64,000 bases of DNA from Spongiibacter sp. IMCC21906 (lineage in GTDB: Bacteria; Pseudomonadota; Gammaproteobacteria; Pseudomonadales; Spongiibacteraceae), in NCBI RefSeq assembly GCF_001010805.1, contig NZ_CP011477.1:2495001-2559000 (forward strand). Direction: 5' to 3'. Position 1 is the first letter of the stretch; the number at the start of each line of letters is the position of its first letter. The notes under the pieces were generated by a model, which had not been told where the DNA came from, ran no database searches, and saw nothing but the letters and a program-made list of their open reading frames with translations. The position numbers and the translations under genes are program-made. Of the stretch, positions 1 to 64,000 are shown piece by piece.

Positions 1-1658
1 GCATTCTATTCAGCGCCATGTCCTCTCGGTTGGGCATTCCCATCTTGGTGATTTTTCTCGGCGTTGGCATGATGGCCGGGGTCGATGGCTTTGGCGGCAT
101 TGTTTTTGACAACTATCCTCTCGCCTATTTAGTCAGCAACCTGGCATTGGCGGTCATTCTTCTCGACGGCGGGATGCGCACCCGTACCAGCAGCTTCAGG
201 GTGGCGCTGCGACCAGCCCTTTCTCTTGCCAGTGTTGGGGTATTGATTACAGCCAGCCTGACTGGAGGGCTGGCCGCTTATCTGTTTGACCTGCCCTGGC
301 TAGAAGGCATGTTGATTGGCGCTATTGTCGGCTCAACCGATGCCGCTGCGGTATTCTCGTTGCTGGGGGGCCAAGGCCTTAACGAGCGGGTCTCCTCCAC
401 CCTGGAAATCGAGTCGGGCAGCAACGACCCAATGGCCATGTTCCTGACCATTGCCTTGATTGACCTCATTGCCGCGGGCCAAAGTCAGATTGGCATTGGC
501 ATGTTGTGGCATTTACTGGTGCAGTTTGGGCTGGGTCTGTTTTTTGGTTTAGCCGGGGGCTGGCTGCTTTGGCGTCTGATCAACCGGGTCGAATTGGCCA
601 ATGGCTTGTATCCTCTGCTGGCGGTAAGTGGCGGGTTAATTATTTACGCCGTCAGCACCGGCCTTGGCGGCAGTGGCATTCTGGCTATTTATCTCTGTGG
701 TTTGATCATTGGTAATCGGCCCATTCGCAACCGCCACGGCATTTTGCATATGTTCGACGGCTTGGCCTGGCTCAGCCAAATCGCCATGTTCTTGGTGCTG
801 GGTTTATTGGTCACCCCCAGCGAGATGCTGCCCATTGCCCTGCCTGCACTGATATTGGCGCTGTGGATGATCTTGGTTGCCCGCCCCGCTGCGGTGTTTA
901 TCAGCCTTGCACCGTTTCGCAACTTTAACCTGCGTGAGCGGCTGTTTATTTCTTGGGTGGGTTTGCGGGGCGCGGTGCCGGTTATTCTGGCTATTTTTCC
1001 GATGATGGCCGGATTGGAAAATGCCCAGCTATTTTTCAATACCGCGTTTTTTATTGTCTTGGTCTCACTGCTCATACAGGGCAGCAGCTTAAGCTTTGCT
1101 GCCCGCAAAGCCGACGTATTAATACCGCCTATTCCCATGCCCATCTCTCGGGTAGGTATGGAGGTGCACCAAGCCAGTCAATGGGAATTATTCGTCTACG
1201 AGCTGGGGCCAGAGAAATGGTTTATCGGCAACGAACTCCGCGCGTTGCATTTACCCACTGGCACCCGCATTGCCGCGCTGTTTCGGAATAAAGTCCTGCA
1301 ACACCCCAGCGGTAGTACCCAGTTATTGGCCGGGGATATTCTCTGCGTTATTGGCCACGAGGCCGACTTGCCCGCACTGGGAAAACTGTTCAGCGAGCCA
1401 CCAAAACAAGCTTTGGATATGAGCTTTTTTGGCAGCTTTTTGCTCGACGCCAATGCCCGCTTGGGTGACTTGGCGGCGATTTATCCCATACCCTTAAAAG
1501 AGATTGACCCCGACGAAACCATCGGCAATTTTGTCAATCAGCGCGTAGGGGGCAAAACCGTCTTAGGTGACCACATACAGCACTGGGGGATGATCTGGAC
1601 CGTTGCCGAAATGCAGGGTGAGCAGCTCCACAAAATCGGTGTGAAGCCCGTCAGCTAG
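1..1658 (+). CDS. nhaP2: K+/H+ antiporter, NhaP2/CvrA type (5' end outside window)
   Basis: Inner-membrane CPA1-family antiporter expected to exchange cytoplasmic K+ (or Na+) for H+. The frame is open to the left edge, and the residues before the first ATG at 18 (ILFSA) continue the family match ([40 protein letters not shown]), so the true start lies about 20-30 codons upstream and the ATG at 18 is internal. About ten hydrophobic segments run to residue ~365. A soluble part follows (residues ~385-465, with [12 protein letters not shown] and GDILCVIG) that resembles a TrkA-C/RCK-C nucleotide-sensing domain, as in NhaP2, followed by a further C-terminal region. It converges on the MFS gene with only 17 bp between stops. 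Family assignment is firm; ion preference is inferred. Confidence 0.93.
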
Positions 1659-1675
1659 CTTCTAATCTCACTACG

Positions 1676-2956
1676 CTACTCGGGCTTGGTGGGTTCAGCA
1701 GCGCTGCCATTTTCATTATTAGCGCTCTTATCAGCATGCTCCTCGGTTCGTGGGTCCATTTCAAACGCGGCCGGTGACGTCGCGGCCATCGGAATAAACG
1801 GCTCGGTTTCGTCCACAACCGGTAACACATGACTTTTTCGGCGCCGTGAAATACCAAAGGCAAACAACAGCAGGCAGCTTCCTGAATACAAAAACAGCCC
1901 ACCGGGCCCAAACAACGACATCACCCCCGAGGCGATGGGAGCACCAATCGCCGAGCAAACACCCAGCACAAAAAGAATGCCACTGCCCACCATCACAAAC
2001 TCGTCGGGGGTAGCACTGTCAGAGGCATGGGCCAGACAGATGGCATAGAGGGTCATAACTGAGCCGCCCCAAAACAAGGCCAATAATAGGGATAACTGTC
2101 CGCCACTATTAAACGCCAATGCCAGTGAGATGCCAGCCCCAAACAAGGTACTAAAAAACAGCACCAAGCGGCGATCATAGTGATCTGAAAGCCGTCCCAG
2201 CGGCAGTTGAAACAGCGCGCCGCCTACCACCACGGCACTCATAAACAAACTTAACCCCGCAGCATCCAGGCCTATTCCTTGGGCATAAATTGGTCCCAAC
2301 GACCAAAACGCACCCGTCACCAAGCCACAGCACATGGCGCCGCCCATACCTACATGGGAGATTCGCCACAACTTTCGTAAATCCAGCTTTACCGCCTGCA
2401 TCGGTGCCGGTGCCAAAGTCACGGTTAAGGATACCGGCACAATGGCCAGTGATAATAAGATAGAGGCCATCCCAAACAATTGGCCACTGGAAGGCTCAGC
2501 AAAGTTTATTAGCTGTTGACCTAAAGTGATCATGCCCAGATTAATCATGGTGTACACCGACAAAACCGTGCCACGGGTTTCTTTGCTCGCCCGGTCGTTT
2601 AGCCAGCTTTCAATGGTCATGTGTAAACCCGATACACAACTGCCCAATAAAAACCGCAGCAGCAACCACACCGCAAAACTGGGAAAATGGTGGAAGCAAA
2701 GCACCAGCGCAGAAACCAGCGATGCCAATACGGCATAACAGCGGATATGTCCCACCCGCCGAACAATATGCGGCGTGGTAATACAGCCCAGTACAAAACC
2801 GGCAAAATAGCTGGAGCCGGTCAGGGCAATTTCGGTTGCGCTAAACCCCACCAGCTGCGCTCGCAAGGGCAAGATAGTCAAAATCAGACCGTGGCCGGTT
2901 AAAAACAGCGCATTAGAGAGCAATAAAGACGCAATAGGAAAAAACAACTGTCGCAT
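1676..2956 (-). CDS. MFS transporter, YcaD-like
   Basis: Twelve-segment major facilitator protein of 426 residues in the inner membrane; substrate unknown. The N-half carries the MFS spacing seen in YcaD-type proteins (SSYFAGFVLGC, a basic RRVGHIR loop, then ESWLNDRASKETRG), and the second half has a matching GRLSDHYDRR loop. The open frame extends to 2974, but the ATG at 2956 is preceded at five bases by GAGAGGGA, a strong ribosome binding site, while the upstream ATG has none, so 2956 is chosen. The C-terminal ~45 residues are hydrophilic and acidic. It stands alone, divergent from tamA. Confidence 0.85.
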   Translation of the reverse strand: MRQLFFPIASLLLSNALFLTGHGLILTILPLRAQLVGFSATEIALTGSSYFAGFVLGCITTPHIVRRVGHIRCYAVLASLVSALVLCFHHFPSFAVWLLLRFLLGSCVSGLHMTIESWLNDRASKETRGTVLSVYTMINLGMITLGQQLINFAEPSSGQLFGMASILLSLAIVPVSLTVTLAPAPMQAVKLDLRKLWRISHVGMGGAMCCGLVTGAFWSLGPIYAQGIGLDAAGLSLFMSAVVVGGALFQLPLGRLSDHYDRRLVLFFSTLFGAGISLALAFNSGGQLSLLLALFWGGSVMTLYAICLAHASDSATPDEFVMVGSGILFVLGVCSAIGAPIASGVMSLFGPGGLFLYSGSCLLLFAFGISRRRKSHVLPVVDETEPFIPMAATSPAAFEMDPRTEEHADKSANNENGSAAEPTKPE

Positions 2957-3242
2957 TCGATCCCTCTCATTCACAGTGGCTAGGCATTAGAATACCCAGA
3001 CCATCCCTCCCTCGCTACGCTTCCAAGGCTTTTATACTAGCGTTATTAAAAAATAGGAGAATCTCTTTAATAGTCAGGCCACTAAACTGAACAATGTTTG
3101 TCACATTGCTAAACAAAGCGCTTGAACTACCCAAAAAGCCCGTCTACTGTGGCGGACTTCGCGCACTGCTTGGCCCTGTCCACCTGCCAAGAAATCGTTT
3201 ACACCAGTATTAACAACACTCTTTGAGGGATGTAACGCGCCA

Positions 3243-5036
3243 ATGATGAGGCTGCGGAAAAGTATTATCGCCGTGTTTATCGCCGCTGCCGCGCTACTGC
3301 TCTGTGCCCAAAGCCGAGCAGAACTGCTGGTAATGGCGGATATTTCGGGCGCCGACGACTCTCTAGATAGTGCCATACAAGACAATATCCGCGCCCACCT
3401 CAGCGCAGACAATCTGCCCTGTTCCACCAGTGAAAGAAGTTTACTCCGCGCTCTGCGTAAAAGCGGCGACGAGATATCCCGCGCCATGCGGGCACTGGGC
3501 TATTATCACAGCAGTTGGAAAATCTCCCATAAAAAAGACAGCCGCTTGGAAGAAGGCATTAGTAAAAAACTGATTAATAAACGCCAAGACTGCTGGAAGG
3601 TTCGAGTGGTCGTGACACCCGGTGAGCCGGTAATAATGACCCAAGTCGACGTCAAGGTATTAGGCGAAGCCAGCACCGACCCGGTTTTTCAAGACTACTT
3701 AAACGAGTTGCCCGCCAAAGTAGGCCAACAACTCAACCACGCCGCCTACGAAGACATTAAAAAGGGTTTAAACCAAAGAGCCCGCAACTTTGGTTACTTT
3801 GAAGCCAAGCTCGATACCCACACGCTAGAAATAGACACTGACACAAATCAGGCAAACATCTCCATCAGCTTTGATAGCGGACCTCGCTACCACTTTGGCG
3901 CGGTGACGTTTTCTGCGTCGCCGCTGGGTGAGCCCTTATTAGAGCGATTCTTGCCCTTTCAAATCGGCGAGGCCTTTAATAACAACAAGCTCATCGAATT
4001 TCAAAGCAAGCTGGTCAGCAGCGGCTATTTCGACAGCGTCAGTGTCGACCAACAAACCTCAGAAAGCGACGCCAAAACCGTGCCTATAGCGGTCACCACC
4101 ACCCCCAAAACACGCTACGAAACCACGGCGGGTATTGGCGCCTCCACCGATACCGGGCCGCGCTTAAGCTATGGGCTGCGCAATCGACGTGTTAACCCCG
4201 ACGGCGATACCTACCAAGTTAGCAGCCAGCTATCGCCGGTGCAGTCCAACTTGGGTTTTCAATACTCCCAGCCTCGGGCCAACCCGTTGACCGAAAAGCT
4301 GCAATGGTCAACGGGGATAGAGACCGAAGACACCGACACGGTAGATAGCACCAGCTTTCAGGCGAAGGTGGCCTTAATCGATGAAACCAGCAGCAACTGG
4401 CTACAAACCACCAGCCTTAAGTTTTTGCGGGAAGACTATGAGGTTTCTGACGTCGACCGCAGCTCGATACTACTGATCCCAGAAATTGCCTGGACCAAAA
4501 GCCAAAGCAACAATCCACGCTATCCTACCAAGGGCTGGCGAATCACCGCAGCCGTACGTGGCGCAGTAAAAGAAGTGGTATCCGACATCAGCATGGCGCA
4601 GGTAGAAACCGACGCGAAACTCATACTGCCACTTTTTGGTGGCCGCGTTATCAGCCGCGCGGGTTTTGGCGCCACCGCGCTGGACGAATTTGACGAACTG
4701 CCCGCCTCGCTGCGATTTTTTGCCGGTGGCGACAATAGTGTGCGGGGCTTTGGCTACAAAGATTTGGGCCCTGAAGATGACGAAGGCGAAGTTATCGGTG
4801 GCCAACACCGCATTACTGCCAGTATAGAATATGATCACAAAGTATGGCGGGATTTTGCCCTGGCCACCTTCTACGATGTGGGTAACGCCTTCGACTCAAA
4901 AGACTTTACCCTGTATCACAGTGCTGGTATCGGTATTCGCTGGTTTAGCCCCATCGGTCCAATTCGTATTGATTTGGCCTTCCCGTTAAAGGACGGCAGC
5001 TACCGCATTCATTTATCGATGGGGCCAGATTTATGA
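3243..5036 (+). CDS. tamA: TamA, Omp85-family outer membrane assembly protein
   Basis: Outer-membrane half of the TAM complex, which helps insert some outer-membrane proteins and supports envelope lipid homeostasis. 597 residues: signal peptide 1-27 (cleavage after SRA), three POTRA-like repeats to about residue 275, then a 16-strand type barrel. The Omp85 loop-6 signature VRGF is present (GGDNSVRGFGYKDLG) and the chain ends in a barrel-type C-terminus. The usual length is about 575-600. The start is the first ATG after GAGGGA at 3225-3230; this spacing is long (12 bases), and ATG 3246 is equally possible. It overlaps tamB by four bases (ATGA), so the two are translationally coupled. Confidence 0.95.
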   Translation: MMRLRKSIIAVFIAAAALLLCAQSRAELLVMADISGADDSLDSAIQDNIRAHLSADNLPCSTSERSLLRALRKSGDEISRAMRALGYYHSSWKISHKKDSRLEEGISKKLINKRQDCWKVRVVVTPGEPVIMTQVDVKVLGEASTDPVFQDYLNELPAKVGQQLNHAAYEDIKKGLNQRARNFGYFEAKLDTHTLEIDTDTNQANISISFDSGPRYHFGAVTFSASPLGEPLLERFLPFQIGEAFNNNKLIEFQSKLVSSGYFDSVSVDQQTSESDAKTVPIAVTTTPKTRYETTAGIGASTDTGPRLSYGLRNRRVNPDGDTYQVSSQLSPVQSNLGFQYSQPRANPLTEKLQWSTGIETEDTDTVDSTSFQAKVALIDETSSNWLQTTSLKFLREDYEVSDVDRSSILLIPEIAWTKSQSNNPRYPTKGWRITAAVRGAVKEVVSDISMAQVETDAKLILPLFGGRVISRAGFGATALDEFDELPASLRFFAGGDNSVRGFGYKDLGPEDDEGEVIGGQHRITASIEYDHKVWRDFALATFYDVGNAFDSKDFTLYHSAGIGIRWFSPIGPIRIDLAFPLKDGSYRIHLSMGPDL

Positions 5037-8000
5037 GCCCAACAAAATTGACCAATCCAGCAAAGCCCGACTCAAACAAAGCCCCTCGCTGGCAACGCAA
5101 CTTAGCGGTCAGCATCCTTGGCATGCTGCTGATTGCTGTTATCACTATTGGCTCATTAGTCGCCCTACTCAGCACGGAAAAAGGCAGCCAATGGTTGCTC
5201 GCCCTCGCAAATGACAAGGTCGAGCTATTTGATTACCAGCACGCCAGTGGCAATCTCGCCGATGGTCTGCAAATCAGTCACTTGCAAATTCATGCGGGTG
5301 GTACCCGCATCGATATCGCTAGCCTGGAAAGTCGCTGGCAATTCTGGGAGCTGCTCAGAGGCCGGTTTAGTATCAGCCAGCTGCATGTTCAGAAACTCGA
5401 CATCCACCGCTCTAACAAACAAGATCAGACGCCCACTGCACCCGGCGCATGGCCGACATTGTCGCTACCGCTGCCGATCGCCATTAAAGATTTAATGGTG
5501 CATGAACTCAGCATTTATCAAGGCGACAGCATTCAGGTCATTGAGACGATTAAACTCCAGGCGAGCATCAGCCCTTTAGGTTTAACCGTTAACAATGTAA
5601 CGGTGCAAAAAGGCGAACAGCAACTTGCACTGCAAGGCGAAATCGCAGCGGCGTTTCCCTACCCACTTAAGCTCAATATCCATTGGCAGAGCACACTAAA
5701 CGACAAACAGCAACTCCGGGGTGAAGGCAGCGTCTCTGGCAATTTACATACGCTAAATATCCAGCATCAACTGCTGTCACCCTATGTGCTAAATACTAAA
5801 GGCGAGTTAGCACTGGCGGTGAATGACGCCGTGATGCAAATCGATCCCGATACGATCAGCGTGGATATCCATAACCAATGGCCGCAAACCCCCATTGCGG
5901 TTGGCGCCGATGACAGCCTACAAAGCCAAGGCCAGTTAGATATAAAAGGTCGATTTGACCGCTACGTACTGAGCCTTAACAGCCGTTTAGCAGCACAACA
6001 GAAAAACGGCACTGCTCCGCAGAATAATCGCGCGGCACCGGCAAAGGCGACACCCACAAATCCGCCAGAGTCGCTTGTGCAAACGGCACTTGCCAAACCC
6101 AGTCACATTTCTATCAATGTTCAAGGCAACAAACTGGCGCTGCAGCTCAGTGACAGCAGTGTGGAAAGTCATCTCGGTAAACTTGTTATTAACGGCAAAG
6201 CCGACGCCAATGCCCTGCTCAACGGCGGCGGTCCGGTAAGCTGGGATATCAGTACCGTCTTACAAAATATCACCCTGGAAAAATTACTGCCCCAGTGGCC
6301 CGCCGTCATTAACGCCAACGCGGTTAGCCAAGGTCAGTGGCAGGATGATAAATACACTATCGCCGTCAATCTCAAATCACTAAAAGGGGAGTTACGGGGT
6401 AACCGTATTGATGGTAAAGGCAATATCGCCATAACTGAAACCTCCCAATCCATCTCAAATTTCACAGTTAATATTGGCGATAATGCCCTGCGGGTAACAG
6501 GCACCCGGCAAGACAACATTGATCTTAACTGGAATATAAACGCCCCCAAACTCACTCAACTGTATAAGGGCCTGAGTGGTCAACTCATGTCACGTGGCGA
6601 GCTATCGGGTAGCTTGTCCGCACCCAATGTTAATGCCACCGCCGAAGGCAAATACCTCAAGTTTGACGGCAACAAACTCGATACCGCCACGTTAAATGCC
6701 AACATCCAAAAAAATGTATTGGACTTACAACTGCAGCTCAGCGGCATTGAAGCCGCGGCATTAAAAGATGCCGAACTCGCGGTGAATATTCAGGGGAATA
6801 TGAACCGTCATAGCGTTTCTAGCCAGCTGCACAATGGCATGGAACACCTTACCCTAGACTTGAGTGGTGGTCTTAAGGACCAACGTTGGCAAGGCGAAAT
6901 TTCTCGCTTGAATATCAACTCGTCCACCGCCGGAGACTGGCAACTTAAAAAGCCAGCGCCGCTTTATGCCGCCGCCGACAACGTGCAGCTTGAAGACTTT
7001 TGTCTGCAACAAAAACAAGCCTCCATCTGCAATCAATTGCATTGGCAAAACCAAACCCTGACAACCAAGGCGAGCTTGAACAACGTCGCCATTGAAAACT
7101 TTATTCAAGGCATGCCCGAAGGTAGCGGCGTAAGCGGTCGCCTGAATGCCGAGCTTAACGCTGAGGGCCCCATCACTGCATTAAAAGCAGAGGTGAAGGC
7201 TTCCATTGATTCACTGCTGATGCGTTACAAGCCCGCCGAAGATGAAGCGCTTGTCGAGTTCGACGGCAAATTTAGCCTTGCTGCGCAATCTGACGGCAAA
7301 AAAGCCACCGCCCAAAGCCGCTTTAGTTTAGCCGAGTTTGGCGAGCTAAATGCCCAACTTTCAATGGACGCCTTAAACGCCGATGCCAATCTGCAGGGTG
7401 AAATCCAAGCTGGCTTTAGCAATCTGCAATGGCTGGGTTCACTGCTGCCCCAACTGGAAAAACTCGACGGTAAACTCGATAGCAATATCAATATTGCCGG
7501 TCAGCTTTCCAAACCCGTTATCGCTGGCGAAGTGTCGCTGCAAGCACTGCGCATGGATATTCCAGACCTGGGCTTAAATTTACGCGACGGTGAACTATCG
7601 GCCAAGATCGACAACGATTCTCAGTGGCAAACCACCGCCAAGGTCATGTCTAAAGACAGCGCACTGTCTCTTTCAGGTCAAGGTTCTCTAGACGGTAAAA
7701 ACGGCCCCGTTGGCACATTAACGGTGACCGGCGATCGTTTCTTGCTAGCCGACACTGACGACTTGCGAGCAATGGTCAGCCCCAAGATCGATATTCAACT
7801 CAAAGACGAAACCATCGATATTGGCGGCAAACTGGCCATTAACGAAGGCCACTACCATCTAAATGCCCTGCCCTCCCAAGCGGTTGATGTATCCGGCGAC
7901 GAACGCATTGTCTCCAAAGAGCCAGAAAATCAGCTGGGTGGCCGACCATTGAATATCGAAATAAATCTGGCGCTGGATAAAAGCTTTACCTTTAAGGGCT

Positions 8001-8653
8001 TGGGCTTTAGCACTGCGCTGGGGGGCAACTTGCGCATTAAGCAAAAAGGCGACTCGGCACCCCAAGCCTACGGCAGTATCAATCTGTACGACGGCTTGTA
8101 CAAAGCCTATGGCCAAAAACTAGCGGTAGAAAGCGGCATATTGATTTTTCAAGGGCCGCTGGACAACCCCGGTTTGAACATTACCGCGGTGCGAGAAACC
8201 AAAGACGGCACCGCTGGTATTCGCATTGGTGGCTATGCTCAGGATATTCGCAGTGAATTATTCTCAAACCCCGCCATGTCACCCACTAACACCATGGCTA
8301 TTTTGGTCACCGGTAAAGCGCCATCGCAAATGAACCAGGACGATGCCAATCAGGTTGCGAATGCTGCCACCGCATTGGGGATTTCTCAAAGCGCCGGAAT
8401 CAGCAATACTCTTAGAGAAACCTTCGGAGTAGATGTACTCAGCTTGCAAGGCGGTGAAACCTACACCGAAAGCTCATTGGTGGTCGGTAAATATCTTAAT
8501 CCCAAGCTCTTTGTCAGCTATGTGCAAAACCTGTTTACCCCGGTTGGCGCAGTGCAGCTGGAATATAGCCTGACCGACAACCTCGGTTTAAAAGCCCAAT
8601 CGGGCAAAGAGCAAAGCATCGACTTGCTCTACAAGGTCGAGCACGGCGATTAG
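5033..8653 (+). CDS. tamB: TamB, translocation and assembly module inner membrane protein
   Basis: Large periplasm-spanning partner of TamA, 1206 residues. One N-terminal membrane anchor (about 28-50, rich in L/I/V) is followed by a very long beta-rich AsmA-like region, expected to form a hydrophobic groove bridging inner and outer membranes. The C-terminal ~350 residues match the TamB/DUF490 domain (GGRPLNIEINL, GSINLYDGLYKAYGQ, GILIFQGPLDNPGLNI). E. coli TamB is about 1259 residues. Start ATG overlaps the tamA stop. Current views give TamB/YhdP/YdbH-type proteins a role in phospholipid transport to the outer membrane; that role here is inferred from the family. Confidence 0.95.
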   Translation: MSPTKLTNPAKPDSNKAPRWQRNLAVSILGMLLIAVITIGSLVALLSTEKGSQWLLALANDKVELFDYQHASGNLADGLQISHLQIHAGGTRIDIASLESRWQFWELLRGRFSISQLHVQKLDIHRSNKQDQTPTAPGAWPTLSLPLPIAIKDLMVHELSIYQGDSIQVIETIKLQASISPLGLTVNNVTVQKGEQQLALQGEIAAAFPYPLKLNIHWQSTLNDKQQLRGEGSVSGNLHTLNIQHQLLSPYVLNTKGELALAVNDAVMQIDPDTISVDIHNQWPQTPIAVGADDSLQSQGQLDIKGRFDRYVLSLNSRLAAQQKNGTAPQNNRAAPAKATPTNPPESLVQTALAKPSHISINVQGNKLALQLSDSSVESHLGKLVINGKADANALLNGGGPVSWDISTVLQNITLEKLLPQWPAVINANAVSQGQWQDDKYTIAVNLKSLKGELRGNRIDGKGNIAITETSQSISNFTVNIGDNALRVTGTRQDNIDLNWNINAPKLTQLYKGLSGQLMSRGELSGSLSAPNVNATAEGKYLKFDGNKLDTATLNANIQKNVLDLQLQLSGIEAAALKDAELAVNIQGNMNRHSVSSQLHNGMEHLTLDLSGGLKDQRWQGEISRLNINSSTAGDWQLKKPAPLYAAADNVQLEDFCLQQKQASICNQLHWQNQTLTTKASLNNVAIENFIQGMPEGSGVSGRLNAELNAEGPITALKAEVKASIDSLLMRYKPAEDEALVEFDGKFSLAAQSDGKKATAQSRFSLAEFGELNAQLSMDALNADANLQGEIQAGFSNLQWLGSLLPQLEKLDGKLDSNINIAGQLSKPVIAGEVSLQALRMDIPDLGLNLRDGELSAKIDNDSQWQTTAKVMSKDSALSLSGQGSLDGKNGPVGTLTVTGDRFLLADTDDLRAMVSPKIDIQLKDETIDIGGKLAINEGHYHLNALPSQAVDVSGDERIVSKEPENQLGGRPLNIEINLALDKSFTFKGLGFSTALGGNLRIKQKGDSAPQAYGSINLYDGLYKAYGQKLAVESGILIFQGPLDNPGLNITAVRETKDGTAGIRIGGYAQDIRSELFSNPAMSPTNTMAILVTGKAPSQMNQDDANQVANAATALGISQSAGISNTLRETFGVDVLSLQGGETYTESSLVVGKYLNPKLFVSYVQNLFTPVGAVQLEYSLTDNLGLKAQSGKEQSIDLLYKVEHGD

Positions 8654-8728
8654 TGTTGCGAGGCGACGTTAAGCGCTCAGCTGCCCTATATCATGGCCGC
8701 CCCACATAAGCACTGTTAAACCATGAGT

Positions 8729-9517
8729 TTAAAACAACGATTTCATGGTGCCGCCATCCACAGTGAGGGTCGCACCCGTCACATAGCTGGCGGCATCTGA
8801 CAACAAAAATGCGCCGACCTTGCCAAACTCCATCGGATCACCATAACGGCCAAGCGGAATGTTTGCTTCATTTTCGGTCTTGGCTTGTTCGACGCTACCG
8901 CCCGTTCGCTGCGCCTGAGCAACATCCAATGACTTCACCCTGTCGGTGTAGATCAATCCGGGAATAAGATTATTCACTCTGATGCCGTCGCCCGCATATT
9001 GCCGTGACAAGGTTTTTACTAAGCTGCTGACTGCCGAACGCATCACATTCGAGAGCAACATAATTGGCGCGGGTTCTTTCACGGTGCTGGAGGTGATCGC
9101 CAGAATCGCCCCACCTCGCTTTTTCAGCTCGGGTAACACCGCATTGACCATCCGCACCGCACTCATCAGTGTTAACTCAAACGCGGCCTGCCAATCGCTA
9201 TCGTCAAAGTCTTCAAAACTTCCCGGAGGCGGTCCGCCAGCATTGACCAGCAAACCGTCCAAACGACCAAAGTCGCCAATTGCTGAACTGATCGCAGTTT
9301 GAATACTCGCGCCATCACTGGCGTCCATGACATAAGCTTTCACGGTTTGACCACTTTCGTCTGCAAGGACCTGTGCCGCCGCAGAGATGGCGGCTTGGTC
9401 GCGGCTGGCTATCGCCACACTGGCACCGTTTAACACCAGCTGCTGAGCAATTGCATAACCCAAACCTTTGCTGGCCGCGGCCACAAAGAAAACCTTATCT
9501 GTTAGTTGCAAATCCAT
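8729..9517 (-). CDS. SDR-like oxidoreductase with altered catalytic residues
   Basis: Rossmann-fold protein of the short-chain dehydrogenase superfamily, 262 residues. The nucleotide-binding motif is shifted (AAASKGLG, residues 13-20, instead of TGxxxGxG) and NAGG is present at 92-95. The active-site Tyr-x-x-x-Lys is absent: where it should lie, 12 residues after the conserved Ser pair 143-144, the sequence is SNVMR, so Tyr is Ser156 and Lys is Arg160. I recall a BKR-like SDR subgroup with such a non-canonical tetrad. Start taken at 9517 because ATG 9529 has no ribosome site. Divergent from the TetR gene, which may regulate it. Catalysis, if any, is not predictable. Confidence 0.85.
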   Translation of the reverse strand: MDLQLTDKVFFVAAASKGLGYAIAQQLVLNGASVAIASRDQAAISAAAQVLADESGQTVKAYVMDASDGASIQTAISSAIGDFGRLDGLLVNAGGPPPGSFEDFDDSDWQAAFELTLMSAVRMVNAVLPELKKRGGAILAITSSTVKEPAPIMLLSNVMRSAVSSLVKTLSRQYAGDGIRVNNLIPGLIYTDRVKSLDVAQAQRTGGSVEQAKTENEANIPLGRYGDPMEFGKVGAFLLSDAASYVTGATLTVDGGTMKSLF

Positions 9518-9665
9518 AACTCGTCTCATCAGTAGTAAATTTGAGGCTTCGGTAACATTTTACTGTATTCGTTCAAGACAAAGACGCGGCCTGAGGAATT
9601 AGGTAGAATTGCCGCCTTTATGGCAGCTGCCAGGCACTTAGCTTGCGGTAAACGCAAAAAACACG

Positions 9666-9689
9666 TGACAGCCCATATAATCGCTGTCA
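9666..9689. promoter_or_regulatory. Likely TetR operator over a -10 element
   Basis: Perfect dyad TGACAGC-N10-GCTGTCA. The spacer holds TATAAT at 9676-9681, the best -10 in the SDR/TetR gap. A palindrome centred on a promoter, 31 bp upstream of a TetR gene, is the usual layout of an autoregulatory operator. Binding is inferred. Confidence 0.55.
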
Positions 9690-9690
9690 A

Positions 9691-9706
9691 CATTAATGCC
9701 TTAATG
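9691..9706. promoter_or_regulatory. Second palindrome in the SDR/TetR gap
   Basis: CATTAA-TGCC-TTAATG, a perfect 6-bp dyad one base after the first palindrome and just before the TetR start. It could be a second operator half or only an AT-rich coincidence. Confidence 0.35.
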
Positions 9707-9719
9707 AAGGCACACGACT

Positions 9720-10400
9720 ATGACTAGCAACCCTACCAGCACCAACTACCACCACGGCAACCTTCGCCAGGAATTGATGGAGTTGGCAGAAAAACATCTT
9801 GTTGAAGGCGGCATCGGTGACCTAAGCTTACGCGCCCTGGCCCGAGAGATTGGCGTCTCCCAAACCGCACCTTATCGCCATTTCAAAGATAAAAACGCCC
9901 TGCTCGCAGCCTTGGCAACTGAAGGTTTCAATCGCTTTTTTGAAATTTGCAAACCCAGCGAAAACGAGGTGCGGGCAGACTTCAGCTTGCTTAAATTTGG
10001 CCTTGCTTACGTGCACTTTGCCAAAACTCACACCGCCATGTTCCACCTTATGTTTGGCCCAGCACTCACCCCGCGTAATGAATACCCCGAGCTCTTTTCG
10101 GCGGGTAGAGAAGCTATCTACAAAGTACGCGCTGGCGTTGAGCGCGGGTTTAAAAACAACGAGATTCGACAAATCGATGATGTCGCGTCCATTGCCCACA
10201 CCATCTGGGCCGCTGTTCACGGCGTCGCCACCCTAATGCTGGATCACTCAGACACCTATGGTTACCACCGGGACCTGGACCTTCAGGCAGAAAAATCCCT
10301 GCGAATGATGGTGGCCGGACTTTGTGTAGACCCAAAAGATATTGCCACCCTGCCCACTGAAGCCAGCAAATACTCTGAGCAGCCAAAAACAGAAAGCTAA
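9720..10400 (+). CDS. TetR/AcrR-family regulator with WHG C-terminal domain
   Basis: Transcription regulator of 226 residues. The N-terminal helix-turn-helix lies at about 30-60 (DLSLRALAREIGVSQTAPYRHFKDK). The C-terminal half has WAAVHGVATLML, the Trp/His-Gly signature of the WHG ligand/dimer domain. Expected to act as a homodimer repressor released by a small ligand. The upstream dyad at 9666-9689 is the probable binding site, controlling itself and the divergent SDR. It converges on the DUF2254 gene with a hairpin between them. Ligand unknown. Confidence 0.92.
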   Translation: MTSNPTSTNYHHGNLRQELMELAEKHLVEGGIGDLSLRALAREIGVSQTAPYRHFKDKNALLAALATEGFNRFFEICKPSENEVRADFSLLKFGLAYVHFAKTHTAMFHLMFGPALTPRNEYPELFSAGREAIYKVRAGVERGFKNNEIRQIDDVASIAHTIWAAVHGVATLMLDHSDTYGYHRDLDLQAEKSLRMMVAGLCVDPKDIATLPTEASKYSEQPKTES

Positions 10401-10419
10401 GCGGTCTAGTAGCAGTCAA

Positions 10420-10449
10420 GTTACCAGCCAGCAAGCGCTCGCTGGTAAC
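10420..10449. terminator. Hairpin between convergent TetR and DUF2254 genes
   Basis: GTTACCAGC pairs perfectly with GCTGGTAAC, with an inner AGC/GCT pairing and a small loop. There is no clear T-run on either side, so it may be a bidirectional or Rho-assisted stop rather than a classic terminator. Confidence 0.4.
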
Positions 10450-10518
10450 CCCGTTACAACTTATCCCGGCTAAAAAACGTCCATATACCATCCCAGGCGA
10501 TAACGCTTTTAACGCTGA

Positions 10519-11802
10519 TCAAGAAGAAGCTCTCAACGCAGCAAACACAGCGGCACCTCTAACGGCCTCCAAATCTTCCTCTACGTTCAAAGCGATCTCT
10601 GCCCGCTTTAGCGCCAACCGCCCATGATATTTGGCGGCATCGCTCATCCCGGCGTCACCGGTAGAGGCGAGTGAGTGTAAGGCTTTTTGTAATCGTACCG
10701 ACACCTCCACCATCGCTGCACCATCGCGACCAATTGCTGTAAATGCATCGTCGAACATTTGTCGCACTGTAACCTCCGGCACTTCTACACGGTCGTATTG
10801 AGGTAGATCATTATCCTCGGCGGTGTTGGGCTGCCCCCACTCGGCCAAGAGTCGCAGCAATGTTCCGACAACATTAATTGCCGTGCCGGGATCATTCACG
10901 GCAGGCGACAAGGCGCGGCTGGCAATCTCTGACAACACCACCAAGCCAAAGCGTGGGTCGTCGTCAAACAAACGATGGCGACCAATTTGAAACGCCTTGA
11001 TCACACATTGGGGATCAATATCGACGTTCTTGTCTTGCTTATCTCTGATGTAAGCTAATGGCTGACCCGGTGCGGCCAAGCTACCCGGCAGAGCCATCAC
11101 AACTAACCGAGCATCGGCCTCCTCCGCCCACTGCTGAAGTGCCGCTGTGTCGATATGTTGTACATACCCCACTCGCTCTGTAAACACAGCCTGACCACTG
11201 GGCTCAGCGCCAACTTGCACACCACAAAGCCTTGGCGCGTTCTGCCGACGTTTTAATGCTGCAGCAGTAGCCAATTCCACTTTATCGATGGTTGAACCCA
11301 TGCGTCCTAAACGGGCGATACGATCTACCCAGCGGACAAAGGTCATGATAACAATGCCAAACACCATTATCGTCAGCGCAAAGAGTACAAAGAGACCTGC
11401 GGTGTCGAAATAATTATTGGTGACTGCGGTAATCCCCACAACACTAAAAATAAATGCGCCAACAAAGGTCGACAGTGCATTTTGAGAGGCATCGTCCGCG
11501 ACAACCAAGGTGAACGAACGCGGGGTGGCGGTACTGCTTGCCGAAGCGTAGGCCGACACCATCGACGTCACCGAAAAAGTCGCAATAACCAACATGCTGG
11601 CAGACATAATGGACAGCAGCTTTTTGATTGAATCTACCGCAATCTCAGGGGCCAATTCTGCTAACGCACTGCCATCTGCCAGCTTGGCGATAAATACCGC
11701 TGCAATCGATAACAAACAAACAGCTAAGGGTTTAACCCAAAGCCGCTCGCGAAATCGGTTAATGATAAACCTGAGCCGGTCTGCCGACATGAACGAAGCC
11801 AT
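10519..11802 (-). CDS. DUF2254 membrane protein
   Basis: Predicted inner-membrane protein of 427 residues matching the DUF2254 family, whose function is unknown. Membrane segments lie in the first ~150 residues (two near the N-terminus, two around the stretch after DASQNALSTFVGAFIF), then a long soluble part containing SRALSPAVNDPGTA, a conserved stretch of the family. The open frame reaches 11868, but the ATG at 11802 sits six bases after AAGGGA, so the shorter start is taken. Single gene; neighbours give no functional hint. Confidence 0.85.
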   Translation of the reverse strand: MASFMSADRLRFIINRFRERLWVKPLAVCLLSIAAVFIAKLADGSALAELAPEIAVDSIKKLLSIMSASMLVIATFSVTSMVSAYASASSTATPRSFTLVVADDASQNALSTFVGAFIFSVVGITAVTNNYFDTAGLFVLFALTIMVFGIVIMTFVRWVDRIARLGRMGSTIDKVELATAAALKRRQNAPRLCGVQVGAEPSGQAVFTERVGYVQHIDTAALQQWAEEADARLVVMALPGSLAAPGQPLAYIRDKQDKNVDIDPQCVIKAFQIGRHRLFDDDPRFGLVVLSEIASRALSPAVNDPGTAINVVGTLLRLLAEWGQPNTAEDNDLPQYDRVEVPEVTVRQMFDDAFTAIGRDGAAMVEVSVRLQKALHSLASTGDAGMSDAAKYHGRLALKRAEIALNVEEDLEAVRGAAVFAALRASS

Positions 11803-11931
11803 TTTGATCCCTTTTTTAATTAATGGATTTTGGCTTAGGAAGGGGATGGGCGTCCATGCCCAATTCATTTTTTAAACTCTGTGCGCTGACCCGTACCTAT
11901 CTACAACCGCGGCATTTAAGCAATGAAAGGT

Positions 11932-12726
11932 TTACACAATATCGTCAACCACTCCGCCATCCACCCGCAGCGCGGCGCCACTGGTGGCTGAAGCCTGCTG
12001 AGAGCACACGTAAACGACCATATTGGCCACCTCTGCCGTGGTTGCCGGGCGCTGTATCACCGAGCTGGCGCGATGGGCCATCACAAATTCTGCGCCCAAC
12101 TCTTCTACACTTTTACCCGTTTTTTCTGCTTCATCGGCAAACATCGCCTCAAAACCATCGGACAAGGTCGGCCCCGGCAAGACACTGTTTACCGTTACGC
12201 CGCTGCCCGCCACACGTTTTGCCAACCCCCTCGACAACGACAGCTGCGCTGTTTTACTGACCCCGTAATGAATCATATCGGCGGGAATATTGCGCGCTGA
12301 CTCTGAAGAGATAAACACCACTCTGCCCCAGCCGTTTTCCTGCATCGTCGGCAAATACGCCCTGGATAATCGCACTCCCGACATCACATTGGTTTGCCAG
12401 TAACGCGCCCATGTGTCGTCGTCGGTTTCAAAGAAATCTTCCGGACCGTAGATGCCCGCATTGTTGACGAGAATATCCACTTTTGGCACTGCTTTGATCA
12501 ATGCCGCACAGCCCTCTGCACTGCCAAGGTCGGCAGCGACGGTGCTCAAGGTCGCCGAGGAAAATTCGGCAAGCAAGCTGTCTTTTGCCTTGCTGAGACT
12601 ACTTTCATTGCGGCCATTTAAAATGACCTCTGCGCCGGTCGCCAGCAAACCCTTGGCAATGGCAAAACCAATGCCGCCAGAAGAAGCCGTCACCAGTGCG
12701 CGTTTACCTTGAAGATCTATATGCAT
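11932..12726 (-). CDS. SDR family oxidoreductase (canonical active site)
   Basis: NAD(P)-dependent short-chain dehydrogenase/reductase of 264 residues, complete: TASSGGIG cofactor motif (13-20), NNAG (88-91), Ser140/141, and Tyr154-x-x-x-Lys158 (YGVSK). The C-terminal SGAALRVDGGVVDDIV is typical. Start placed at ATG 12726, preceded by AAAGGA at good distance; the open frame runs on to 12795 without a ribosome site. Divergent from a LysR regulator, the classic arrangement for a regulator and its target. The shared promoter is interrupted by the 318-bp element at 12851-13168. Substrate unknown. Confidence 0.9.
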   Translation of the reverse strand: MHIDLQGKRALVTASSGGIGFAIAKGLLATGAEVILNGRNESSLSKAKDSLLAEFSSATLSTVAADLGSAEGCAALIKAVPKVDILVNNAGIYGPEDFFETDDDTWARYWQTNVMSGVRLSRAYLPTMQENGWGRVVFISSESARNIPADMIHYGVSKTAQLSLSRGLAKRVAGSGVTVNSVLPGPTLSDGFEAMFADEAEKTGKSVEELGAEFVMAHRASSVIQRPATTAEVANMVVYVCSQQASATSGAALRVDGGVVDDIV

Positions 12727-12850
12727 TTCATATCCTTTAGTGTTGAGGAATCTTGAGCAATACCTTTCTGCCAATTGCTGAGCAGAAGCGAACAAGTGTC
12801 CACAAAAATATCGTATCGGCCCCGGTTTATTGATTAAATAGACAAAGTAT

Positions 12851-12874
12851 TAAGGCACCTCTGATTAATTCGGT
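12851..12874 (+). repeat. Left terminal inverted repeat
   Basis: 24 bases, exact reverse complement of 13145-13168. Confidence 0.9.
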
Positions 12875-13144
12875 AATGTTTCAACGGAGTCTCTGGCGCG
12901 CACTGGCAAGACGCGATGCGAACGACTGCATGGATGCAGGAGGTAGCGCAACGCAGGAGCAGTTGCCGCGATTAAGGCTGGTTGTCCTTAATGAGCATGG
13001 CAACGCAGTCCAGTGTGCGCCAGAGGCCCGCCCCTCGGGGCTTAGCCAAAAGCGACTCAACTGCGTTGCCGCCACTTGAAAGGCAACCAGCATTCCTTCA
13101 TGTCGGCGCCTTGTTGAGCCGCTTTTGGCTAAGCTTGAGATATC

Positions 13145-13168
13145 ACCGAATTAATCAGAGGTGCCTTA
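13145..13168 (-). repeat. Right terminal inverted repeat
   Basis: 24 bases, exact reverse complement of 12851-12874. It contains a GTG at 13161 that is in frame with the LysR gene but is not its start. Confidence 0.9.
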
Positions 13169-13193
13169 TGTAATTTTGTCTAAAGAGTTAAAA

Positions 13194-14096
13194 ATGAAGG
13201 GATTAGATGACCTGATCGGCCTACGGGTATTTGAGCGTGTAGTCACCTTAGGTAGCCTGACCGCGGCCGCTCAGGATTTAGGCCTGTCTATTGCCGCCGC
13301 CAGTAAACGGCTGGCCAAGCTGGAAGCCCGCCTGGGTTTGCAACTCATTCATCGCAGCACCCGCCGATTGTCGGTCAGCGACGAGGGTAAAACCCTTTAC
13401 AGCTACGCTCAACGCGCTCTTTTAGAACTGGATCAAGCCGAAGAAATTCTGCTGCAAACCAACCAGCGGGTGGCGGGTAACTTACGTATCACCGCCCCCC
13501 ACAGCTTTGGTCGGCAGCGTTTGGTGCCCCTCCTCGCGCCCTTTAAACGCGACTTTCCCGATTTAAACTTGCAGTTGATATTTACCGACGGAGTAGAAGA
13601 CTTAATTGCTGGCAGTATTGATGTGGCTATCCGCTATGGCCAGCTTCCCGATTCGGGCATGGTGGCCCGGGAACTACTCCCCAACCGCCGGGTGCTATGT
13701 GCATCGCCAGACTATTTAGGCCGTTGGGGCACCCCCAGTTCACTAGACGACTTACAACAACACCAGTGTATTGTGCTGGGCAGACAGGCTGATACTGAGT
13801 GGCGGTTTACCAATAGCAGCGTTCAAGTCCACGGCAGCATTTGCTGTAACGATGGCGAAGCGGGTCACAGCATGGCCCTGCAAGGTATGGGAATTGTACT
13901 GAAGTCGTATTGGGATGTTGTCGAAGACCTGCAGTCAGGGCAATTAATTCAAGTCCTCCCCGACCATGCCCAAGCCTCGGCGCCGATCAGCGCAGTGTAT
14001 TTACAGAAACGCGACCTGGCACCCAGGGTGCGCGTGTTTATCGACTTTTTGGTGGCCGAAATGGACAAACTGCGCAGTCAACTGCCTTTTGTTTAA
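13194..14096 (+). CDS. LysR-family transcriptional regulator
   Basis: 300-residue LysR-type regulator: N-terminal winged helix-turn-helix (LGSLTAAAQDLGLSIAAASKRLAKLE, given here in part) and a C-terminal periplasmic-binding-like effector domain, of the AaeR/DmlR-like kind. The start is ATG 13194 (MKGLDDLIGL). A longer frame from GTG 13161 begins inside the right inverted repeat of the inserted element and is rejected. It probably controlled the divergent SDR gene; the element now separates the two genes by about 470 bp. Effector unknown. Confidence 0.92.
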   Translation: MKGLDDLIGLRVFERVVTLGSLTAAAQDLGLSIAAASKRLAKLEARLGLQLIHRSTRRLSVSDEGKTLYSYAQRALLELDQAEEILLQTNQRVAGNLRITAPHSFGRQRLVPLLAPFKRDFPDLNLQLIFTDGVEDLIAGSIDVAIRYGQLPDSGMVARELLPNRRVLCASPDYLGRWGTPSSLDDLQQHQCIVLGRQADTEWRFTNSSVQVHGSICCNDGEAGHSMALQGMGIVLKSYWDVVEDLQSGQLIQVLPDHAQASAPISAVYLQKRDLAPRVRVFIDFLVAEMDKLRSQLPFV

Positions 14097-14158
14097 TGTG
14101 GGGCTGCCGCTTGCCTGGCATGAGTCATCAACCTGACGACACCCTCTTCCCCACACCT

Positions 14159-16648
14159 TTAGCTCCTCAAAATAGCCATTGGCGGCGCGCTCACCACCCG
14201 CCGACAACCCAGCCATCCTGTGGCTGCAAACAAAAACCCACCAAACAAGGGCGCAGCAATAAACACCGGCCAATGCCATACCAACGGCATGTCCAACACC
14301 CATAGCTGCACGGCCGATAAAGTTAGGTTACATCCCAGCGCGGCCAGTAAGCCCGCCATTGCCCCCATCACCACAAACTCGGCTAACAAGCTGCTACGAA
14401 TTAACGACGTACTGGCTCCCAGCGTTCGGAGTAAGGCATTTTCTTTGAGGCGACTGTCAAGACTCGCCTGCACATTCGCAAGCGTCACTAACAGCGCACA
14501 CACCAGCACCATCGCCAACACTAAACCAATAGCCGCACTGAGCTGGGCAATCACGGTTTTCATTTGCTTCAAAATGCCGTCAATTTCAATAAGCGTAAAG
14601 GTGGGAAATTGTCGGAGCAATTCGGATAACAATGGCTTTTTATCCGGCGGCAAATAAAAGCTGGTGATATAGCTACCGGCATATTGACTCAAACTATCAG
14701 GCGGAAAAATAAAATAAAAGTTGGGGCGCATACTCGTCCACTCCAGACTCCTTATACTCGCCACCTCCGCAAACAGCGACTGCCCGCCTAAGTCAAAACG
14801 TAACCGGCTGCCCAGCTCCAGTTTAAGTTGCTCGGCGATATCGACTTCGACAGAAACGGGCAGAGGCTCGCGTTGCTTATCACCGGCTTGCCACCAACGC
14901 CCCGACAATAAGCGATTATCATCTGGCAAGGTTTCGGCCCAGCTCAGGTTCATCTCTCTATCAATATTATCTTCGGCCTTATCTATGCCTTTAATATCAC
15001 CCACGGCATTGCCATCAATATGACTAAGGCGTCCCCGCACCATGGGATACAAACCCGCGTAGGAAATCTCCTGCCGTTGAAAAAATGCCTGCAGCGGTGC
15101 CAGTTCAACATTCTGAATATTAATTAAGAAGTGATTGGGCGCACCAGCATCTACTTGTAACTGCCAATCTTCGATTAGGGACTCTCTCAACACCGCCAGG
15201 CTGGCCAGTGCCATTAACGCCAATGCAAAACTGGCTACCTGAAAAGCATTGGCAAAACGCCGTCGATAGATTGCTGCCAACACCAATCGCAAGCGTGTGC
15301 CCTTGGCTTTTTCTGCGCGAAATTTAGCAAAGCGAATCAGTAACAGCACCGACACCATAGCCAAAACGACCAGAGTGATGCTGGCAAACATCACCGCTAA
15401 AGCAATCCACAAATTGCCGCTATACCACCACATTAAGCCAGCGATACCAAACAAACCCAAACCGCCGCTGGCCACTAGCGCAGTACTACCAGCAGCCTGA
15501 TCACGACGCAGGACGCGCAGGGGTGAAACCCGACTCAACTGCCAGATAGGCGGCATCGCAAAAACCAGAGTACAGACCAAGGCCGTGGCGCCGCCCACCA
15601 GCAATGGCAACCAACCGGCACTGGGTATCTCCAGATCGATCAGCTCTCTCAGGCTGTAAAATAAGCTCCACTGCAGGGCTTTACCCACCACGGCACCCAT
15701 CAAGGTGGCCAGTACCGCCAACAAAAACAACTCGACGAAGAAGCTGTGCAAAATATAACGGCGACTGGCACCGAGAGCTTTCATAACAGCCACCTGGTCA
15801 ACATGGCGCTCACCAAAACGCCGGGCAGCCAGTGCCACGGCTACACCCGCCAGCGCCACACCCAAACTTGCGGCCAACAGTAAATACCCCTCGGCTCTCG
15901 ATAATGTTTCGGCAAGGGCGGGCTGGCCGTCGCGTACATCCAACCACTTATGGGCAGGTAATAACTGAGGCTGTAACCACTGTTGATACGCCTCCAATGC
16001 CTCGGCATCGCCACTGAATAAATAGCGATACGACACTCGGCTACCGGGCTGAACAACCTCGGTGGCGGCAACATCCTCTTGGTTCATCAGTGCTCTTGCC
16101 GCAAACAACCCAGACATGCCGCCTTGATCTGGCTCGCTTATTAACACTTTGCTGGCCGTTAGACTCAGCTCTCCCAGCTCAATTTTCATGCCGGGCGTTA
16201 TCGCCAATAGTGAAAACAACCGCGAGTCTAGCCAGATTTCGCCAGGGGCCGGGCCCACCTCAGTCAACTGCCCCGGCCCAAACACCTCGTCACCTGCCTC
16301 AATGGCGCCAATCAAGGGGTAAGCTGCCGTGGCAGCTTTAATCGACGCCAATTGCAATTGATCATCAGCCATTAACATCGAGCGGAAACGCAGGGTTTGG
16401 GCCTGACGTAAATCCAACTCTCCGGCCTTTTCCAGCCACGCCTGGGGTAGCGGTCTAGGTGACTTCAATACCCGGTCAGCAGCCAGAAAATGCTGACTCT
16501 GCTCCAGCATGGCCAGGTTTAAACGTTCGGAAAACCCGGCAATACCGCTGACAATGCTCACCGCCAATAACAGCGATAGGGCCAACAAAGCCAGCTCCCC
16601 GCCCCGCCATGCTCTGAGTAAATTGCGTAATGCATGTCGAAACATCAT
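14159..16648 (-). CDS. ybbP: ABC transporter permease, YbbP/FtsX-like
   Basis: 829-residue MacB/FtsX-superfamily permease with about ten membrane segments: one near the N-terminus, a cluster at ~250-440, one near 470 and a last set at ~700-815, with large extracytoplasmic domains between. The gene overlaps ybbA (its ATPase) by four bases, and tesA lies just beyond, the same trio as ybbP-ybbA-tesA in E. coli. Such proteins are mechanotransmission-type exporters rather than classic channels; the E. coli cargo is not settled. The C-terminus is basic (WLGCRRVVSAPPMAILR). Confidence 0.92.
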   Translation of the reverse strand: MMFRHALRNLLRAWRGGELALLALSLLLAVSIVSGIAGFSERLNLAMLEQSQHFLAADRVLKSPRPLPQAWLEKAGELDLRQAQTLRFRSMLMADDQLQLASIKAATAAYPLIGAIEAGDEVFGPGQLTEVGPAPGEIWLDSRLFSLLAITPGMKIELGELSLTASKVLISEPDQGGMSGLFAARALMNQEDVAATEVVQPGSRVSYRYLFSGDAEALEAYQQWLQPQLLPAHKWLDVRDGQPALAETLSRAEGYLLLAASLGVALAGVAVALAARRFGERHVDQVAVMKALGASRRYILHSFFVELFLLAVLATLMGAVVGKALQWSLFYSLRELIDLEIPSAGWLPLLVGGATALVCTLVFAMPPIWQLSRVSPLRVLRRDQAAGSTALVASGGLGLFGIAGLMWWYSGNLWIALAVMFASITLVVLAMVSVLLLIRFAKFRAEKAKGTRLRLVLAAIYRRRFANAFQVASFALALMALASLAVLRESLIEDWQLQVDAGAPNHFLINIQNVELAPLQAFFQRQEISYAGLYPMVRGRLSHIDGNAVGDIKGIDKAEDNIDREMNLSWAETLPDDNRLLSGRWWQAGDKQREPLPVSVEVDIAEQLKLELGSRLRFDLGGQSLFAEVASIRSLEWTSMRPNFYFIFPPDSLSQYAGSYITSFYLPPDKKPLLSELLRQFPTFTLIEIDGILKQMKTVIAQLSAAIGLVLAMVLVCALLVTLANVQASLDSRLKENALLRTLGASTSLIRSSLLAEFVVMGAMAGLLAALGCNLTLSAVQLWVLDMPLVWHWPVFIAAPLFGGFLFAATGWLGCRRVVSAPPMAILRS

Positions 16649-17325
16649 GATGGGCGATCTTCCGTCAACACCCCATCATCCATTGTTAAAATGCGCTGAC
16701 AGCGACTGGCAAGGCTGGCTTCATGGGTGACCAACACCAAAGTCGTGGCAGATTTTTGGTTTAACTCAAACAGTAAATCAATTATGTGTGCGCCGGTTTT
16801 AGCATCAAGATTACCGGTGGGCTCATCGGCAAACAAAATTTTGGGTTGCACAGCAAAGGCGCGGGCCAACGCCACGCGCTGTTGCTCCCCCCCGGAAAGC
16901 TGCCTAGGGTAATGGCTCTCTCGCTCGGCCAGCCCGACGCGATGCAAAAATGTTTTGGCAGTTGCCAGTGCATCGCGGCGCTGGTCTAGCTCGAGCGGCA
17001 ACATAACGTTTTCTAATGCGCTTAAACCCGGCAGCAATTGAAATGACTGAAAGACAAAGCCGACATAGCGCGCCCGCAAGGCTGCACGTTGGTCTTCATT
17101 CATTGAACTCAACGACTCTCCGGCAATGGATACATCACCCGTGCTGGCGGTATCTAGCCCTGCAAGCAGTCCCAGCAACGTTGATTTACCGGCACCTGAA
17201 GCTCCGACAATGGCCACGCTTTCTCCTGTCTTGATTTCTACAGAAATCCCTTTCAATATCTGCAGCGTATGTCCAGCTAGTGCCACTGTCTTACTGAGGT
17301 TTGTAACCGATATCATATGACTCAC
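16645..17325 (-). CDS. ybbA: ABC transporter ATP-binding protein, YbbA-like
   Basis: Cytoplasmic ATPase of the LolD/MacB class, 226 residues: Walker A GASGAGKST, Q-loop FQSFQLLPGLSALENVMLP, signature LSGGEQQR, Walker B ILFADEPTGNLD, switch His in VTHE. It pairs with the overlapping YbbP permease. The longest frame begins at GTG 17325. An ATG at 17316 directly abuts the divergent tesA ATG in CATATG; either start is possible, and neither has a clear ribosome site. Its promoter must lie inside tesA. Confidence 0.93.
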   Translation of the reverse strand: MSHMISVTNLSKTVALAGHTLQILKGISVEIKTGESVAIVGASGAGKSTLLGLLAGLDTASTGDVSIAGESLSSMNEDQRAALRARYVGFVFQSFQLLPGLSALENVMLPLELDQRRDALATAKTFLHRVGLAERESHYPRQLSGGEQQRVALARAFAVQPKILFADEPTGNLDAKTGAHIIDLLFELNQKSATTLVLVTHEASLASRCQRILTMDDGVLTEDRPS

Positions 17326-17970
17326 TTTATCCAGTTTTTGCCCGGACGGATTTCGCCTCGGCGCGCACTAGCCCTATTGCTAGTCCTGTTATTACAAGGG
17401 GCTTTGCCCCGAATTGTCCTTGCCGACACCATTCTACTATTGGGCGACAGTCTGAGTGCCGCCTATAAAATACCCGTAGAAAGTAGCTGGCCCGCCTTGT
17501 TACAAGATTCCATCGACGAGGAACACAGCCTTAAAAATGCCAGTGTCAGCGGCGAAACCACTGCGGGGGGGCTTGCCCGACTACCGGCGCTACTCGCCAA
17601 AAACAATACCGATATATTGATTATTGAGCTGGGAGGCAATGATGGGCTGCGTGGCTACCCGCTGGTACGCATACGAGAAAATATCGAAAAAATGATCAAG
17701 CTTGGCCAAAAAAAGGGGGCCAAGGTTGTGTTACTGGGCATGCATATTCCGCCTAATTACGGCCGCCGCTATGCCGACGGCTTTCACAATATTTACCTAT
17801 CACTAGCCGAAGAAAACAATACGGCCTTATTGCCGTTTTTACTAGATGGGGTGGCCAAGCAACCACGGCTAATGCAGGGCGACGGCATTCATCCCACGGC
17901 AGAGGCCCAGCCGATAATTTTGCAGAATGTATTGTCGGTGCTACGACCTTTGCTCGACTCGACTAATTAA
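17317..17970 (+). CDS. tesA: TesA-like GDSL lipase/thioesterase (arylesterase)
   Basis: Periplasmic multifunctional esterase (thioesterase I/protease I/lysophospholipase L1 family), 217 residues. Signal peptide about 1-36 (RRALALLLVLLLQGAL..VLA), then the SGNH blocks: GDSLSAAY with the nucleophile Ser, a Gly in GETTAG, GGNDG with the oxyanion Asn, and DGIHPTAEAQ with catalytic Asp and His. Divergent from ybbA with start codons back to back, the usual genomic partnership. The ribosome site is weak. Ends ahead of convergent fumC. Confidence 0.93.
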   Translation: MTHFIQFLPGRISPRRALALLLVLLLQGALPRIVLADTILLLGDSLSAAYKIPVESSWPALLQDSIDEEHSLKNASVSGETTAGGLARLPALLAKNNTDILIIELGGNDGLRGYPLVRIRENIEKMIKLGQKKGAKVVLLGMHIPPNYGRRYADGFHNIYLSLAEENNTALLPFLLDGVAKQPRLMQGDGIHPTAEAQPIILQNVLSVLRPLLDSTN

Positions 17971-18034
17971 ACGCCGTTCAGGCACTTAAAATGCGGGAGG
18001 CTTAAAGCCCTACAAAAGCCCCTACAAAATGGCC

Positions 18035-19399
18035 TTACACCAAGTTTCGAGGATCAAGCATCTTTTCCAGTTCAGTTCTGGATAGGTCAGTCATTTTTTC
18101 TGCGACATCAATCACTGGCCGCCCTTCTTTATAAGCTTTTTTAGCAATGTCAGCCGCATTTAAATACCCTATCACCGGATTTAAGGCCGTCACCAAAATA
18201 GGGTTGCGGGACACCGCCCGATTCAACGCTGCCTCATTAACCACAAAGCCAGCAATAGCTTTGTCTGCCAATGCCGTCATGGCATTACTCATCAGCTTAA
18301 TACTCTGCAATAAGTTACTGGCGATAACGGGGAGCATTACATTTAACTGAAAATTACCCGATTGCCCGGCAACCGTTATACACGCATCATTTCCTATCAC
18401 CTGTGCCGAGGCCATCGCGACCGCTTCAGGAATAACCGGATTCACCTTACCCGGCATAATACTGCTGCCAGGTTGCAATTCCGGAAGCTGAATTTCACCC
18501 AAGCCGGCCAATGGCCCGCTATTCATCCAGCGCAAATCATTACTGATTTTCATTAAACTGACCGCCAGCGTTTTCAACTGTCCCGACGCAGCCACGGCCA
18601 CGTCTTGACTGGCAATGCCTTCAAAGAAGGAGCCGTTAGGCATAAAACTCATACCCGTATCCGCACTTAATGCCGCACAGAATTTTTCTGCAAACAAGGG
18701 AGGCGCATTCACTCCCGTGCCCACGGCTGTTCCACCCTGGGACAACAAACAAAATTGACGAAGTGTTTCTTGTAAGCGTTCGCGGTTTTTATCAAGCTGC
18801 CCTGACCAAGCCTCCAGCTCTTGTGAACAGCGAATGGGCATGGCATCCATCAAGTGGGTACGGCCAGTTTTAACGATATCGTGCAGCTCAATACTCCGTT
18901 CATTAATAACAGCTTGTAAATGATCTAATGCCGGTAAAAGGCGCTGTTGAAGGGCCAGTGCAGCACTGAGATGAATGGCCGTAGGAATCACATCATTGCT
19001 GCTCTGGCTCATATTAACGTGATCGTTGGGGCTAATCTCAAGGCCACTATGACGCTGCGCCAAGGCAGCCAGCACCTCGTTCACATTCATATTGGTGCTG
19101 GTCCCGGAGCCGGTTTGAAACACATCAACCGGAAATTGATCGGCATATTCGCCAGCCAGGATTTTTTCCGCGGCCAAACTGATGGCTTGATATACCGCTT
19201 CGTCCATGAGCCCGGCCTCATGGTTTATCATTGCTGCACAGCGCTTAATACGCGCCACTGCGCGAATAAACTCGCTGGGCATGTGCTGGTCGCTAATCTT
19301 AAAATTGTCCACCGCGCGCTGAGTTTGGGCGGCATATAAGGCAGATTCAGGTACCTCGACCTCACCCATGCTGTCTGTTTCTTTGCGATACCCAACCAT
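18035..19399 (-). CDS. fumC: Fumarate hydratase class II
   Basis: Iron-independent fumarase of the citrate cycle (fumarate + water to malate), 454 residues, homotetramer. The superfamily signature GSSIMPGKVNP is present, as are TGSGTSTNMNVNEV and the TGRTHLMDAMP region. E. coli FumC is 467. The gene stands alone. Its upstream region has two copies of ATCTTAAG three bases apart (about 19408-19427), just before the ribosome site AAGGAGAG. The oxygen-stable FumC form fits marine aerobes. Confidence 0.96.
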   Translation of the reverse strand: MVGYRKETDSMGEVEVPESALYAAQTQRAVDNFKISDQHMPSEFIRAVARIKRCAAMINHEAGLMDEAVYQAISLAAEKILAGEYADQFPVDVFQTGSGTSTNMNVNEVLAALAQRHSGLEISPNDHVNMSQSSNDVIPTAIHLSAALALQQRLLPALDHLQAVINERSIELHDIVKTGRTHLMDAMPIRCSQELEAWSGQLDKNRERLQETLRQFCLLSQGGTAVGTGVNAPPLFAEKFCAALSADTGMSFMPNGSFFEGIASQDVAVAASGQLKTLAVSLMKISNDLRWMNSGPLAGLGEIQLPELQPGSSIMPGKVNPVIPEAVAMASAQVIGNDACITVAGQSGNFQLNVMLPVIASNLLQSIKLMSNAMTALADKAIAGFVVNEAALNRAVSRNPILVTALNPVIGYLNAADIAKKAYKEGRPVIDVAEKMTDLSRTELEKMLDPRNLV

Positions 19400-19545
19400 G
19401 TTTCTCTCCTTAAGATAATCTTAAGATAGCCCGTAAATAATGCCCGTGTCTTATGCTAAAGCTGACAGATGGCAGCGAGAGATGTTCCCCTACCCTATGC
19501 CAGCTCGACAACTGATAGAATAGCCACCCTGAATGGGAGGAACCG

Positions 19546-20853
19546 ATGTCGGATTATCAAAACGCTAGCGCACAACAATGGCAACAATGGGACCGAGACC
19601 ATATTTGGCACCCTTATTCATCGGCGTTGCAACGCCCTGACATCTTTCCGGTCGCCTCTGCCAGCGGTGTACGATTACAGCTCAGTGACGGTAGAGAACT
19701 CATCGACGGCATGTCATCCTGGTGGTCCGCTATTCATGGCTACAATAACCCAATATTGAATCAAGCGGCCAAAGCCCAGTTAGATACCATGTCCCACGTT
19801 ATGTTTGGTGGCTTAAGTCATCAACCAGGCGCCAGCCTTGGCAAGCGATTGGTCGACATCACCCCTGAGCCACTGAGTCGGGTATTTATCTCCGATTCTG
19901 GCTCGGTGGCCGTGGAAGTGGCGATTAAAATGGCGCTGCAATTCTGGATTTCGCAGGGCAGTAAACAAAAGTCCAAACTGCTAGCCCTGCGCAATGGCTA
20001 CCATGGTGACACCTTTGCCACCATGGCAGTGTGCGATCCGGTCACCGGCATGCATCATCTGTTTAGCGAAGTGCTTACCCAACACTTTTTTGCCCCCTCG
20101 CCCACCGTCGACTTCAAGCAGCAAGCCACTGATGACGACATGGCTGATATGCAGGCGCTACTGGAAGCTCATCACCAATTCCTTGCCGCGGTAATCGTCG
20201 AGCCAATTGTGCAAGGTACTGGCGGCATGCGCTTTTATTCCCCCGACTATCTTCGCCGGCTACGTACACTTTGCGACGACTACGGCGTGCTGCTGATCCA
20301 CGACGAAATCGCGACGGGATTTGCCCGCACCGGCGAAATGTTCGCCTGTGACCACGCAGGTATCAGTCCCGATATTATGTGTGTTGGCAAAGCATTAACC
20401 GGCGGCTATATGTCTTTAGCGGCCACGCTCTGTACCGAAGAGATTGCCGTTGGTATCTGCGAGGGCGAAGCCGGTGTTTTTATGCATGGCCCGACGTTTA
20501 TGGGTAATCCTCTGGCTTGCAGCGTCGCCAACGCCAGTATCGATTTACTATTAAGCCAAGATTGGCACAGCAATATGCAGCGTATTCAACTTGGCTTGTC
20601 TGCAGGTTTATCCTCCGCTAAAGAGATAAATGCTGTAAAAGACGTACGTTGTCTGGGCGGGATTGGTGTGATCGAGCTACATAAGCCGGTGAACATGGTA
20701 AGTATTCAAAAACGCTTTGTTGAAGCAGGCATTTGGATACGCCCCTTTGGCAAGCTTGTTTATACCATGCCGCCCTATATTATTAGCGACAAAGACCTGG
20801 CGAGTTTATGCAAAAGTATGATTGAAGTGCTGCACAAAGAGTTTGACGCATGA
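19546..20853 (+). CDS. bioA: Adenosylmethionine-8-amino-7-oxononanoate aminotransferase
   Basis: Biotin synthesis: transfers the SAM amino group to KAPA to give DAPA, PLP-dependent, 435 residues. Seen: WHPYSS near the N-terminus, DGMSSWWSAIHGY, the PLP aspartate in LLIHDEIATGFARTG, and the Schiff-base Lys in CVGKALTGGYM. Good ribosome site GGGAGG before ATG 19546. The other bio genes are not here. The stop overlaps the start of an ion channel gene by four bases, an unusual partner. Confidence 0.96.
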   Translation: MSDYQNASAQQWQQWDRDHIWHPYSSALQRPDIFPVASASGVRLQLSDGRELIDGMSSWWSAIHGYNNPILNQAAKAQLDTMSHVMFGGLSHQPGASLGKRLVDITPEPLSRVFISDSGSVAVEVAIKMALQFWISQGSKQKSKLLALRNGYHGDTFATMAVCDPVTGMHHLFSEVLTQHFFAPSPTVDFKQQATDDDMADMQALLEAHHQFLAAVIVEPIVQGTGGMRFYSPDYLRRLRTLCDDYGVLLIHDEIATGFARTGEMFACDHAGISPDIMCVGKALTGGYMSLAATLCTEEIAVGICEGEAGVFMHGPTFMGNPLACSVANASIDLLLSQDWHSNMQRIQLGLSAGLSSAKEINAVKDVRCLGGIGVIELHKPVNMVSIQKRFVEAGIWIRPFGKLVYTMPPYIISDKDLASLCKSMIEVLHKEFDA

Positions 20854-21671
20854 GTCAAAAGCCATCGCTGAAACACAAAATGCACGAGGTGATTTTTGGT
20901 ACCGAAAAAGGTCCTGGCCGCAACTTTGACATAGCGGTCATTATCATCATTCTCGCCAGTGTATTTGCGCTGTTTTTAGATTCTGTCGCTGCGATCAATG
21001 CAAAGTATGGCCACCTGTTATTTACCGCTGAATTAGCCTTTACTTTTTTATTCACCGTAGAATATTTAGCTCGCATCTACTGCGTACCCAATCGAAAAAA
21101 ATACATATTTAGTTTTTATGGCTTAGTCGACCTCATCGCAATCTTGCCAACCTACCTGTCTATTTTTATTCCCGGCGCGCAGCATCTTCTTGTGGTTCGA
21201 ATCTTCCGGGTATTGCGAATTTTTCGCATTTTTAAATTGCTTCATTATATGATCGAAGCCCATGTATTGCTTCGATCACTGGAATCATCGCGGCATAAAA
21301 TTTCCGTTTTTTTAGTTGCCGTCGTAACCCTGGTTATCGTTTTTGGCTCATTAATGTATCTTATCGAAGGTCCAGGCAATGGATTCAGCAGCCTTCCTAA
21401 AAGTATCTATTGGGCCGTGGTTACCGTCACCACAGTAGGCTACGGTGATATTGCCCCACAAACAGCAATGGGCCAGGCTGTTGCCGCCATGGCGATGATT
21501 ACTAGCTACGCTATTATTGCCATTCCAACCGGGATTCTTAGTGCAGAGCTTATAAGAGAGAGTCAGCGTCAAATTAGTCAACAACAATGCAATAGCTGTA
21601 AAAAATTAGGTCACGATAAAAACGCAAACTATTGCAAATATTGCGGCGCACAGCTACCTGTTACCGAATAG
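20850..21671 (+). CDS. Voltage-gated-type K+ channel with C-terminal zinc ribbon
   Basis: 273-residue six-segment cation channel. S4 carries regularly spaced arginines (VVRIFRVLRIFRIFK, residues 116-129), and the filter TVGYGD (195-200) is that of K+ channels. After S6 comes a short tail holding two Cys pairs, C247-x2-C250 and C262-x2-C265, a zinc ribbon, where many bacterial Kv channels have a cyclic-nucleotide or coiled-coil domain. Translationally coupled to bioA by a four-base overlap. Channel identity is firm; the role of the ribbon is unknown. Confidence 0.9.
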   Translation: MSQKPSLKHKMHEVIFGTEKGPGRNFDIAVIIIILASVFALFLDSVAAINAKYGHLLFTAELAFTFLFTVEYLARIYCVPNRKKYIFSFYGLVDLIAILPTYLSIFIPGAQHLLVVRIFRVLRIFRIFKLLHYMIEAHVLLRSLESSRHKISVFLVAVVTLVIVFGSLMYLIEGPGNGFSSLPKSIYWAVVTVTTVGYGDIAPQTAMGQAVAAMAMITSYAIIAIPTGILSAELIRESQRQISQQQCNSCKKLGHDKNANYCKYCGAQLPVTE

Positions 21672-21684
21672 ATAAGATGCACAA

Positions 21685-21735
21685 TAAAAAAGCCAGCCGG
21701 GCAGTTTGGGGGGAGGGGAAATAGCCCCGACTGGC
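21685..21735 (-). terminator. Distal terminator of the OMP gene
   Basis: Stem formed by GCCAGcCGGG and CCCGaCTGGC with one mismatch and a large loop. On the minus strand it is followed by TTTTTTATTG. It lies between convergent channel and OMP genes. Confidence 0.5.
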
Positions 21736-21741
21736 GAGGGG

Positions 21742-21766
21742 GTATAAAAAGAGTGGAGACTCTTTT
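21742..21766 (-). terminator. Proximal terminator of the OMP gene
   Basis: Perfect 8-bp stem AAAAGAGT-GGAG-ACTCTTTT, followed on the minus strand by TTTTTATA. The stem is AT-rich, so termination may be partial; a second hairpin lies beyond it. Confidence 0.55.
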
Positions 21767-21784
21767 CAGCTGTACATAACGTTT

Positions 21785-22360
21785 TTAGAAAGCAAACCTG
21801 GCGCCGAGTTTAACGGTATCCATATCACCTTCAAAACGGGTTGCCGGTGCTGGCAAACTGGAATCTTCCAAGTCCACCTCGTAACGGTCGTACTCTAAAG
21901 CGACTGCTAGATTATCGGTAACATGGAAGTCAGCGCCGATACCAACAAAGGGCTCATCACCGTCATAGCTTTCTTTCAAGCCACCGACATTCACGTCTGC
22001 GTCCCAGAATAACTGACCGACTTTAGCAAACAAACCAAAGCGCTCACTGAGCGGCAAACGACCCACCACCGCAATGTCATAGCCATCAATATCGGCTTTG
22101 CCTATATCACCACCAAAACTACCAAAGTCAAGATAGCCCGCTTCTACAGCGATAAAGGAGTTGAACTGTAAACCGACCAAGGCTTCTTTAAAATCATCAT
22201 CTTCATCAAAGTCGCCGCCGCGATCTTTATAACCACCGTAGTTACCACCAACATAAAGATGCGGGCCTTCTGGTGCAGCCATCGCAACTGGTGCAAGTGC
22301 AATCGAACCACTGGTTAATGTAAGCAGTGTTAAAATCTTTAATTTAGATGAGCTCATCAT
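21785..22360 (-). CDS. Small outer-membrane beta-barrel protein
   Basis: 191 residues: signal peptide 1-28 (cleavage after AMA), then an eight-stranded OmpA/OmpX-type barrel pattern of alternating aromatics and glycines (LYVGGNYGGYKDRGGDF, GLFAKVGQLFWDADV, VALEYDRYEVDLED) and a terminal aromatic F (KLGARFAF) fit for BAM recognition. The mature part is acid-rich. Similar to porin family/OMP_b-brl proteins; function unknown, possibly adhesion or stress. A separate EF-hand gene lies just upstream on the same strand. Confidence 0.85.
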   Translation of the reverse strand: MMSSSKLKILTLLTLTSGSIALAPVAMAAPEGPHLYVGGNYGGYKDRGGDFDEDDDFKEALVGLQFNSFIAVEAGYLDFGSFGGDIGKADIDGYDIAVVGRLPLSERFGLFAKVGQLFWDADVNVGGLKESYDGDEPFVGIGADFHVTDNLAVALEYDRYEVDLEDSSLPAPATRFEGDMDTVKLGARFAF

Positions 22361-22488
22361 TACTTCTCCCGTTTCTTTTTTCCCGATAAGGATGCGCTGT
22401 CAATAATGTTGACTGTTTTAACCTGCCAACGTTTGCATCATTCGTATACTGTGAGCTTGGCTTGCTGTCGTTAGTTCCGCTTTTGGTA

Positions 22489-22824
22489 TTATTCCGCTTC
22501 TTCAAAATCTTCTGAGCCAGATTTACGCTGCGCAATAAACTCTTTTCGACTGACAACACCATCAGCATTGGTATCAACATCATCAAAGTCATGTCGCAGA
22601 GTACGTTCTATCTGCGCTTCGTCTTTATCCAGCTGATCATCTCTATTTCGATCTAAGGCACTAAACACCGCATTATTGGCATCTTTTGCCCGCTCTAACT
22701 TTTCCTGAGGGGACGGGTCGGGGTTTTGACCAATATCACTACCCAAAGGTGCCGCAACAACTGACAAAGAAAGTGCAGAAACAACCGTAGCGAATGGAAT
22801 TTTCCAGTTCATTGACCGTTTCAT
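22489..22824 (-). CDS. Secreted EF-hand protein
   Basis: 111-residue exported protein with a signal peptide (about 1-25, cleavage near VVA-AP) and two EF-hand loops: DRNRDDQLDKDE (58-69) and DTNADGVVSRKE (84-95). Both have acidic residues at loop positions 1, 3, 5 and 12, so calcium binding is likely in the periplasm. An acidic tail follows (EDFEEAE). The start is placed at 22824, since GGGAG lies ahead of it and the frame upstream to 22869 has no signal-like start. Partner unknown; it may act with the OMP gene downstream. Confidence 0.82.
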   Translation of the reverse strand: MKRSMNWKIPFATVVSALSLSVVAAPLGSDIGQNPDPSPQEKLERAKDANNAVFSALDRNRDDQLDKDEAQIERTLRHDFDDVDTNADGVVSRKEFIAQRKSGSEDFEEAE

Positions 22825-23018
22825 TAATGAGTAACTCCCTGTGATTTCTCTGAATTTTGCGCGGAGCAAAATAAATCTCTGCGCCCTGTCCTATCTTCGG
22901 ACTAGCTAAATTTAAGAGAGTTCGGATTTTTTAACAGTTCGCAAAAAAGCAAATTTCCACTAGCATGACGTGTTACTGCATATTGCTATAAAAATTATTG
23001 GCGCAAGGAGTCGTTTCG

Positions 23019-23423
23019 GTGATCAAAACCGTTGAGATACATACCCCCGCTCAGGGTCTACACAGCATTACTGACAAAGTGCGCGACGCACTCCTCAACG
23101 CACCCGCCGAAGGTTTATGCACCCTATTCATACAACACACCTCTGCCAGCCTTTTGATTCAAGAAAATTATGACTCTTCCGCGCAAAGAGACTTAGAAAA
23201 CTGGTTGAATCGATTAGTTATCGAAAAAGACCCCCTCTACACCCACACACTTGAGGGCGCCGATGATATGCCCGCGCATATTAAAGCCGCGCTCACTGCC
23301 AGTTCGCTCTCCATCCCTATTATCGGCGGTGAATTGGCACTTGGAACGTGGCAAGGTATTTATCTGTGGGAGCATCGGCGGGCAGCCAATATTCGTAAAG
23401 TCATTATTCATTGCAGCCCGTAA
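23019..23423 (+). CDS. yjbQ: YjbQ family protein (UPF0047)
   Basis: 134-residue member of the YjbQ/UPF0047 family, some of which show weak thiamine-phosphate synthase activity. Seen: FIQHTSASLLIQEN with the conserved His, the D...R cluster, and the C-terminal GTWQGIYLWEHR and RKVIIH. Start is GTG 23019, eight bases after AAGGAG; a TTG frame from 22998 runs through that ribosome site and is rejected. In vivo role unsettled. Confidence 0.9.
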   Translation: MIKTVEIHTPAQGLHSITDKVRDALLNAPAEGLCTLFIQHTSASLLIQENYDSSAQRDLENWLNRLVIEKDPLYTHTLEGADDMPAHIKAALTASSLSIPIIGGELALGTWQGIYLWEHRRAANIRKVIIHCSP

Positions 23424-23525
23424 TATGCTTTCATTTTGACCAAAACGCCGCTTATCAAGCTGGCAGCTCAGCCATGGCAAGATTGGCTGCACATGCTAGT
23501 ATCAAATCATTAAACCTTTTCCATA

Positions 23526-24119
23526 GTGGGGACGACGTTGAAATATTGCTTACCGCTTATTATTGCCCTAGTAGTCGCAAGCTTGGGACTCTACTCCAAC
23601 CAGAGCCTGGCCATAGAGCTGGGAGGCACCCTGCCCGCCTATCAAGTAGAAAGCAAAGGCGAACTGATACTTGAGGGAGAGGATATTCGCTATCAACCTT
23701 GGTCTTCTTCTGCCATTACGAACGATAGCCCTACACTTATTTTTTATATGGCTGCGCGCCTGTCTTCCGAAAAAATCATTGCGCCATTACGCGATCAACT
23801 TGATGCGAAAAATTATGCAGATGGCAGTTTTCAATCCATCAGTATAGTGAATATGGATGAGGCCTTATGGGGGACTGGTGGCTTGGTGCTAGGAAAACTT
23901 GCCGATAATAAACGTGACCACCCCCGTGCTACTATAATTGCAGATGATGTGGGCAGTGCTCTGTCACTCTGGTCGCTGAAAAAAAAGAGCGTGGCGGTAA
24001 TACTCCTTAACAGCGATGGCGTCATTGAATACCTGAATCAAGGCTCACTAAGTGAAAACGAGGTAGCGGAAATTATTCAGCTTTTAGATAAGAAAATAGC
24101 CAAATCACAGGCAAAATAA
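23526..24119 (+). CDS. YtfJ-like periplasmic protein
   Basis: 197-residue exported protein with a signal peptide (about 5-29, cleavage near SLA). The mature part has a thioredoxin-like outline (SPTLIFYMAAR, SISIVNMDEA, SVAVILLNSDGVIEYLNQG) but no CxxC, matching the YtfJ family, whose function is unknown. Start is uncertain: GTG 23526 has no ribosome site; TTG 23538 lies after GGGGA and is perhaps better. It follows yjbQ by about 100 bp. Confidence 0.78.
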   Translation: MGTTLKYCLPLIIALVVASLGLYSNQSLAIELGGTLPAYQVESKGELILEGEDIRYQPWSSSAITNDSPTLIFYMAARLSSEKIIAPLRDQLDAKNYADGSFQSISIVNMDEALWGTGGLVLGKLADNKRDHPRATIIADDVGSALSLWSLKKKSVAVILLNSDGVIEYLNQGSLSENEVAEIIQLLDKKIAKSQAK

Positions 24120-24185
24120 ACCACTTCACCTCCACCTGAGCGCTGACAATGCCAGGCAAATCTCTGGTATTGAATACACAGACGC

Positions 24186-24977
24186 ATGACTGAAAAATCT
24201 GATGATATCGCCTCTATCACTCAAGAGGCGCCGCCCAGAGAAACGCTGGAAATCCTGTATCAAGATGACAATCTTGTGGCGGTCAACAAGCCCACCGGGT
24301 TGCTGGTACACCGCAGCCCGATTGACCGACACGAAACCCGCTTTGCTCTACAACTGTTGAGAAACCAACTGGGGCGCTATGTTTATCCCCTACACCGTCT
24401 GGACAAGCCAACGTCTGGAGTACTGCTGTTTGCCCTGTCTGCAGAATTTGCCAAAGCAATGGGAGCAAGCTTTGCCCAACACGCAATTGATAAACGCTAT
24501 CTTGCCGTTGTGAGAGGCCACTGCCCAAGTGAAGGAGTTGTTGATCACCCATTGAAAGAAGAAGACAAAGCGCCAGGGCAAGCATTTGCTGAGCCTCAGA
24601 GCGCGACAACAACGTTTCGTTGCCTGGCGCACCATCAAATTGAGGCGGCCATTGAAACCTATCCCCAATCCCGCTATTCCTTGCTGGAGCTATCCCCCTT
24701 AACGGGTAGACGGCACCAACTGCGCCGACACATGAAGCATATCTCTCACCCCATCATCGGTGATGCCAAGCATGGGCGTGGCCGCCATAATCGCTATTTT
24801 GCTGAACATTTTGATTGCCCAAGACTACTGTTGCACAGCTATATCAGCAGTTTCCAACATCCACTTAGCGGTGAAAAAATAATGATTCAAGCGCCGTTGG
24901 ATGAAGCTTTTTCCGCCTTGTTACAACGTTTTTCTTGGTCTGATGCTGTCCCTAATCGGAAACAGCCACAGCAATAA
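24186..24977 (+). CDS. truC: RluA-family pseudouridine synthase, TruC-like
   Basis: Converts a specific uridine to pseudouridine, most likely U65 of some tRNAs, 263 residues. The catalytic-Asp motif HRLDKPTSGVLL is present, and the C-terminal GRRHQLRRHMKHISHPIIGD plus GRGRHNRYF is the TruC pattern rather than RluA/C/D; there is no S4 domain. Start ATG 24186, ribosome site unclear. It ends eight bases before the convergent DUF2971 gene. Confidence 0.9.
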   Translation: MTEKSDDIASITQEAPPRETLEILYQDDNLVAVNKPTGLLVHRSPIDRHETRFALQLLRNQLGRYVYPLHRLDKPTSGVLLFALSAEFAKAMGASFAQHAIDKRYLAVVRGHCPSEGVVDHPLKEEDKAPGQAFAEPQSATTTFRCLAHHQIEAAIETYPQSRYSLLELSPLTGRRHQLRRHMKHISHPIIGDAKHGRGRHNRYFAEHFDCPRLLLHSYISSFQHPLSGEKIMIQAPLDEAFSALLQRFSWSDAVPNRKQPQQ

Positions 24978-24985
24978 CATACTGA

Positions 24986-25861
24986 TTAGCGTTGGCGGTA
25001 GGGAATTTGGCAATACTCTATGCCCCGCCGAGGGCGAATGCCATTTTTGGCTAAGCACATTTTCATGGAGTTCATCGACAAACTGATATTGGGGGTCGGG
25101 CCTAGAAAGACATGGTCCATCTGCATCTCTCGAGCGCTTTGCAACGCCAGCCTAAACTTCATAAACGGCACCAGCATACTGCGCCCCTCTCTGAAAAATA
25201 CCGGCGCTGCCATATAGTCTGAAATGACTGGCGAAACTAGACGCCACTCTTGCTCTTCTTCAAACGAGGGGTGTTTGAGAATCGCCGCAATTCGTAGGAG
25301 ATCCGTTTCCAACTCCTGAAAAAGGGAGTGACATACCTCTGCATCGGCATTGCTGTCACTAATATCACCCTGCGCGGCCAATGCCTCTACCGCATCGACG
25401 ATTTTAGCAATCAAAGTACGCTGGCCATTGCTGTCGTAAACACAACGTCCCAGCCTAAAATCCTGTTCTGCGGCACAAAAGCTAACGTATTCGGCATCAA
25501 ACCCCAGACTAGCGCCTTTTCCCATGGCGCTATAACCCCGCCACTGACTTAACAGGTTGCCATTAGAACGAAACGACGCACCAAATAAAATATGACCATT
25601 GGTAATTCGGTGCTCGACCCAGTCAATAAAGTAATTCAATAACTGCGGGCAATCATGTCCAGACGCTATCCGCTCGGTCACCTCCGCTTTCACCAGATCC
25701 GCGGTGTGGCGTAGTTCAGCCGAATCGTTCATGTAGCGAATATCGCTGGCCCAAAGCACTTGGCTGCTGACAATCCCCAGCACGCCGGTGAAGGAGGTGT
25801 AATGATACAAAGTATCTTTTGGCCGCTCCGCGTATAGGGATTCGGTAATGGCTGTAATCAT
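24986..25861 (-). CDS. DUF2971 domain protein
   Basis: 291-residue cytoplasmic protein of the DUF2971 family. Seen: LYHYTSFTGVLGIV near the N-terminus, WASDIRYMNDSAEL, a central FGASFRSNGNLLSQWRGYSA, and EEEQEWRLV. Function unknown. The pattern of an early aromatic-His pair followed by a short helix and W-x-S..ND is loosely like some ADP-ribosyltransferase folds, but that is only a resemblance. Good ribosome site GGAGCGAGG before ATG 25861. It sits alone between housekeeping-like genes and may be accessory. Confidence 0.82.
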   Translation of the reverse strand: MITAITESLYAERPKDTLYHYTSFTGVLGIVSSQVLWASDIRYMNDSAELRHTADLVKAEVTERIASGHDCPQLLNYFIDWVEHRITNGHILFGASFRSNGNLLSQWRGYSAMGKGASLGFDAEYVSFCAAEQDFRLGRCVYDSNGQRTLIAKIVDAVEALAAQGDISDSNADAEVCHSLFQELETDLLRIAAILKHPSFEEEQEWRLVSPVISDYMAAPVFFREGRSMLVPFMKFRLALQSAREMQMDHVFLGPTPNISLSMNSMKMCLAKNGIRPRRGIEYCQIPYRQR

Positions 25862-25927
25862 CCTCGCTCCAAATTTTGCCTTAATCCGAACGCTTCAAAC
25901 CAAACGGGTAATAATTTAATGAAACAG

Positions 25928-26731
25928 TTAAAAGTCATCGCTGCCACGTAAAAAGCTCAGTACCATTTCATTGAAAATCACCGGTTTTTCAGCATGGAGC
26001 CAATGCCCCGCCTCCTCAATGGTTTTAATTTCTACATTGGGAAACTGCTTCTGGATACCCACCCGGTACTCATCTTTTATATAGTCTGACGCGCCGCCTC
26101 TAATAAATAAGGTGGGCCCCGAAAATATGCCCTTACTCGGCGCTTCACTCAGATTATCGTAACACTGTGCAATCGCCGACAAATTCATTTTCCACGCCCA
26201 GTTTTCATCGCTGCTACGCATCAAGTTTTTTAGCAAAAATTGTCTAATCGCTACTTCAGGGATTGCGCTCTGCAGTTCGACATCGGCTTGTTGCCGGCTT
26301 TCGATGCCTCGCAGATCAAGCCCCTGCAAGGCAGTTAAAATATCATCGTGACCCCGCCCATAAGCGACCGGTGCAATGTCAGCAACCACTAATTGCCGGA
26401 CACGTTCAGGAAAGCTGGCGGCAACGTCCATTGCCACTTTGCCGCCTAAAGAATGACCCATAATATCGGCTTGGTTGATATCTAAATCATCCAGTTTGGC
26501 AATGACGTCCTTTGCCATATGCGGAATATCCATTACGTCGCTATGGGCAGATTTACCGTGGTTACGTAAATCCAAAAGTACTACTTTATAAAATGGCGAC
26601 AAATATTTTGTGAGTGCCAATAAATTGCTGCCAGAACCAAAAAGACCATGCAGCAAAACCACTGTTTTCTCGCCTTCTCCACGAACTTCGGCGTGAAGAT
26701 TGACGGTGCCAGTGGCAAGTTCACTTCTCAT
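25928..26731 (-). CDS. YbfF-like alpha/beta hydrolase
   Basis: 267-residue esterase of the YbfF type. Early HGLFGSGSNL forms the oxyanion region; RNHGKSAHS and the nucleophile elbow GHSLGGKVAMD follow, and the catalytic His is in EEAGHWLHAEKP. The usual size is about 255. YbfF acts on short and long acyl esters including acyl-CoA in vitro; its physiological substrate is not known. GAGG precedes ATG 26731. Divergent from a lipoprotein gene. Confidence 0.9.
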   Translation of the reverse strand: MRSELATGTVNLHAEVRGEGEKTVVLLHGLFGSGSNLLALTKYLSPFYKVVLLDLRNHGKSAHSDVMDIPHMAKDVIAKLDDLDINQADIMGHSLGGKVAMDVAASFPERVRQLVVADIAPVAYGRGHDDILTALQGLDLRGIESRQQADVELQSAIPEVAIRQFLLKNLMRSSDENWAWKMNLSAIAQCYDNLSEAPSKGIFSGPTLFIRGGASDYIKDEYRVGIQKQFPNVEIKTIEEAGHWLHAEKPVIFNEMVLSFLRGSDDF

Positions 26732-26784
26732 GCTATACCTCGATTGCTAGAATGCTGGACCAAACTAATTACAAAGGTGTGATT

Positions 26785-27588
26785 GTGCGAAAAATTACAA
26801 CGCTAATCTATTGCGTGTTGGCCGTGGTATTTCTACTCCAGGGCTGCTCGTCCGTCCGCTACAACCCCACAACGTATGAGTATTACATCAACAAAGAGGC
26901 CCTGAAAAAAAGCCCCGTTAAGACAGTTATCATTGCGACGGTAAATGTTTCTGGCGAGCCGACCCGGTCGATACTACGGGACTCTGTGCCTAAGATCGAC
27001 GCCATGACCGAAGATTACCTTACCGCCAATGGTTACGAAGTGCTTCCTCAGCATATTTTTGAAAATGCTTGGCGCAAGGCTATTTTGACCCATGGCGATT
27101 TCTATGACCCCACCAGCGGTAAGGTTGACGGCAAAGGTTGGCAAATCGTGATGGCCAGTACCCTGGCTCAAATCAAAGAAGAAGGTAGTGTAGACGCCGT
27201 GCTGTTCACCGACTTAATTGAGCATGAGGTACAGCATAGCCCGGGACTGAAGCACAATGCGCAATGGTACGGTGTCACCAGAGAACCCGCCGTTGATGGC
27301 GCAGCTGACTCGGTCTCAGTCGAATTTGATTGGACGCAAGTTATTAAGGGTGCGAGTTTAATCATGACATTGTACTCCCCTGACGGCGAACCCCTCTTCA
27401 GCAGCCGCGGCGGACTGGACACGCTGCATTCAATAGATAAGCGGCGCTCAGACAAAAGTTTTGTTCGAAGAAAGAAAATTCTGAGCAAAGACCGCTTTAT
27501 TGAAGAAGGGATTCAACTCTCTCTCCATCCATTAATAAAAATGGAAGCGTGGCCAGGCAAGACAGAAGAAGCCAAAAACGACAAATAA
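26785..27588 (+). CDS. Predicted lipoprotein, about 267 residues
   Basis: Signal peptide II with lipobox LLQGC, then a soluble periplasmic or outer-membrane domain. Start is GTG 26785, preceded by AAAGG; the longer frame from 26752 adds residues without a ribosome site. I do not recognise the family with certainty. The mature part shows alternating alpha/beta stretches (KTVIIATVNVSG, DAVLFTDLIEHE, ASLIMTLYSPDGEPLFSSRGG), a layout like LPS- or envelope-assembly lipoproteins of the DUF799/CsgG-like kind. Followed by a strong terminator, so it is monocistronic. Confidence 0.75.
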   Translation: MRKITTLIYCVLAVVFLLQGCSSVRYNPTTYEYYINKEALKKSPVKTVIIATVNVSGEPTRSILRDSVPKIDAMTEDYLTANGYEVLPQHIFENAWRKAILTHGDFYDPTSGKVDGKGWQIVMASTLAQIKEEGSVDAVLFTDLIEHEVQHSPGLKHNAQWYGVTREPAVDGAADSVSVEFDWTQVIKGASLIMTLYSPDGEPLFSSRGGLDTLHSIDKRRSDKSFVRRKKILSKDRFIEEGIQLSLHPLIKMEAWPGKTEEAKNDK

Positions 27589-27600
27589 CGGTCTGGCCCC

Positions 27601-27639
27601 AGCCAAACAGGGCATGAATATTGCCCTGCTTGGCTTTTG
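27601..27639 (+). terminator. Rho-independent terminator of the lipoprotein gene
   Basis: AGCCAA-A-CAGGGCA pairs with TGCCCTG-C-TTGGCT around a seven-base loop and is followed by TTTT. Confidence 0.8.
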
Positions 27640-27762
27640 TAATCACTATACGCGCGCTCCTCCCCGTCATTTCGCGCTTCATTCTGCTCTCAGTATTGTT
27701 CAGCATTCATACAGCCATCCTCTGGCATCTTTAAGCTGTATATTAGAACAGGAGCCCAGATT

Positions 27763-28104
27763 ATGAAGCTCATAAATGCCGTATTCATCATCACCAATTT
27801 AGCGTTTGCGGGCGCTGCCCAAGCAGGCCACCCTAGTAACTATCACAAGGAGTTTCGTGGTCAAGTTGTGGCTGGTCATAGCTACTACAGCCATCCCCAT
27901 CAACGCGATCAACATTTTGGCAAGCACTACAAGCAGCGTGACAAGCATTACAAACATCGCGATAAGCGTCACGCCCGCAATCATCATACGCATGTTTACT
28001 ATGAGCAGGCACCACGCTATTACCAACGCCACGTGCACACCCGTTACTGCGACCATCGTCGTCGCGGCCACGATACTGGCATCCGAATATTTTTAGGCTT
28101 GTAA
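27763..28104 (+). CDS. His/Tyr/Arg-rich small secreted protein
   Basis: 113 residues with a clean signal peptide (1-21, cleavage AQA-G). The mature part holds 17 His plus many Tyr, Arg and Lys in a loose repeat of the type KHYKQRDK / KHYKHRDKRH. One Cys only. Strongly basic, so metal binding (Ni, Zn, Cu) or binding to polyanions is plausible, but not shown. Good ribosome site AGGAG before ATG 27763. I know no named family for it. Confidence 0.75.
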   Translation: MKLINAVFIITNLAFAGAAQAGHPSNYHKEFRGQVVAGHSYYSHPHQRDQHFGKHYKQRDKHYKHRDKRHARNHHTHVYYEQAPRYYQRHVHTRYCDHRRRGHDTGIRIFLGL

Positions 28105-28121
28105 TCAGTCCAAAACAGCCT

Positions 28122-28145
28122 CGGCCAGCTGTTAGCTGGCTCTTT
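28122..28145 (+). terminator. Weak hairpin after the His-rich gene
   Basis: GCCAGCT-GTT-AGCTGGC followed by TCTTTATT; the T-run is short. It lies against the end of the convergent GST gene. Confidence 0.45.
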
Positions 28146-28767
28146 ATTCCCCTAGGGTTTGTCGGACCAGCTCAATGTGTCGCTGTAAGGCCAAATGATC
28201 AGTAGATGGCGGCTGGCTCACCCACCCAGAAAATTCCACAGCGACAAGCAAATCAATGTCGGCTTGGCTGAGTTGATCACCCACCAAAAAACGTCGGTTT
28301 TCCAGCTCGGCATTCATATCCTCGAAAAATGCAGTTAATCGCTTGCTTCCCCGCTCAGCCAAGGCGGGAATCTGTTCCAATTTTAAAGTGCCAGGCAACG
28401 CCCTACCTTTAAAATTGTCATTGCCATTGCGCAGTACTTCCGCTACTGCCGAAAAACCCTCAAGAAAAAAGCGATGGCAATATCCTAATATTTGAGCCCG
28501 CTCTAACGCGTCATTACCAAAAACCGTTTTTTCCGGATACTGATGATCTAAATAGGAGCAAATAGCAATCACATCGCACAAACGCTGGCCATCATCCAAC
28601 AGCAACACGGGTACCGTGCACCGAGGATTCACTTCTTTAAATGCTTCTGAAAACTGCGCTCCTTCCATCAAGCTTATTTGCTCACTGGCTAGCTCTACGC
28701 CCTTGTATTTAAGCATTAACGCGACACGCCGCGGGTTTGGCGCAGGGTCAAAAGTATAGAGTTTCAT
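28144..28767 (-). CDS. Glutathione S-transferase family protein
   Basis: 207 residues with the two-domain GST layout: N-terminal thioredoxin-like half (LYTFDPAPNPRRVALML, NPRCTVPVLLLDDG with the cis-Pro, then the S-x-x-L helix as ICSYLDHQYP) and an all-helical C-terminal half with DIDLLVAVEF. Cytoplasmic. The catalytic residue at the N-terminus is not a Cys; a Ser/Asn type is possible. Substrate unknown; such GSTs serve detoxification or isomerase steps. GAGG lies before ATG 28767. Confidence 0.88.
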   Translation of the reverse strand: MKLYTFDPAPNPRRVALMLKYKGVELASEQISLMEGAQFSEAFKEVNPRCTVPVLLLDDGQRLCDVIAICSYLDHQYPEKTVFGNDALERAQILGYCHRFFLEGFSAVAEVLRNGNDNFKGRALPGTLKLEQIPALAERGSKRLTAFFEDMNAELENRRFLVGDQLSQADIDLLVAVEFSGWVSQPPSTDHLALQRHIELVRQTLGE

Positions 28768-28880
28768 TGTTGTTACCTCAGTTGCCTATTATTGATTCAG
28801 GATGAGTTCAGCTGTTCTAACGTATTGTCTTATCACTGCACTCCACATAACGTAGCTCATTGCAGTCAAGCACTGCGACT

Positions 28881-28901
28881 TCAGCAAAGCTGACGTATAA
28901 T
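28881..28901 (+). promoter_or_regulatory. Candidate promoter of the PepSY/two-component operon
   Basis: TATAAT at 28896-28901 with a weak -35. It is preceded by the perfect palindrome TCAGC-AAA-GCTGA at 28881-28893, a possible operator. Confidence 0.35.
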
Positions 28902-28960
28902 GAGAAGTACAGCAAAAAACACTCTACCATGCTTAGGACAGTGGATAAGAACCCAAAGCT

Positions 28961-29278
28961 ATGCGCTATTTTCAACTGACATCGATATTGCTGGGAATCC
29001 TGCTGGGATTTAGCGCAGCAAGCTATGCCAACCCGCTGCAAAGCTTGGGACAAGGTGGCGGTATTATCACGCGTCCCAATTTAAATGACCGCCAGTTACG
29101 ACCAAGTCAAATTCAGAACAGCATCAGCTCTCGGGAAGCCGTCTCCATTGCCGAACGCCGTTATAACGGCCGCGCAGTCGGCGTCCGTCAAATCCAGGAC
29201 CGGGGCGGTGTCGCGTATAAAGTCAGAATCCTCCAAGACAATGGCAAAATAAAAAACGTTATTATTGATGGCCGCTAA
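28961..29278 (+). CDS. PepSY domain-like secreted protein
   Basis: 105 residues: signal peptide 1-23 (cleavage SYA-NP), then a PepSY-like unit of one helix and three strands (SREAVSIAERRYNGRAVGVR, then VAYKVRILQDNGKIKNVIID). Such proteins are small periplasmic modules often found next to two-component systems, where they may inhibit peptidases or tune the sensor. It lies 12 bp ahead of the response regulator gene, so it is probably the first gene of that operon. Confidence 0.82.
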   Translation: MRYFQLTSILLGILLGFSAASYANPLQSLGQGGGIITRPNLNDRQLRPSQIQNSISSREAVSIAERRYNGRAVGVRQIQDRGGVAYKVRILQDNGKIKNVIIDGR

Positions 29279-29290
29279 GAGCAATAAAAT

Positions 29291-29977
29291 ATGCGAATTC
29301 TATTAGTTGAAGACGAAGAACTCTTACTGGCTGATCTACAAAAACAATTCAGTCAAAACGGCTTTGCATACGATTCAGCCACCGATGGTGAAGAGGCGTT
29401 ATTTCTCGGCCGCGAACACGACTATGATTTAGCAATAGTAGATTTGGGCCTGCCAAAACTGGATGGCATCAGCCTTATTCAGCGTTGGCGAGAAGAAGAC
29501 AGAAACTTTCCGGTGTTGATTTTGACCGCAAGAGGCATGTGGCAAGATAAAGTGGCCGGTCTGGAAGCGGGCGGCGACGATTATGTGACCAAGCCCTTCC
29601 AATTTGAAGAAATCCTTGCTCGCGCCAACGCCTTGATCCGCCGCTCAGCAGGCTTTGCCAGCCCTAAACTTCGCTTTGAAAACCTACAGATAGATACCGG
29701 CGCCAAACGCGCTGAAGTCAATGGCCGCGTGCTTGAACTCACCGCGTTTGAATACAACGCGCTAGAATATTTAGCGTTGCGCAGTGGCCAAGTGGTGTCT
29801 AAAACAGAGTTAACGGAGCATCTATACGATCAGGACTTTGACCGGGACAGCAATGTCATTGAGGTTTTTATTGCCCGACTTCGCAAAAAAATAGACCCTG
29901 AAAGCTCACTAAAACCCATTTCCACCCTTCGCGGCCGGGGCTACCGCTTTGAACTTAGTGCTCAGCAAGAGAGCTAA
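29291..29977 (+). CDS. OmpR/PhoP-family response regulator
   Basis: 228 residues: receiver domain 1-115 with the acidic pocket E7-D8, phospho-acceptor D51 and the conserved Lys in VTKPFQFEE, then a winged-helix output domain (ELTAFEYNALEYL, DRDSNVIEVFIARLRKKI, TLRGRGYRF). Closest in feel to PhoP/QseB. Shares one base with the kinase start (TAATG), so the two are translated together. Likely responds to envelope signals and may regulate the PepSY gene. Confidence 0.93.
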   Translation: MRILLVEDEELLLADLQKQFSQNGFAYDSATDGEEALFLGREHDYDLAIVDLGLPKLDGISLIQRWREEDRNFPVLILTARGMWQDKVAGLEAGGDDYVTKPFQFEEILARANALIRRSAGFASPKLRFENLQIDTGAKRAEVNGRVLELTAFEYNALEYLALRSGQVVSKTELTEHLYDQDFDRDSNVIEVFIARLRKKIDPESSLKPISTLRGRGYRFELSAQQES

Positions 29978-31311
29978 TGGCCCGCAAACACCCCGGCTCA
30001 ATTACCCGACGCCTACTGTTTGCAAGCTTAACGGCGTTCCCTCTGTTGCTGCTATTAACCGGCGTCGCCATTGATCGCGCCCACACCAATAGTCTTCTCA
30101 AAGCTGAGTATGACCGATTAAAACTGCAGTTTTTTGGCTTGCTTGGCGCAATGGAATGGCAAGAAGGCCATTTGGTGATGAGCGAGCGTTTACAAGAAGC
30201 TCGATTCACCCAATTCCGATCCGGCCTTTATGGTGTTGTCAGCAGCGATACCGGTAAGCCGCTATGGCGCTCAATGTCGTCAGAAAGCCTGAAACTACCA
30301 GAGGTGGTCATCCCCCATCGTGCTGGCCAAGCAATACACGACAGCGTTGTCATTGAGGATAAAGCCCATTTTAGCTATCGCTATCTGGCTATTTGGGAAA
30401 ATGAACAAGGTGGTGAAACCCCCCTGCTGTTTTCGCTGTATGTAGAAAAAACCCCTTTTCTAGCCGAGCAGCGCCGCTTTCAACAACAGCTCACTATTTG
30501 GCTGGGTTCGGTACTGATCGTAGCCATTGTGTTATCTGCGGCCATTCTGTATTGGGGGCTACGACCATTGCGACGGCTTGCAGAGGATCTCGCCAAACTT
30601 GAACGGGGCGACCAGCTCGCATTAGGCGACAATTACCCCAGAGAGTTATTGGCAATTACCAGCAATCTTAACCAACTCTTAGATAAAGAACAGAAACAGC
30701 GGGAGCGATATCGCAACACCCTTGGCGACTTGGCGCATAGTTTAAAAACCCCACTGGCCGTACTCCGAGCCCAAGACCTAAGCAGTGAAGACCGACGGGA
30801 ACAGCTGCAGCGAATGGAACATATTGTGGCCTATCAACTTCAGCGTGCTGTGGGCTCTGGCCAGCACAGCTTGTTGCGCAAGCTTGATGTAAAACCCTTG
30901 CTAAATCGACTCTGCGCCAGCCTGAACAAAGTTTATCGTACAAAAACCATTCTCTTTACTGTGGAGGTTGATGCCAGTATAAAAATCGCCATGGATGAAC
31001 AAGACAGCATGGAGTTATTCGGGAATTTATTGGATAACGCCTGCAAGGCCTGTGTTCAACACATTCACATTAGCACCCGCGAAGAACAGCAGCGTATTCA
31101 AATTTTGCTAGAAGACGACGGCCCCGGTATTAGCGAGGCTCAACGCTGTGAGTTATTAAAACGAGGCCAAAGAGGCGATCAATACGGCACCGGGCAAGGC
31201 ATTGGCTTGGCGGTGGTACGGGATATTATTGAAAGTTACGATGCGCAGATTGAGATCAGCCAGTCCAAAAAGCTAGGTGGCGCCAAGATTACCTTAACAC
31301 TACCCAGTTAA
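29977..31311 (+). CDS. Sensor histidine kinase, PhoQ-like
   Basis: 444 residues: two membrane segments (about 12-31 and 172-194) enclosing a ~140-residue periplasmic sensor, a HAMP-like linker, the H-box LAHSLKTPLAVLRAQ with phospho-acceptor His254, the N-box NLLDNACKAC, and G-boxes DDGPGIS and GTGQGIGLAVV. The order and the H-box wording are those of the PhoQ group. Partner of the preceding regulator. Whether it senses Mg2+, peptides or other signals is not decided by sequence; the PepSY protein upstream could modulate it. Confidence 0.93.
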   Translation: MARKHPGSITRRLLFASLTAFPLLLLLTGVAIDRAHTNSLLKAEYDRLKLQFFGLLGAMEWQEGHLVMSERLQEARFTQFRSGLYGVVSSDTGKPLWRSMSSESLKLPEVVIPHRAGQAIHDSVVIEDKAHFSYRYLAIWENEQGGETPLLFSLYVEKTPFLAEQRRFQQQLTIWLGSVLIVAIVLSAAILYWGLRPLRRLAEDLAKLERGDQLALGDNYPRELLAITSNLNQLLDKEQKQRERYRNTLGDLAHSLKTPLAVLRAQDLSSEDRREQLQRMEHIVAYQLQRAVGSGQHSLLRKLDVKPLLNRLCASLNKVYRTKTILFTVEVDASIKIAMDEQDSMELFGNLLDNACKACVQHIHISTREEQQRIQILLEDDGPGISEAQRCELLKRGQRGDQYGTGQGIGLAVVRDIIESYDAQIEISQSKKLGGAKITLTLPS

Positions 31312-31345
31312 AGCTTTATTAAGACCTGTTCTGAACTAATCCAGA

Positions 31346-33088
31346 TCAGAACATGACTTTCATGTTCCAGAAGAAATCGACCTCTGCTTGATCCAGCAAA
31401 CTTTGCTCAATATTGTCATCCCCTACAGGTACCGCGGCCACAATATCGGTTTTAATCACATCTCGCCAAGACAAACCCAAGCTTAACCCCGCATCAGAGA
31501 GTTGCCGTGTATTGCCGGCAGCACCTTCTGCATCTTCATACCACGCTTGGCCATGCTCAAAAAATATTGCTGGCGTAAATGTAAAACCAAATACCGGTAA
31601 TCCATTACCAGTAAAGCTCAATTTAGTATATGTGCCAGAGTCACCAACCAGCACCCCAGGAAGATAGGCACTCAAACTACTGCCTCCCAACACAAACTGC
31701 TGCTGCTGCGGCAGTTGAGTGTCATTACTAAACTGAGAAATAAACTGTAGATTTAAACTGGCCCAATCCACAACATTCAATTTGGCCGACGCCCGAGGTT
31801 TTAACACCACAAATTCACCACTGCGACGACCAATACCAACAGTGCCCTCTTCATCACTGCTACCTAATGTTCCCGAATCTGACCCTAAGCCTGTTTCCAC
31901 AAAGCCTTGCGCAACAATTTGCGTGGGAATACTAAAAAGGCGCATTATCCGATTATATTTAAGCCCCAGCTCCAACGTTGTTTGGGGCTCGTCTAGCAGA
32001 CGTCCAAAGCCTTCAAGATCAATAGTGCTCTCGATATGTTCTAAACGCTGAGAAAAACTGAGTCGACGAAAACTGTCACTGCTGAGAATCTGCTCACCGG
32101 TCACTGCAATACTGGTGCTCTCTGCCTCCAAGTCGAGAAAGAGCATTTGGGTTTCAACAGTCCCGTCGCCATTATTGTCTTCTTCAGCAGGTGCAAGACC
32201 ACCTAATACCCCATTGAGGAGATCACACACAAAATTAAGCCCGCCTAAACATGACTCCTGTTGGCCATCGCCGGGCACCGGGTTGCCATTGTTATCGGGA
32301 ACAGCAACGACAAGCCCCACATCCCGGGCATACTCCACATAATTTCCCTCAATACCGTACAGCCCCCAAGGGCTCGGTGTATCGAGTTTCAGGGTGTAAC
32401 CATTGTAATAATCACCCCCATTGGTCTCACCCCATTGAGTCATGGCGCGGTCGTAAGAAAAATTAAACTCGACACCATTACTGAAGTCGTGCTTCAAACC
32501 TGCATTTGTAAAATAACGACCTAAAAACCGGTTACCAAGGTTGTTGGCACCAAGACTGACCTTGGTAGCGTCATGGTCGGCAATCTCACTTTCTGTGAAC
32601 ACCATCGTAAAGTTCTGAGGGTCGGTATCCACTTGGTAACTGATGGCGTATTCCACTCCCGAACGCTGGCTTTTTATGTCCGCAAGCACCCGCGGCTCAT
32701 CAAATTCAGCCCGGGTTAAATGCTCATCACCAATCAGGCCATCAAAATAATTGGCTATCGCTTCTGGCGCTTTGATATTAGCCAACTTGCCATTAACCAC
32801 ATGGGCGTAAACTACGTTTCCTTGATGGGCGTAGTACACGGTTACCAGCAAATGTCCAAGCTGGTAATACGCTTGGTTGAGTCCATTAACGGCCTGGGCC
32901 GGGGTTTGCGCTGCGCCCATAATCGTATCGATTTGGGCGTCAGTTAAGTATTTATTGCCACTGATACGAAGTGTATATCCAGCTACCTCACGCTCAATTA
33001 CCCCCGCAGAGCTAATTGCCGCGTAATTCTCTATTTTTGCCGCCGTTGAAGCTTGGGGCGGGATAACAGGAGGTAAATCAATAGCCAT
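31346..33088 (-). CDS. TpsB/FhaC-like outer-membrane transporter without a signal peptide
   Basis: 580-residue ShlB/FhaC/HecB-type Omp85 protein. It begins at once with a mature-like segment (MAIDLPPVIPPQAS), then a POTRA domain (GYTLRISGNKYLTDAQI) and a second POTRA-like unit; the barrel runs from about 190 to the C-terminal F of WNMKVMF. An extra acidic loop at ~270-325 holds two Cys. No hydrophobic leader is encoded, and an in-frame TGA lies 15 bases before the ATG, so none can be added. Ribosome site GGAG, five bases. Follows the OmpA-like gene by 35 bp. No TpsA cargo gene is visible. Confidence 0.82.
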   Translation of the reverse strand: MAIDLPPVIPPQASTAAKIENYAAISSAGVIEREVAGYTLRISGNKYLTDAQIDTIMGAAQTPAQAVNGLNQAYYQLGHLLVTVYYAHQGNVVYAHVVNGKLANIKAPEAIANYFDGLIGDEHLTRAEFDEPRVLADIKSQRSGVEYAISYQVDTDPQNFTMVFTESEIADHDATKVSLGANNLGNRFLGRYFTNAGLKHDFSNGVEFNFSYDRAMTQWGETNGGDYYNGYTLKLDTPSPWGLYGIEGNYVEYARDVGLVVAVPDNNGNPVPGDGQQESCLGGLNFVCDLLNGVLGGLAPAEEDNNGDGTVETQMLFLDLEAESTSIAVTGEQILSSDSFRRLSFSQRLEHIESTIDLEGFGRLLDEPQTTLELGLKYNRIMRLFSIPTQIVAQGFVETGLGSDSGTLGSSDEEGTVGIGRRSGEFVVLKPRASAKLNVVDWASLNLQFISQFSNDTQLPQQQQFVLGGSSLSAYLPGVLVGDSGTYTKLSFTGNGLPVFGFTFTPAIFFEHGQAWYEDAEGAAGNTRQLSDAGLSLGLSWRDVIKTDIVAAVPVGDDNIEQSLLDQAEVDFFWNMKVMF

Positions 33089-33123
33089 GTGTACTCCACT
33101 TCATATCTTTATCATTTCGGCTG

Positions 33124-34098
33124 CTAATTGATCAGCCGCAGTTCTACTCGACGATTCGCCGCCCGAGCAGATGTCAACTTCTCACCACTCAGCCCCACAA
33201 CCGGCATTCTGGGGTCTGAAGCCCCGTAACCTTTAGAAATTAAGCGCACCGGAGCCACGCCCTCATTAATCAAATAGCGGCGAACGGCTTCTGCTCGTTG
33301 CAAAGACAATTTTTTGTTGTAGCGCGCATCACCCGTGTCGTCCGTATGACCGGCTACCTCTACCTGCTTATCGGGCATTTTTTTCAAAATCCGGGCAGCC
33401 TGTTCAAGGATATTGGTAGAAGATGAGGTTAACAACGCGGTATCAACCGCAAACTCGACGCCTTTTAATTCAAGAGGTTTATTGAGGTCAAAATGACAGC
33501 CCGATGGCAGCACAATGGCTTTAGCCGGAGAGTCTGGACACTGATCCAGCTCATCGCACACACTGTCATTGTCGCGATCTTGGCAGTTTTCTGCCATTAA
33601 AATGGGGCTAAATGTAACCTTCTCAACGGTTTCACTGTCATTTTGATCTTGTCGGGTATCAACGGTTTTAGTGGGTGCATCATTGCTTATCGACACACCT
33701 GGCAACGAGACAGTCAACACGGTGGGATCAAGATCACCACTCAACACGGAGCCTTCAAGAAACTCGATAACAGCCGGTTGTTCAGGATCCAATGCATTAA
33801 GCCAAGGCATGATGGAGGGCGTTAAGCCCCCTCCAGACGGTGCACCAAGCAAAAGAATGTCCTGGCCACTCACCCCCACACTAAGCAGAGCATCATCCGT
33901 CAACGCACCAATAGACAACAGGCTGTCCGAATCAGGCATTTCACCTAACAGCCCAACGTTTATCAGCCCGGTTTGAATCGAAACCCCCTGCCCGCTCCCG
34001 TCACCCAAAAGAGTCGAGAGCAAAGACTGAGCCCCCAGAGGCATTGAAGCTCCGGCGACAAACAGGCTTAGCAGCAATGTTCGACAAATCACGTTCAA
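33124..34098 (-). CDS. OmpA-family protein with thrombospondin type 3-like calcium motif
   Basis: 324 residues: signal peptide 1-23 (cleavage LGA-Q), a ~150-residue low-complexity Gly/Leu/Ser region with no known fold (SLLSTLLGDG, GALTDDALLSVGVSG, LLLGAPSGGGLTP), a Cys-bracketed acidic motif CQDRDNDSVCDELDQCPDS of the TSP3 type (~172-190), and a C-terminal OmpA peptidoglycan-binding domain with HTDDTG and NKKLSLQRAEAVR. First gene of a two-gene unit with the TpsB-like barrel. It probably tethers an envelope structure to peptidoglycan. Confidence 0.88.
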   Translation of the reverse strand: MNVICRTLLLSLFVAGASMPLGAQSLLSTLLGDGSGQGVSIQTGLINVGLLGEMPDSDSLLSIGALTDDALLSVGVSGQDILLLGAPSGGGLTPSIMPWLNALDPEQPAVIEFLEGSVLSGDLDPTVLTVSLPGVSISNDAPTKTVDTRQDQNDSETVEKVTFSPILMAENCQDRDNDSVCDELDQCPDSPAKAIVLPSGCHFDLNKPLELKGVEFAVDTALLTSSSTNILEQAARILKKMPDKQVEVAGHTDDTGDARYNKKLSLQRAEAVRRYLINEGVAPVRLISKGYGASDPRMPVVGLSGEKLTSARAANRRVELRLIN

Positions 34099-34783
34099 AA
34101 TTGCATCCAGTCACTTCTTATACTTCGACTATCAGTCGTCAATGCTTAGCGCACTTAATTGTCATTTTCAGCTAAAGCAGCCCCCACTATGGCGGGAATT
34201 AGCACATTGGCGCACCGCCGGTAACTGCTTGACGCAGGGAGCTGCATATATTCCACTTTCTGTGCAAATTATAGCCTGTCACAAGGTGTAAGTCTTTGCT
34301 ATATAGCAGCTTATGTAATAGCTGGTTTCAGGGCGTTTTACCGCATTACTGCCCAAATTAGTGGCCAATAAGCATTCAATAACGCTGTTATCAAAACGCG
34401 AACAGTCAATGCCGCTCCATAAAACTGGCCTACCGCATTAAACAAATACACTTAGTTGCGATACAAAACCGAGCTTCACCGATCCCCAATACGCACCACC
34501 ATCACACATATTGCTGTTATTTTTCCTTATATACCCACTTACAGCCAACCCCCTCGTCCGTCAGCCATCTAAACATTAGAAAAGAGTCAACACCCCCGGT
34601 TACCATGTTGGCTTATAAGCAAGCATCGGCTAACCGTACAGCTGCGAGCTCGATTCAAAAACAGCAATCTCCAAGCCCTGATAAAGTCGTTGCTTTGGGA
34701 CAATAGCGAATCAACCAAGGTGAAAAACAAACTTGTGGCAGTAAGGAATTACAAAAACCTCCCGGCAACTCATTTGCGTGTTT
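34099..34783. other. Long non-coding gap between divergent OmpA-like and CtaG genes
   Basis: 685 bp with no convincing gene on either strand. It must hold the promoters of both divergent units. Only a 12-bp palindrome TGCTATATAGCA (34307-34318) stands out; I see no tRNA, terminator or clear transposon ends. The length is unusual for this gene-dense window and may hide a small RNA or a decayed gene. Confidence 0.5.
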
Positions 34784-35620
34784 ATGCCTGAGCTTTCTTT
34801 TTTTAATGCCGTTCTTCCTTACCAATGGGAACCCATCCTGAGCATTATCTTCGGCGGCACGCTCGTAATGCACCTGCGCGGTCTTATTGCCGGGGCCCAG
34901 GCCAGTATGACTAAACAACTTTGTTTTTTTATTGGCCTAGCTTTGATGTACGCTGCGCTGCAAACGCGATTCGATTACTACGCACAATTTGTTTTTTCTT
35001 TTCACCGCCTTCAGCATTTAATTTTGCATCACCTTGCCAGCATGTTAATTGTGCTTGCCAATCCACTTCCGGTCCTCAGCTACAGCCTTTCCGATAAAAC
35101 AACACGCGGCTTTACTGTTTTCTGGCAGCGCTCCGGTTTAAGCATCGCTTATAAAATAGCGCAAATACCCTGGATCGCCGCGCCACTATTTGTTGGCATC
35201 ATTTATTTATGGCTGATACCCCAACTACACTTATTAGCTATGCTCAGCCGCAGCCTCTACAACCTAATGAACTGGGGCATGGCTGTTGATGGCCTGTTGT
35301 TCTGGTGGCTGATTTTTGATCCCCGCGCTGTAAAACCGGGCACCTCCACGCTAGGTTACGGAAAGCGCTGCCTGCTCTTGGCAGCCATCGCTTTTCCACA
35401 AATTATTTTGGGCGCTTACCTCACGTTTTCAAAAACCATCCGCTACGATATTTACGCGCTCTGCGGTCAACCCTGGCCCCTGTCGCCACTCATCGACCAA
35501 CAAATCGGCGGTTTAATCACATGGATTCCCGGCGCAATGATGAGTGTAGTGGCAATGTTGATTGTCATGGTACGCTGGCGATCGTCCTCCAAAACATCAA
35601 CCAAAAAAGGGGGATACTGA
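34784..35620 (+). CDS. ctaG: CtaG-type cytochrome c oxidase assembly protein
   Basis: Integral membrane protein of 278 residues matching the caa3_CtaG family, needed for copper delivery to some heme-copper oxidases. Seven or so hydrophobic segments; conserved FHRLQHLILHHLASML with clustered His, and MNWGMAVDGLLFWWLIFDPR. Start at ATG 34784 rather than GTG 34778; neither has a good ribosome site. Its stop shares a base with the SCO1 start (TGATG). Cytochrome oxidase subunit genes are not in the window. Confidence 0.88.
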   Translation: MPELSFFNAVLPYQWEPILSIIFGGTLVMHLRGLIAGAQASMTKQLCFFIGLALMYAALQTRFDYYAQFVFSFHRLQHLILHHLASMLIVLANPLPVLSYSLSDKTTRGFTVFWQRSGLSIAYKIAQIPWIAAPLFVGIIYLWLIPQLHLLAMLSRSLYNLMNWGMAVDGLLFWWLIFDPRAVKPGTSTLGYGKRCLLLAAIAFPQIILGAYLTFSKTIRYDIYALCGQPWPLSPLIDQQIGGLITWIPGAMMSVVAMLIVMVRWRSSSKTSTKKGGY

Positions 35621-36198
35621 TGACTCGCCTTGCGCTGACAACGTTTCTCAGTCTACTGTTACTTTCGGCCTGCCAAGCTGACTGGCACACTCAAGACATC
35701 TCGCCACTGATGCCACCCCTAGCCTTTCAGCTCACCGACGAAACCGGGCAGCAGACCACAGCAAACGACTACCTCGGCAAGATTAATCTGGTATTTTTTG
35801 GATTCACTCATTGTCAGTCCGCCTGCCCTGCAACCCTATCTCGGCTGGCATCTTTACTTGACGCGCTTCCACAATCTCAGCGCCAACAAATTAATGTGTT
35901 ATTTGTCAGCGTAGATCCCAGGCGAGACTCGCCTCAGCAATTAACTCAATACACCAAAGGCTTTGGCTCGCGTTTTATTGGTCTTACTGGTACTCAAGAT
36001 CAACTACAGACTCTTCACAAACGTTACAGAATCACTTACGGCTACGGGAACGCGTCTCCCACAGGGAGTTACATGGTGTCTCATAGCGCTGGTGTCTTTG
36101 TTTTTGCCAAAGACGGCAGTGCACAACTTCTCCTTCAACCTAACGACAGCAGCAAAGCCATTATCGCCGACCTGCGACGCTTAAGTAGCAAACGCTAG
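35620..36198 (+). CDS. SCO1/SenC family copper chaperone lipoprotein
   Basis: 192 residues. Signal peptide II with lipobox LLSAC (Cys18), then a thioredoxin fold with the copper ligands: CxxxC at Cys65/Cys69 (THCQSACP) and His155 (VSHSAGV), plus VSVDPRRDSP. Delivers copper to the CuA or CuB site of cytochrome oxidase from the periplasmic side. Start ATG 35620 overlaps the CtaG stop and follows AAAAGGGGG; the longer frame from 35521 runs back inside ctaG and is rejected. Confidence 0.92.
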   Translation: MTRLALTTFLSLLLLSACQADWHTQDISPLMPPLAFQLTDETGQQTTANDYLGKINLVFFGFTHCQSACPATLSRLASLLDALPQSQRQQINVLFVSVDPRRDSPQQLTQYTKGFGSRFIGLTGTQDQLQTLHKRYRITYGYGNASPTGSYMVSHSAGVFVFAKDGSAQLLLQPNDSSKAIIADLRRLSSKR

Positions 36199-36260
36199 TG
36201 TTTATACACTCAGTTTAAATCGTTTATTGCGTCAATAGACCGCTACGTTAGATCTAAACA

Positions 36261-36295
36261 AAAACGCCAAGCCTTTTTCAAGACTTGGCATTTTT
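36261..36295. terminator. Bidirectional terminator between SCO1 and the PGLD-repeat gene
   Basis: GCCAAGcCTT-TTTC-AAGaCTTGGC with T-runs on both sides (ATTTTT on plus, GTTTTTG on minus). Confidence 0.75.
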
Positions 36296-36329
36296 AGGTT
36301 AACAAATGCAGCAAAGCTGCCGTTCTAAC

Positions 36330-37022
36330 TTAGATTGGCAATGGCAGAGAATCCAAACCCGGCAACGCATCTAAACCAGGTAAAGCGTCTAGCCCCGGCA
36401 AAGCAGACAAGCCTGGAATAGGTAAACCACCATCGCTAAAGCCCATCAAGTTCCCTTGTAAATGATCAAGCAGTACCAAGAGCTCATCAACAATAGCCGT
36501 CACCTCACCCTGAATCACATCGGGATCAGCACTTGGCAGAGCATCCACAACATCAGTGACTTGATCAGTAATGCCACCACCACCCGCCAAGTCATCAGCT
36601 GCGGTATCAATTGTTTTTGTCAATTGCTCAAGAACGTCCGAACCCGCATCCAAGGGCAAGCCATCAAGACCAGGAATCGGCAAACCGCCATCACCTAAAG
36701 ATCCTAAAAGCGGCAGTGAATCCAGACCAGGGAGGCCACCGCCCCCCAAACCAGAAAGCAGGTCCAGGCCCGGAAGCCCACCACCCAGCGAACCCACAAT
36801 AGGCAGACCATCAAGACCAGGTAAACTTGGCACCCCACCGCCCAAGGCGTCCAAACCAGGCAGAGAACCCAGTGGAATCAAGCCAATCAAATCCAGCCCT
36901 GGTAGCGCATCCAGGCCCGGCAAAGGCAGCGCGCCGACAACAGGCACCTGAGCATTGGCAGACCCCATCATTGCAGTCAAACCACCCGCAAAAACAGCTG
37001 ACCTCAAAAGGTTATTTTTCAT
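36330..37022 (-). CDS. Secreted PGLD-repeat protein
   Basis: 230 residues with signal peptide 1-24 (cleavage ANA-Q). About ten copies of PGLD plus one PGLS, set in the pattern GGxLPGLDxLP, fill residues ~30-120 and again ~205-228. A helical, acidic, repeat-free middle (~125-195, SDVLEQLTKTIDTAADDL and similar) separates them. No Cys, almost no aromatics. I know no family for it; a fibrous or surface-matrix role is a guess. GGAG lies nine bases before ATG 37022. A CRP-type site lies about 130 bp upstream. Confidence 0.72.
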   Translation of the reverse strand: MKNNLLRSAVFAGGLTAMMGSANAQVPVVGALPLPGLDALPGLDLIGLIPLGSLPGLDALGGGVPSLPGLDGLPIVGSLGGGLPGLDLLSGLGGGGLPGLDSLPLLGSLGDGGLPIPGLDGLPLDAGSDVLEQLTKTIDTAADDLAGGGGITDQVTDVVDALPSADPDVIQGEVTAIVDELLVLLDHLQGNLMGFSDGGLPIPGLSALPGLDALPGLDALPGLDSLPLPI

Positions 37023-37115
37023 GACGTTTCACTCCAAGAAAACTGAATTCAAATCGTTATTTATCGCCTGATTGCTTGTTCATTAAACTATCAGCAACAG
37101 CATAAACTGATGTGC

Positions 37116-37121
37116 ATATTA
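37116..37121 (-). promoter_or_regulatory. Candidate -10 box of the PGLD-repeat gene
   Basis: TAATAT on the minus strand, placing the start near 37110 and the CRP-type site near -41.5, the class II position. Confidence 0.4.
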
Positions 37122-37141
37122 CGGGTTTATACCTATGCATC

Positions 37142-37161
37142 ATTGTGACGACCATCACAAT
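37142..37161 (-). promoter_or_regulatory. CRP/Vfr binding site
   Basis: Perfect 20-bp palindrome ATTGTGA-CGACCA-TCACAAT, an exact match to the TGTGA-N6-TCACA consensus. Upstream of the PGLD-repeat gene; activation from here is inferred. Confidence 0.7.
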
Positions 37162-37320
37162 TAACGATTTTTCCAAGGGGAGGTACGGCCTTAACGCTAA
37201 ACCACAGCCAACATCCGAAAACGGGGCAAGTCTAGCCATCATATCAAACTGTCAATCGACAAGAAAACGAGTAAAAGACTACCAACAAGCCAATCTAGTT
37301 TTCTGGCATCGTAAAACGAA

Positions 37321-37345
37321 AAAAGCAGCCATGAAGGCTGCTTTT
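37321..37345 (-). terminator. Rho-independent terminator after tRNA-Pro
   Basis: AGCAGCC-ATGAA-GGCTGCT stem (37324-37342), followed on the minus strand by TTTTTT. Confidence 0.8.
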
Positions 37346-37352
37346 TTTAAAA

Positions 37353-37429
37353 TGGTCGGAACGGCAGGATTTGAACCTGCGACCCCCACACCCCCAGTGT
37401 GGTGCGCTACCAGACTGCGCTACGCCCCG
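37353..37429 (-). tRNA. tRNA-Pro (GGG)
   Basis: 77-base cloverleaf: acceptor CGGGGCG pairs with CGTTCCG, and the CCA end is encoded. The anticodon stem CCACA/TGTGG holds loop CTGGGGG, anticodon GGG; the T-loop is GGTTCAAATC. Followed by a strong terminator; the merR gene lies upstream on the same strand. Confidence 0.96.
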
Positions 37430-37443
37430 AAATCAGGGCAGGC

Positions 37444-37472
37444 ATAATACCCCAAGAGATTAATAGAGTGAA
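37444..37472 (-). promoter_or_regulatory. Candidate tRNA-Pro promoter
   Basis: TTCACT-N17-TATTAT on the minus strand, about 15 bp before the tRNA. The -35 is moderate. Confidence 0.45.
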
Positions 37473-37473
37473 C

Positions 37474-37830
37474 CTATCTTTTTAAAAACTTTAACAATTC
37501 TTCCAGTTCACCTAGCATTTGTTTAATAACTAAACGCGTCTGCGATGCTTCATCTTTTGCGACCTCACCGGTCATTCGCTGGCGGGCACCACCGATGGTG
37601 TAACCCTGCTCATATAGCAAGCTGCGAATTTGACGGATCATCAACACATCCTGGTGCTGATAATAGCGGCGATTACCCCGACGCTTAACAGGCGCGAGCT
37701 GGGGGAATTCTTGCTCCCAATAGCGAAGGACGTGCGGCTTTACACTGCAAAGCTCGCTGACTTCTCCAATGGTAAAATAGCGTTTGCCGGGAATGGGCGG
37801 CAACTCATCATTGTGGCTTGGTTCCAGCAT
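37474..37830 (-). CDS. MerR-family regulator next to ihfA
   Basis: 118 residues. N-terminal MerR winged helix: [26 protein letters not shown], then [30 protein letters not shown], and a short C-terminal coiled part without a metal-binding Cys motif. This gene follows ihfA in many Pseudomonas-type genomes; its targets are not defined. It overlaps the ihfA end by 23 bases and has GAGG three bases before ATG 37830, so coupling to ihfA is likely. Confidence 0.92.
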
Positions 37831-38113
37831 AATCCTCTACTCTGGATTTTAATTTTTGGCCGGGTCTAAACGTCACCACTCTACGGGCCGAGATAGGAAT
37901 CTCCTCTCCCGTTTTAGGGTTTCGCCCCGGCCGTTGGCTCTTATCCCTAAGATCAAAATTGCCAAACCCGGATATTTTAACCTGTTCGTTATTTTCCAAG
38001 CAGTGCCTGACCTGCTCGAAAAACAATTCGACCAGCTCTTTTGCCTCACGCTTGTTCAAACCAAGTTCTTCGTACAGCCGTTCAGCCATTTCGGCCTTGG
38101 TCAGAGACGTCAT
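37808..38113 (-). CDS. ihfA: Integration host factor alpha subunit
   Basis: 101-residue DNA-bending HU/IHF protein: ALTKAEM-like start ([20 protein letters not shown]), [26 protein letters not shown], and the arm signature [12 protein letters not shown] with the Pro that intercalates in DNA. Heterodimer partner of IhfB, which is encoded 15 kb away on the same strand. Follows pheT by three bases, its usual place, so it is expressed with the translation operon. Confidence 0.97.
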
Positions 38114-38116
38114 CCC

Positions 38117-40480
38117 TTAGTTCCTTAGTTTTGCGCCGAAGGCCTCCTGTAAGCGACTCACAACAGCCTCGACAAACTGATTTACTTCTTCTTCGTTTAG
38201 GGTGCGCGATGAATGCCGGAACGTCAAGCCTAGCGCAAGGCTTTTTCGTTCAGGATCAATGCCTTTACCTTGGTAAATATCAAAGAGCTTCAAGTTAATA
38301 AGGTAAGCCCCTGCCGACGCCCTTACCTCGTCCAGCAACTGCTGAGCAGGAAGGTGTTGATCAACAATAAGCGCCAAGTCCCGGCGAACCTCGGGGAAAC
38401 GCGATAGCTCTTGAAATGCAATATTACGCCGACGGGTAATAAAATCCAAAGAAATTTCAAAAACATAGACCGGACTTACAAAATCATACTTACGCTGCAA
38501 AGTGGGATGTAATGCGCCAATAACCCCCGCCAACTCGCCACCAACAAACACATCGGCGCACTGGCCAGGGTGCAGGGCTTTGTGAGTGCTGGCAGCAAAA
38601 CTCACCGTTTCATCCACACTGCCCAGTAAACTTTCCAAATCGCCTTTTAAGTCGAAAAAGTCTACCGAATCGGCACTGGCATTCCAGCTTTCGGGCTCAC
38701 GCCTACCGCACAATAACGCAGCTAGTGCGGGTGTTTGTTCAACAACATCAGCTTGTTGAACAAAGCGCAGGCCCGTTTCAAAAAAGCGAAGCCGGGATTG
38801 CTGACGCTTGCTATTGTGCATAGCCGCTTTTAATAAGCCCGGTAGCAGTGATGTGCGCATCTCTGCCATATCACTGGAAATAGGGTTGCGTAAGGCAACG
38901 GTCTTAAGGTCGCTTAATTCCGATTGCAGTGCCGGATCAACAAAACTGTAAGTGATCAGTTCTTGATAGCCTTTGCCAACCAATTGCTGGCGTACCACAG
39001 ACATTGGCCGACGATTTTCCGGTGCGTCTTTAATGACCAACTCACTACTAATAGGGCTTACCGGTAAGCGATTGTAGCCATACACCCGGGCCAGCTCTTC
39101 CAGCAGATCCACCTCAATGGTGATATCAAAACGCCAGCTGGGTGGAACCACATTCCAGCCCTCTTCCCGACGCTCTACGGCCATTCCCAGGCCAGATAAA
39201 ATCGACTCTACATCTTTAGCGAGCAGAGCCATACCCAGCAGCTTTTCTATCCGCCCTTCTCTCAGAAAAATAGATTGGGCTTTTGGAAGCGCATGACTTT
39301 CTGCGGTGATCAGCGGTCCAGCCTCGCCACCACAAAGCGTTAAAATCAGCTCACTGGCACGCTCCATAGCTCTAGTACAAAGCTGATAATCCACCCCGCG
39401 CTCAAAGCGGTGTGAGGAATCAGTGTGCAAGCCGTAACTACGGGCGCGACCGGCAATTTTGTCGGGCGCAAAAAATGCCGCTTCTAAAAACAGATGTTTG
39501 GTATTGGCGGTAACTGAAGAAGGTTCTCCCCCCATAATACCCGCCAAGGCTAATGGCTTGCTGTGATCGGCAATAACCAGGCTGTCAGGTTTTAGCTCCA
39601 AGGTCTGGCCATCTAGCATTGCTAGCGCATCACCCGCTTTTGCTTTTCGGACCACGATGCCGCCATCGATCTGATCCAGGTCGAAGGCATGCATGGGCTG
39701 TCCCAGCTCCAGCATGATGTAGTTGGTCGCATCTACTACCGCATCGATGCTGCGCAAACCACAACGGCGCAAGCGTTCCTGCAACCAAAGCGGACTGGGA
39801 CGGCTCACATCCACGTTGCGAAGCACCCGTCCCACATAACGAGGGCAGTCTTCATCGGCCTCAAGCTCAACGGTCAAGGTCTCATTGTGGCTGGCCGCAA
39901 TACTGCCATCGCCGTGATCAACGAAGGGCATGTCGTTCAGTACCGCTGCCTCACGAGCAATACCACGTATGCTCAAACAGTCGGCCCGGTTCGGGGTTAA
40001 ACCCAGTTCGATAACCGTGTCATTCAAGTTCAAGTACTGGTGTAATTCTTCGCCAACCGGCGCGTCGAGCGGCAATTCCAACAAACCATCGGAGCTGTCG
40101 GCCATGCCCAACTCTTGTTCGGCGCAAAGCATCCCGAAGGATTCCACACCACGAAGCTTGGCTTTTTTGATTTTGAAATTATCGGGCAATACCGCACCGA
40201 CTTTGGCCAAGGGGACTTTGATGCCCGCCCGCGCATTGGCCGCACCGCACACAATCTGTACCGTCTCATCGCCAGCATTCACGCTGCATACTTGCAGTTT
40301 CTGAGCGTCAGGATGGGGCTCAGCACTCAGAATTTCTGCCACTACCACACCGCGGAACTGGCCCGCTACGGGTTCGATGGCATCCACTTCCAAACCGGCC
40401 ATGGTTAATTGTGCTGCGAGATCATCGGTATCCGTGCTGGGATCAACCCACTCTCGCAACCACTGTTCGCTGAATTTCAT
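38117..40480 (-). CDS. pheT: Phenylalanyl-tRNA synthetase beta subunit
   Basis: 787-residue beta chain of the (alpha-beta)2 enzyme: N-terminal tRNA-binding OB fold (VVAEILSAEPHPDAQKLQV), B3/B4 editing domain in the middle, B5 and a C-terminal ferredoxin-like anticodon-binding domain (SRFPEVRRDLALIVD, LALGLTFRHSSRTLNEEEV). Normal length is ~790-800. AAGGA precedes ATG 40480. Operon with pheS upstream and ihfA downstream. Confidence 0.97.
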   Translation of the reverse strand: MKFSEQWLREWVDPSTDTDDLAAQLTMAGLEVDAIEPVAGQFRGVVVAEILSAEPHPDAQKLQVCSVNAGDETVQIVCGAANARAGIKVPLAKVGAVLPDNFKIKKAKLRGVESFGMLCAEQELGMADSSDGLLELPLDAPVGEELHQYLNLNDTVIELGLTPNRADCLSIRGIAREAAVLNDMPFVDHGDGSIAASHNETLTVELEADEDCPRYVGRVLRNVDVSRPSPLWLQERLRRCGLRSIDAVVDATNYIMLELGQPMHAFDLDQIDGGIVVRKAKAGDALAMLDGQTLELKPDSLVIADHSKPLALAGIMGGEPSSVTANTKHLFLEAAFFAPDKIAGRARSYGLHTDSSHRFERGVDYQLCTRAMERASELILTLCGGEAGPLITAESHALPKAQSIFLREGRIEKLLGMALLAKDVESILSGLGMAVERREEGWNVVPPSWRFDITIEVDLLEELARVYGYNRLPVSPISSELVIKDAPENRRPMSVVRQQLVGKGYQELITYSFVDPALQSELSDLKTVALRNPISSDMAEMRTSLLPGLLKAAMHNSKRQQSRLRFFETGLRFVQQADVVEQTPALAALLCGRREPESWNASADSVDFFDLKGDLESLLGSVDETVSFAASTHKALHPGQCADVFVGGELAGVIGALHPTLQRKYDFVSPVYVFEISLDFITRRRNIAFQELSRFPEVRRDLALIVDQHLPAQQLLDEVRASAGAYLINLKLFDIYQGKGIDPERKSLALGLTFRHSSRTLNEEEVNQFVEAVVSRLQEAFGAKLRN

Positions 40481-40539
40481 TTTTTATCCTTGATACCCTG
40501 TTTTTTTGAGTTAATTACGGTACTGACAACCTGGGTGAC

Positions 40540-41577
<1,038 letters not shown>

Positions 41578-41630
41578 CTAGCACAGCACTTAGAAAGAGC
41601 CATGCAAAAATACTGTAGATTACTGTTTTA

Positions 41631-41668
41631 CAAACAAAATAGGGAAAGAGCCAGGCTCTTTCCCTATT
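41631..41668 (-). terminator. Hairpin between rplT and pheS
   Basis: Perfect 15-bp stem AATAGGGAAAGAGCC / GGCTCTTTCCCTATT with a one-base centre, followed on the minus strand by TTTTGTTTG. Terminator of rplT; the position matches the pheST attenuator of enteric bacteria. Confidence 0.75.
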
Positions 41669-41710
41669 CGACGTGCATATTCCCTTGCCACTTACCGCGG
41701 CGCAGGAGGA

Positions 41711-42067
41711 TCAGGCCAGAGCTGTTTTTGCACGCTCAACGATGCTGGCAAATGCCTCTTTATCGTGAACAGCTATGTCAGATAGCACACGGCGATCCAA
41801 AGCGATATCCGCTTTTTTCAGACCGGCGATCAAACGGCTGTAGCTCAGACCATTGGCCCGAGAAGCAGCATTGATGCGCGTGATCCAAAGTGCACGGAAG
41901 GTACGTTTCTTAACACGACGGTCACGGTAAGCATACTGACCTGCTTTGATTACAGCTTGCTTAGCAACACGATAAATCCGTGAGCGCGCACCGTAATAAC
42001 CTTTGGCTTGTTTCAAAATTTTCTTGTGACGGCGATGGGCGGTCACACCACGTTTTACGCGGGGCAT
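41711..42067 (-). CDS. rplT: 50S ribosomal protein L20
   Basis: 118 residues, full length. Basic N-terminus typical of L20 ([24 protein letters not shown]), then [16 protein letters not shown]-type core. Binds 23S rRNA early in 50S assembly; in enteric bacteria it also represses the rpmI-rplT mRNA. GAGGA before ATG. Usual position after rpmI. Confidence 0.98.
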
Positions 42068-42099
42068 AATGTCTTCCTCTTAATCTTGATGACTTCGGC

Positions 42100-42294
42100 T
42101 TAAATGGCACGCAACATACGGTCTACCAATACTTTGTCCGACTTATGGACAGCACTGGTACCGCGTAGTTGACGCTTACGCTTGGTGGTCATCTTGGTCA
42201 AGATGTGACTTTTATGGGCGCTTTTACGCTTATAACCGCTACCGGTTTTTTTAAAGCGCTTCGCCGCTCCGCTGTGAACCTTTACTTTTGGCAT
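42100..42294 (-). CDS. rpmI: 50S ribosomal protein L35
   Basis: 64 residues, full length: [20 protein letters not shown] and the [18 protein letters not shown] region typical of L35. It sits between infC and rplT, 32 bp before rplT. Confidence 0.98.
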
Positions 42295-42345
42295 CGTTAG
42301 ATACTCCGCATTGCATTTTTCGTTTAAGTAGGCCCAAAGAGCTCG

Positions 42346-42882
42346 CTACTTTTTCTTTTTCGGGGCAATGACCATCGTCGCTTGGCGGCCTTCCATCTTC
42401 GGAAATTGCTCTACAGCGCCGTATTCAGCGAGGTCTGCTTCAACTCGCTGCAACAACTGTATGCCTAATTCCTGGTGGGCCATCTCACGACCGCGGTAAC
42501 GCAGGGTTACCTTGGCTTTATCCCCATGCTCGAGGAAACGTATCAGGTTGCGCAGTTTTACCTGATAATCCCCATCATCCGTCCCAGGTCGGAATTTAAC
42601 TTCCTTAACCTGAGTCCGAACCTGGTTTTTTCGGGCCGCAGCTTGCTGCTTTTTGGCCTCGAAAACATGTTTACCATAGTCCATGATTTTACAGACTATT
42701 GGGTCCGAATCTGCGATTTGGACCAAATCTAGTGTAACTGCTTCTGCCGCCTTCAGGCCCTCAGCAAGCGGAACGATGCCTACCTGGTTGCCATCTTGAT
42801 CGATCAGTCTGATCTCACGGGCTTCAATGTCACCATTAATTAGCGCTTTTTTACTGCGCCCTTTTGCGTTATCGCGTTTAAT
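42346..42882 (-). CDS. infC: Translation initiation factor IF-3 (AUU start)
   Basis: 178 residues once the rare AUU start at 42882 is used. It lies eight bases after GGAG and two bases beyond the thrS stop, and gives [20 protein letters not shown], then [20 protein letters not shown], the N-terminal domain of IF-3. ATG/GTG/TTG-only calling sees just the last 126 residues from an internal TTG. C-terminal domain: [32 protein letters not shown], ending APKKKK. IF-3 checks start codons, and its own AUU start gives autoregulation. Confidence 0.95.
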
Positions 42883-42884
42883 TG

Positions 42885-44813
42885 CTAATTCTCCGGGTTT
42901 GCGCGGCCTCTATGAGCCACGCCTTCAGCGAGAAGGTTTGCAAGGTCATCTAAAGAGAGTGAACCAAGGTCCTCGCCGCTACGTGCACGCACCGATACGG
43001 TCCCCGTTTCCACTTCCTTGTCACCAACGACAAAGAGATACGGGACCTTCTGAATTGTGTGCTCGCGGATTTTAAAGCCGATCTTCTCATTTCTCAAGTC
43101 CGCATCGACTCTAAACCCACGTTCTTGCAGGAAATCTTCCACTTTAGAGACAAATCCAGCCTGTTTGTCCGTAATATTACAAACAACCGCTTGCACCGGC
43201 GCCAACCAAAGTGGAAATGCGCCCTCGTAGTGTTCGATCAGAATCCCGATAAAACGTTCGAAAGAACCCAAAATAGCTCGGTGCAACATCACTGGCGTTT
43301 GGCGTTCACCCGCTTCATCCACATACTGAGCACCAAGGCGGCCCGGCATAGAGAAATCGACCTGAATTGTGCCCAATTGCCATACCCGACCGATGCAATC
43401 CTTCAAAGAAAACTCAATTTTGGGACCGTAAAACGCGCCCTCACCCGGCAGTTCTTCCCAGGGCAGTGATTTACTGTCCAGCGCCAAAGCCAGCGACTGC
43501 TCGGCTCGATCCCAGTCCTCGTCGCTACCAACCCGTTGCTCTGGGCGAGTCGACAAACGATAAATCACTTCACTAAAACCAAAATCGGCATAGACGTCGT
43601 GAAGGAAGTCGATAAAGTCTGCCACTTCACTTTGAATTTGGCCCTCTGTACAGAAGATATGTGCATCATCCTGCACAAACCCCCGGACGCGCATAATGCC
43701 ATGCAAGGAACCAGAAGGTTCATTGCGATGACAGCTACCAAACTCAGCCAAACGCAGCGGCAAATCACGATAGCTGCGTAAACCCTGATTAAACACCTGC
43801 ACATGGCAAGGGCAGTTCATAGGTTTAACCGCAAACTGACGATCATCCGCCGTCAGCGTAAACATGCCGTCACTGAATTTATCGGCGTGACCAGATTTTT
43901 CCCACAAAGAAATATCCACCACCTGAGGGGTTTTGATCTCTTTGTAGCCATGCTGGCGCTGCTTAAGCCGCATGTATTGCTCAATGCCCTGATAAATGCT
44001 CCAGCCTTTTGGATGCCAAAACACCATACCGGGCGCTTCTTCCTGCATATGGAATAAATCTAATTTCTTAGCCACTTTGCGATGATCCCGCTTGGCTGAC
44101 TCTTCCATAATGCGCATGTGTTGCGCGAGCTGTTTTTTATCAGCAAATGCGGTGCCATAAATACGCTGCAGCATTTTATTATCAGAGTCGCCACGCCAAT
44201 AAGCGCCACTTACCCGCAACAATTTAAAATGCTTGCAGAAGCTCATATTGGGTACATGGGGGCCACGACACATATCCACGTATTCTTCGTGATAATAGAG
44301 ACCCGGCTTATCGTCTCGAGCCACATCTCGCTCAAGAATCTCTAACTTATAAGACTCCCCACGGGCCTCAAAGGTGGCGACGGCTTCTTCCCAACTGACT
44401 TTTTTCTTTACTACCGCATAGCCCGTTTTCACCAGCTCTTTCATGCGCGTTTCTAGCTTTTCCAGATCTTCCTCGGTAAGCATATGATCGAGGTCAACAT
44501 CATAGTAAAAACCGCTATCGATAGTGGGGCCAATCGCCATTTTGGCTTCTGGCCACAATTGCTTTAAGGCGTGCCCCAAAAGGTGGGCACAAGAGTGGCG
44601 AATAATCTCCAGGCCATCTTCATCCTTGGCCGTAAACAGGGTCAGCTCGGCATCATCGGTAATCACATCGCTGGCATCACGACGCACGCCATTAACCCGA
44701 CCGCCCAAGGTCGCTTTGGCCAAGCCTGGACCGATATCGGCAGCAACATCCAGTACGCTAACAGGCTGGTCAAATTCACGTTGACTACCATCGGGGAGAG
44801 TAATGCGGGGCAT
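42885..44813 (-). CDS. thrS: Threonyl-tRNA synthetase
   Basis: 642 residues, class II. N-terminal TGS domain ([11 protein letters not shown]), SAD editing domain with [11 protein letters not shown], catalytic core with [12 protein letters not shown] (zinc Cys and His) and [22 protein letters not shown], and a C-terminal anticodon-binding domain. Start is ATG 44813 (MPRITL), seven bases after AAAGGA; the frame to 44855 has no support. In E. coli ThrS represses its own mRNA; I did not find the operator stem-loops here. Operon thrS-infC-rpmI-rplT. Confidence 0.97.
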
Positions 44814-45001
44814 AGCGAATCCTTTTACAGTGGTGGCCCCTACGAAAGGCCACATGACTAAAATATGAGGTTTTAACGAGGGCGAACATTATCCACGTTG
44901 ATGATTAACGCTGCAAGAAAGATGCATCCTGAAATCACTAACCGATTTTGAAAGAACCCACGAAAATGGAGAACTATAAGGGGGTGCATCGATGAGGGAA
45001 T

Positions 45002-45078
<77 letters not shown>

Positions 45079-45183
45079 AAGGGCTGATCTGCATTTGCGC
45101 AGTCATTGTTGAACAGTTTTTGACAGCTGGCTTCGACCTCAGCTTGAGGGCGATCAACTACGCTAGCTGCCTGAACGACGCGC

Positions 45184-45212
45184 ATTATAGTCAGGCCGTT
45201 CAAACAGCACAA
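45184..45212 (-). promoter_or_regulatory. tRNA-Val promoter
   Basis: TTGTGC-N17-TATAAT on the minus strand, then a GC-rich start region; about 105 bp before the tRNA and just after the uvrB stop. Confidence 0.55.
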
Positions 45213-45224
45213 CCTTAAACCGCG

Positions 45225-47252
45225 TTAACTGATAAACATCTGCTGTTTGATTTCGACTAACTTATCTCTAACCCGGGCCGCCGCTTCAAAATCCAGGTTC
45301 TTCGCATGGCCCTGCATTTCTTGCTCAAGCTTTTTCAACAGCTTGGCAAGCTCATCCTTCGACAGACGTTCCGCATCCACCAGGTAATCACCGCTGGGTT
45401 CAGCCACTTTACGCTGATCACCACGCCGCTTGCCCTTGGAACCAGGCACCGCACCGGCATCAAGAATATCGGCAATAGACTTAGTAACACCAACGGGAGT
45501 AATGTCATGCTCTTCATTAAACGCAAGTTGCTTTTTCCGACGCCGCTCAGTCTCTTCAATCGCCCGCTGCATAGACCCGGTAATTTTATCGCCGTACAAA
45601 ATTGCCTTGCCATGCAGGTTTCGGGCAGCCCGGCCAATGGTTTGGATAAGAGAGCGATCAGAGCGAAGAAAACCTTCTTTATCAGCATCCAAGATGGCGA
45701 CCAACGAGACCTCCGGCATGTCCAAACCTTCTCGCAACAAGTTAATGCCGACCAGTACATCAAACTTACCCAACCGAAGGTCGCGAATAATCTCCACCCG
45801 CTCTACCGTATCAATATCGGAATGTAGGTAACGGCACCTCACGCCATGTTCATCCAAGTATTCGGACAGATCCTCTGCCATCCGCTTAGTTAACGTGGTT
45901 ACCAGCACCCGTTCTCCCACCTCAACTCGAAGTCCAATTTCAGATAAAAGATCATCCACTTGAGTCGTTGCGGGTCGAACCTCAAGTTGAGGATCCACCA
46001 AACCTGTAGGCCGCACCACTTGTTCCACGACTCTTGCAGCATGCTCTTTCTCATAGGGGCCAGGCGTTGCTGAAACAAAAATTAGCTGCGGAACCAAACG
46101 CTCCCACTCTTCAAACTTCATCGGCCGATTATCCAGCGCGGAAGGCAAGCGAAAACCGTATTGAACCAGTGTTTCTTTTCGCGAGCGGTCGCCTTTGTAC
46201 ATCGCACCTATTTGCGGAATAGTGACGTGAGATTCATCAATTACCACCAGGGCATCAGGTGGCAAATAATCAAATAGTGTTGGCGGTGCCTCGCCGGGCT
46301 CACGTCCGGACAGGTAGCGAGAGTAGTTTTCTATCCCGTTGCAATAACCAAGCTCTCGAATCATCTCCAAATCATAGCGAGTACGCTGCTCAAGGCGCTG
46401 CGCCTCAACCAGCAAGTCGTTTTCACGGAGGTGGGCTAGCCGCTCAACCATCTCTTCTTCTATACGATCTACCGCTTTTAGTAGTGTTTCGCGCGGCGTG
46501 ACATAATGGCTTTTGGGGTAGATGGTAATTCGAGGCAGCTTACCAAAAGACTCACCCGTTAACGGATCAAACCGCGTAATTGTCTCAATCTCATCATCAA
46601 ACAGCTCGACACGAATCGCATCTTTATCGCTCTCTGCTGGGAACACATCAATAACATCGCCCCGCACTCGATAAGTGCCGCGCTGAAAAGCAACATCATT
46701 CCGCTTGTACTGCAGCTCTGCCAGCCGCCGGAGCAACTTGCGCTGATCAATACGCTCACCCCGCACCAAGTGCAGCACCATTTTAAAATACTGCTCGGGG
46801 TCACCCAGACCGTATATTGCAGACACCGAGGCAACAATAATGGCATCTGAGCGCTCCATCAGCGCCTTTGTCGCCGATAAGCGCATCTGTTCAATGTGGT
46901 CGTTGATAGAAGCGTCTTTTTCTATAAACGTATCTGACGCGGGTACATAGGCCTCTGGCTGGTAGTAGTCATAGTAAGAAACAAAATACTCCACCGCGTT
47001 TTCAGGAAAGAACTCCTTAAATTCACCGTAAAGCTGCGCAGCCAAGGTCTTGTTAGGGGCCATAACTATCGTCGGGCGCTGCAGCTCTTTCACAACATGA
47101 GCAATACTAAACGTCTTACCCGAACCCGTTACACCCAGCAGCGTCTGAGCGTGTAAACCCGCGTTCAGCCCCTCCACCAGGCCAGCAATGGCCTTGGGCT
47201 GATCGCCTGCTGGCTCAAACTTGGAAACTACTTTAAACGCTCTGCTCATCAA
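45225..47252 (-). CDS. uvrB: UvrABC system protein B
   Basis: 675 residues, the damage-verifying subunit of nucleotide excision repair. Walker [11 protein letters not shown], beta-hairpin region [19 protein letters not shown], Walker B VIDESHV, helicase motifs ([22 protein letters not shown]) and the C-terminal UVR domain ([22 protein letters not shown]) that contacts UvrC. Normal length ~670. I see no convincing LexA box upstream. Single gene; start is either of two adjacent Met codons. Confidence 0.97.
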
Positions 47253-47370
47253 GAACTTCCAGCCACTGTAAACCCTCCATCTTACTCCCCCTACGCGGCT
47301 AGCTCAAAAATCGCTAAGCCTCGGATAAGTCAACGAAAAGCGTGAAAACAAGAAAATCCCCGGCCAAGGG

Positions 47371-47399
47371 TTGACGCTTCTGAGAAACATCATTAATAT
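47371..47399 (+). promoter_or_regulatory. tRNA-Asn promoter
   Basis: TTGACG-N17-TAATAT, followed by a GC-rich discriminator (GCGCGGCC), the pattern of growth-rate-controlled stable RNA promoters. Confidence 0.8.
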
Positions 47400-47424
47400 G
47401 CGCGGCCTCAGCTGATGAAGCTGT

Positions 47425-47500
47425 TCCGCCTTAGCTCAGTTGGTAGAGCAAATGACTGTTAATCATTGGGTCGCTGGTTCGAGCCCAGCAGGCGGAGCCA
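47425..47500 (+). tRNA. tRNA-Asn (GTT)
   Basis: 76-base cloverleaf, CCA encoded. Acceptor TCCGCCT pairs with AGGCGGA, anticodon stem AATGA/TCATT with loop CTGTTAA, anticodon GTT. Confidence 0.96.
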
Positions 47501-47505
47501 AATTT

Positions 47506-47544
47506 AAAAGGCCTTTACGCTTTATAACGTAAAGGCCTTTTTTT
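47506..47544 (+). terminator. Terminator of tRNA-Asn
   Basis: AAAAGGCCTTTACG / CGTAAAGGCCTTTT perfect stem, followed by more T. Confidence 0.85.
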
Positions 47545-47659
47545 ATGCCAAAAATTTGTCCCCACCTCCCTCAGACACCGCAAGCTCATTACAAGAGAAA
47601 TTTTTGCCTACCCAAGCAGCAACGGGTTACATTGGTCTAAATCTCTATTGTGACGTCCT

Positions 47660-48007
47660 ATGAATCGCCCACTCAAAGTCATTTTCTGCGCAAGCTTCCT
47701 GCTCTTTGTTGCACCATTACAGGCACAGACACCTACTTTTAGTTCTGCTCACCAAAAAATTGCCAAGCACTTTCTTTCGGACACACACTACCCCGCCGAA
47801 CGCGCGTTTTGGATACGCCACAACGAACTCGTTTTAGCGGTAAATAAAACCAAGGTAGATGAGAAGGAATACGCCAAAATGGTCTGCACTAAACTGCAGC
47901 GCTTTGGTTTTGGCAGTCAAGATGTAACGATCATGATCACGGAAGCTTCAGCCTTGCGCAAAAACCAGCTAGGACCGGTTCTAAGCCAACGCCGCTGCAA
48001 CCACTAA
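47660..48007 (+). CDS. Small secreted protein, function unknown
   Basis: 115 residues. Signal peptide 1-22 (cleavage LQA-Q). Mature part of ~92 residues, helical and basic, with two Cys (residues ~75 and ~113) that could form a disulphide. No family recognised. A start at ATG 47660 fits the signal peptide; the ribosome site is weak. It ends two bases before the convergent permease gene. Confidence 0.65.
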   Translation: MNRPLKVIFCASFLLFVAPLQAQTPTFSSAHQKIAKHFLSDTHYPAERAFWIRHNELVLAVNKTKVDEKEYAKMVCTKLQRFGFGSQDVTIMITEASALRKNQLGPVLSQRRCNH

Positions 48008-48009
48008 AA

Positions 48010-49782
48010 TTAGAACGGCCAAACCAGTGGAACAATAATTATTGTCGCCGCCCCGACTAACAACGTCAGAGGTGTGCCCATTTTCAAAAAATCTGAGAAG
48101 CGATAATCCCCAGGGCCATAAACCATAAGATTCGTTTGATAGCCAATAGGCGTAGCAAAACTTGCGGAAGCGGCCATCATTAAGGTCACTGCGAAAGGGA
48201 CAATACTGACATCAAGCTGTTGACTCGCCGCCAGCGCAATAGGAAACACAATCACCGCTGCAGCCAAGTTTGATATCACCGCCGAGAACAGGGCCGTCAC
48301 CAGAAAGATAGCGGCCAAGGTCATTATCGGAGACTGACCAGCCGCCGCGACCATTAAATCGGCGATGGAGGCTGCCGCCCCGGTTTTTTCCAGCGCACCA
48401 CCTAGAGCGATAGAGGCAGCGATGACCAGCAACACTTGCCAATCAACACTGCGACGAGCATCGGTGGCACGAATACAACGTGTCAGCACCATCAAACCTG
48501 CGGCAACAAAAGCCGCCTTAATCATAGAGAGCCAACCAAAGGCCACCACCGTCACCATCGCCAGCATAATCAATGCAGCCCGCAGACGATTTTCATGTCG
48601 AACAGGGCGAGAGTTTTCAATTGCGCTGACTAGAAGAAAGTCTTTGGAGTAACGCTGGTTACGAACAAATTCATCATGGGTTTCAAGTAGCAGAGTATCC
48701 CCCGGCTCCAGCTCCACATCGCCGATCCGGCCTTTGAGCTGCTGGCCATTTCGCGAGAGCGCAATTATAGCGGCGCCATATTTGTTACGAAAACGGATAT
48801 CTTTAACTCGCCGCCCCAGCTGGGGAAAGGTCGGTCCAATTACCACTTCCACCAAGCAACGCGCAGAGTCATTGGTACCAATTTTAAAGGCCTGATCCTC
48901 GGCAAGTTTCAGTCCATGGATATTTTTCAGGTCGACAACGGAGCGAACATCTCCAGCAAAAATCAACCGATCATTAGCCAGCAGAATTTCTTCTGGCGAA
49001 ACCGCTGTCAAGATGCGGTTGTCGCGAACAATTTCAATAATGAACATACCGGGAAGCTGCCGCAATCCAGCGTCTTCAATAGAACGCCCCACTATTGGGC
49101 TCCCCGCCTGGACCAGCATCTCGACAATGTATTGACGGGTATCTTCAAATCGCTGAGCCTGCCCCGACCGATTCGGCAGCAGCCAGCGACTCAACAACAC
49201 CGTTGCAGCCAAAACCAACAAGGTACTCGGCAGACCGACCCAAGCCAGGTCAAACATCCCTAAAGCAGCATCAGGTGCCTGAGCAATCAACATACCGTTA
49301 ATCACAAGGTTGGTACTGGTGCCCACTAGCGTACAGGTCCCGCCAATAATAGCGGCGTAGCTCAGCGGCATCATCAGTTTAGAAGCCGAGAGGTTATTTC
49401 GCTTCGCCCAATCCCGCACAGCCGGTACCATCATCGCGACCACCGGCGTGTTATTGAGAATAGAGCTAAATACCGCTACAGGTGCCATCAAACGCCATTG
49501 AGCAGTGAGCACCGATTTCGGACGCCCTAATATATTGGTGGATATCCAGCTAACGACACCAGTTTCCGACAGCGCTTGGGCTACGATAAACAACACCCCA
49601 ACCGTGACCATGCCCTCATTAGACATGCCCGCCAACGCTTCTTCCGGCGTTAGCACACCCAGTAACAGCAACACCGTTACCCCGCCGCACAACACCATAT
49701 CTGGAGGACGACGGGTAAATACCAGCACTGAAAAACAAGCGCCAATCACCGCCAGTACGCACCATGCCTCCAACGTGAACAA
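48010..49782 (-). CDS. SLC13-type permease with TrkA-C domains
   Basis: 590-residue membrane transporter of the divalent-anion/sodium symporter or citrate-transporter-like group. Membrane segments in the N-terminal ~200 and C-terminal ~200 residues enclose two TrkA-C domains (around 210-370, seen as EDAGLRQLPGMFIIEIVRDNR and GPTFPQLGRRVKDIRFRNKYGAAIIAL in part). SILNNTPVVAMMVPAV and CTLVGTSTNLVINGML are the SNT-type motifs. Substrate unknown (sulfate, dicarboxylate and others occur in this group). Start ATG 49782. Confidence 0.87.
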   Translation of the reverse strand: MFTLEAWCVLAVIGACFSVLVFTRRPPDMVLCGGVTVLLLLGVLTPEEALAGMSNEGMVTVGVLFIVAQALSETGVVSWISTNILGRPKSVLTAQWRLMAPVAVFSSILNNTPVVAMMVPAVRDWAKRNNLSASKLMMPLSYAAIIGGTCTLVGTSTNLVINGMLIAQAPDAALGMFDLAWVGLPSTLLVLAATVLLSRWLLPNRSGQAQRFEDTRQYIVEMLVQAGSPIVGRSIEDAGLRQLPGMFIIEIVRDNRILTAVSPEEILLANDRLIFAGDVRSVVDLKNIHGLKLAEDQAFKIGTNDSARCLVEVVIGPTFPQLGRRVKDIRFRNKYGAAIIALSRNGQQLKGRIGDVELEPGDTLLLETHDEFVRNQRYSKDFLLVSAIENSRPVRHENRLRAALIMLAMVTVVAFGWLSMIKAAFVAAGLMVLTRCIRATDARRSVDWQVLLVIAASIALGGALEKTGAAASIADLMVAAAGQSPIMTLAAIFLVTALFSAVISNLAAAVIVFPIALAASQQLDVSIVPFAVTLMMAASASFATPIGYQTNLMVYGPGDYRFSDFLKMGTPLTLLVGAATIIIVPLVWPF

Positions 49783-49786
49783 GTAT

Positions 49787-50758
49787 CTAACCCGCTAACG
49801 CTTGATAAAACTGAGAAAACTGCGCGGTGAAACTCTGAAGATTTTCGGCGGGCAGGTCATTGATACCAGCGGCGGCGGCACGGCCACCACCGGTGGCAAA
49901 CTGACGGCAAAACTCATCGGCGCCCTGCTTGTTGTTCAAGGGCGCACGGATACTCACCAAATAATTGCCATTTTGCTTTACCGTTAACACAGCATGCGCG
50001 CGATCCGGGTGATCATTGGCAAGGTCATTACTGTAAACCCCGCTCACTCGGCGCGCCCAACGCTCATTAGGCAGAATATAAACCGCTGACACCTGATCAG
50101 CATTCACTGGCGGCAATTTTGCTGCCGCGGCCATATCGTTATGATAGCCAGTTTGTAAATGTTCAAAAATTTCCTTCGCTTCTCGCATAAATTCACGAGG
50201 ACTGGCGTAAGGCAGCAGCTTTTTAAATAGCTCAGCGGGGTGAAAGTGCAAATCTTCGAGACTGGCACCATAACCATTGTAGTTGAGATAAATCCCCAGG
50301 TTTTCCAGAGCCTCTAGTTCAGGCTCAGTAATATCGAGGCTTTTCGCTAAGGTCTGAGCGCTCTGACGCAGGTTGTCACCAAATGCCCCTACCACTGCCC
50401 ACTCAGCAAACTGACCTTTTAACAGGCCATTCACAAGCAGCGCGGTGCACACATCAGAAGCAGTATTGATCTTAGTAGTGAGGTTGTTGTGCTCTGGAAT
50501 ATCGCCGGCAAAGTGATGATCAATATAAAGGACCTCGGCACCGCTGTTGAGCACTTGCTCCAGGCCGCTGCGATTTTTGTCCAGTGATACGTCAAGAATC
50601 GTTACTTTGTCACCTGCGTTGGCGCTTACACGATCCGCCAAAGCGATATCGCGTTTAACCCCAGTGATAAGCTCACTATCGACCGGATCGGCATTTCGGA
50701 GCTGGAGTAATGCACAAATTCCATCGGCATCCCCATTAAACACATCAACATATTTCAT
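49787..50758 (-). CDS. DHH-family phosphoesterase
   Basis: 323 residues. Metal motifs NGDADGICAL (I), the DVS aspartate (II), and DHHF (III), plus the C-terminal DHHA1-type GGGRAAAAGIN. DHH proteins hydrolyse oligonucleotides, cyclic dinucleotides or polyphosphate; this group is not assigned. Start is ATG 50758; the TTG frame to 50779 is ignored. Its start region is separated from the SLC13 gene by a few bases, so the two may be co-transcribed (DHH first). Confidence 0.87.
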   Translation of the reverse strand: MKYVDVFNGDADGICALLQLRNADPVDSELITGVKRDIALADRVSANAGDKVTILDVSLDKNRSGLEQVLNSGAEVLYIDHHFAGDIPEHNNLTTKINTASDVCTALLVNGLLKGQFAEWAVVGAFGDNLRQSAQTLAKSLDITEPELEALENLGIYLNYNGYGASLEDLHFHPAELFKKLLPYASPREFMREAKEIFEHLQTGYHNDMAAAAKLPPVNADQVSAVYILPNERWARRVSGVYSNDLANDHPDRAHAVLTVKQNGNYLVSIRAPLNNKQGADEFCRQFATGGGRAAAAGINDLPAENLQSFTAQFSQFYQALAG

Positions 50759-50866
50759 ACGCTCAGCACATCTCCGCAAACGATTAAACGATCTTTATTT
50801 TTAGACGGTATAGTCAAATTCAACAGCGATGCTAATAACATTTCATCAACAAGTAAAACGGGATAT

Positions 50867-50904
50867 CACAATACTCAGTATCGATTTTTCCGATACTTAT
50901 TGTG
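50867..50904 (-). terminator. Possible pyrF terminator
   Basis: Stem CACAATA..AGTATCG / CGATACT-TATTGTG with a three-base bulge. No T-run directly after it on the minus strand. Confidence 0.4.
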
Positions 50905-50950
50905 CTGTATAGCCATGCTTTAAAACTTCATCAAGTCTTAAAATCGAGCT

Positions 50951-51670
50951 TTAGACAGACAGCTCCTTATTGATACTGCGCAGCGCCTCAGCCGGATTGT
51001 CATTACGGGTAATAGGCCGCCCAATAACAAGATAGTGACTTCCCATGGCCATGGCCTCTGCCGGCGTCGCCACACGCTGCTGGTCCCCCTTCTGACTGCC
51101 TGGCGGGCGAATGCCTGGGGTGACCAAAGCGAAGTGTTTACCCAGTTGCTGGCTTAGCATTTCAGCTTCCTGAGCAGAACACACCACCCCATCCAGACCA
51201 CAGTTTGCAGCAAGCGCGGCCAAGCGCGAAACTTGATCTCGTGCCTCACCAGCCACGCCAATTGCGGGTAATTCTTCAGAGCGCATCGACGTTAATACCG
51301 TAACGGCCGTCAATAAAGGCGCAGCTTTGCCATACGACTGCAACGCCTCGGCCGCTGCAGTCATCATCGCCGCCCCGCCAACGGCATGCACATTCACCAT
51401 CCACACACCCAAATCTGCTGCCGCCGACACTGCCGCGGCAACGGTGTTGGGAATATCATGAAATTTGAGGTCTAGAAATACCTCGAAGCCTCTGCGGTGC
51501 AAGTCTTTTACAATATCCGGCCCGAACCGCGTAAATAATTCCTTGCCTACTTTTAAACGGCAAGATGACGGATCGAGCTGATCGACCAACGCATCAATGG
51601 ATTCACGCTTGGGAAAATCCAGCGCAACAATAATGGGGGATGAAGTTACCTGAGGGGATGAAACTGCCAT
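50951..51670 (-). CDS. pyrF: Orotidine 5'-phosphate decarboxylase
   Basis: 239 residues; last step of UMP synthesis. The catalytic motif [11 protein letters not shown] is present, along with IIVALDFP at the start and GIRPPG near the phosphate site. The start is ATG 51670 (MAVSSPQ). The frame to 51718 reads into the lapB end and has no ribosome site. Five bases after lapB, its usual neighbour. Confidence 0.96.
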
Positions 51671-51675
51671 AGGGG

Positions 51676-52860
51676 CTAATCGCCTTGTGTACCACGAACA
51701 GGCGCAATGGTACCCCACTGCTCACAACTAGGACACAGCCAATGTAATTTCCGACCGGAAAAGCCGCAATGACGACATTGGTAAACAGGACGGGTCGCAA
51801 GCACTTCGTCAATGGCAAGCCGTAACTCCGCCTGCCCTTCCGCATCGCTTAAGCTCAACCAGCACGACAGTGTTTTAAATGTTGGCCGTCGCTTTACGAC
51901 GCTCTGAATATACGTCAACGCTTCAGCTTTTCCTTTTACCTCAGCAAGAGCGCCTGCCAATTCTACCGCTAAATACGAGCTGTCCGTTGTGGCACCAAAA
52001 CGACTAAGGGCATCGACATACTCTGCGGTACTCGCCATTTCACTAAAGGCATTTTTAAACAGCGGTAATATTTGCATGGCCCACAGTGGCTGTGACCGGA
52101 GTAATTCCTGCAGCACCGCCAAGGCCTCACCAGCTCTTCCCTGGCGCATCGACAACGCTGCCAACAACAAGCCAACTCGCAAGCAATCCGAATCGTATCG
52201 CTCCGCCTTTACCAGTTCACGCTTTGCCGCTTTCAAGTCTCCATCTGACAGCAAACGTTCGGCTATCTCGCAGTGGTAATGGCTAAGGGCTTTCTCAACA
52301 AGCTGCGGCGACTTATCTTGCGCGCGACGCAACCAACCCCGTTTCGGCAACAGCTGCACAGCTACCGCAATCGCCTGTTCCCATTCTTTTTCAGTCTGAT
52401 ATATATGTCTTAAGTGCTCTAAAGCCTCAGCGCGGTAACCTTGAGACTCATCGACCAAATCCCGCAACAAGCGCTCAGCTCGGTCCAGTAATCCCGCAGA
52501 AATATAATCTCTGGCAAGCTCAAGATGTACCTTATGCAGTTCCACTCGAGGTAACGAGGGGCGGGAAAGCAGGTTTTGATGGATATGGATCGCCGCCTCC
52601 ACTTCACCCTTACTACGCATCAAGTTACCTAGAGCAAGGTGAGTGGGAAGGGTTTCAAGGCGAACAGGCAACTCATTCACCACCGTGAGCACCGCCTCGT
52701 CAGCCTGCTCATTAAGGAGAAAATTAAGCCCTTTATAATAGCTATTACTGTCATCCACTGGCGCGGGTAGTTCAACTTTTGAACGACCCAAGCGCCCAAG
52801 TAACCATCCCACAGCAATCGACGCAAACAGTAATAGAAAGTTACTGACACTTGCTTCCAT
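51676..52860 (-). CDS. lapB: LapB (YciM), LPS assembly regulator
   Basis: 394 residues: N-terminal membrane anchor ([15 protein letters not shown]), about nine TPR repeats, and a C-terminal rubredoxin-type zinc site [18 protein letters not shown]. Brings LpxC to FtsH for degradation and so limits lipid A synthesis; coordinates with PbgA/YejM. E. coli LapB is 389. Directly after lapA, as in other gammaproteobacteria. Confidence 0.95.
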
Positions 52861-52918
52861 ATCTAGCGCTACGATCTCCGCAAAGCAGGTAAAAAAATCA
52901 ATATTCCATCCAGAGTCA

Positions 52919-53215
52919 TTACGCTCTTGTCACGCCAGACCGCTGCCCCTCCAGGTTTGCGAGCTTTCTTTTTAGAACCAACCTAGAAGCTTGCAAGCGA
53001 GCCATGGCGAAGGATGCGGCAAGCATACCCAAAATGCCACCCGCAAAAAACGACAGGATCAACCACGTTGATAGGCGCTGCTCCGGCAACTCCATTATTA
53101 AAATATTAAGTGGCACAACCACGTCGTTCTCAATAGTGAACAACAGGCCCAATGCCAAAACCAGCAATAAGACCACTATCAATAACAGCGACTTGATCCA
53201 GCGCATGAGTTTCAT
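52919..53215 (-). CDS. lapA: LapA, DUF1049 membrane protein
   Basis: 98 residues with two membrane segments (LLLIVVLLLVLALGLLFTI and a second around WLILSFFAGGILGMLAA) and a basic C-terminal part. Partner of LapB in LPS assembly control. An ihfB terminator sits only ~10 bp upstream, so transcription into lapA probably depends on read-through or an internal promoter. Start ATG 53215; ATG 53206 is an alternative. Confidence 0.9.
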   Translation of the reverse strand: MKLMRWIKSLLLIVVLLLVLALGLLFTIENDVVVPLNILIMELPEQRLSTWLILSFFAGGILGMLAASFAMARLQASRLVLKRKLANLEGQRSGVTRA

Positions 53216-53223
53216 CCAGACAT

Positions 53224-53256
53224 AAAAAAACGGTATAGCCGTAGACCATACCGTTT
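53224..53256 (-). terminator. ihfB terminator just before lapA
   Basis: AAACGGTAT / ATACCGTTT stem with an 11-base loop, followed on the minus strand by TTTTTTT. Confidence 0.75.
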
Positions 53257-53305
53257 CTAATAAAATAAGGCTATAAAGCCAGCGAACAGATAATACCCGT
53301 GGGTA

Positions 53306-53593
53306 TTAATCCAGACTCTGGTTTACTCGCTCTCGAAGCTCTTTACCAGGTTTGAAGTGAGGAACATATTTACCGGGAAGCTGAACCGTTTCACCTGTTT
53401 TGGGATTACGTCCTTGCCTTGGCTCCCTATAGTGGAGCGAAAAGCTGCCAAAACCGCGAATTTCAATTCTATCACCGGTGGCCAATATCTGAGACATATG
53501 CTCAATAATGGTCTTCACTGCTAACTCAATGTCCTTGTGAGACAGTTGTGGCTGGCGCTCAGCGATCAACTCTATCAGTTCGGATTTTGTCAT
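53306..53593 (-). CDS. ihfB: Integration host factor beta subunit
   Basis: 95 residues: [47 protein letters not shown] and [15 protein letters not shown], the IHF-beta pattern. Partner of IhfA, encoded 15 kb away. Follows rpsA by ~100 bp, its usual place. GGGAAC precedes the ATG. Confidence 0.97.
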
Positions 53594-53693
53594 AGCGTGT
53601 TCCCGTTGCTCACAACATCAAGCCCCTAGCTTATCACTTTTTTGCAGATAAGCCAGAGACTTACGGGTGCCTAAAGCCACCCGCAACCAGACC

Positions 53694-55370
53694 TTAGTCT
53701 TTGTTTTCCATCTGAGCTTTGATTAGATCGCCAATCGTCGTTGCAGCAGCTTCGCTTTGGTTTTCACGCAAAGACTTCACTGCCTCTTTCTCATCCGCCA
53801 TGTCCTTCGCCTTAATAGACAGGGTCAAGCCACGGTTTTTACGATCGACGCTGATGATTTTCACTTCAACTTCTTCGCCTTCTTTCAGCACATTGCGCGC
53901 ATCTTCAACCTTATCACGGCTGATTTCAGACGCTTTCAACACACCTTCAACTTCTTCAGCCAATACGATGACTGCAGACTTGGCGTCAACTTCTTTCACC
54001 GTACCGGTTACGATGCTGCCTTTATCGTTGATGGCAACATAGTTAGAGAACGGGTCGTCTTCCAACTGTTTGATGCCCAAAGAAATGCGCTCGCGCTCTG
54101 GATCGATAGACAGAATAACGGTTTCGATTTCGTCGCCTTTCTTGAAATTACGCACGGCTTCTTCGCCAGTTTCGTTCCAAGAAATATCAGACAAATGAAC
54201 CAGACCGTCGATGTTTCCGTCCAGACCAATGAAGATACCAAAATCAGTGATGGACTTAATGCCGCCGCTAATTTTATCGCCTTTGGTGTACTGAGAACCA
54301 AACGCATCCCATGGGTTTTGCTGACACTGTTTAATACCCAGAGAAATACGACGACGCTCTTCGTCAATGTCCAGAATCATCACTTCCACTTCGTCGCCAA
54401 CTTGTACGACTTTAGAGGGGTGGATGTTCTTGTTAGTCCAATCCATTTCAGAAACGTGAACCAGACCTTCAACGCCTTCCTCGATCTCAGCAAAGCAACC
54501 GTAATCAGTCAGGTTAGTCACCTTGGCTTTTACGCGGCTGTTTTCTGGGTAACGGGTTTTGATAGCAACCCAAGGATCTTCACCCAATTGCTTCAGACCT
54601 AGAGAAACACGATTGCGCTCACGGTCAAACTTCAGGATGCGAACATCAATTTCGTCACCCACGTTGACAATTTCGCTTGGGTGCTTGATGCGCTTCCACG
54701 CCATATCAGTGATGTGCAGCAAGCCATCGATGCCGCCCAAATCAACGAAAGCACCGTAGTCGGTCAGGTTCTTAACGATACCTTTAACGACCATACCTTC
54801 TTGCAGTGATTCCAGCAGCGCTTCGCGCTCTTCGCTGTTCACGCTTTCCAGTACCGCGCGACGAGAAACCACAACGTTGTTGCGCTTCTGGTCTAGCTTG
54901 ATAACTTTAAATTCCAGCTCTTTGCCTTCGAGGTGCGCCGTGTCACGAACGGGACGCACGTCTACCAAAGAACCGGGAAGGAATGCACGAATGCTGTTGA
55001 TATCAACGGTGAAGCCGCCTTTGACTTTACCATTGATGATACCAGTAACAGTCTCTTCTGCTTCGTAAGCCGCTTCCAGCGAAGTCCATGCTTCAGCACG
55101 CTTGGCTTTTTCGCGAGACAATTTAGTCTCACCAAAACCATCTTCTACAGATTCCAGAGCAACCTGCACTTCGTCACCGATTTGCAGGCTAAATTCACCG
55201 CTTTCGGAAAAGAACTGGTCACGTGGAATAACGCCTTCTGACTTCAAACCAGCGTGGACCGTTACCCAGTCGCTGTCGATATCAATAACCACACCGGTCA
55301 CAATTGAACCGGGCTTCATATCAATGGTTTTTAAACTTTCTTCAAACAGTTCAGCAAAGCTTTCGCTCAT
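53694..55370 (-). CDS. rpsA: 30S ribosomal protein S1
   Basis: 558 residues with six S1 (OB-fold) repeats, each with the typical [27 protein letters not shown]-like core and RISLGIKQ endings. Brings mRNA to the 30S subunit. Length matches the six-domain enterobacterial form. Downstream of cmk, the classic order. A short hairpin (53664-53683) follows the stop but has no T-run. Confidence 0.98.
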
Positions 55371-55507
55371 TCGTCATTACCTGAAATTTAATTGCGGTAT
55401 GAAATTTACCACATATCGCCGCACATCCAGCTTGCGCGGGTCAGTTCATAATGCCGAGGAAAGTGCCAGCTGGTTTCGCACTTCTCTCGACGCTTTAGCC
55501 GCTCTAA

Positions 55508-56209
55508 TTATTTAGAAACAGCAAAATGGGTACTGACCATGGCCAGCACCCTTTGAAACACCTCATCTATCCCTAATCCGCTGCTATCAATACGTTTAGC
55601 ATCGGCTGCAGGCTTTAAAGGAGCGTGCTCGCGCTGTGAATCGCGCTCGTCACGAATTTGTATCTCCTCTAAAAGGGTCGCGAGGTTAACACTTTCACCC
55701 TTCGCTTTCAACTGCTTAGCCCGGCGCTGGGCGCGCTCCTCGGCACTGGCGGTTAAAAAGATCTTTACGCCCGCATCGGCAAACACCACCGTCCCCATAT
55801 CCCGGCCATCTGCCACCAAGCCCGGCTGGGTCGCAAAATCCCGCTGACGCTTTAACAACGCCGCCCGCACTGCTGGCAATACCGCCACTTGCGAGGCTAA
55901 ATGTCCGCTGCGCTCACTGCGCAAGGCCGTAGACACGTCTTCGCCATCCAGAATGACTTTAGTCGGCTCACCCACTTCGCCTGCAATAAATTCCACATCT
56001 AAGTTGCCAGCCAATGCCGCCACTTCGGCCTCATTGTCTAGGCTCACCTTACGCTGGTCTGCAGCCATGCCGACCAAGCGATAAAGCGCGCCGCTGTCCA
56101 ACAAATGCCACCCCAAATGCCGGGCTAACATTTGGCATAAAGTCCCTTTACCAGAACCACTGGGACCATCAATAGTTACCACTGGTACGATGTCAGTGCC
56201 CTCAGTCAT
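55508..56209 (-). CDS. cmk: Cytidylate kinase
   Basis: 233 residues. Phosphorylates CMP/dCMP. P-loop [12 protein letters not shown] near the N-terminus, [13 protein letters not shown] and the lid region [13 protein letters not shown]. Slightly longer than E. coli Cmk (227). Start overlaps the aroA stop by four bases (ATGA). Confidence 0.96.
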
Positions 56210-57507
56210 TGCAATTTCTCTATCTGCATACCTACTTCGCGAGCAAGCTCAACAAAGTTCGGGAAAGACGTGGCGACGTTATCACAGTCTTGTATCACTA
56301 TTGTGTCAGTGGACCGCAGCGATGCCACCGAAAACGCCATCGCAATTCTATGGTCGTGATGGGAGTTAATGGTCGCTCCCGCCATGGTACCGCCGTCGAT
56401 CACAATCCCGTCCGGGGTAGGCTCTGCGTTGATACCCAGCGCCACAAGACCATCAGCCATCACTTGGATGCGATCACTTTCTTTCACCCGTAGCTCTTCT
56501 GCCCCCGTCAACACGGTGCGCCCCTTGGCACAGGCGGCAGCAATAAACAGCGCCGGAAACTCATCAATAGCCAAGGGCACCTGGTCTTCAGGGATCGCAA
56601 TGCCCTGCAGCTCGGCGTAGCGTACGGTAATATCGGCTACCGGCTCACCGCCAACGGTGCGCTCATTAAAAACCTGTAAGTCGCCACCCATTGCTCGCAA
56701 TATATTAATGACGCCGACGCGGGTGGGGTTAATTCCCACATGCTCAATGGTCAGCTCTGCACCGGGGGTAATACTGGCAGCAACCATAAAAAAAGCTGCC
56801 GAAGAAATATCCGCAGGTACATCTATATGCACTGCTTTTAATCGTCCACCGCCCTGCAAGCTCGCCTTGGACCCAGCCACCGTCACCGGATACGAAAAAC
56901 CCTGCAGCATTCGCTCACTATGGTCTCGAGTCGGTGCAGGTTCTACTGTCGAAGTTTCACCTTCCGCATAAATACCCGCCAGCAGCACACAGGATTTAAC
57001 CTGCGCGCTAGCCATTGGCAATACATAGTGAATGCCTTTAAGCGTTTGCCCGCCACGCAATGTTAACGGAGGGCGTCCACCCTCGCCGGTCTCCACCACC
57101 GCGCCCATGTCACGCAGCGGCTTGGCCACCCGCTCCATTGGCCGTTTATTGAGGGAGATATCGCCGGTCATGGTGACATCAAATTTCTGCCCTGCCAGCA
57201 AGCCGGCCAGCAAGCGCATAGAGGTGCCGGAGTTGCCGACATAAATGGGCTCGCTGGGCGCGTTTAAACCATCGCGACCCACACCATGAATCACTAACCG
57301 ACCCTTGTCCGGGCCGTCAATTTTAACCCCCATAGCCTGAAACGCTTTTAGGGTACACAAGGCATCTTCGCCTTCTAAAAAACCATCCACCGTCGTGACG
57401 CCATCGGCAATGGCACCAAACATCACTGAACGGTGAGAAATCGACTTGTCACCAGGAACGCGAATTCGGCCCTTCACTTGGCCGCCCGCTTGGAGTTTAA
57501 ATTCCAC
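56206..57507 (-). CDS. aroA: EPSP synthase (3-phosphoshikimate 1-carboxyvinyltransferase)
   Basis: 433 residues, shikimate pathway. Motifs [29 protein letters not shown] (the region of glyphosate binding) and KESDRI. GTG start at 57507, preceded by GAGAG at seven bases. In Pseudomonas a tyrA-aroA fusion is common; here the genes are separate, 24 bp apart, and cmk follows with overlap. Confidence 0.97.
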
Positions 57508-57531
57508 AATTATGCTCTCGCTGAGATAGGC

Positions 57532-58428
57532 TCACTCTGCCTTTTTAGCAGATTGTCCATTGAGATATTGACCCAAAAAATGCTCATCACGAGCCTTTTT
57601 TGCCTGGTCAAAAACGGTATAAATCTTTGCGCCATCGCCTTGCTCTATCGCGCTGCGCAGCTCCGCCAAATGACAACTAAACTGATCAATGCCCGCCAAC
57701 ACCGCATCGCGATTAGCCAACACAATATCGTGCCACATGGTCGGGTCGCTGGAGGCAATACGCGTAAAGTCCCGAAAGCCACCAGCGGCAAATTTGAAAA
57801 TCTCTCCCGCCCGGCCATCTTTCGCCAAAGCGTCAACCAGGGTATAGGCCAATACATGAGGAAGGTGACTGGTAGAAGCCAGTACAGCGTCATGATCAGA
57901 AACGGACATGCACAACACCTCAGCGCCGCAGGCCCGCCACATTGCCCGAACCTTCGACACAGCATCAACATCGGTATTATCCAACGGTGTCAAAATCACC
58001 CGATGGTCACGAAACAAGTCTGCTTTAGCGGCATCAACGCCGCTCTGTTCCGAACCGGCAATAGGATGCGCCAGTACCAAATTGGCAGGCACTTCACCAA
58101 AAATACGCTCTGCAGCTTGCTGCATATTGCCTTTAACGCTGGCAACATCAGTGACAATCATATCCGCAGTCATTAACGGCGCCAAGGACTCCAACACCGC
58201 TTCTGCTACCTGGGTTGGCGTAGCGATCACGACCATATCTGCGCCGCGAACCGCCGCTGCCAAATCCAGAGTGTATTCATCAATTACCCCCAGCTCGACA
58301 CCGCGCTGCAAAGACCCACTGCGGCGGCCTGTCGCCACCACCGTATTAACCATGCCCTGGGCTTTCAATGCGGCCGCAAGAGAGCCGCCCATTAAACCCA
58401 AACCAATAATGCAAAGCCGGTTAATCAC
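57532..58428 (-). CDS. tyrA: Prephenate dehydrogenase
   Basis: 298 residues, NAD-dependent step to 4-hydroxyphenylpyruvate. Cofactor motif GLGLMGGSLAAAL, then HPIAGSEQSGVDAA and HDAVLASTSHLPHVLAY with the catalytic His. Start taken as GTG 58428, which overlaps the hisC stop by four bases (GTGA) and follows GGAG at eight; the longer ATG at 58449 lies inside hisC without a ribosome site. No ACT domain. Confidence 0.94.
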   Translation of the reverse strand: MINRLCIIGLGLMGGSLAAALKAQGMVNTVVATGRRSGSLQRGVELGVIDEYTLDLAAAVRGADMVVIATPTQVAEAVLESLAPLMTADMIVTDVASVKGNMQQAAERIFGEVPANLVLAHPIAGSEQSGVDAAKADLFRDHRVILTPLDNTDVDAVSKVRAMWRACGAEVLCMSVSDHDAVLASTSHLPHVLAYTLVDALAKDGRAGEIFKFAAGGFRDFTRIASSDPTMWHDIVLANRDAVLAGIDQFSCHLAELRSAIEQGDGAKIYTVFDQAKKARDEHFLGQYLNGQSAKKAE

Positions 58429-59564
58429 TGAGCGCGCTCCTGCACCCATTTTTTCAGTTCAGGGCTATTTAGCACTGTCTTAAGGGCAAGCAAAAAACGG
58501 GCATTTTCCTGCTCAAGGCCGATGGAAACTCGCAGATGATTGGGCATATCGTATATGCCTACTGGCCGAACAATGACGCCTGACTCTAGCAAAGCCTGAT
58601 AAATCGGACCTGCTGCACAAGGCAACTCAATAGCAATAAAATTACCCACTGAGGGAATATACGGAACGCCCAACGCGTCGAGACCACTGCAAAGCTGAGC
58701 CATGCCCGCACGGTTCACGTCTTGACTGCGAGTAAGATAATCGGCATCTGCCAGCACTGCTTCGGCGGCAGCCAACGCAGGTACAGTCACATTAAAGGGT
58801 GCCCGTACCCGGTTCAGTAAATTGGCAACATCTTTATGGCTCACCGCATAACCCACTCGCAAACCGGCCAAACCGTAAGCTTTAGAAAACGTGCGGGTTA
58901 AAATTAAATTAGGGTATTCTTTTAATAACGCCAGCCCATCCTCACCCAAACCAGTGCCGACAAACTCAACGTAGGCCTCGTCCAAAACCACCATCACCCG
59001 CTCAGGCACCTGGGCCATAAACCGGCGAATATCGGCGAAATCCAGACAGGTCCCGGTGGGGTTATTGGGGTTGGCGATAAACAGCAAGCGAGTGTCGTCC
59101 TCAATCGCTGCGGCCATTGCATCCAAATCATGGCCCCACTCTTTGGCCGGGGTGACAATGGCCCGTGCACCTACCGCCTGAACGGAAATAGGATAAACAA
59201 TAAATGCGTATTGGGAGAAAACCGCCGAACTATTCTTATCCAAAAACACTCGGGCAATTACGTCCAACACATCGTTAGAACCATTGCCCAATGTTAACTG
59301 GTCTGGATTAACACCCAGACGGGGCGCCAAGGTGTTCTTTAACGCAAAGCCACTGGCATCGGGGTATAAATGGCTTTCTGCCAGGGCCGCGGTGGCAGCC
59401 GCCAAAGCTTTAGGCGACGGTCCCAAAGGATTTTCATTACTGGCCAACTTCACAACATCAACCAGTCCCAGCTCCCGCTCCAACTCTTCAACGGGTTTGC
59501 CCGGCTGATACGGCGACAGGCCCTGCACACCGCTATTGGCCAGCGCAATCAAATCACAACTCAT
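58425..59564 (-). CDS. hisC: Histidinol-phosphate aminotransferase (aromatic type)
   Basis: 379 residues, PLP fold-type I aminotransferase. GNGSNDVLDVIARVFL, NPNNPTGTCLDF, and the Schiff-base Lys in RTFSKAYGLAGLRVGY. In this operon, between pheA and tyrA, the HisC2-type enzyme probably serves as the aromatic aminotransferase for Phe/Tyr. ATG 59564 follows GAGGG at seven bases; TTG 59570 is rejected. A few bases after pheA. Confidence 0.95.
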   Translation of the reverse strand: MSCDLIALANSGVQGLSPYQPGKPVEELERELGLVDVVKLASNENPLGPSPKALAAATAALAESHLYPDASGFALKNTLAPRLGVNPDQLTLGNGSNDVLDVIARVFLDKNSSAVFSQYAFIVYPISVQAVGARAIVTPAKEWGHDLDAMAAAIEDDTRLLFIANPNNPTGTCLDFADIRRFMAQVPERVMVVLDEAYVEFVGTGLGEDGLALLKEYPNLILTRTFSKAYGLAGLRVGYAVSHKDVANLLNRVRAPFNVTVPALAAAEAVLADADYLTRSQDVNRAGMAQLCSGLDALGVPYIPSVGNFIAIELPCAAGPIYQALLESGVIVRPVGIYDMPNHLRVSIGLEQENARFLLALKTVLNSPELKKWVQERAQ

Positions 59565-59574
59565 AAGCAAGCCC

Positions 59575-60732
59575 TCAGAGCGCCGCCCTAGGGTAAGACC
59601 CTAGCACTTTATACGTCAGCGAATGCGCCTCAATAGCGGTGAGAATATCGGTAATCACCGACTCTTCCTGGTGTCCTTCAAATTCGATAAAGAAAAGATA
59701 CGTCCACGCCTCACTCCGCGAAGGCCGAGTATCAATTCTGGTCAGCATGACATTGGCCTTTTCAAAAGGCTCCAGCAGTCTGAACAACGCTCCCGGCACA
59801 TTGCGGGCCGACACCACCACCGAGGTTTTATCACTACCACTGGGGGCAACATCTTCTTTACCAATAATCAGAAAACGTGTGGTGTTATGAGGAAGATCTT
59901 CGATATCGCCCGCAAGCGTTTGCAAACCGTATTGCTGAGCCGCTAACTCACCCGCTACAGCCGCCACACTGGCATCAGCTGCCGCCAATTTTGCCGCCTC
60001 GCCGTTGCTGCTTACCGCCTGACGCTCAACACCAGGATAATTGGCATCGAGCCAACGCCGGCATTGGGCCAAGGCCTGTTGATGAGCACAAATGCGGGTA
60101 ATTTTTTGATCGGAATTTTGCTGCATCAAATGCAGGCGAATACGTAAATCCACCTCACCACAGATCTTTAGTGGCGAATGAATAAAGGCGTCCAGGGTGA
60201 GCGCCACCATGCCCTCGGTAGAGTTTTCTACCGGCACCACACCGTAATTACAGCGCCCGGCCTCCACGTCACGAAACACCGATTCAATCGACGCTTGAGG
60301 CACACTATGAATAGCATGGCCAAAATGCTTGATAGCCGCCGCCTGACTGAAGGTGCCCTCGGGGCCGAGATAGGCGACATCCAGCGGTTTTTCCAACGCC
60401 AGACAGGCCGACATAATCTCCCGAAAGATATACGCCACGGTGTCATCGGCCAACGGCCCTTGATTGGCCTCTTTTACCCGCGCCAGTACTTGTGCTTCGC
60501 GCTCAGGGCGGTAAAACAACAACTGCTGGGCGCTGTTGCTATCGCCGCTGGACTCAAATTCTTGGGTAGACGCATGCTCGCGCAACTTAACCTCAGCCAC
60601 TTGCTGAGCACAGCCCGCCCGCTGATTTAACAGCTGATGAATTTGAGTGTCGATACTGTCGATCTGCTGACGCAGATCATTCAAGTTTGTCGACTTAGCC
60701 GGGGTCTGATCTTTGTCTTTTTTGGCAGTCAT
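59575..60732 (-). CDS. pheA: Chorismate mutase / prephenate dehydratase (P-protein)
   Basis: 385 residues, bifunctional: AroQ chorismate mutase (~15-105, NLNDLRQQIDSIDTQIHQLL), prephenate dehydratase (~110-285 with YLGPEGTFSQAA and NTTRFLIIG), and a C-terminal ACT domain with the Phe-binding motif (GALFRLLEPFEKAN, RPSRSEAW). Feedback inhibited by phenylalanine in relatives. No Phe leader is visible; four bases after serC. Confidence 0.96.
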   Translation of the reverse strand: MTAKKDKDQTPAKSTNLNDLRQQIDSIDTQIHQLLNQRAGCAQQVAEVKLREHASTQEFESSGDSNSAQQLLFYRPEREAQVLARVKEANQGPLADDTVAYIFREIMSACLALEKPLDVAYLGPEGTFSQAAAIKHFGHAIHSVPQASIESVFRDVEAGRCNYGVVPVENSTEGMVALTLDAFIHSPLKICGEVDLRIRLHLMQQNSDQKITRICAHQQALAQCRRWLDANYPGVERQAVSSNGEAAKLAAADASVAAVAGELAAQQYGLQTLAGDIEDLPHNTTRFLIIGKEDVAPSGSDKTSVVVSARNVPGALFRLLEPFEKANVMLTRIDTRPSRSEAWTYLFFIEFEGHQEESVITDILTAIEAHSLTYKVLGSYPRAAL

Positions 60733-60736
60733 GCAC

Positions 60737-61816
60737 TCAGCCCTTGGTTTGGGCGAAATCTTTCATGTAGTGGATTAATGCATCCACTGCAGACTCGGGC
60801 ACCGCATTGTAAACGCTGGCACGCATGCCCCCCACCGAGCGATGGCCCTTCAGGTTTAGCAATCCGGCCTCATCGGCACCGGCCAAAAAGGCCTTATCCA
60901 AAGCGCTGTCCGCCAGCACAAAGGGAATATTCATTAGCGAGCGACTGGCCACTTCCACTGGGTTACTATAAAAGCCACTGGCATCAATATAACCGTATAG
61001 CTTTTCAGCTTTACGGCGATTGATAATTTCCATGCTCTCAAGGCCGCCCTGTTTCTTCAGCCATTTAAAGACCAATCCAGCCAAGTACCACGCCGATGTT
61101 GGGGGCGTGTTGTACATGGAATCATTGTCTGCCGCGGTTTGATAATCCATCATTGTCGGCGTAATGCTTTGGGCCTTGCCCAGCAGATCTTTACGTACAA
61201 TGACAATAGTCAAACCCGCTGGGCCGATATTTTTCTGGGCTCCGGCGTAAATCAAACCAAATTTATTGACATCAATCGGTCGAGATAAAATCGTCGAGGA
61301 CATGTCGGCGACCAGTGGCGCATGAGTTTTTGGTGTCCAGAAAAACTCTACCCCGCCAATGGTTTCATTGGGGGTGTAATGCAAATAAGCCGCATTGTCA
61401 CTGAGATTCCAGCTATCAAAGGCGGGAATGGTCGAGAAGTTAGTGTCTTCAGACGATGCCGCCACATTCACACGACCAAAGCGCTTCGCTTCTTTAATCG
61501 CTTTTTTAGACCACTGCCCGGTATTGACGTAATCGGCAACATCGCCCTCGGCCATTAAATTCAACGGCACCGCCGCAAACTGACTGCTGGCACCGCCTTG
61601 CAAAAACAACACCGCATAATCGTCAGAAATACCCAGCAAATCACGAAAATCCTGCTCGGCGGCATTGGCAATACCCACCACTTCATCGCTGCGGTGACTC
61701 ATTTCCATTACCGACAGGCCCTTGCCATGCCAGTCCAGCATTTCATCGCGAGCTTGGGCTAGCACCTCTTCAGGGATAGCCGCCGGTCCAGCACAGAAGT
61801 TATAGCATCGTGTCAT
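60737..61816 (-). CDS. serC: Phosphoserine aminotransferase
   Basis: 359 residues, PLP enzyme for serine and for vitamin B6 synthesis. Seen: YNFCAGPAAIPEEVL, LFLQGGASSQFAAVP, and the Schiff-base Lys in YAGAQKNIGPAGL. Head of the aromatic operon, as usual downstream of gyrA. ATG 61816. Confidence 0.97.
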   Translation of the reverse strand: MTRCYNFCAGPAAIPEEVLAQARDEMLDWHGKGLSVMEMSHRSDEVVGIANAAEQDFRDLLGISDDYAVLFLQGGASSQFAAVPLNLMAEGDVADYVNTGQWSKKAIKEAKRFGRVNVAASSEDTNFSTIPAFDSWNLSDNAAYLHYTPNETIGGVEFFWTPKTHAPLVADMSSTILSRPIDVNKFGLIYAGAQKNIGPAGLTIVIVRKDLLGKAQSITPTMMDYQTAADNDSMYNTPPTSAWYLAGLVFKWLKKQGGLESMEIINRRKAEKLYGYIDASGFYSNPVEVASRSLMNIPFVLADSALDKAFLAGADEAGLLNLKGHRSVGGMRASVYNAVPESAVDALIHYMKDFAQTKG

Positions 61817-61839
61817 TTTTACTTACTGCTCCAAAAGGT

Positions 61840-61868
61840 GAAAACAGGAGAGGTATCAACACCCCTCC
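61840..61868 (-). terminator. gyrA terminator
   Basis: GGAGGGGT / ACCTCTCC (with one G-T pair) and a six-base loop, followed on the minus strand by TGTTTTC. Nearby, CTTGATAGATA occurs twice. Confidence 0.5.
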
Positions 61869-61905
61869 AATCAAGCTTTTTATCTATCAAGGTCACTTAT
61901 ATCTA

Positions 61906-64000
61906 TCAAGACTCACTAGGGTCATCGCTTGGCGCGTCATCTGGGCCCACATCTGGCGTTTGCTTAGGGATTGCAGCGTCGTCAGTTGCAGCACCATCAT
62001 TCACCGCCTCTGCACCAAGTTCCGCTTCTTCCAGCTCGGCATCAATATCGGCCTCAGCAACACGCTGCACACCCACCAAATGCTCGTCTTCGCGCAGGCG
62101 AATCACCCTAACGCCCTGGGTGTTACGGCCCAGTTGCGAGACTTCATCGGTGCGGGTTCTTACCAGCGTGCCCTGATCGCTTATCAGCATCAGGTCATCG
62201 CCTTCAAAAACCTGCACCGCGCCGACCAAATCACCGTTACGCTCAGACATTGTCATGGCAATAACGCCACGGTTGCCGCGACCTTTACAGGGGAATTCTT
62301 CAACGGGAGTCCGTTTTCCGTAACCGTTTTCAGATACAGTCAGCACCCGGCCACCCTCGGCCGGAATAATCATGGCGATAACACACTGCTCTTCATCCAT
62401 GCGAATACCGCGTACACCGCGGGCAGTACGGCCCATTGCCCGCACATCACCTTCGTGGAATCGAGCTGCTTTACCGGCACTGCTCAATAGCACCACGTCG
62501 TCATCACCGTTAGTGATCGCGGTGCCAATCAAAACATCACCTTCATCCAACTCCAGCGCCCGCAAACCAACACTTCGGCGACGAGAGAACGCCTCCAGTG
62601 GCGTCTTTTTCACCGTGCCTTGTTCGGTGGCCATAAAGATGAAGTAGCCTTCGGTGTATTCCCGCACGGGTAAGATCGAGGTAATACGCTCGCTCTCATC
62701 CAGTGGCAGCAAGTTCACCATTGGACGACCACGAGAGTTACGGCCCGCCACTGGAATCTGATACACCTTCAGCCAGTACACTTTACCGATATTGCTGAAA
62801 CACAAAATAGTATCGTGGGTATTGGCCACCAACAGATGCTCAACAAAGTCCTCTTCTTTTACCGAGGTTGCCGATTTACCCATGCCACCACGACGCTGAG
62901 CTTGATAACTATCTAACGGCTGAGACTTGGCGTAGCCATTGTGAGAAATGGTCACCACCCGCTCTTCTTCAGGGATCAAGTCTTCGTGGGTTAAATCCAG
63001 TTGCGAGGCGACAATTTCGGTACGACGCTCATCGCCAAAGTCGGCCACCACTTGCTCAAGTTCGCCGCGAATCACCGCCAACAGTGCGTGATGATCACCC
63101 AGAATATTCATATATTCTGTTATTTCATCAAGCTTTACCTTGTATTCTTCAAGCAGTTTTTCATGCTCAAGCCCGGTTAGCTTTTGCAGACGCAATTCTA
63201 AAATTGCCTGCACTTGCGCAGCGGAAAGATGGTATTTGCCATCCCGCACGCCAAGGTGATCTTCGAGATCATCCGGGCGACAGGCATCGGCGCCCGCCCG
63301 CTCCAACATCGCGCTGACATCACCCAATTCCCAAGGGCGGCTTAACAAATTTTCGCGCGCTTCCTGGGTGGTGGCAGAGGCTTTAATCGTGGTAATGACT
63401 TCGTCAATGTTCGAGATCGCGACCGCCAAACCTTCCAACACATGCCCCCGTTCCCGAGCTTTACGCAGCAAGAACACGGTGCGGCGAGTAACCACTTCAC
63501 GACGATGGCGGACAAAGTATTCCAGCAGCTCTTTTAAATTGAGAATACGCGGCTGATTATCTACCAAGGCAACAATATTGATGCCAAAGACGTTTTGCAG
63601 CTGGGTTTGGGCGTAGAGGTTATTCAACACCACTTCGCCACTCTCGCCCCGTTTCATTTCCACAACCACCCTCAGACCGTCTTTATCGGACTCGTCCCGG
63701 AGCTCAGAAATGCCTTCTATTTTTTTCTCTTTCACCAGCTCGGCAATTTTTTCAATCAAGCGAGCCTTGTTTACCTGATACGGCAACTCGGTGACGATAA
63801 TGGTGTCTTTGTTGGTCTTCTCATTTGTAATGACCTCAGCCCGAGCACGCACATAAATGCGACCTCGACCCGTTTTATACGCCTCGATAATACCCGCGCG
63901 ACCATTGATGATAGCTGCAGTGGGAAAATCGGGTCCCGGCACATGCTCCATCAATTCTTCAATCGTGATATCGGGATTATCCAACACCGCCAAACAAGCA
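61906..64000 (-). CDS. gyrA: DNA gyrase subunit A, C-terminal ~698 residues (5' end outside window)
   Basis: The open frame continues past the right edge ([17 protein letters not shown]), so the ATG at 63993 is internal and about 180 residues, including the catalytic Tyr, are missing. Present: [27 protein letters not shown], the GyrA-box QRRGGMGK and six-bladed beta-pinwheel repeats, then a long acidic tail ([19 protein letters not shown]). Introduces negative supercoils together with GyrB. The tail is as in Pseudomonas-type GyrA. Confidence 0.97.

Follow-up and report, generated by a model that had tools for sequence, protein, structure and literature searches.

The space between two divergent genes of Spongiibacter sp. 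IMCC21906, encoding a short-chain dehydrogenase (minus strand) and a LysR-type regulator (plus strand), is occupied by a non-coding element with long inverted ends. The question raised by this locus is whether the element is an ordinary MITE, derived from an insertion sequence (IS), or whether its inside has been kept for a function of its own. The window examined is a stretch of 64,000 nucleotides (G000:C1:2495001-2559000), in which a sequence-only reading had placed a 318-bp element at 12851-13168 with exact 24-bp inverted ends. The element is real, but comparison of copies sets its ends at 12854 and 13165, giving a length of 312 bp. The outer three base pairs on each side (TAA/TTA) are target site rather than element, and therefore the perfect repeat, which is indeed exact over 24 bp, is composed of 21 bp of element and 3 bp of target. 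The parts of the locus are as follows.

11932-12726, minus strand: neighbouring gene, short-chain dehydrogenase
12850-12853, no strand: left copy of the target site, TTAA (YTAR), from the sequence and copy comparison
12854-13165, plus strand: whole element, a 265-bp form with a 47-bp insert; the sole match in the window to model R2 at E<=0.01
12854-12884, plus strand: left outer stem, beginning with the 21-bp perfect terminal inverted repeat
12885-13030, plus strand: arm A, a hairpin with its inward-reading sense on the plus strand
12907-12913: internal-loop motif of arm A, CAAGACG (family consensus CAAGGCG)
12923-12969, plus strand: 47-bp insert in arm A, lacking from 265-bp copies
13031-13039, no strand: apex mini-hairpin, inside CCCGCCCCTCGGGGC
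13040-13134, minus strand: arm B, inverted homologue of arm A, with the same motifs on the minus strand
13135-13165, minus strand: right outer stem and terminal inverted repeat
13166-13169, no strand: right copy of the target site, TTAT, sharing three of four letters with the left copy
13194-14096, plus strand: neighbouring gene, LysR-type regulator, likely start ATG at 13194

The 34-nt arm pair at the element ends is 91% complementary, with the first 24 positions exact when the target letters are included, and each side of the outer stem measures 31 nt. Five further inner pairs with 71-95% complementarity bear out the earlier description of at least four inner dyads. Likewise, the three reported copies of GCAACGCAG are located at 12948-12956, 13000-13008 and, inverted, 13061-13069, the first of them within the 47-bp insert. 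The lack of coding capacity also holds, as no ORF of at least 80 amino acids lies inside the element and the only one that touches it results from extending the LysR gene upstream to GTG 13161. The proposed folding of the 318 bases is consistent with a predicted RNA energy of -178.1 kcal/mol, compared to -109.7 (sd 4.3) for 100 dinucleotide shuffles (z = -16). No promoter or terminator patterns were found at 12650-13300 of the window copy.

The 47-bp insert is also a dispersed repeat elsewhere, with matches of approximately 45-53 bp at 88-96% identity in G027, G028, G036, G047 and G053, which belong to other families. It matches Pseudoalteromonas plasmids as well, and 43 bp of it occur within pglX of a Moellerella plasmid and of a Salmonella plasmid.

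The element is a mobile, non-autonomous transposon. It is short, lacks a transposase gene, carries terminal inverted repeats, is flanked by target-site duplications and resides at several unrelated sites. A BLAST search of its own genome yielded six 318-base matches at 97-100% identity (the window copy included), plus shorter or more divergent ones. In total, the genome contains 13 two-ended copies of 158 to 313 bp with different flanks, among them the 265-bp form without the insert. In 56 of 122 distinct copies, gathered from many genomes, the two 4-bp flanks are identical, compared to a mean of 1.8 at random positions, and 95 copies have a YTAR flank on at least one side. Nine of the 56 identical pairs are non-palindromic, and the identity therefore reflects duplication rather than an extension of the inverted repeat. 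This count leaves out L061, L084, L107, L134, L135 and L138, along with finds outside the range of 150-400 bp, second finds per locus and copies too near contig ends. A search for empty sites, with five of nine joined flanks compared against 18 genomes, returned no hit across a junction. According to a crude gene caller, the neighbouring genes of copies are arranged in tandem in 54 cases, divergently in 27 and convergently in 23, with five not called; this is no clear preference and does not discriminate between the readings considered below.

Two kinds of related sequence were also observed. Derivatives of 38-56 bp that retain little besides the two terminal repeats are present at L047:1475-1530, L054:4370-4422, L139:374-423, L151:470-522 and L161:445-482. 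Microbulbifer thermotolerans carries 212-214-bp elements with related ends and a different inside dominated by a single long hairpin (L067:5079-5291, L069:5631-5844, and L075:302-513, 4313-4525 and 5782-5994).

The IS that might supply the transposase was sought by a DDE_Tnp_1 search of 19 genomes, followed by reading of the IS ends. A genome of the same genus, G010, carries an IS5-family IS of approximately 1.18 kb whose transposase corresponds to NCBIfam NF033581 and whose ends are GGCATCTCTGATTAATTC and GGAACATCTGATTAATTG. The former is identical to the element end GGCACCTCTGATTAATTC at 17 of 18 positions and the other IS end at 15 of 18, and the duplicated targets of this IS are CTAA or CTAG. 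A partial IS copy in G016 has one end that matches the end of the element. The G010 transposase has no match in the Spongiibacter sp. IMCC21906 genome at E<=1e-90, and 8 of 293 genomes match. This genome does carry IS5-type copies, six of them free of a stop and one broken, and the ends of the broken copy and of the three stop-free copies that were read are unlike those of the element. The broken copy, at L124:995-1785, has a transposase gene interrupted by a stop and shortened by an internal deletion. Another copy of the element in the same genus, L179, has ends GGAGCCTCTGCACAACCC, which resemble the end GGAACCTCTGCACAACC of the IS5-type IS resident in the Spongiibacter sp. IMCC21906 genome.

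A precedent is provided by MITEPsy1 of Pseudomonas syringae, a 100-bp element that transposes in vivo with a 4-bp duplication of CTAG or YTAA, and for which the authors propose mobilization by the transposase of the IS5-family ISPsy2 (PMC3189936). Because of this precedent and the IS5-type ends within the genus, an IS5-type transposase acting in trans likely moves the element in this lineage. The suggestion of a MITE-like passenger made by the sequence-only reading is thus supported, since both a second copy (13 two-ended copies in all) and matching IS ends (those of G010) do exist.

The inside of the element has features that extend beyond these ends. Copies from Zhongshania, Spongiibacter, Bacterioplanes, Oceanobacter and metagenome assemblies, which were found by end sequence or BLAST, share a minimum-energy plan that consists of an outer stem of 26-31 pairs, arm A, an apex hairpin and arm B. 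In 262-266-bp copies, arm A spans 99-101 nt, the apex 7-9 and arm B 95-97, and the corresponding values in L077 are 87, 16 and 91. The arm-stem sequences vary widely between copies despite this common plan of approximately 262 bp. Among 36 paired-end finds, the plan is present in 26 (including L077, with its slightly different arm lengths) and absent from ten (L012, L039, L061, L067, L069, three of L075, L107 and L138).

A check for covariation among copies had been suggested by the sequence-only reading, and comparative analysis provides it. In a 14-copy alignment (A2), at least one compensatory double change occurs in 62 of 96 consensus pairs. Moreover, 92.5% of its cells pair, compared to 76.8% in shuffles, and the covariation score is 0.444 versus 0.163 for shuffled data, with none of 500 shuffles reaching it; the score falls to 0.060-0.112 when partners are slid by one to three columns. 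The alignment includes 14 of the 18 copies in the 255-285 bp length class, which were identified through BLAST or their end sequences rather than with a structure model. It leaves out L011 and L031 because of indels, and it is not wholly blind to structure because L039 and L138 were dropped for lacking the plan. In a class-wide alignment (A4; 51 of 59 copies, after removal of eight near-duplicates), 92 of 97 pairs have a double change, and this covariation is partly selected because the copies were picked by model R2.

The two arms themselves are inverted homologues. When arm A is compared with the reverse complement of arm B, CAAGGCGC and GCAACG fall nearly in register. In addition, a model built from both arms (R1) finds both of them, in opposite orientation, including in copies outside its training; the copies used to build it match by construction. 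Since R1 aligned the stems badly, it served only to locate the arms.

The distribution of this scaffold was assessed with R2, a covariance model of the whole element that recovers the window copy at exactly 12854-13165. By model score alone, matches are present in 123 of 390 genomes (60 of 142 genera) in a draw from the order and in 110 of 369 genomes (88 of 272 genera) in a draw from the class, where only this genome among those matching belongs to the same order. In a draw from the phylum, 62 of 299 genomes match by the same score, 38 of them outside the class. The three draws overlap, and the copy numbers are lower bounds, with five candidates scored per genome in the order and class draws and six in the phylum draw. 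Most of the R2 matches listed are full length at approximately 252-268 bp, with exceptions ranging from 86 to 363. Unpaired motifs recur as well. A CAAGGCG-like motif is found in 82 of 99 copies, compared to 2 in shuffled copies, and an apex CCC..GGG in 97 of 99, compared to 3, where nearly all of these copies were chosen by R2, which knows the motifs.

Full copies were also detected by R2 on plasmids of Azotobacter chroococcum and Halomonas sp. PA16-9, and the PLSDB table, which is incomplete, lists no gene under them. In blastn searches of plasmids, L345, a copy from the same order, has partial matches in six records, including the Azotobacter chroococcum and Halomonas ones. The window copy matches through its insert region only, and L186 and L189 have no match. 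Assignment to a known structured RNA family was rejected, as no Rfam 15 family matches the window element at gathering score (only P18 is listed, with an E value of 5.4). Copies in 20 further loci also have no match at that score, with M23, mir-2941 and HCV_SL588 appearing below threshold.

The scaffold persists while its ends change. Among the 122 copies, 68 have GGNNNCTCTGA-like ends, 17 have other ends that begin with GG, 28 start with T and 9 are of other kinds; the T-type ends include TACTCCTTCAAG.., TGTCCCGTCTG.. and TGTACTGCGTCA... IS5-type ends are therefore not found in every lineage of the scaffold family, and the target is mostly CTAG/YTAR across the changing end types. Partners for the T-type ends were sought in several ways. 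Of 20 genomes chosen for their copies with other ends (TACTC.., TGTCC.., TATCG..), seven have no DDE_Tnp_1 match, and none of 30 DDE_Tnp_1 loci from the 20 genomes carries a pair of such ends, the closest being a lone match with 4 mismatches in L374. One of these genomes, G544, contains an IS5-type IS with a CTAG duplication, but its scaffold copy has other ends. Inspection by eye of the ORFs in 28 loci revealed no recognizable transposase except one of the Y1 type, the sole ORF among them that was compared with protein families. A search for a TACTC-ended IS in 20 further stretches gave no close IS-sized end pair, with weak partners of 3-4 mismatches in L283, L284 and L291, and exact patterns of two end types gave no hits in IMG/VR. 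From the varying ends and the lack of a T-type partner IS among these loci it follows that either the scaffold swaps ends for different transposases or something else reads the scaffold.

A TACTCTTTCAAGGTAATAAA-type end is abundant in G587 and G602, with 63 and 78 pattern matches, respectively, at up to 2 mismatches. Many of these ends are located at contig ends, and, in the stretches read, many are single ends that lack a close partner.

The form in which the arms are maintained can be assessed from their mismatches. A hairpin formed by one folded strand tolerates a G.T (G.U) mismatch better than the complementary A.C, whereas the two are equivalent in duplex DNA. In Watson-Crick-only folds of 99 copies (of 109; 250-268 bp in length and nearly all picked by R2), the isolated mismatches in the arms, read in the inward sense, comprise 196 G.T and 33 A.C. 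The bias is present in both arms, with 115 G.T and 18 A.C for arm A on the plus strand and 81 and 15 for arm B on the minus strand. In the outer stem of the same 99 copies, these folds give 44 G.T and 56 A.C. Of the 196 G.T mismatches, 59 fall in a single position bin, the largest, and the arms still give 137:31 when it is removed; a bin at the base of arm B runs in the opposite direction, at 1:4. With two folds per copy for all 109 copies, the counts are 424:72 in the arms (bootstrap ratio over copies 4.15-8.76) and 97:116 in the outer stem (0.62-1.13), where the bootstrap understates the error because the copies are related by descent. Two alignment-based counts are weaker, and the arms in both run in the same direction: 177:64 in the arms and 42:40 in the outer stem for A4, and 110:49 and 40:24 for the second.

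Because the G.T bias changes strand at the apex, a strand-wide mutation bias caused by transcription or replication does not explain it. We argue that the bias is also independent of how a copy is oriented. These counts suggest that both arms are maintained as folded strands in the inward reading direction, and the ends as duplex repeats. A folded single strand of DNA would leave the same signature as RNA.

These observations are best accounted for by an IS5-type passenger transposon that carries a conserved, orientation-independent RNA (or single-strand DNA) module, an explanation that we consider probable. An IS5-type transposase supplied in trans would move the element, and its cargo would be the conserved scaffold of two homologous inverted hairpin arms, a small apex hairpin and paired ends. 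Transcription from neighbouring genes, entering from either side, would then meet its first arm in the sense orientation, and the inward-read strand of that arm would be what selection keeps foldable. The likeliest use would be co-transcriptional, whereby a folded arm in read-through RNA makes an insertion tolerable, or stabilizes or insulates the transcript. Such an effect in either orientation would let the element persist. We infer that RNA rather than single-strand DNA is the active form, that the role is an insulating one and that mobilization is by IS5 in trans. The proposal of the sequence-only reading that there is more structure than a MITE needs, and that it may act as RNA, is favoured by the compensatory changes and by the strand polarity of G.T and A.C mismatches. 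On a wider scale, there is a nearly even chance that the copies form a mobile structured family that extends throughout the Gammaproteobacteria and beyond. Its heritable unit would be the scaffold of approximately 262 bp and not the ends, and it would change terminal repeats between lineages and thereby pass from one transposase to another, or rely on a structure-reading enzyme, inserting mostly into CTAG/YTAR.

Other explanations must account for the same data. Template switching or conversion could homogenize the arms of a hairpin, and the element might thus be a functionless IS5 derivative, an ordinary MITE whose inside became self-complementary through such events between the hairpin sides. 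The resemblance of its ends to IS ends and the existence of short derivatives that keep little beyond the ends are expected of such a MITE. However, the 262-266-bp copies maintain a near-constant length and plan across genera with widely differing arm sequences, their unpaired motifs recur, and neither conversion nor a strand-wide mutation bias would give a G.T bias that flips strand at the apex, which makes this explanation improbable. A structure-guided DNA element is also unlikely, if somewhat less so. Here, an enzyme would recognize a folded single strand or cruciform arms and insert the element at CTAG/YTAR, and the ends would need only to be complementary. This would suit ends that differ by lineage while the scaffold and a YTAR-type target recur, the failure to find a partner IS for T-type ends in the loci examined, and a polarity that a folded single DNA strand would explain no less well than RNA. 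However, within the genus the ends match those of an IS5-type IS, and the outer stem lacks clear polarity (44:56; 40:24), as for a double-stranded site.

REPINs are non-autonomous inverted hairpin pairs, and the two arms raise the possibility of a REPIN-like element moved by a REP-associated tyrosine transposase (RAYT). This candidate was prompted by one 334-bp copy with a CTAG duplication, located approximately 20 bp from a Y1-type transposase gene. The adjoining ORF, at L259:145-1466, is of the REP-associated tyrosine transposase type, scores just under the NCBIfam cut-off and has a DnaA-like C-terminal match. RAYT mobilization was rejected on co-occurrence and seems highly improbable, in that G004, G009, G021 and G026 each have four or five scored copies and no Y1_Tnp match, and the copies in this genome lie at least approximately 27 kb from any of its three Y1 genes. 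The element also differs from REPINs in its 4-bp target duplications and long terminal repeats.

Several known repeats resemble the element in part. MITEPsy1 has IS5-type ends (GG..TCTGA..), the 4-bp CTAG/YTAA duplication and no coding sequence in common with it, but is 100 bp in length and occurs as well-conserved copies within a single genomospecies, besides some homologues that are more distant; the term 'secondary structure' is absent from the main text of its description (PMC3189936). Correia/NEMIS, ERIC, RUP and the Coxiella QMITEs are likewise small, non-autonomous and repeated, and their transcripts form long stems; a role in mRNA processing has been proposed for NEMIS while QMITEs yield sRNAs. 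However, each has been described in one genus or group, and the relevant sections of these reports describe no class-wide scaffold under changing ends (PMC2229807, PMC5896051, PMC10969869). The CIR repeats of Caulobacter and Brucella have two long hairpin arms with a linker and properties conserved between genera, but they lack terminal inverted repeats and carry a GANTC motif (PMC2229807). IStrons also combine a DNA transposon with an RNA part that makes insertion harmless; that part is a group I intron, whereas the element here has no Rfam match at gathering score and no 80-amino-acid ORF (PMC4227781). We recognized no description of such a scaffold family in the open-access literature, a scope outside which most subscription journals and all preprints fall.

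By its testable features, the element is a MITE, and it is distinct in having a scaffold that outlives both ends and sequence across a class. The strand-polarity count used here offers a simple and reusable way to distinguish palindromic repeats that work as one folded strand from those that work as duplex DNA. Should the arms neutralize an insertion at the RNA level, a laboratory strain would allow a direct test. The usual view of a bacterial MITE is that of a deletion product of a single IS. A fold kept across more than 100 genera under changing sequence and ends would imply that non-coding passengers can have a selected function of their own.
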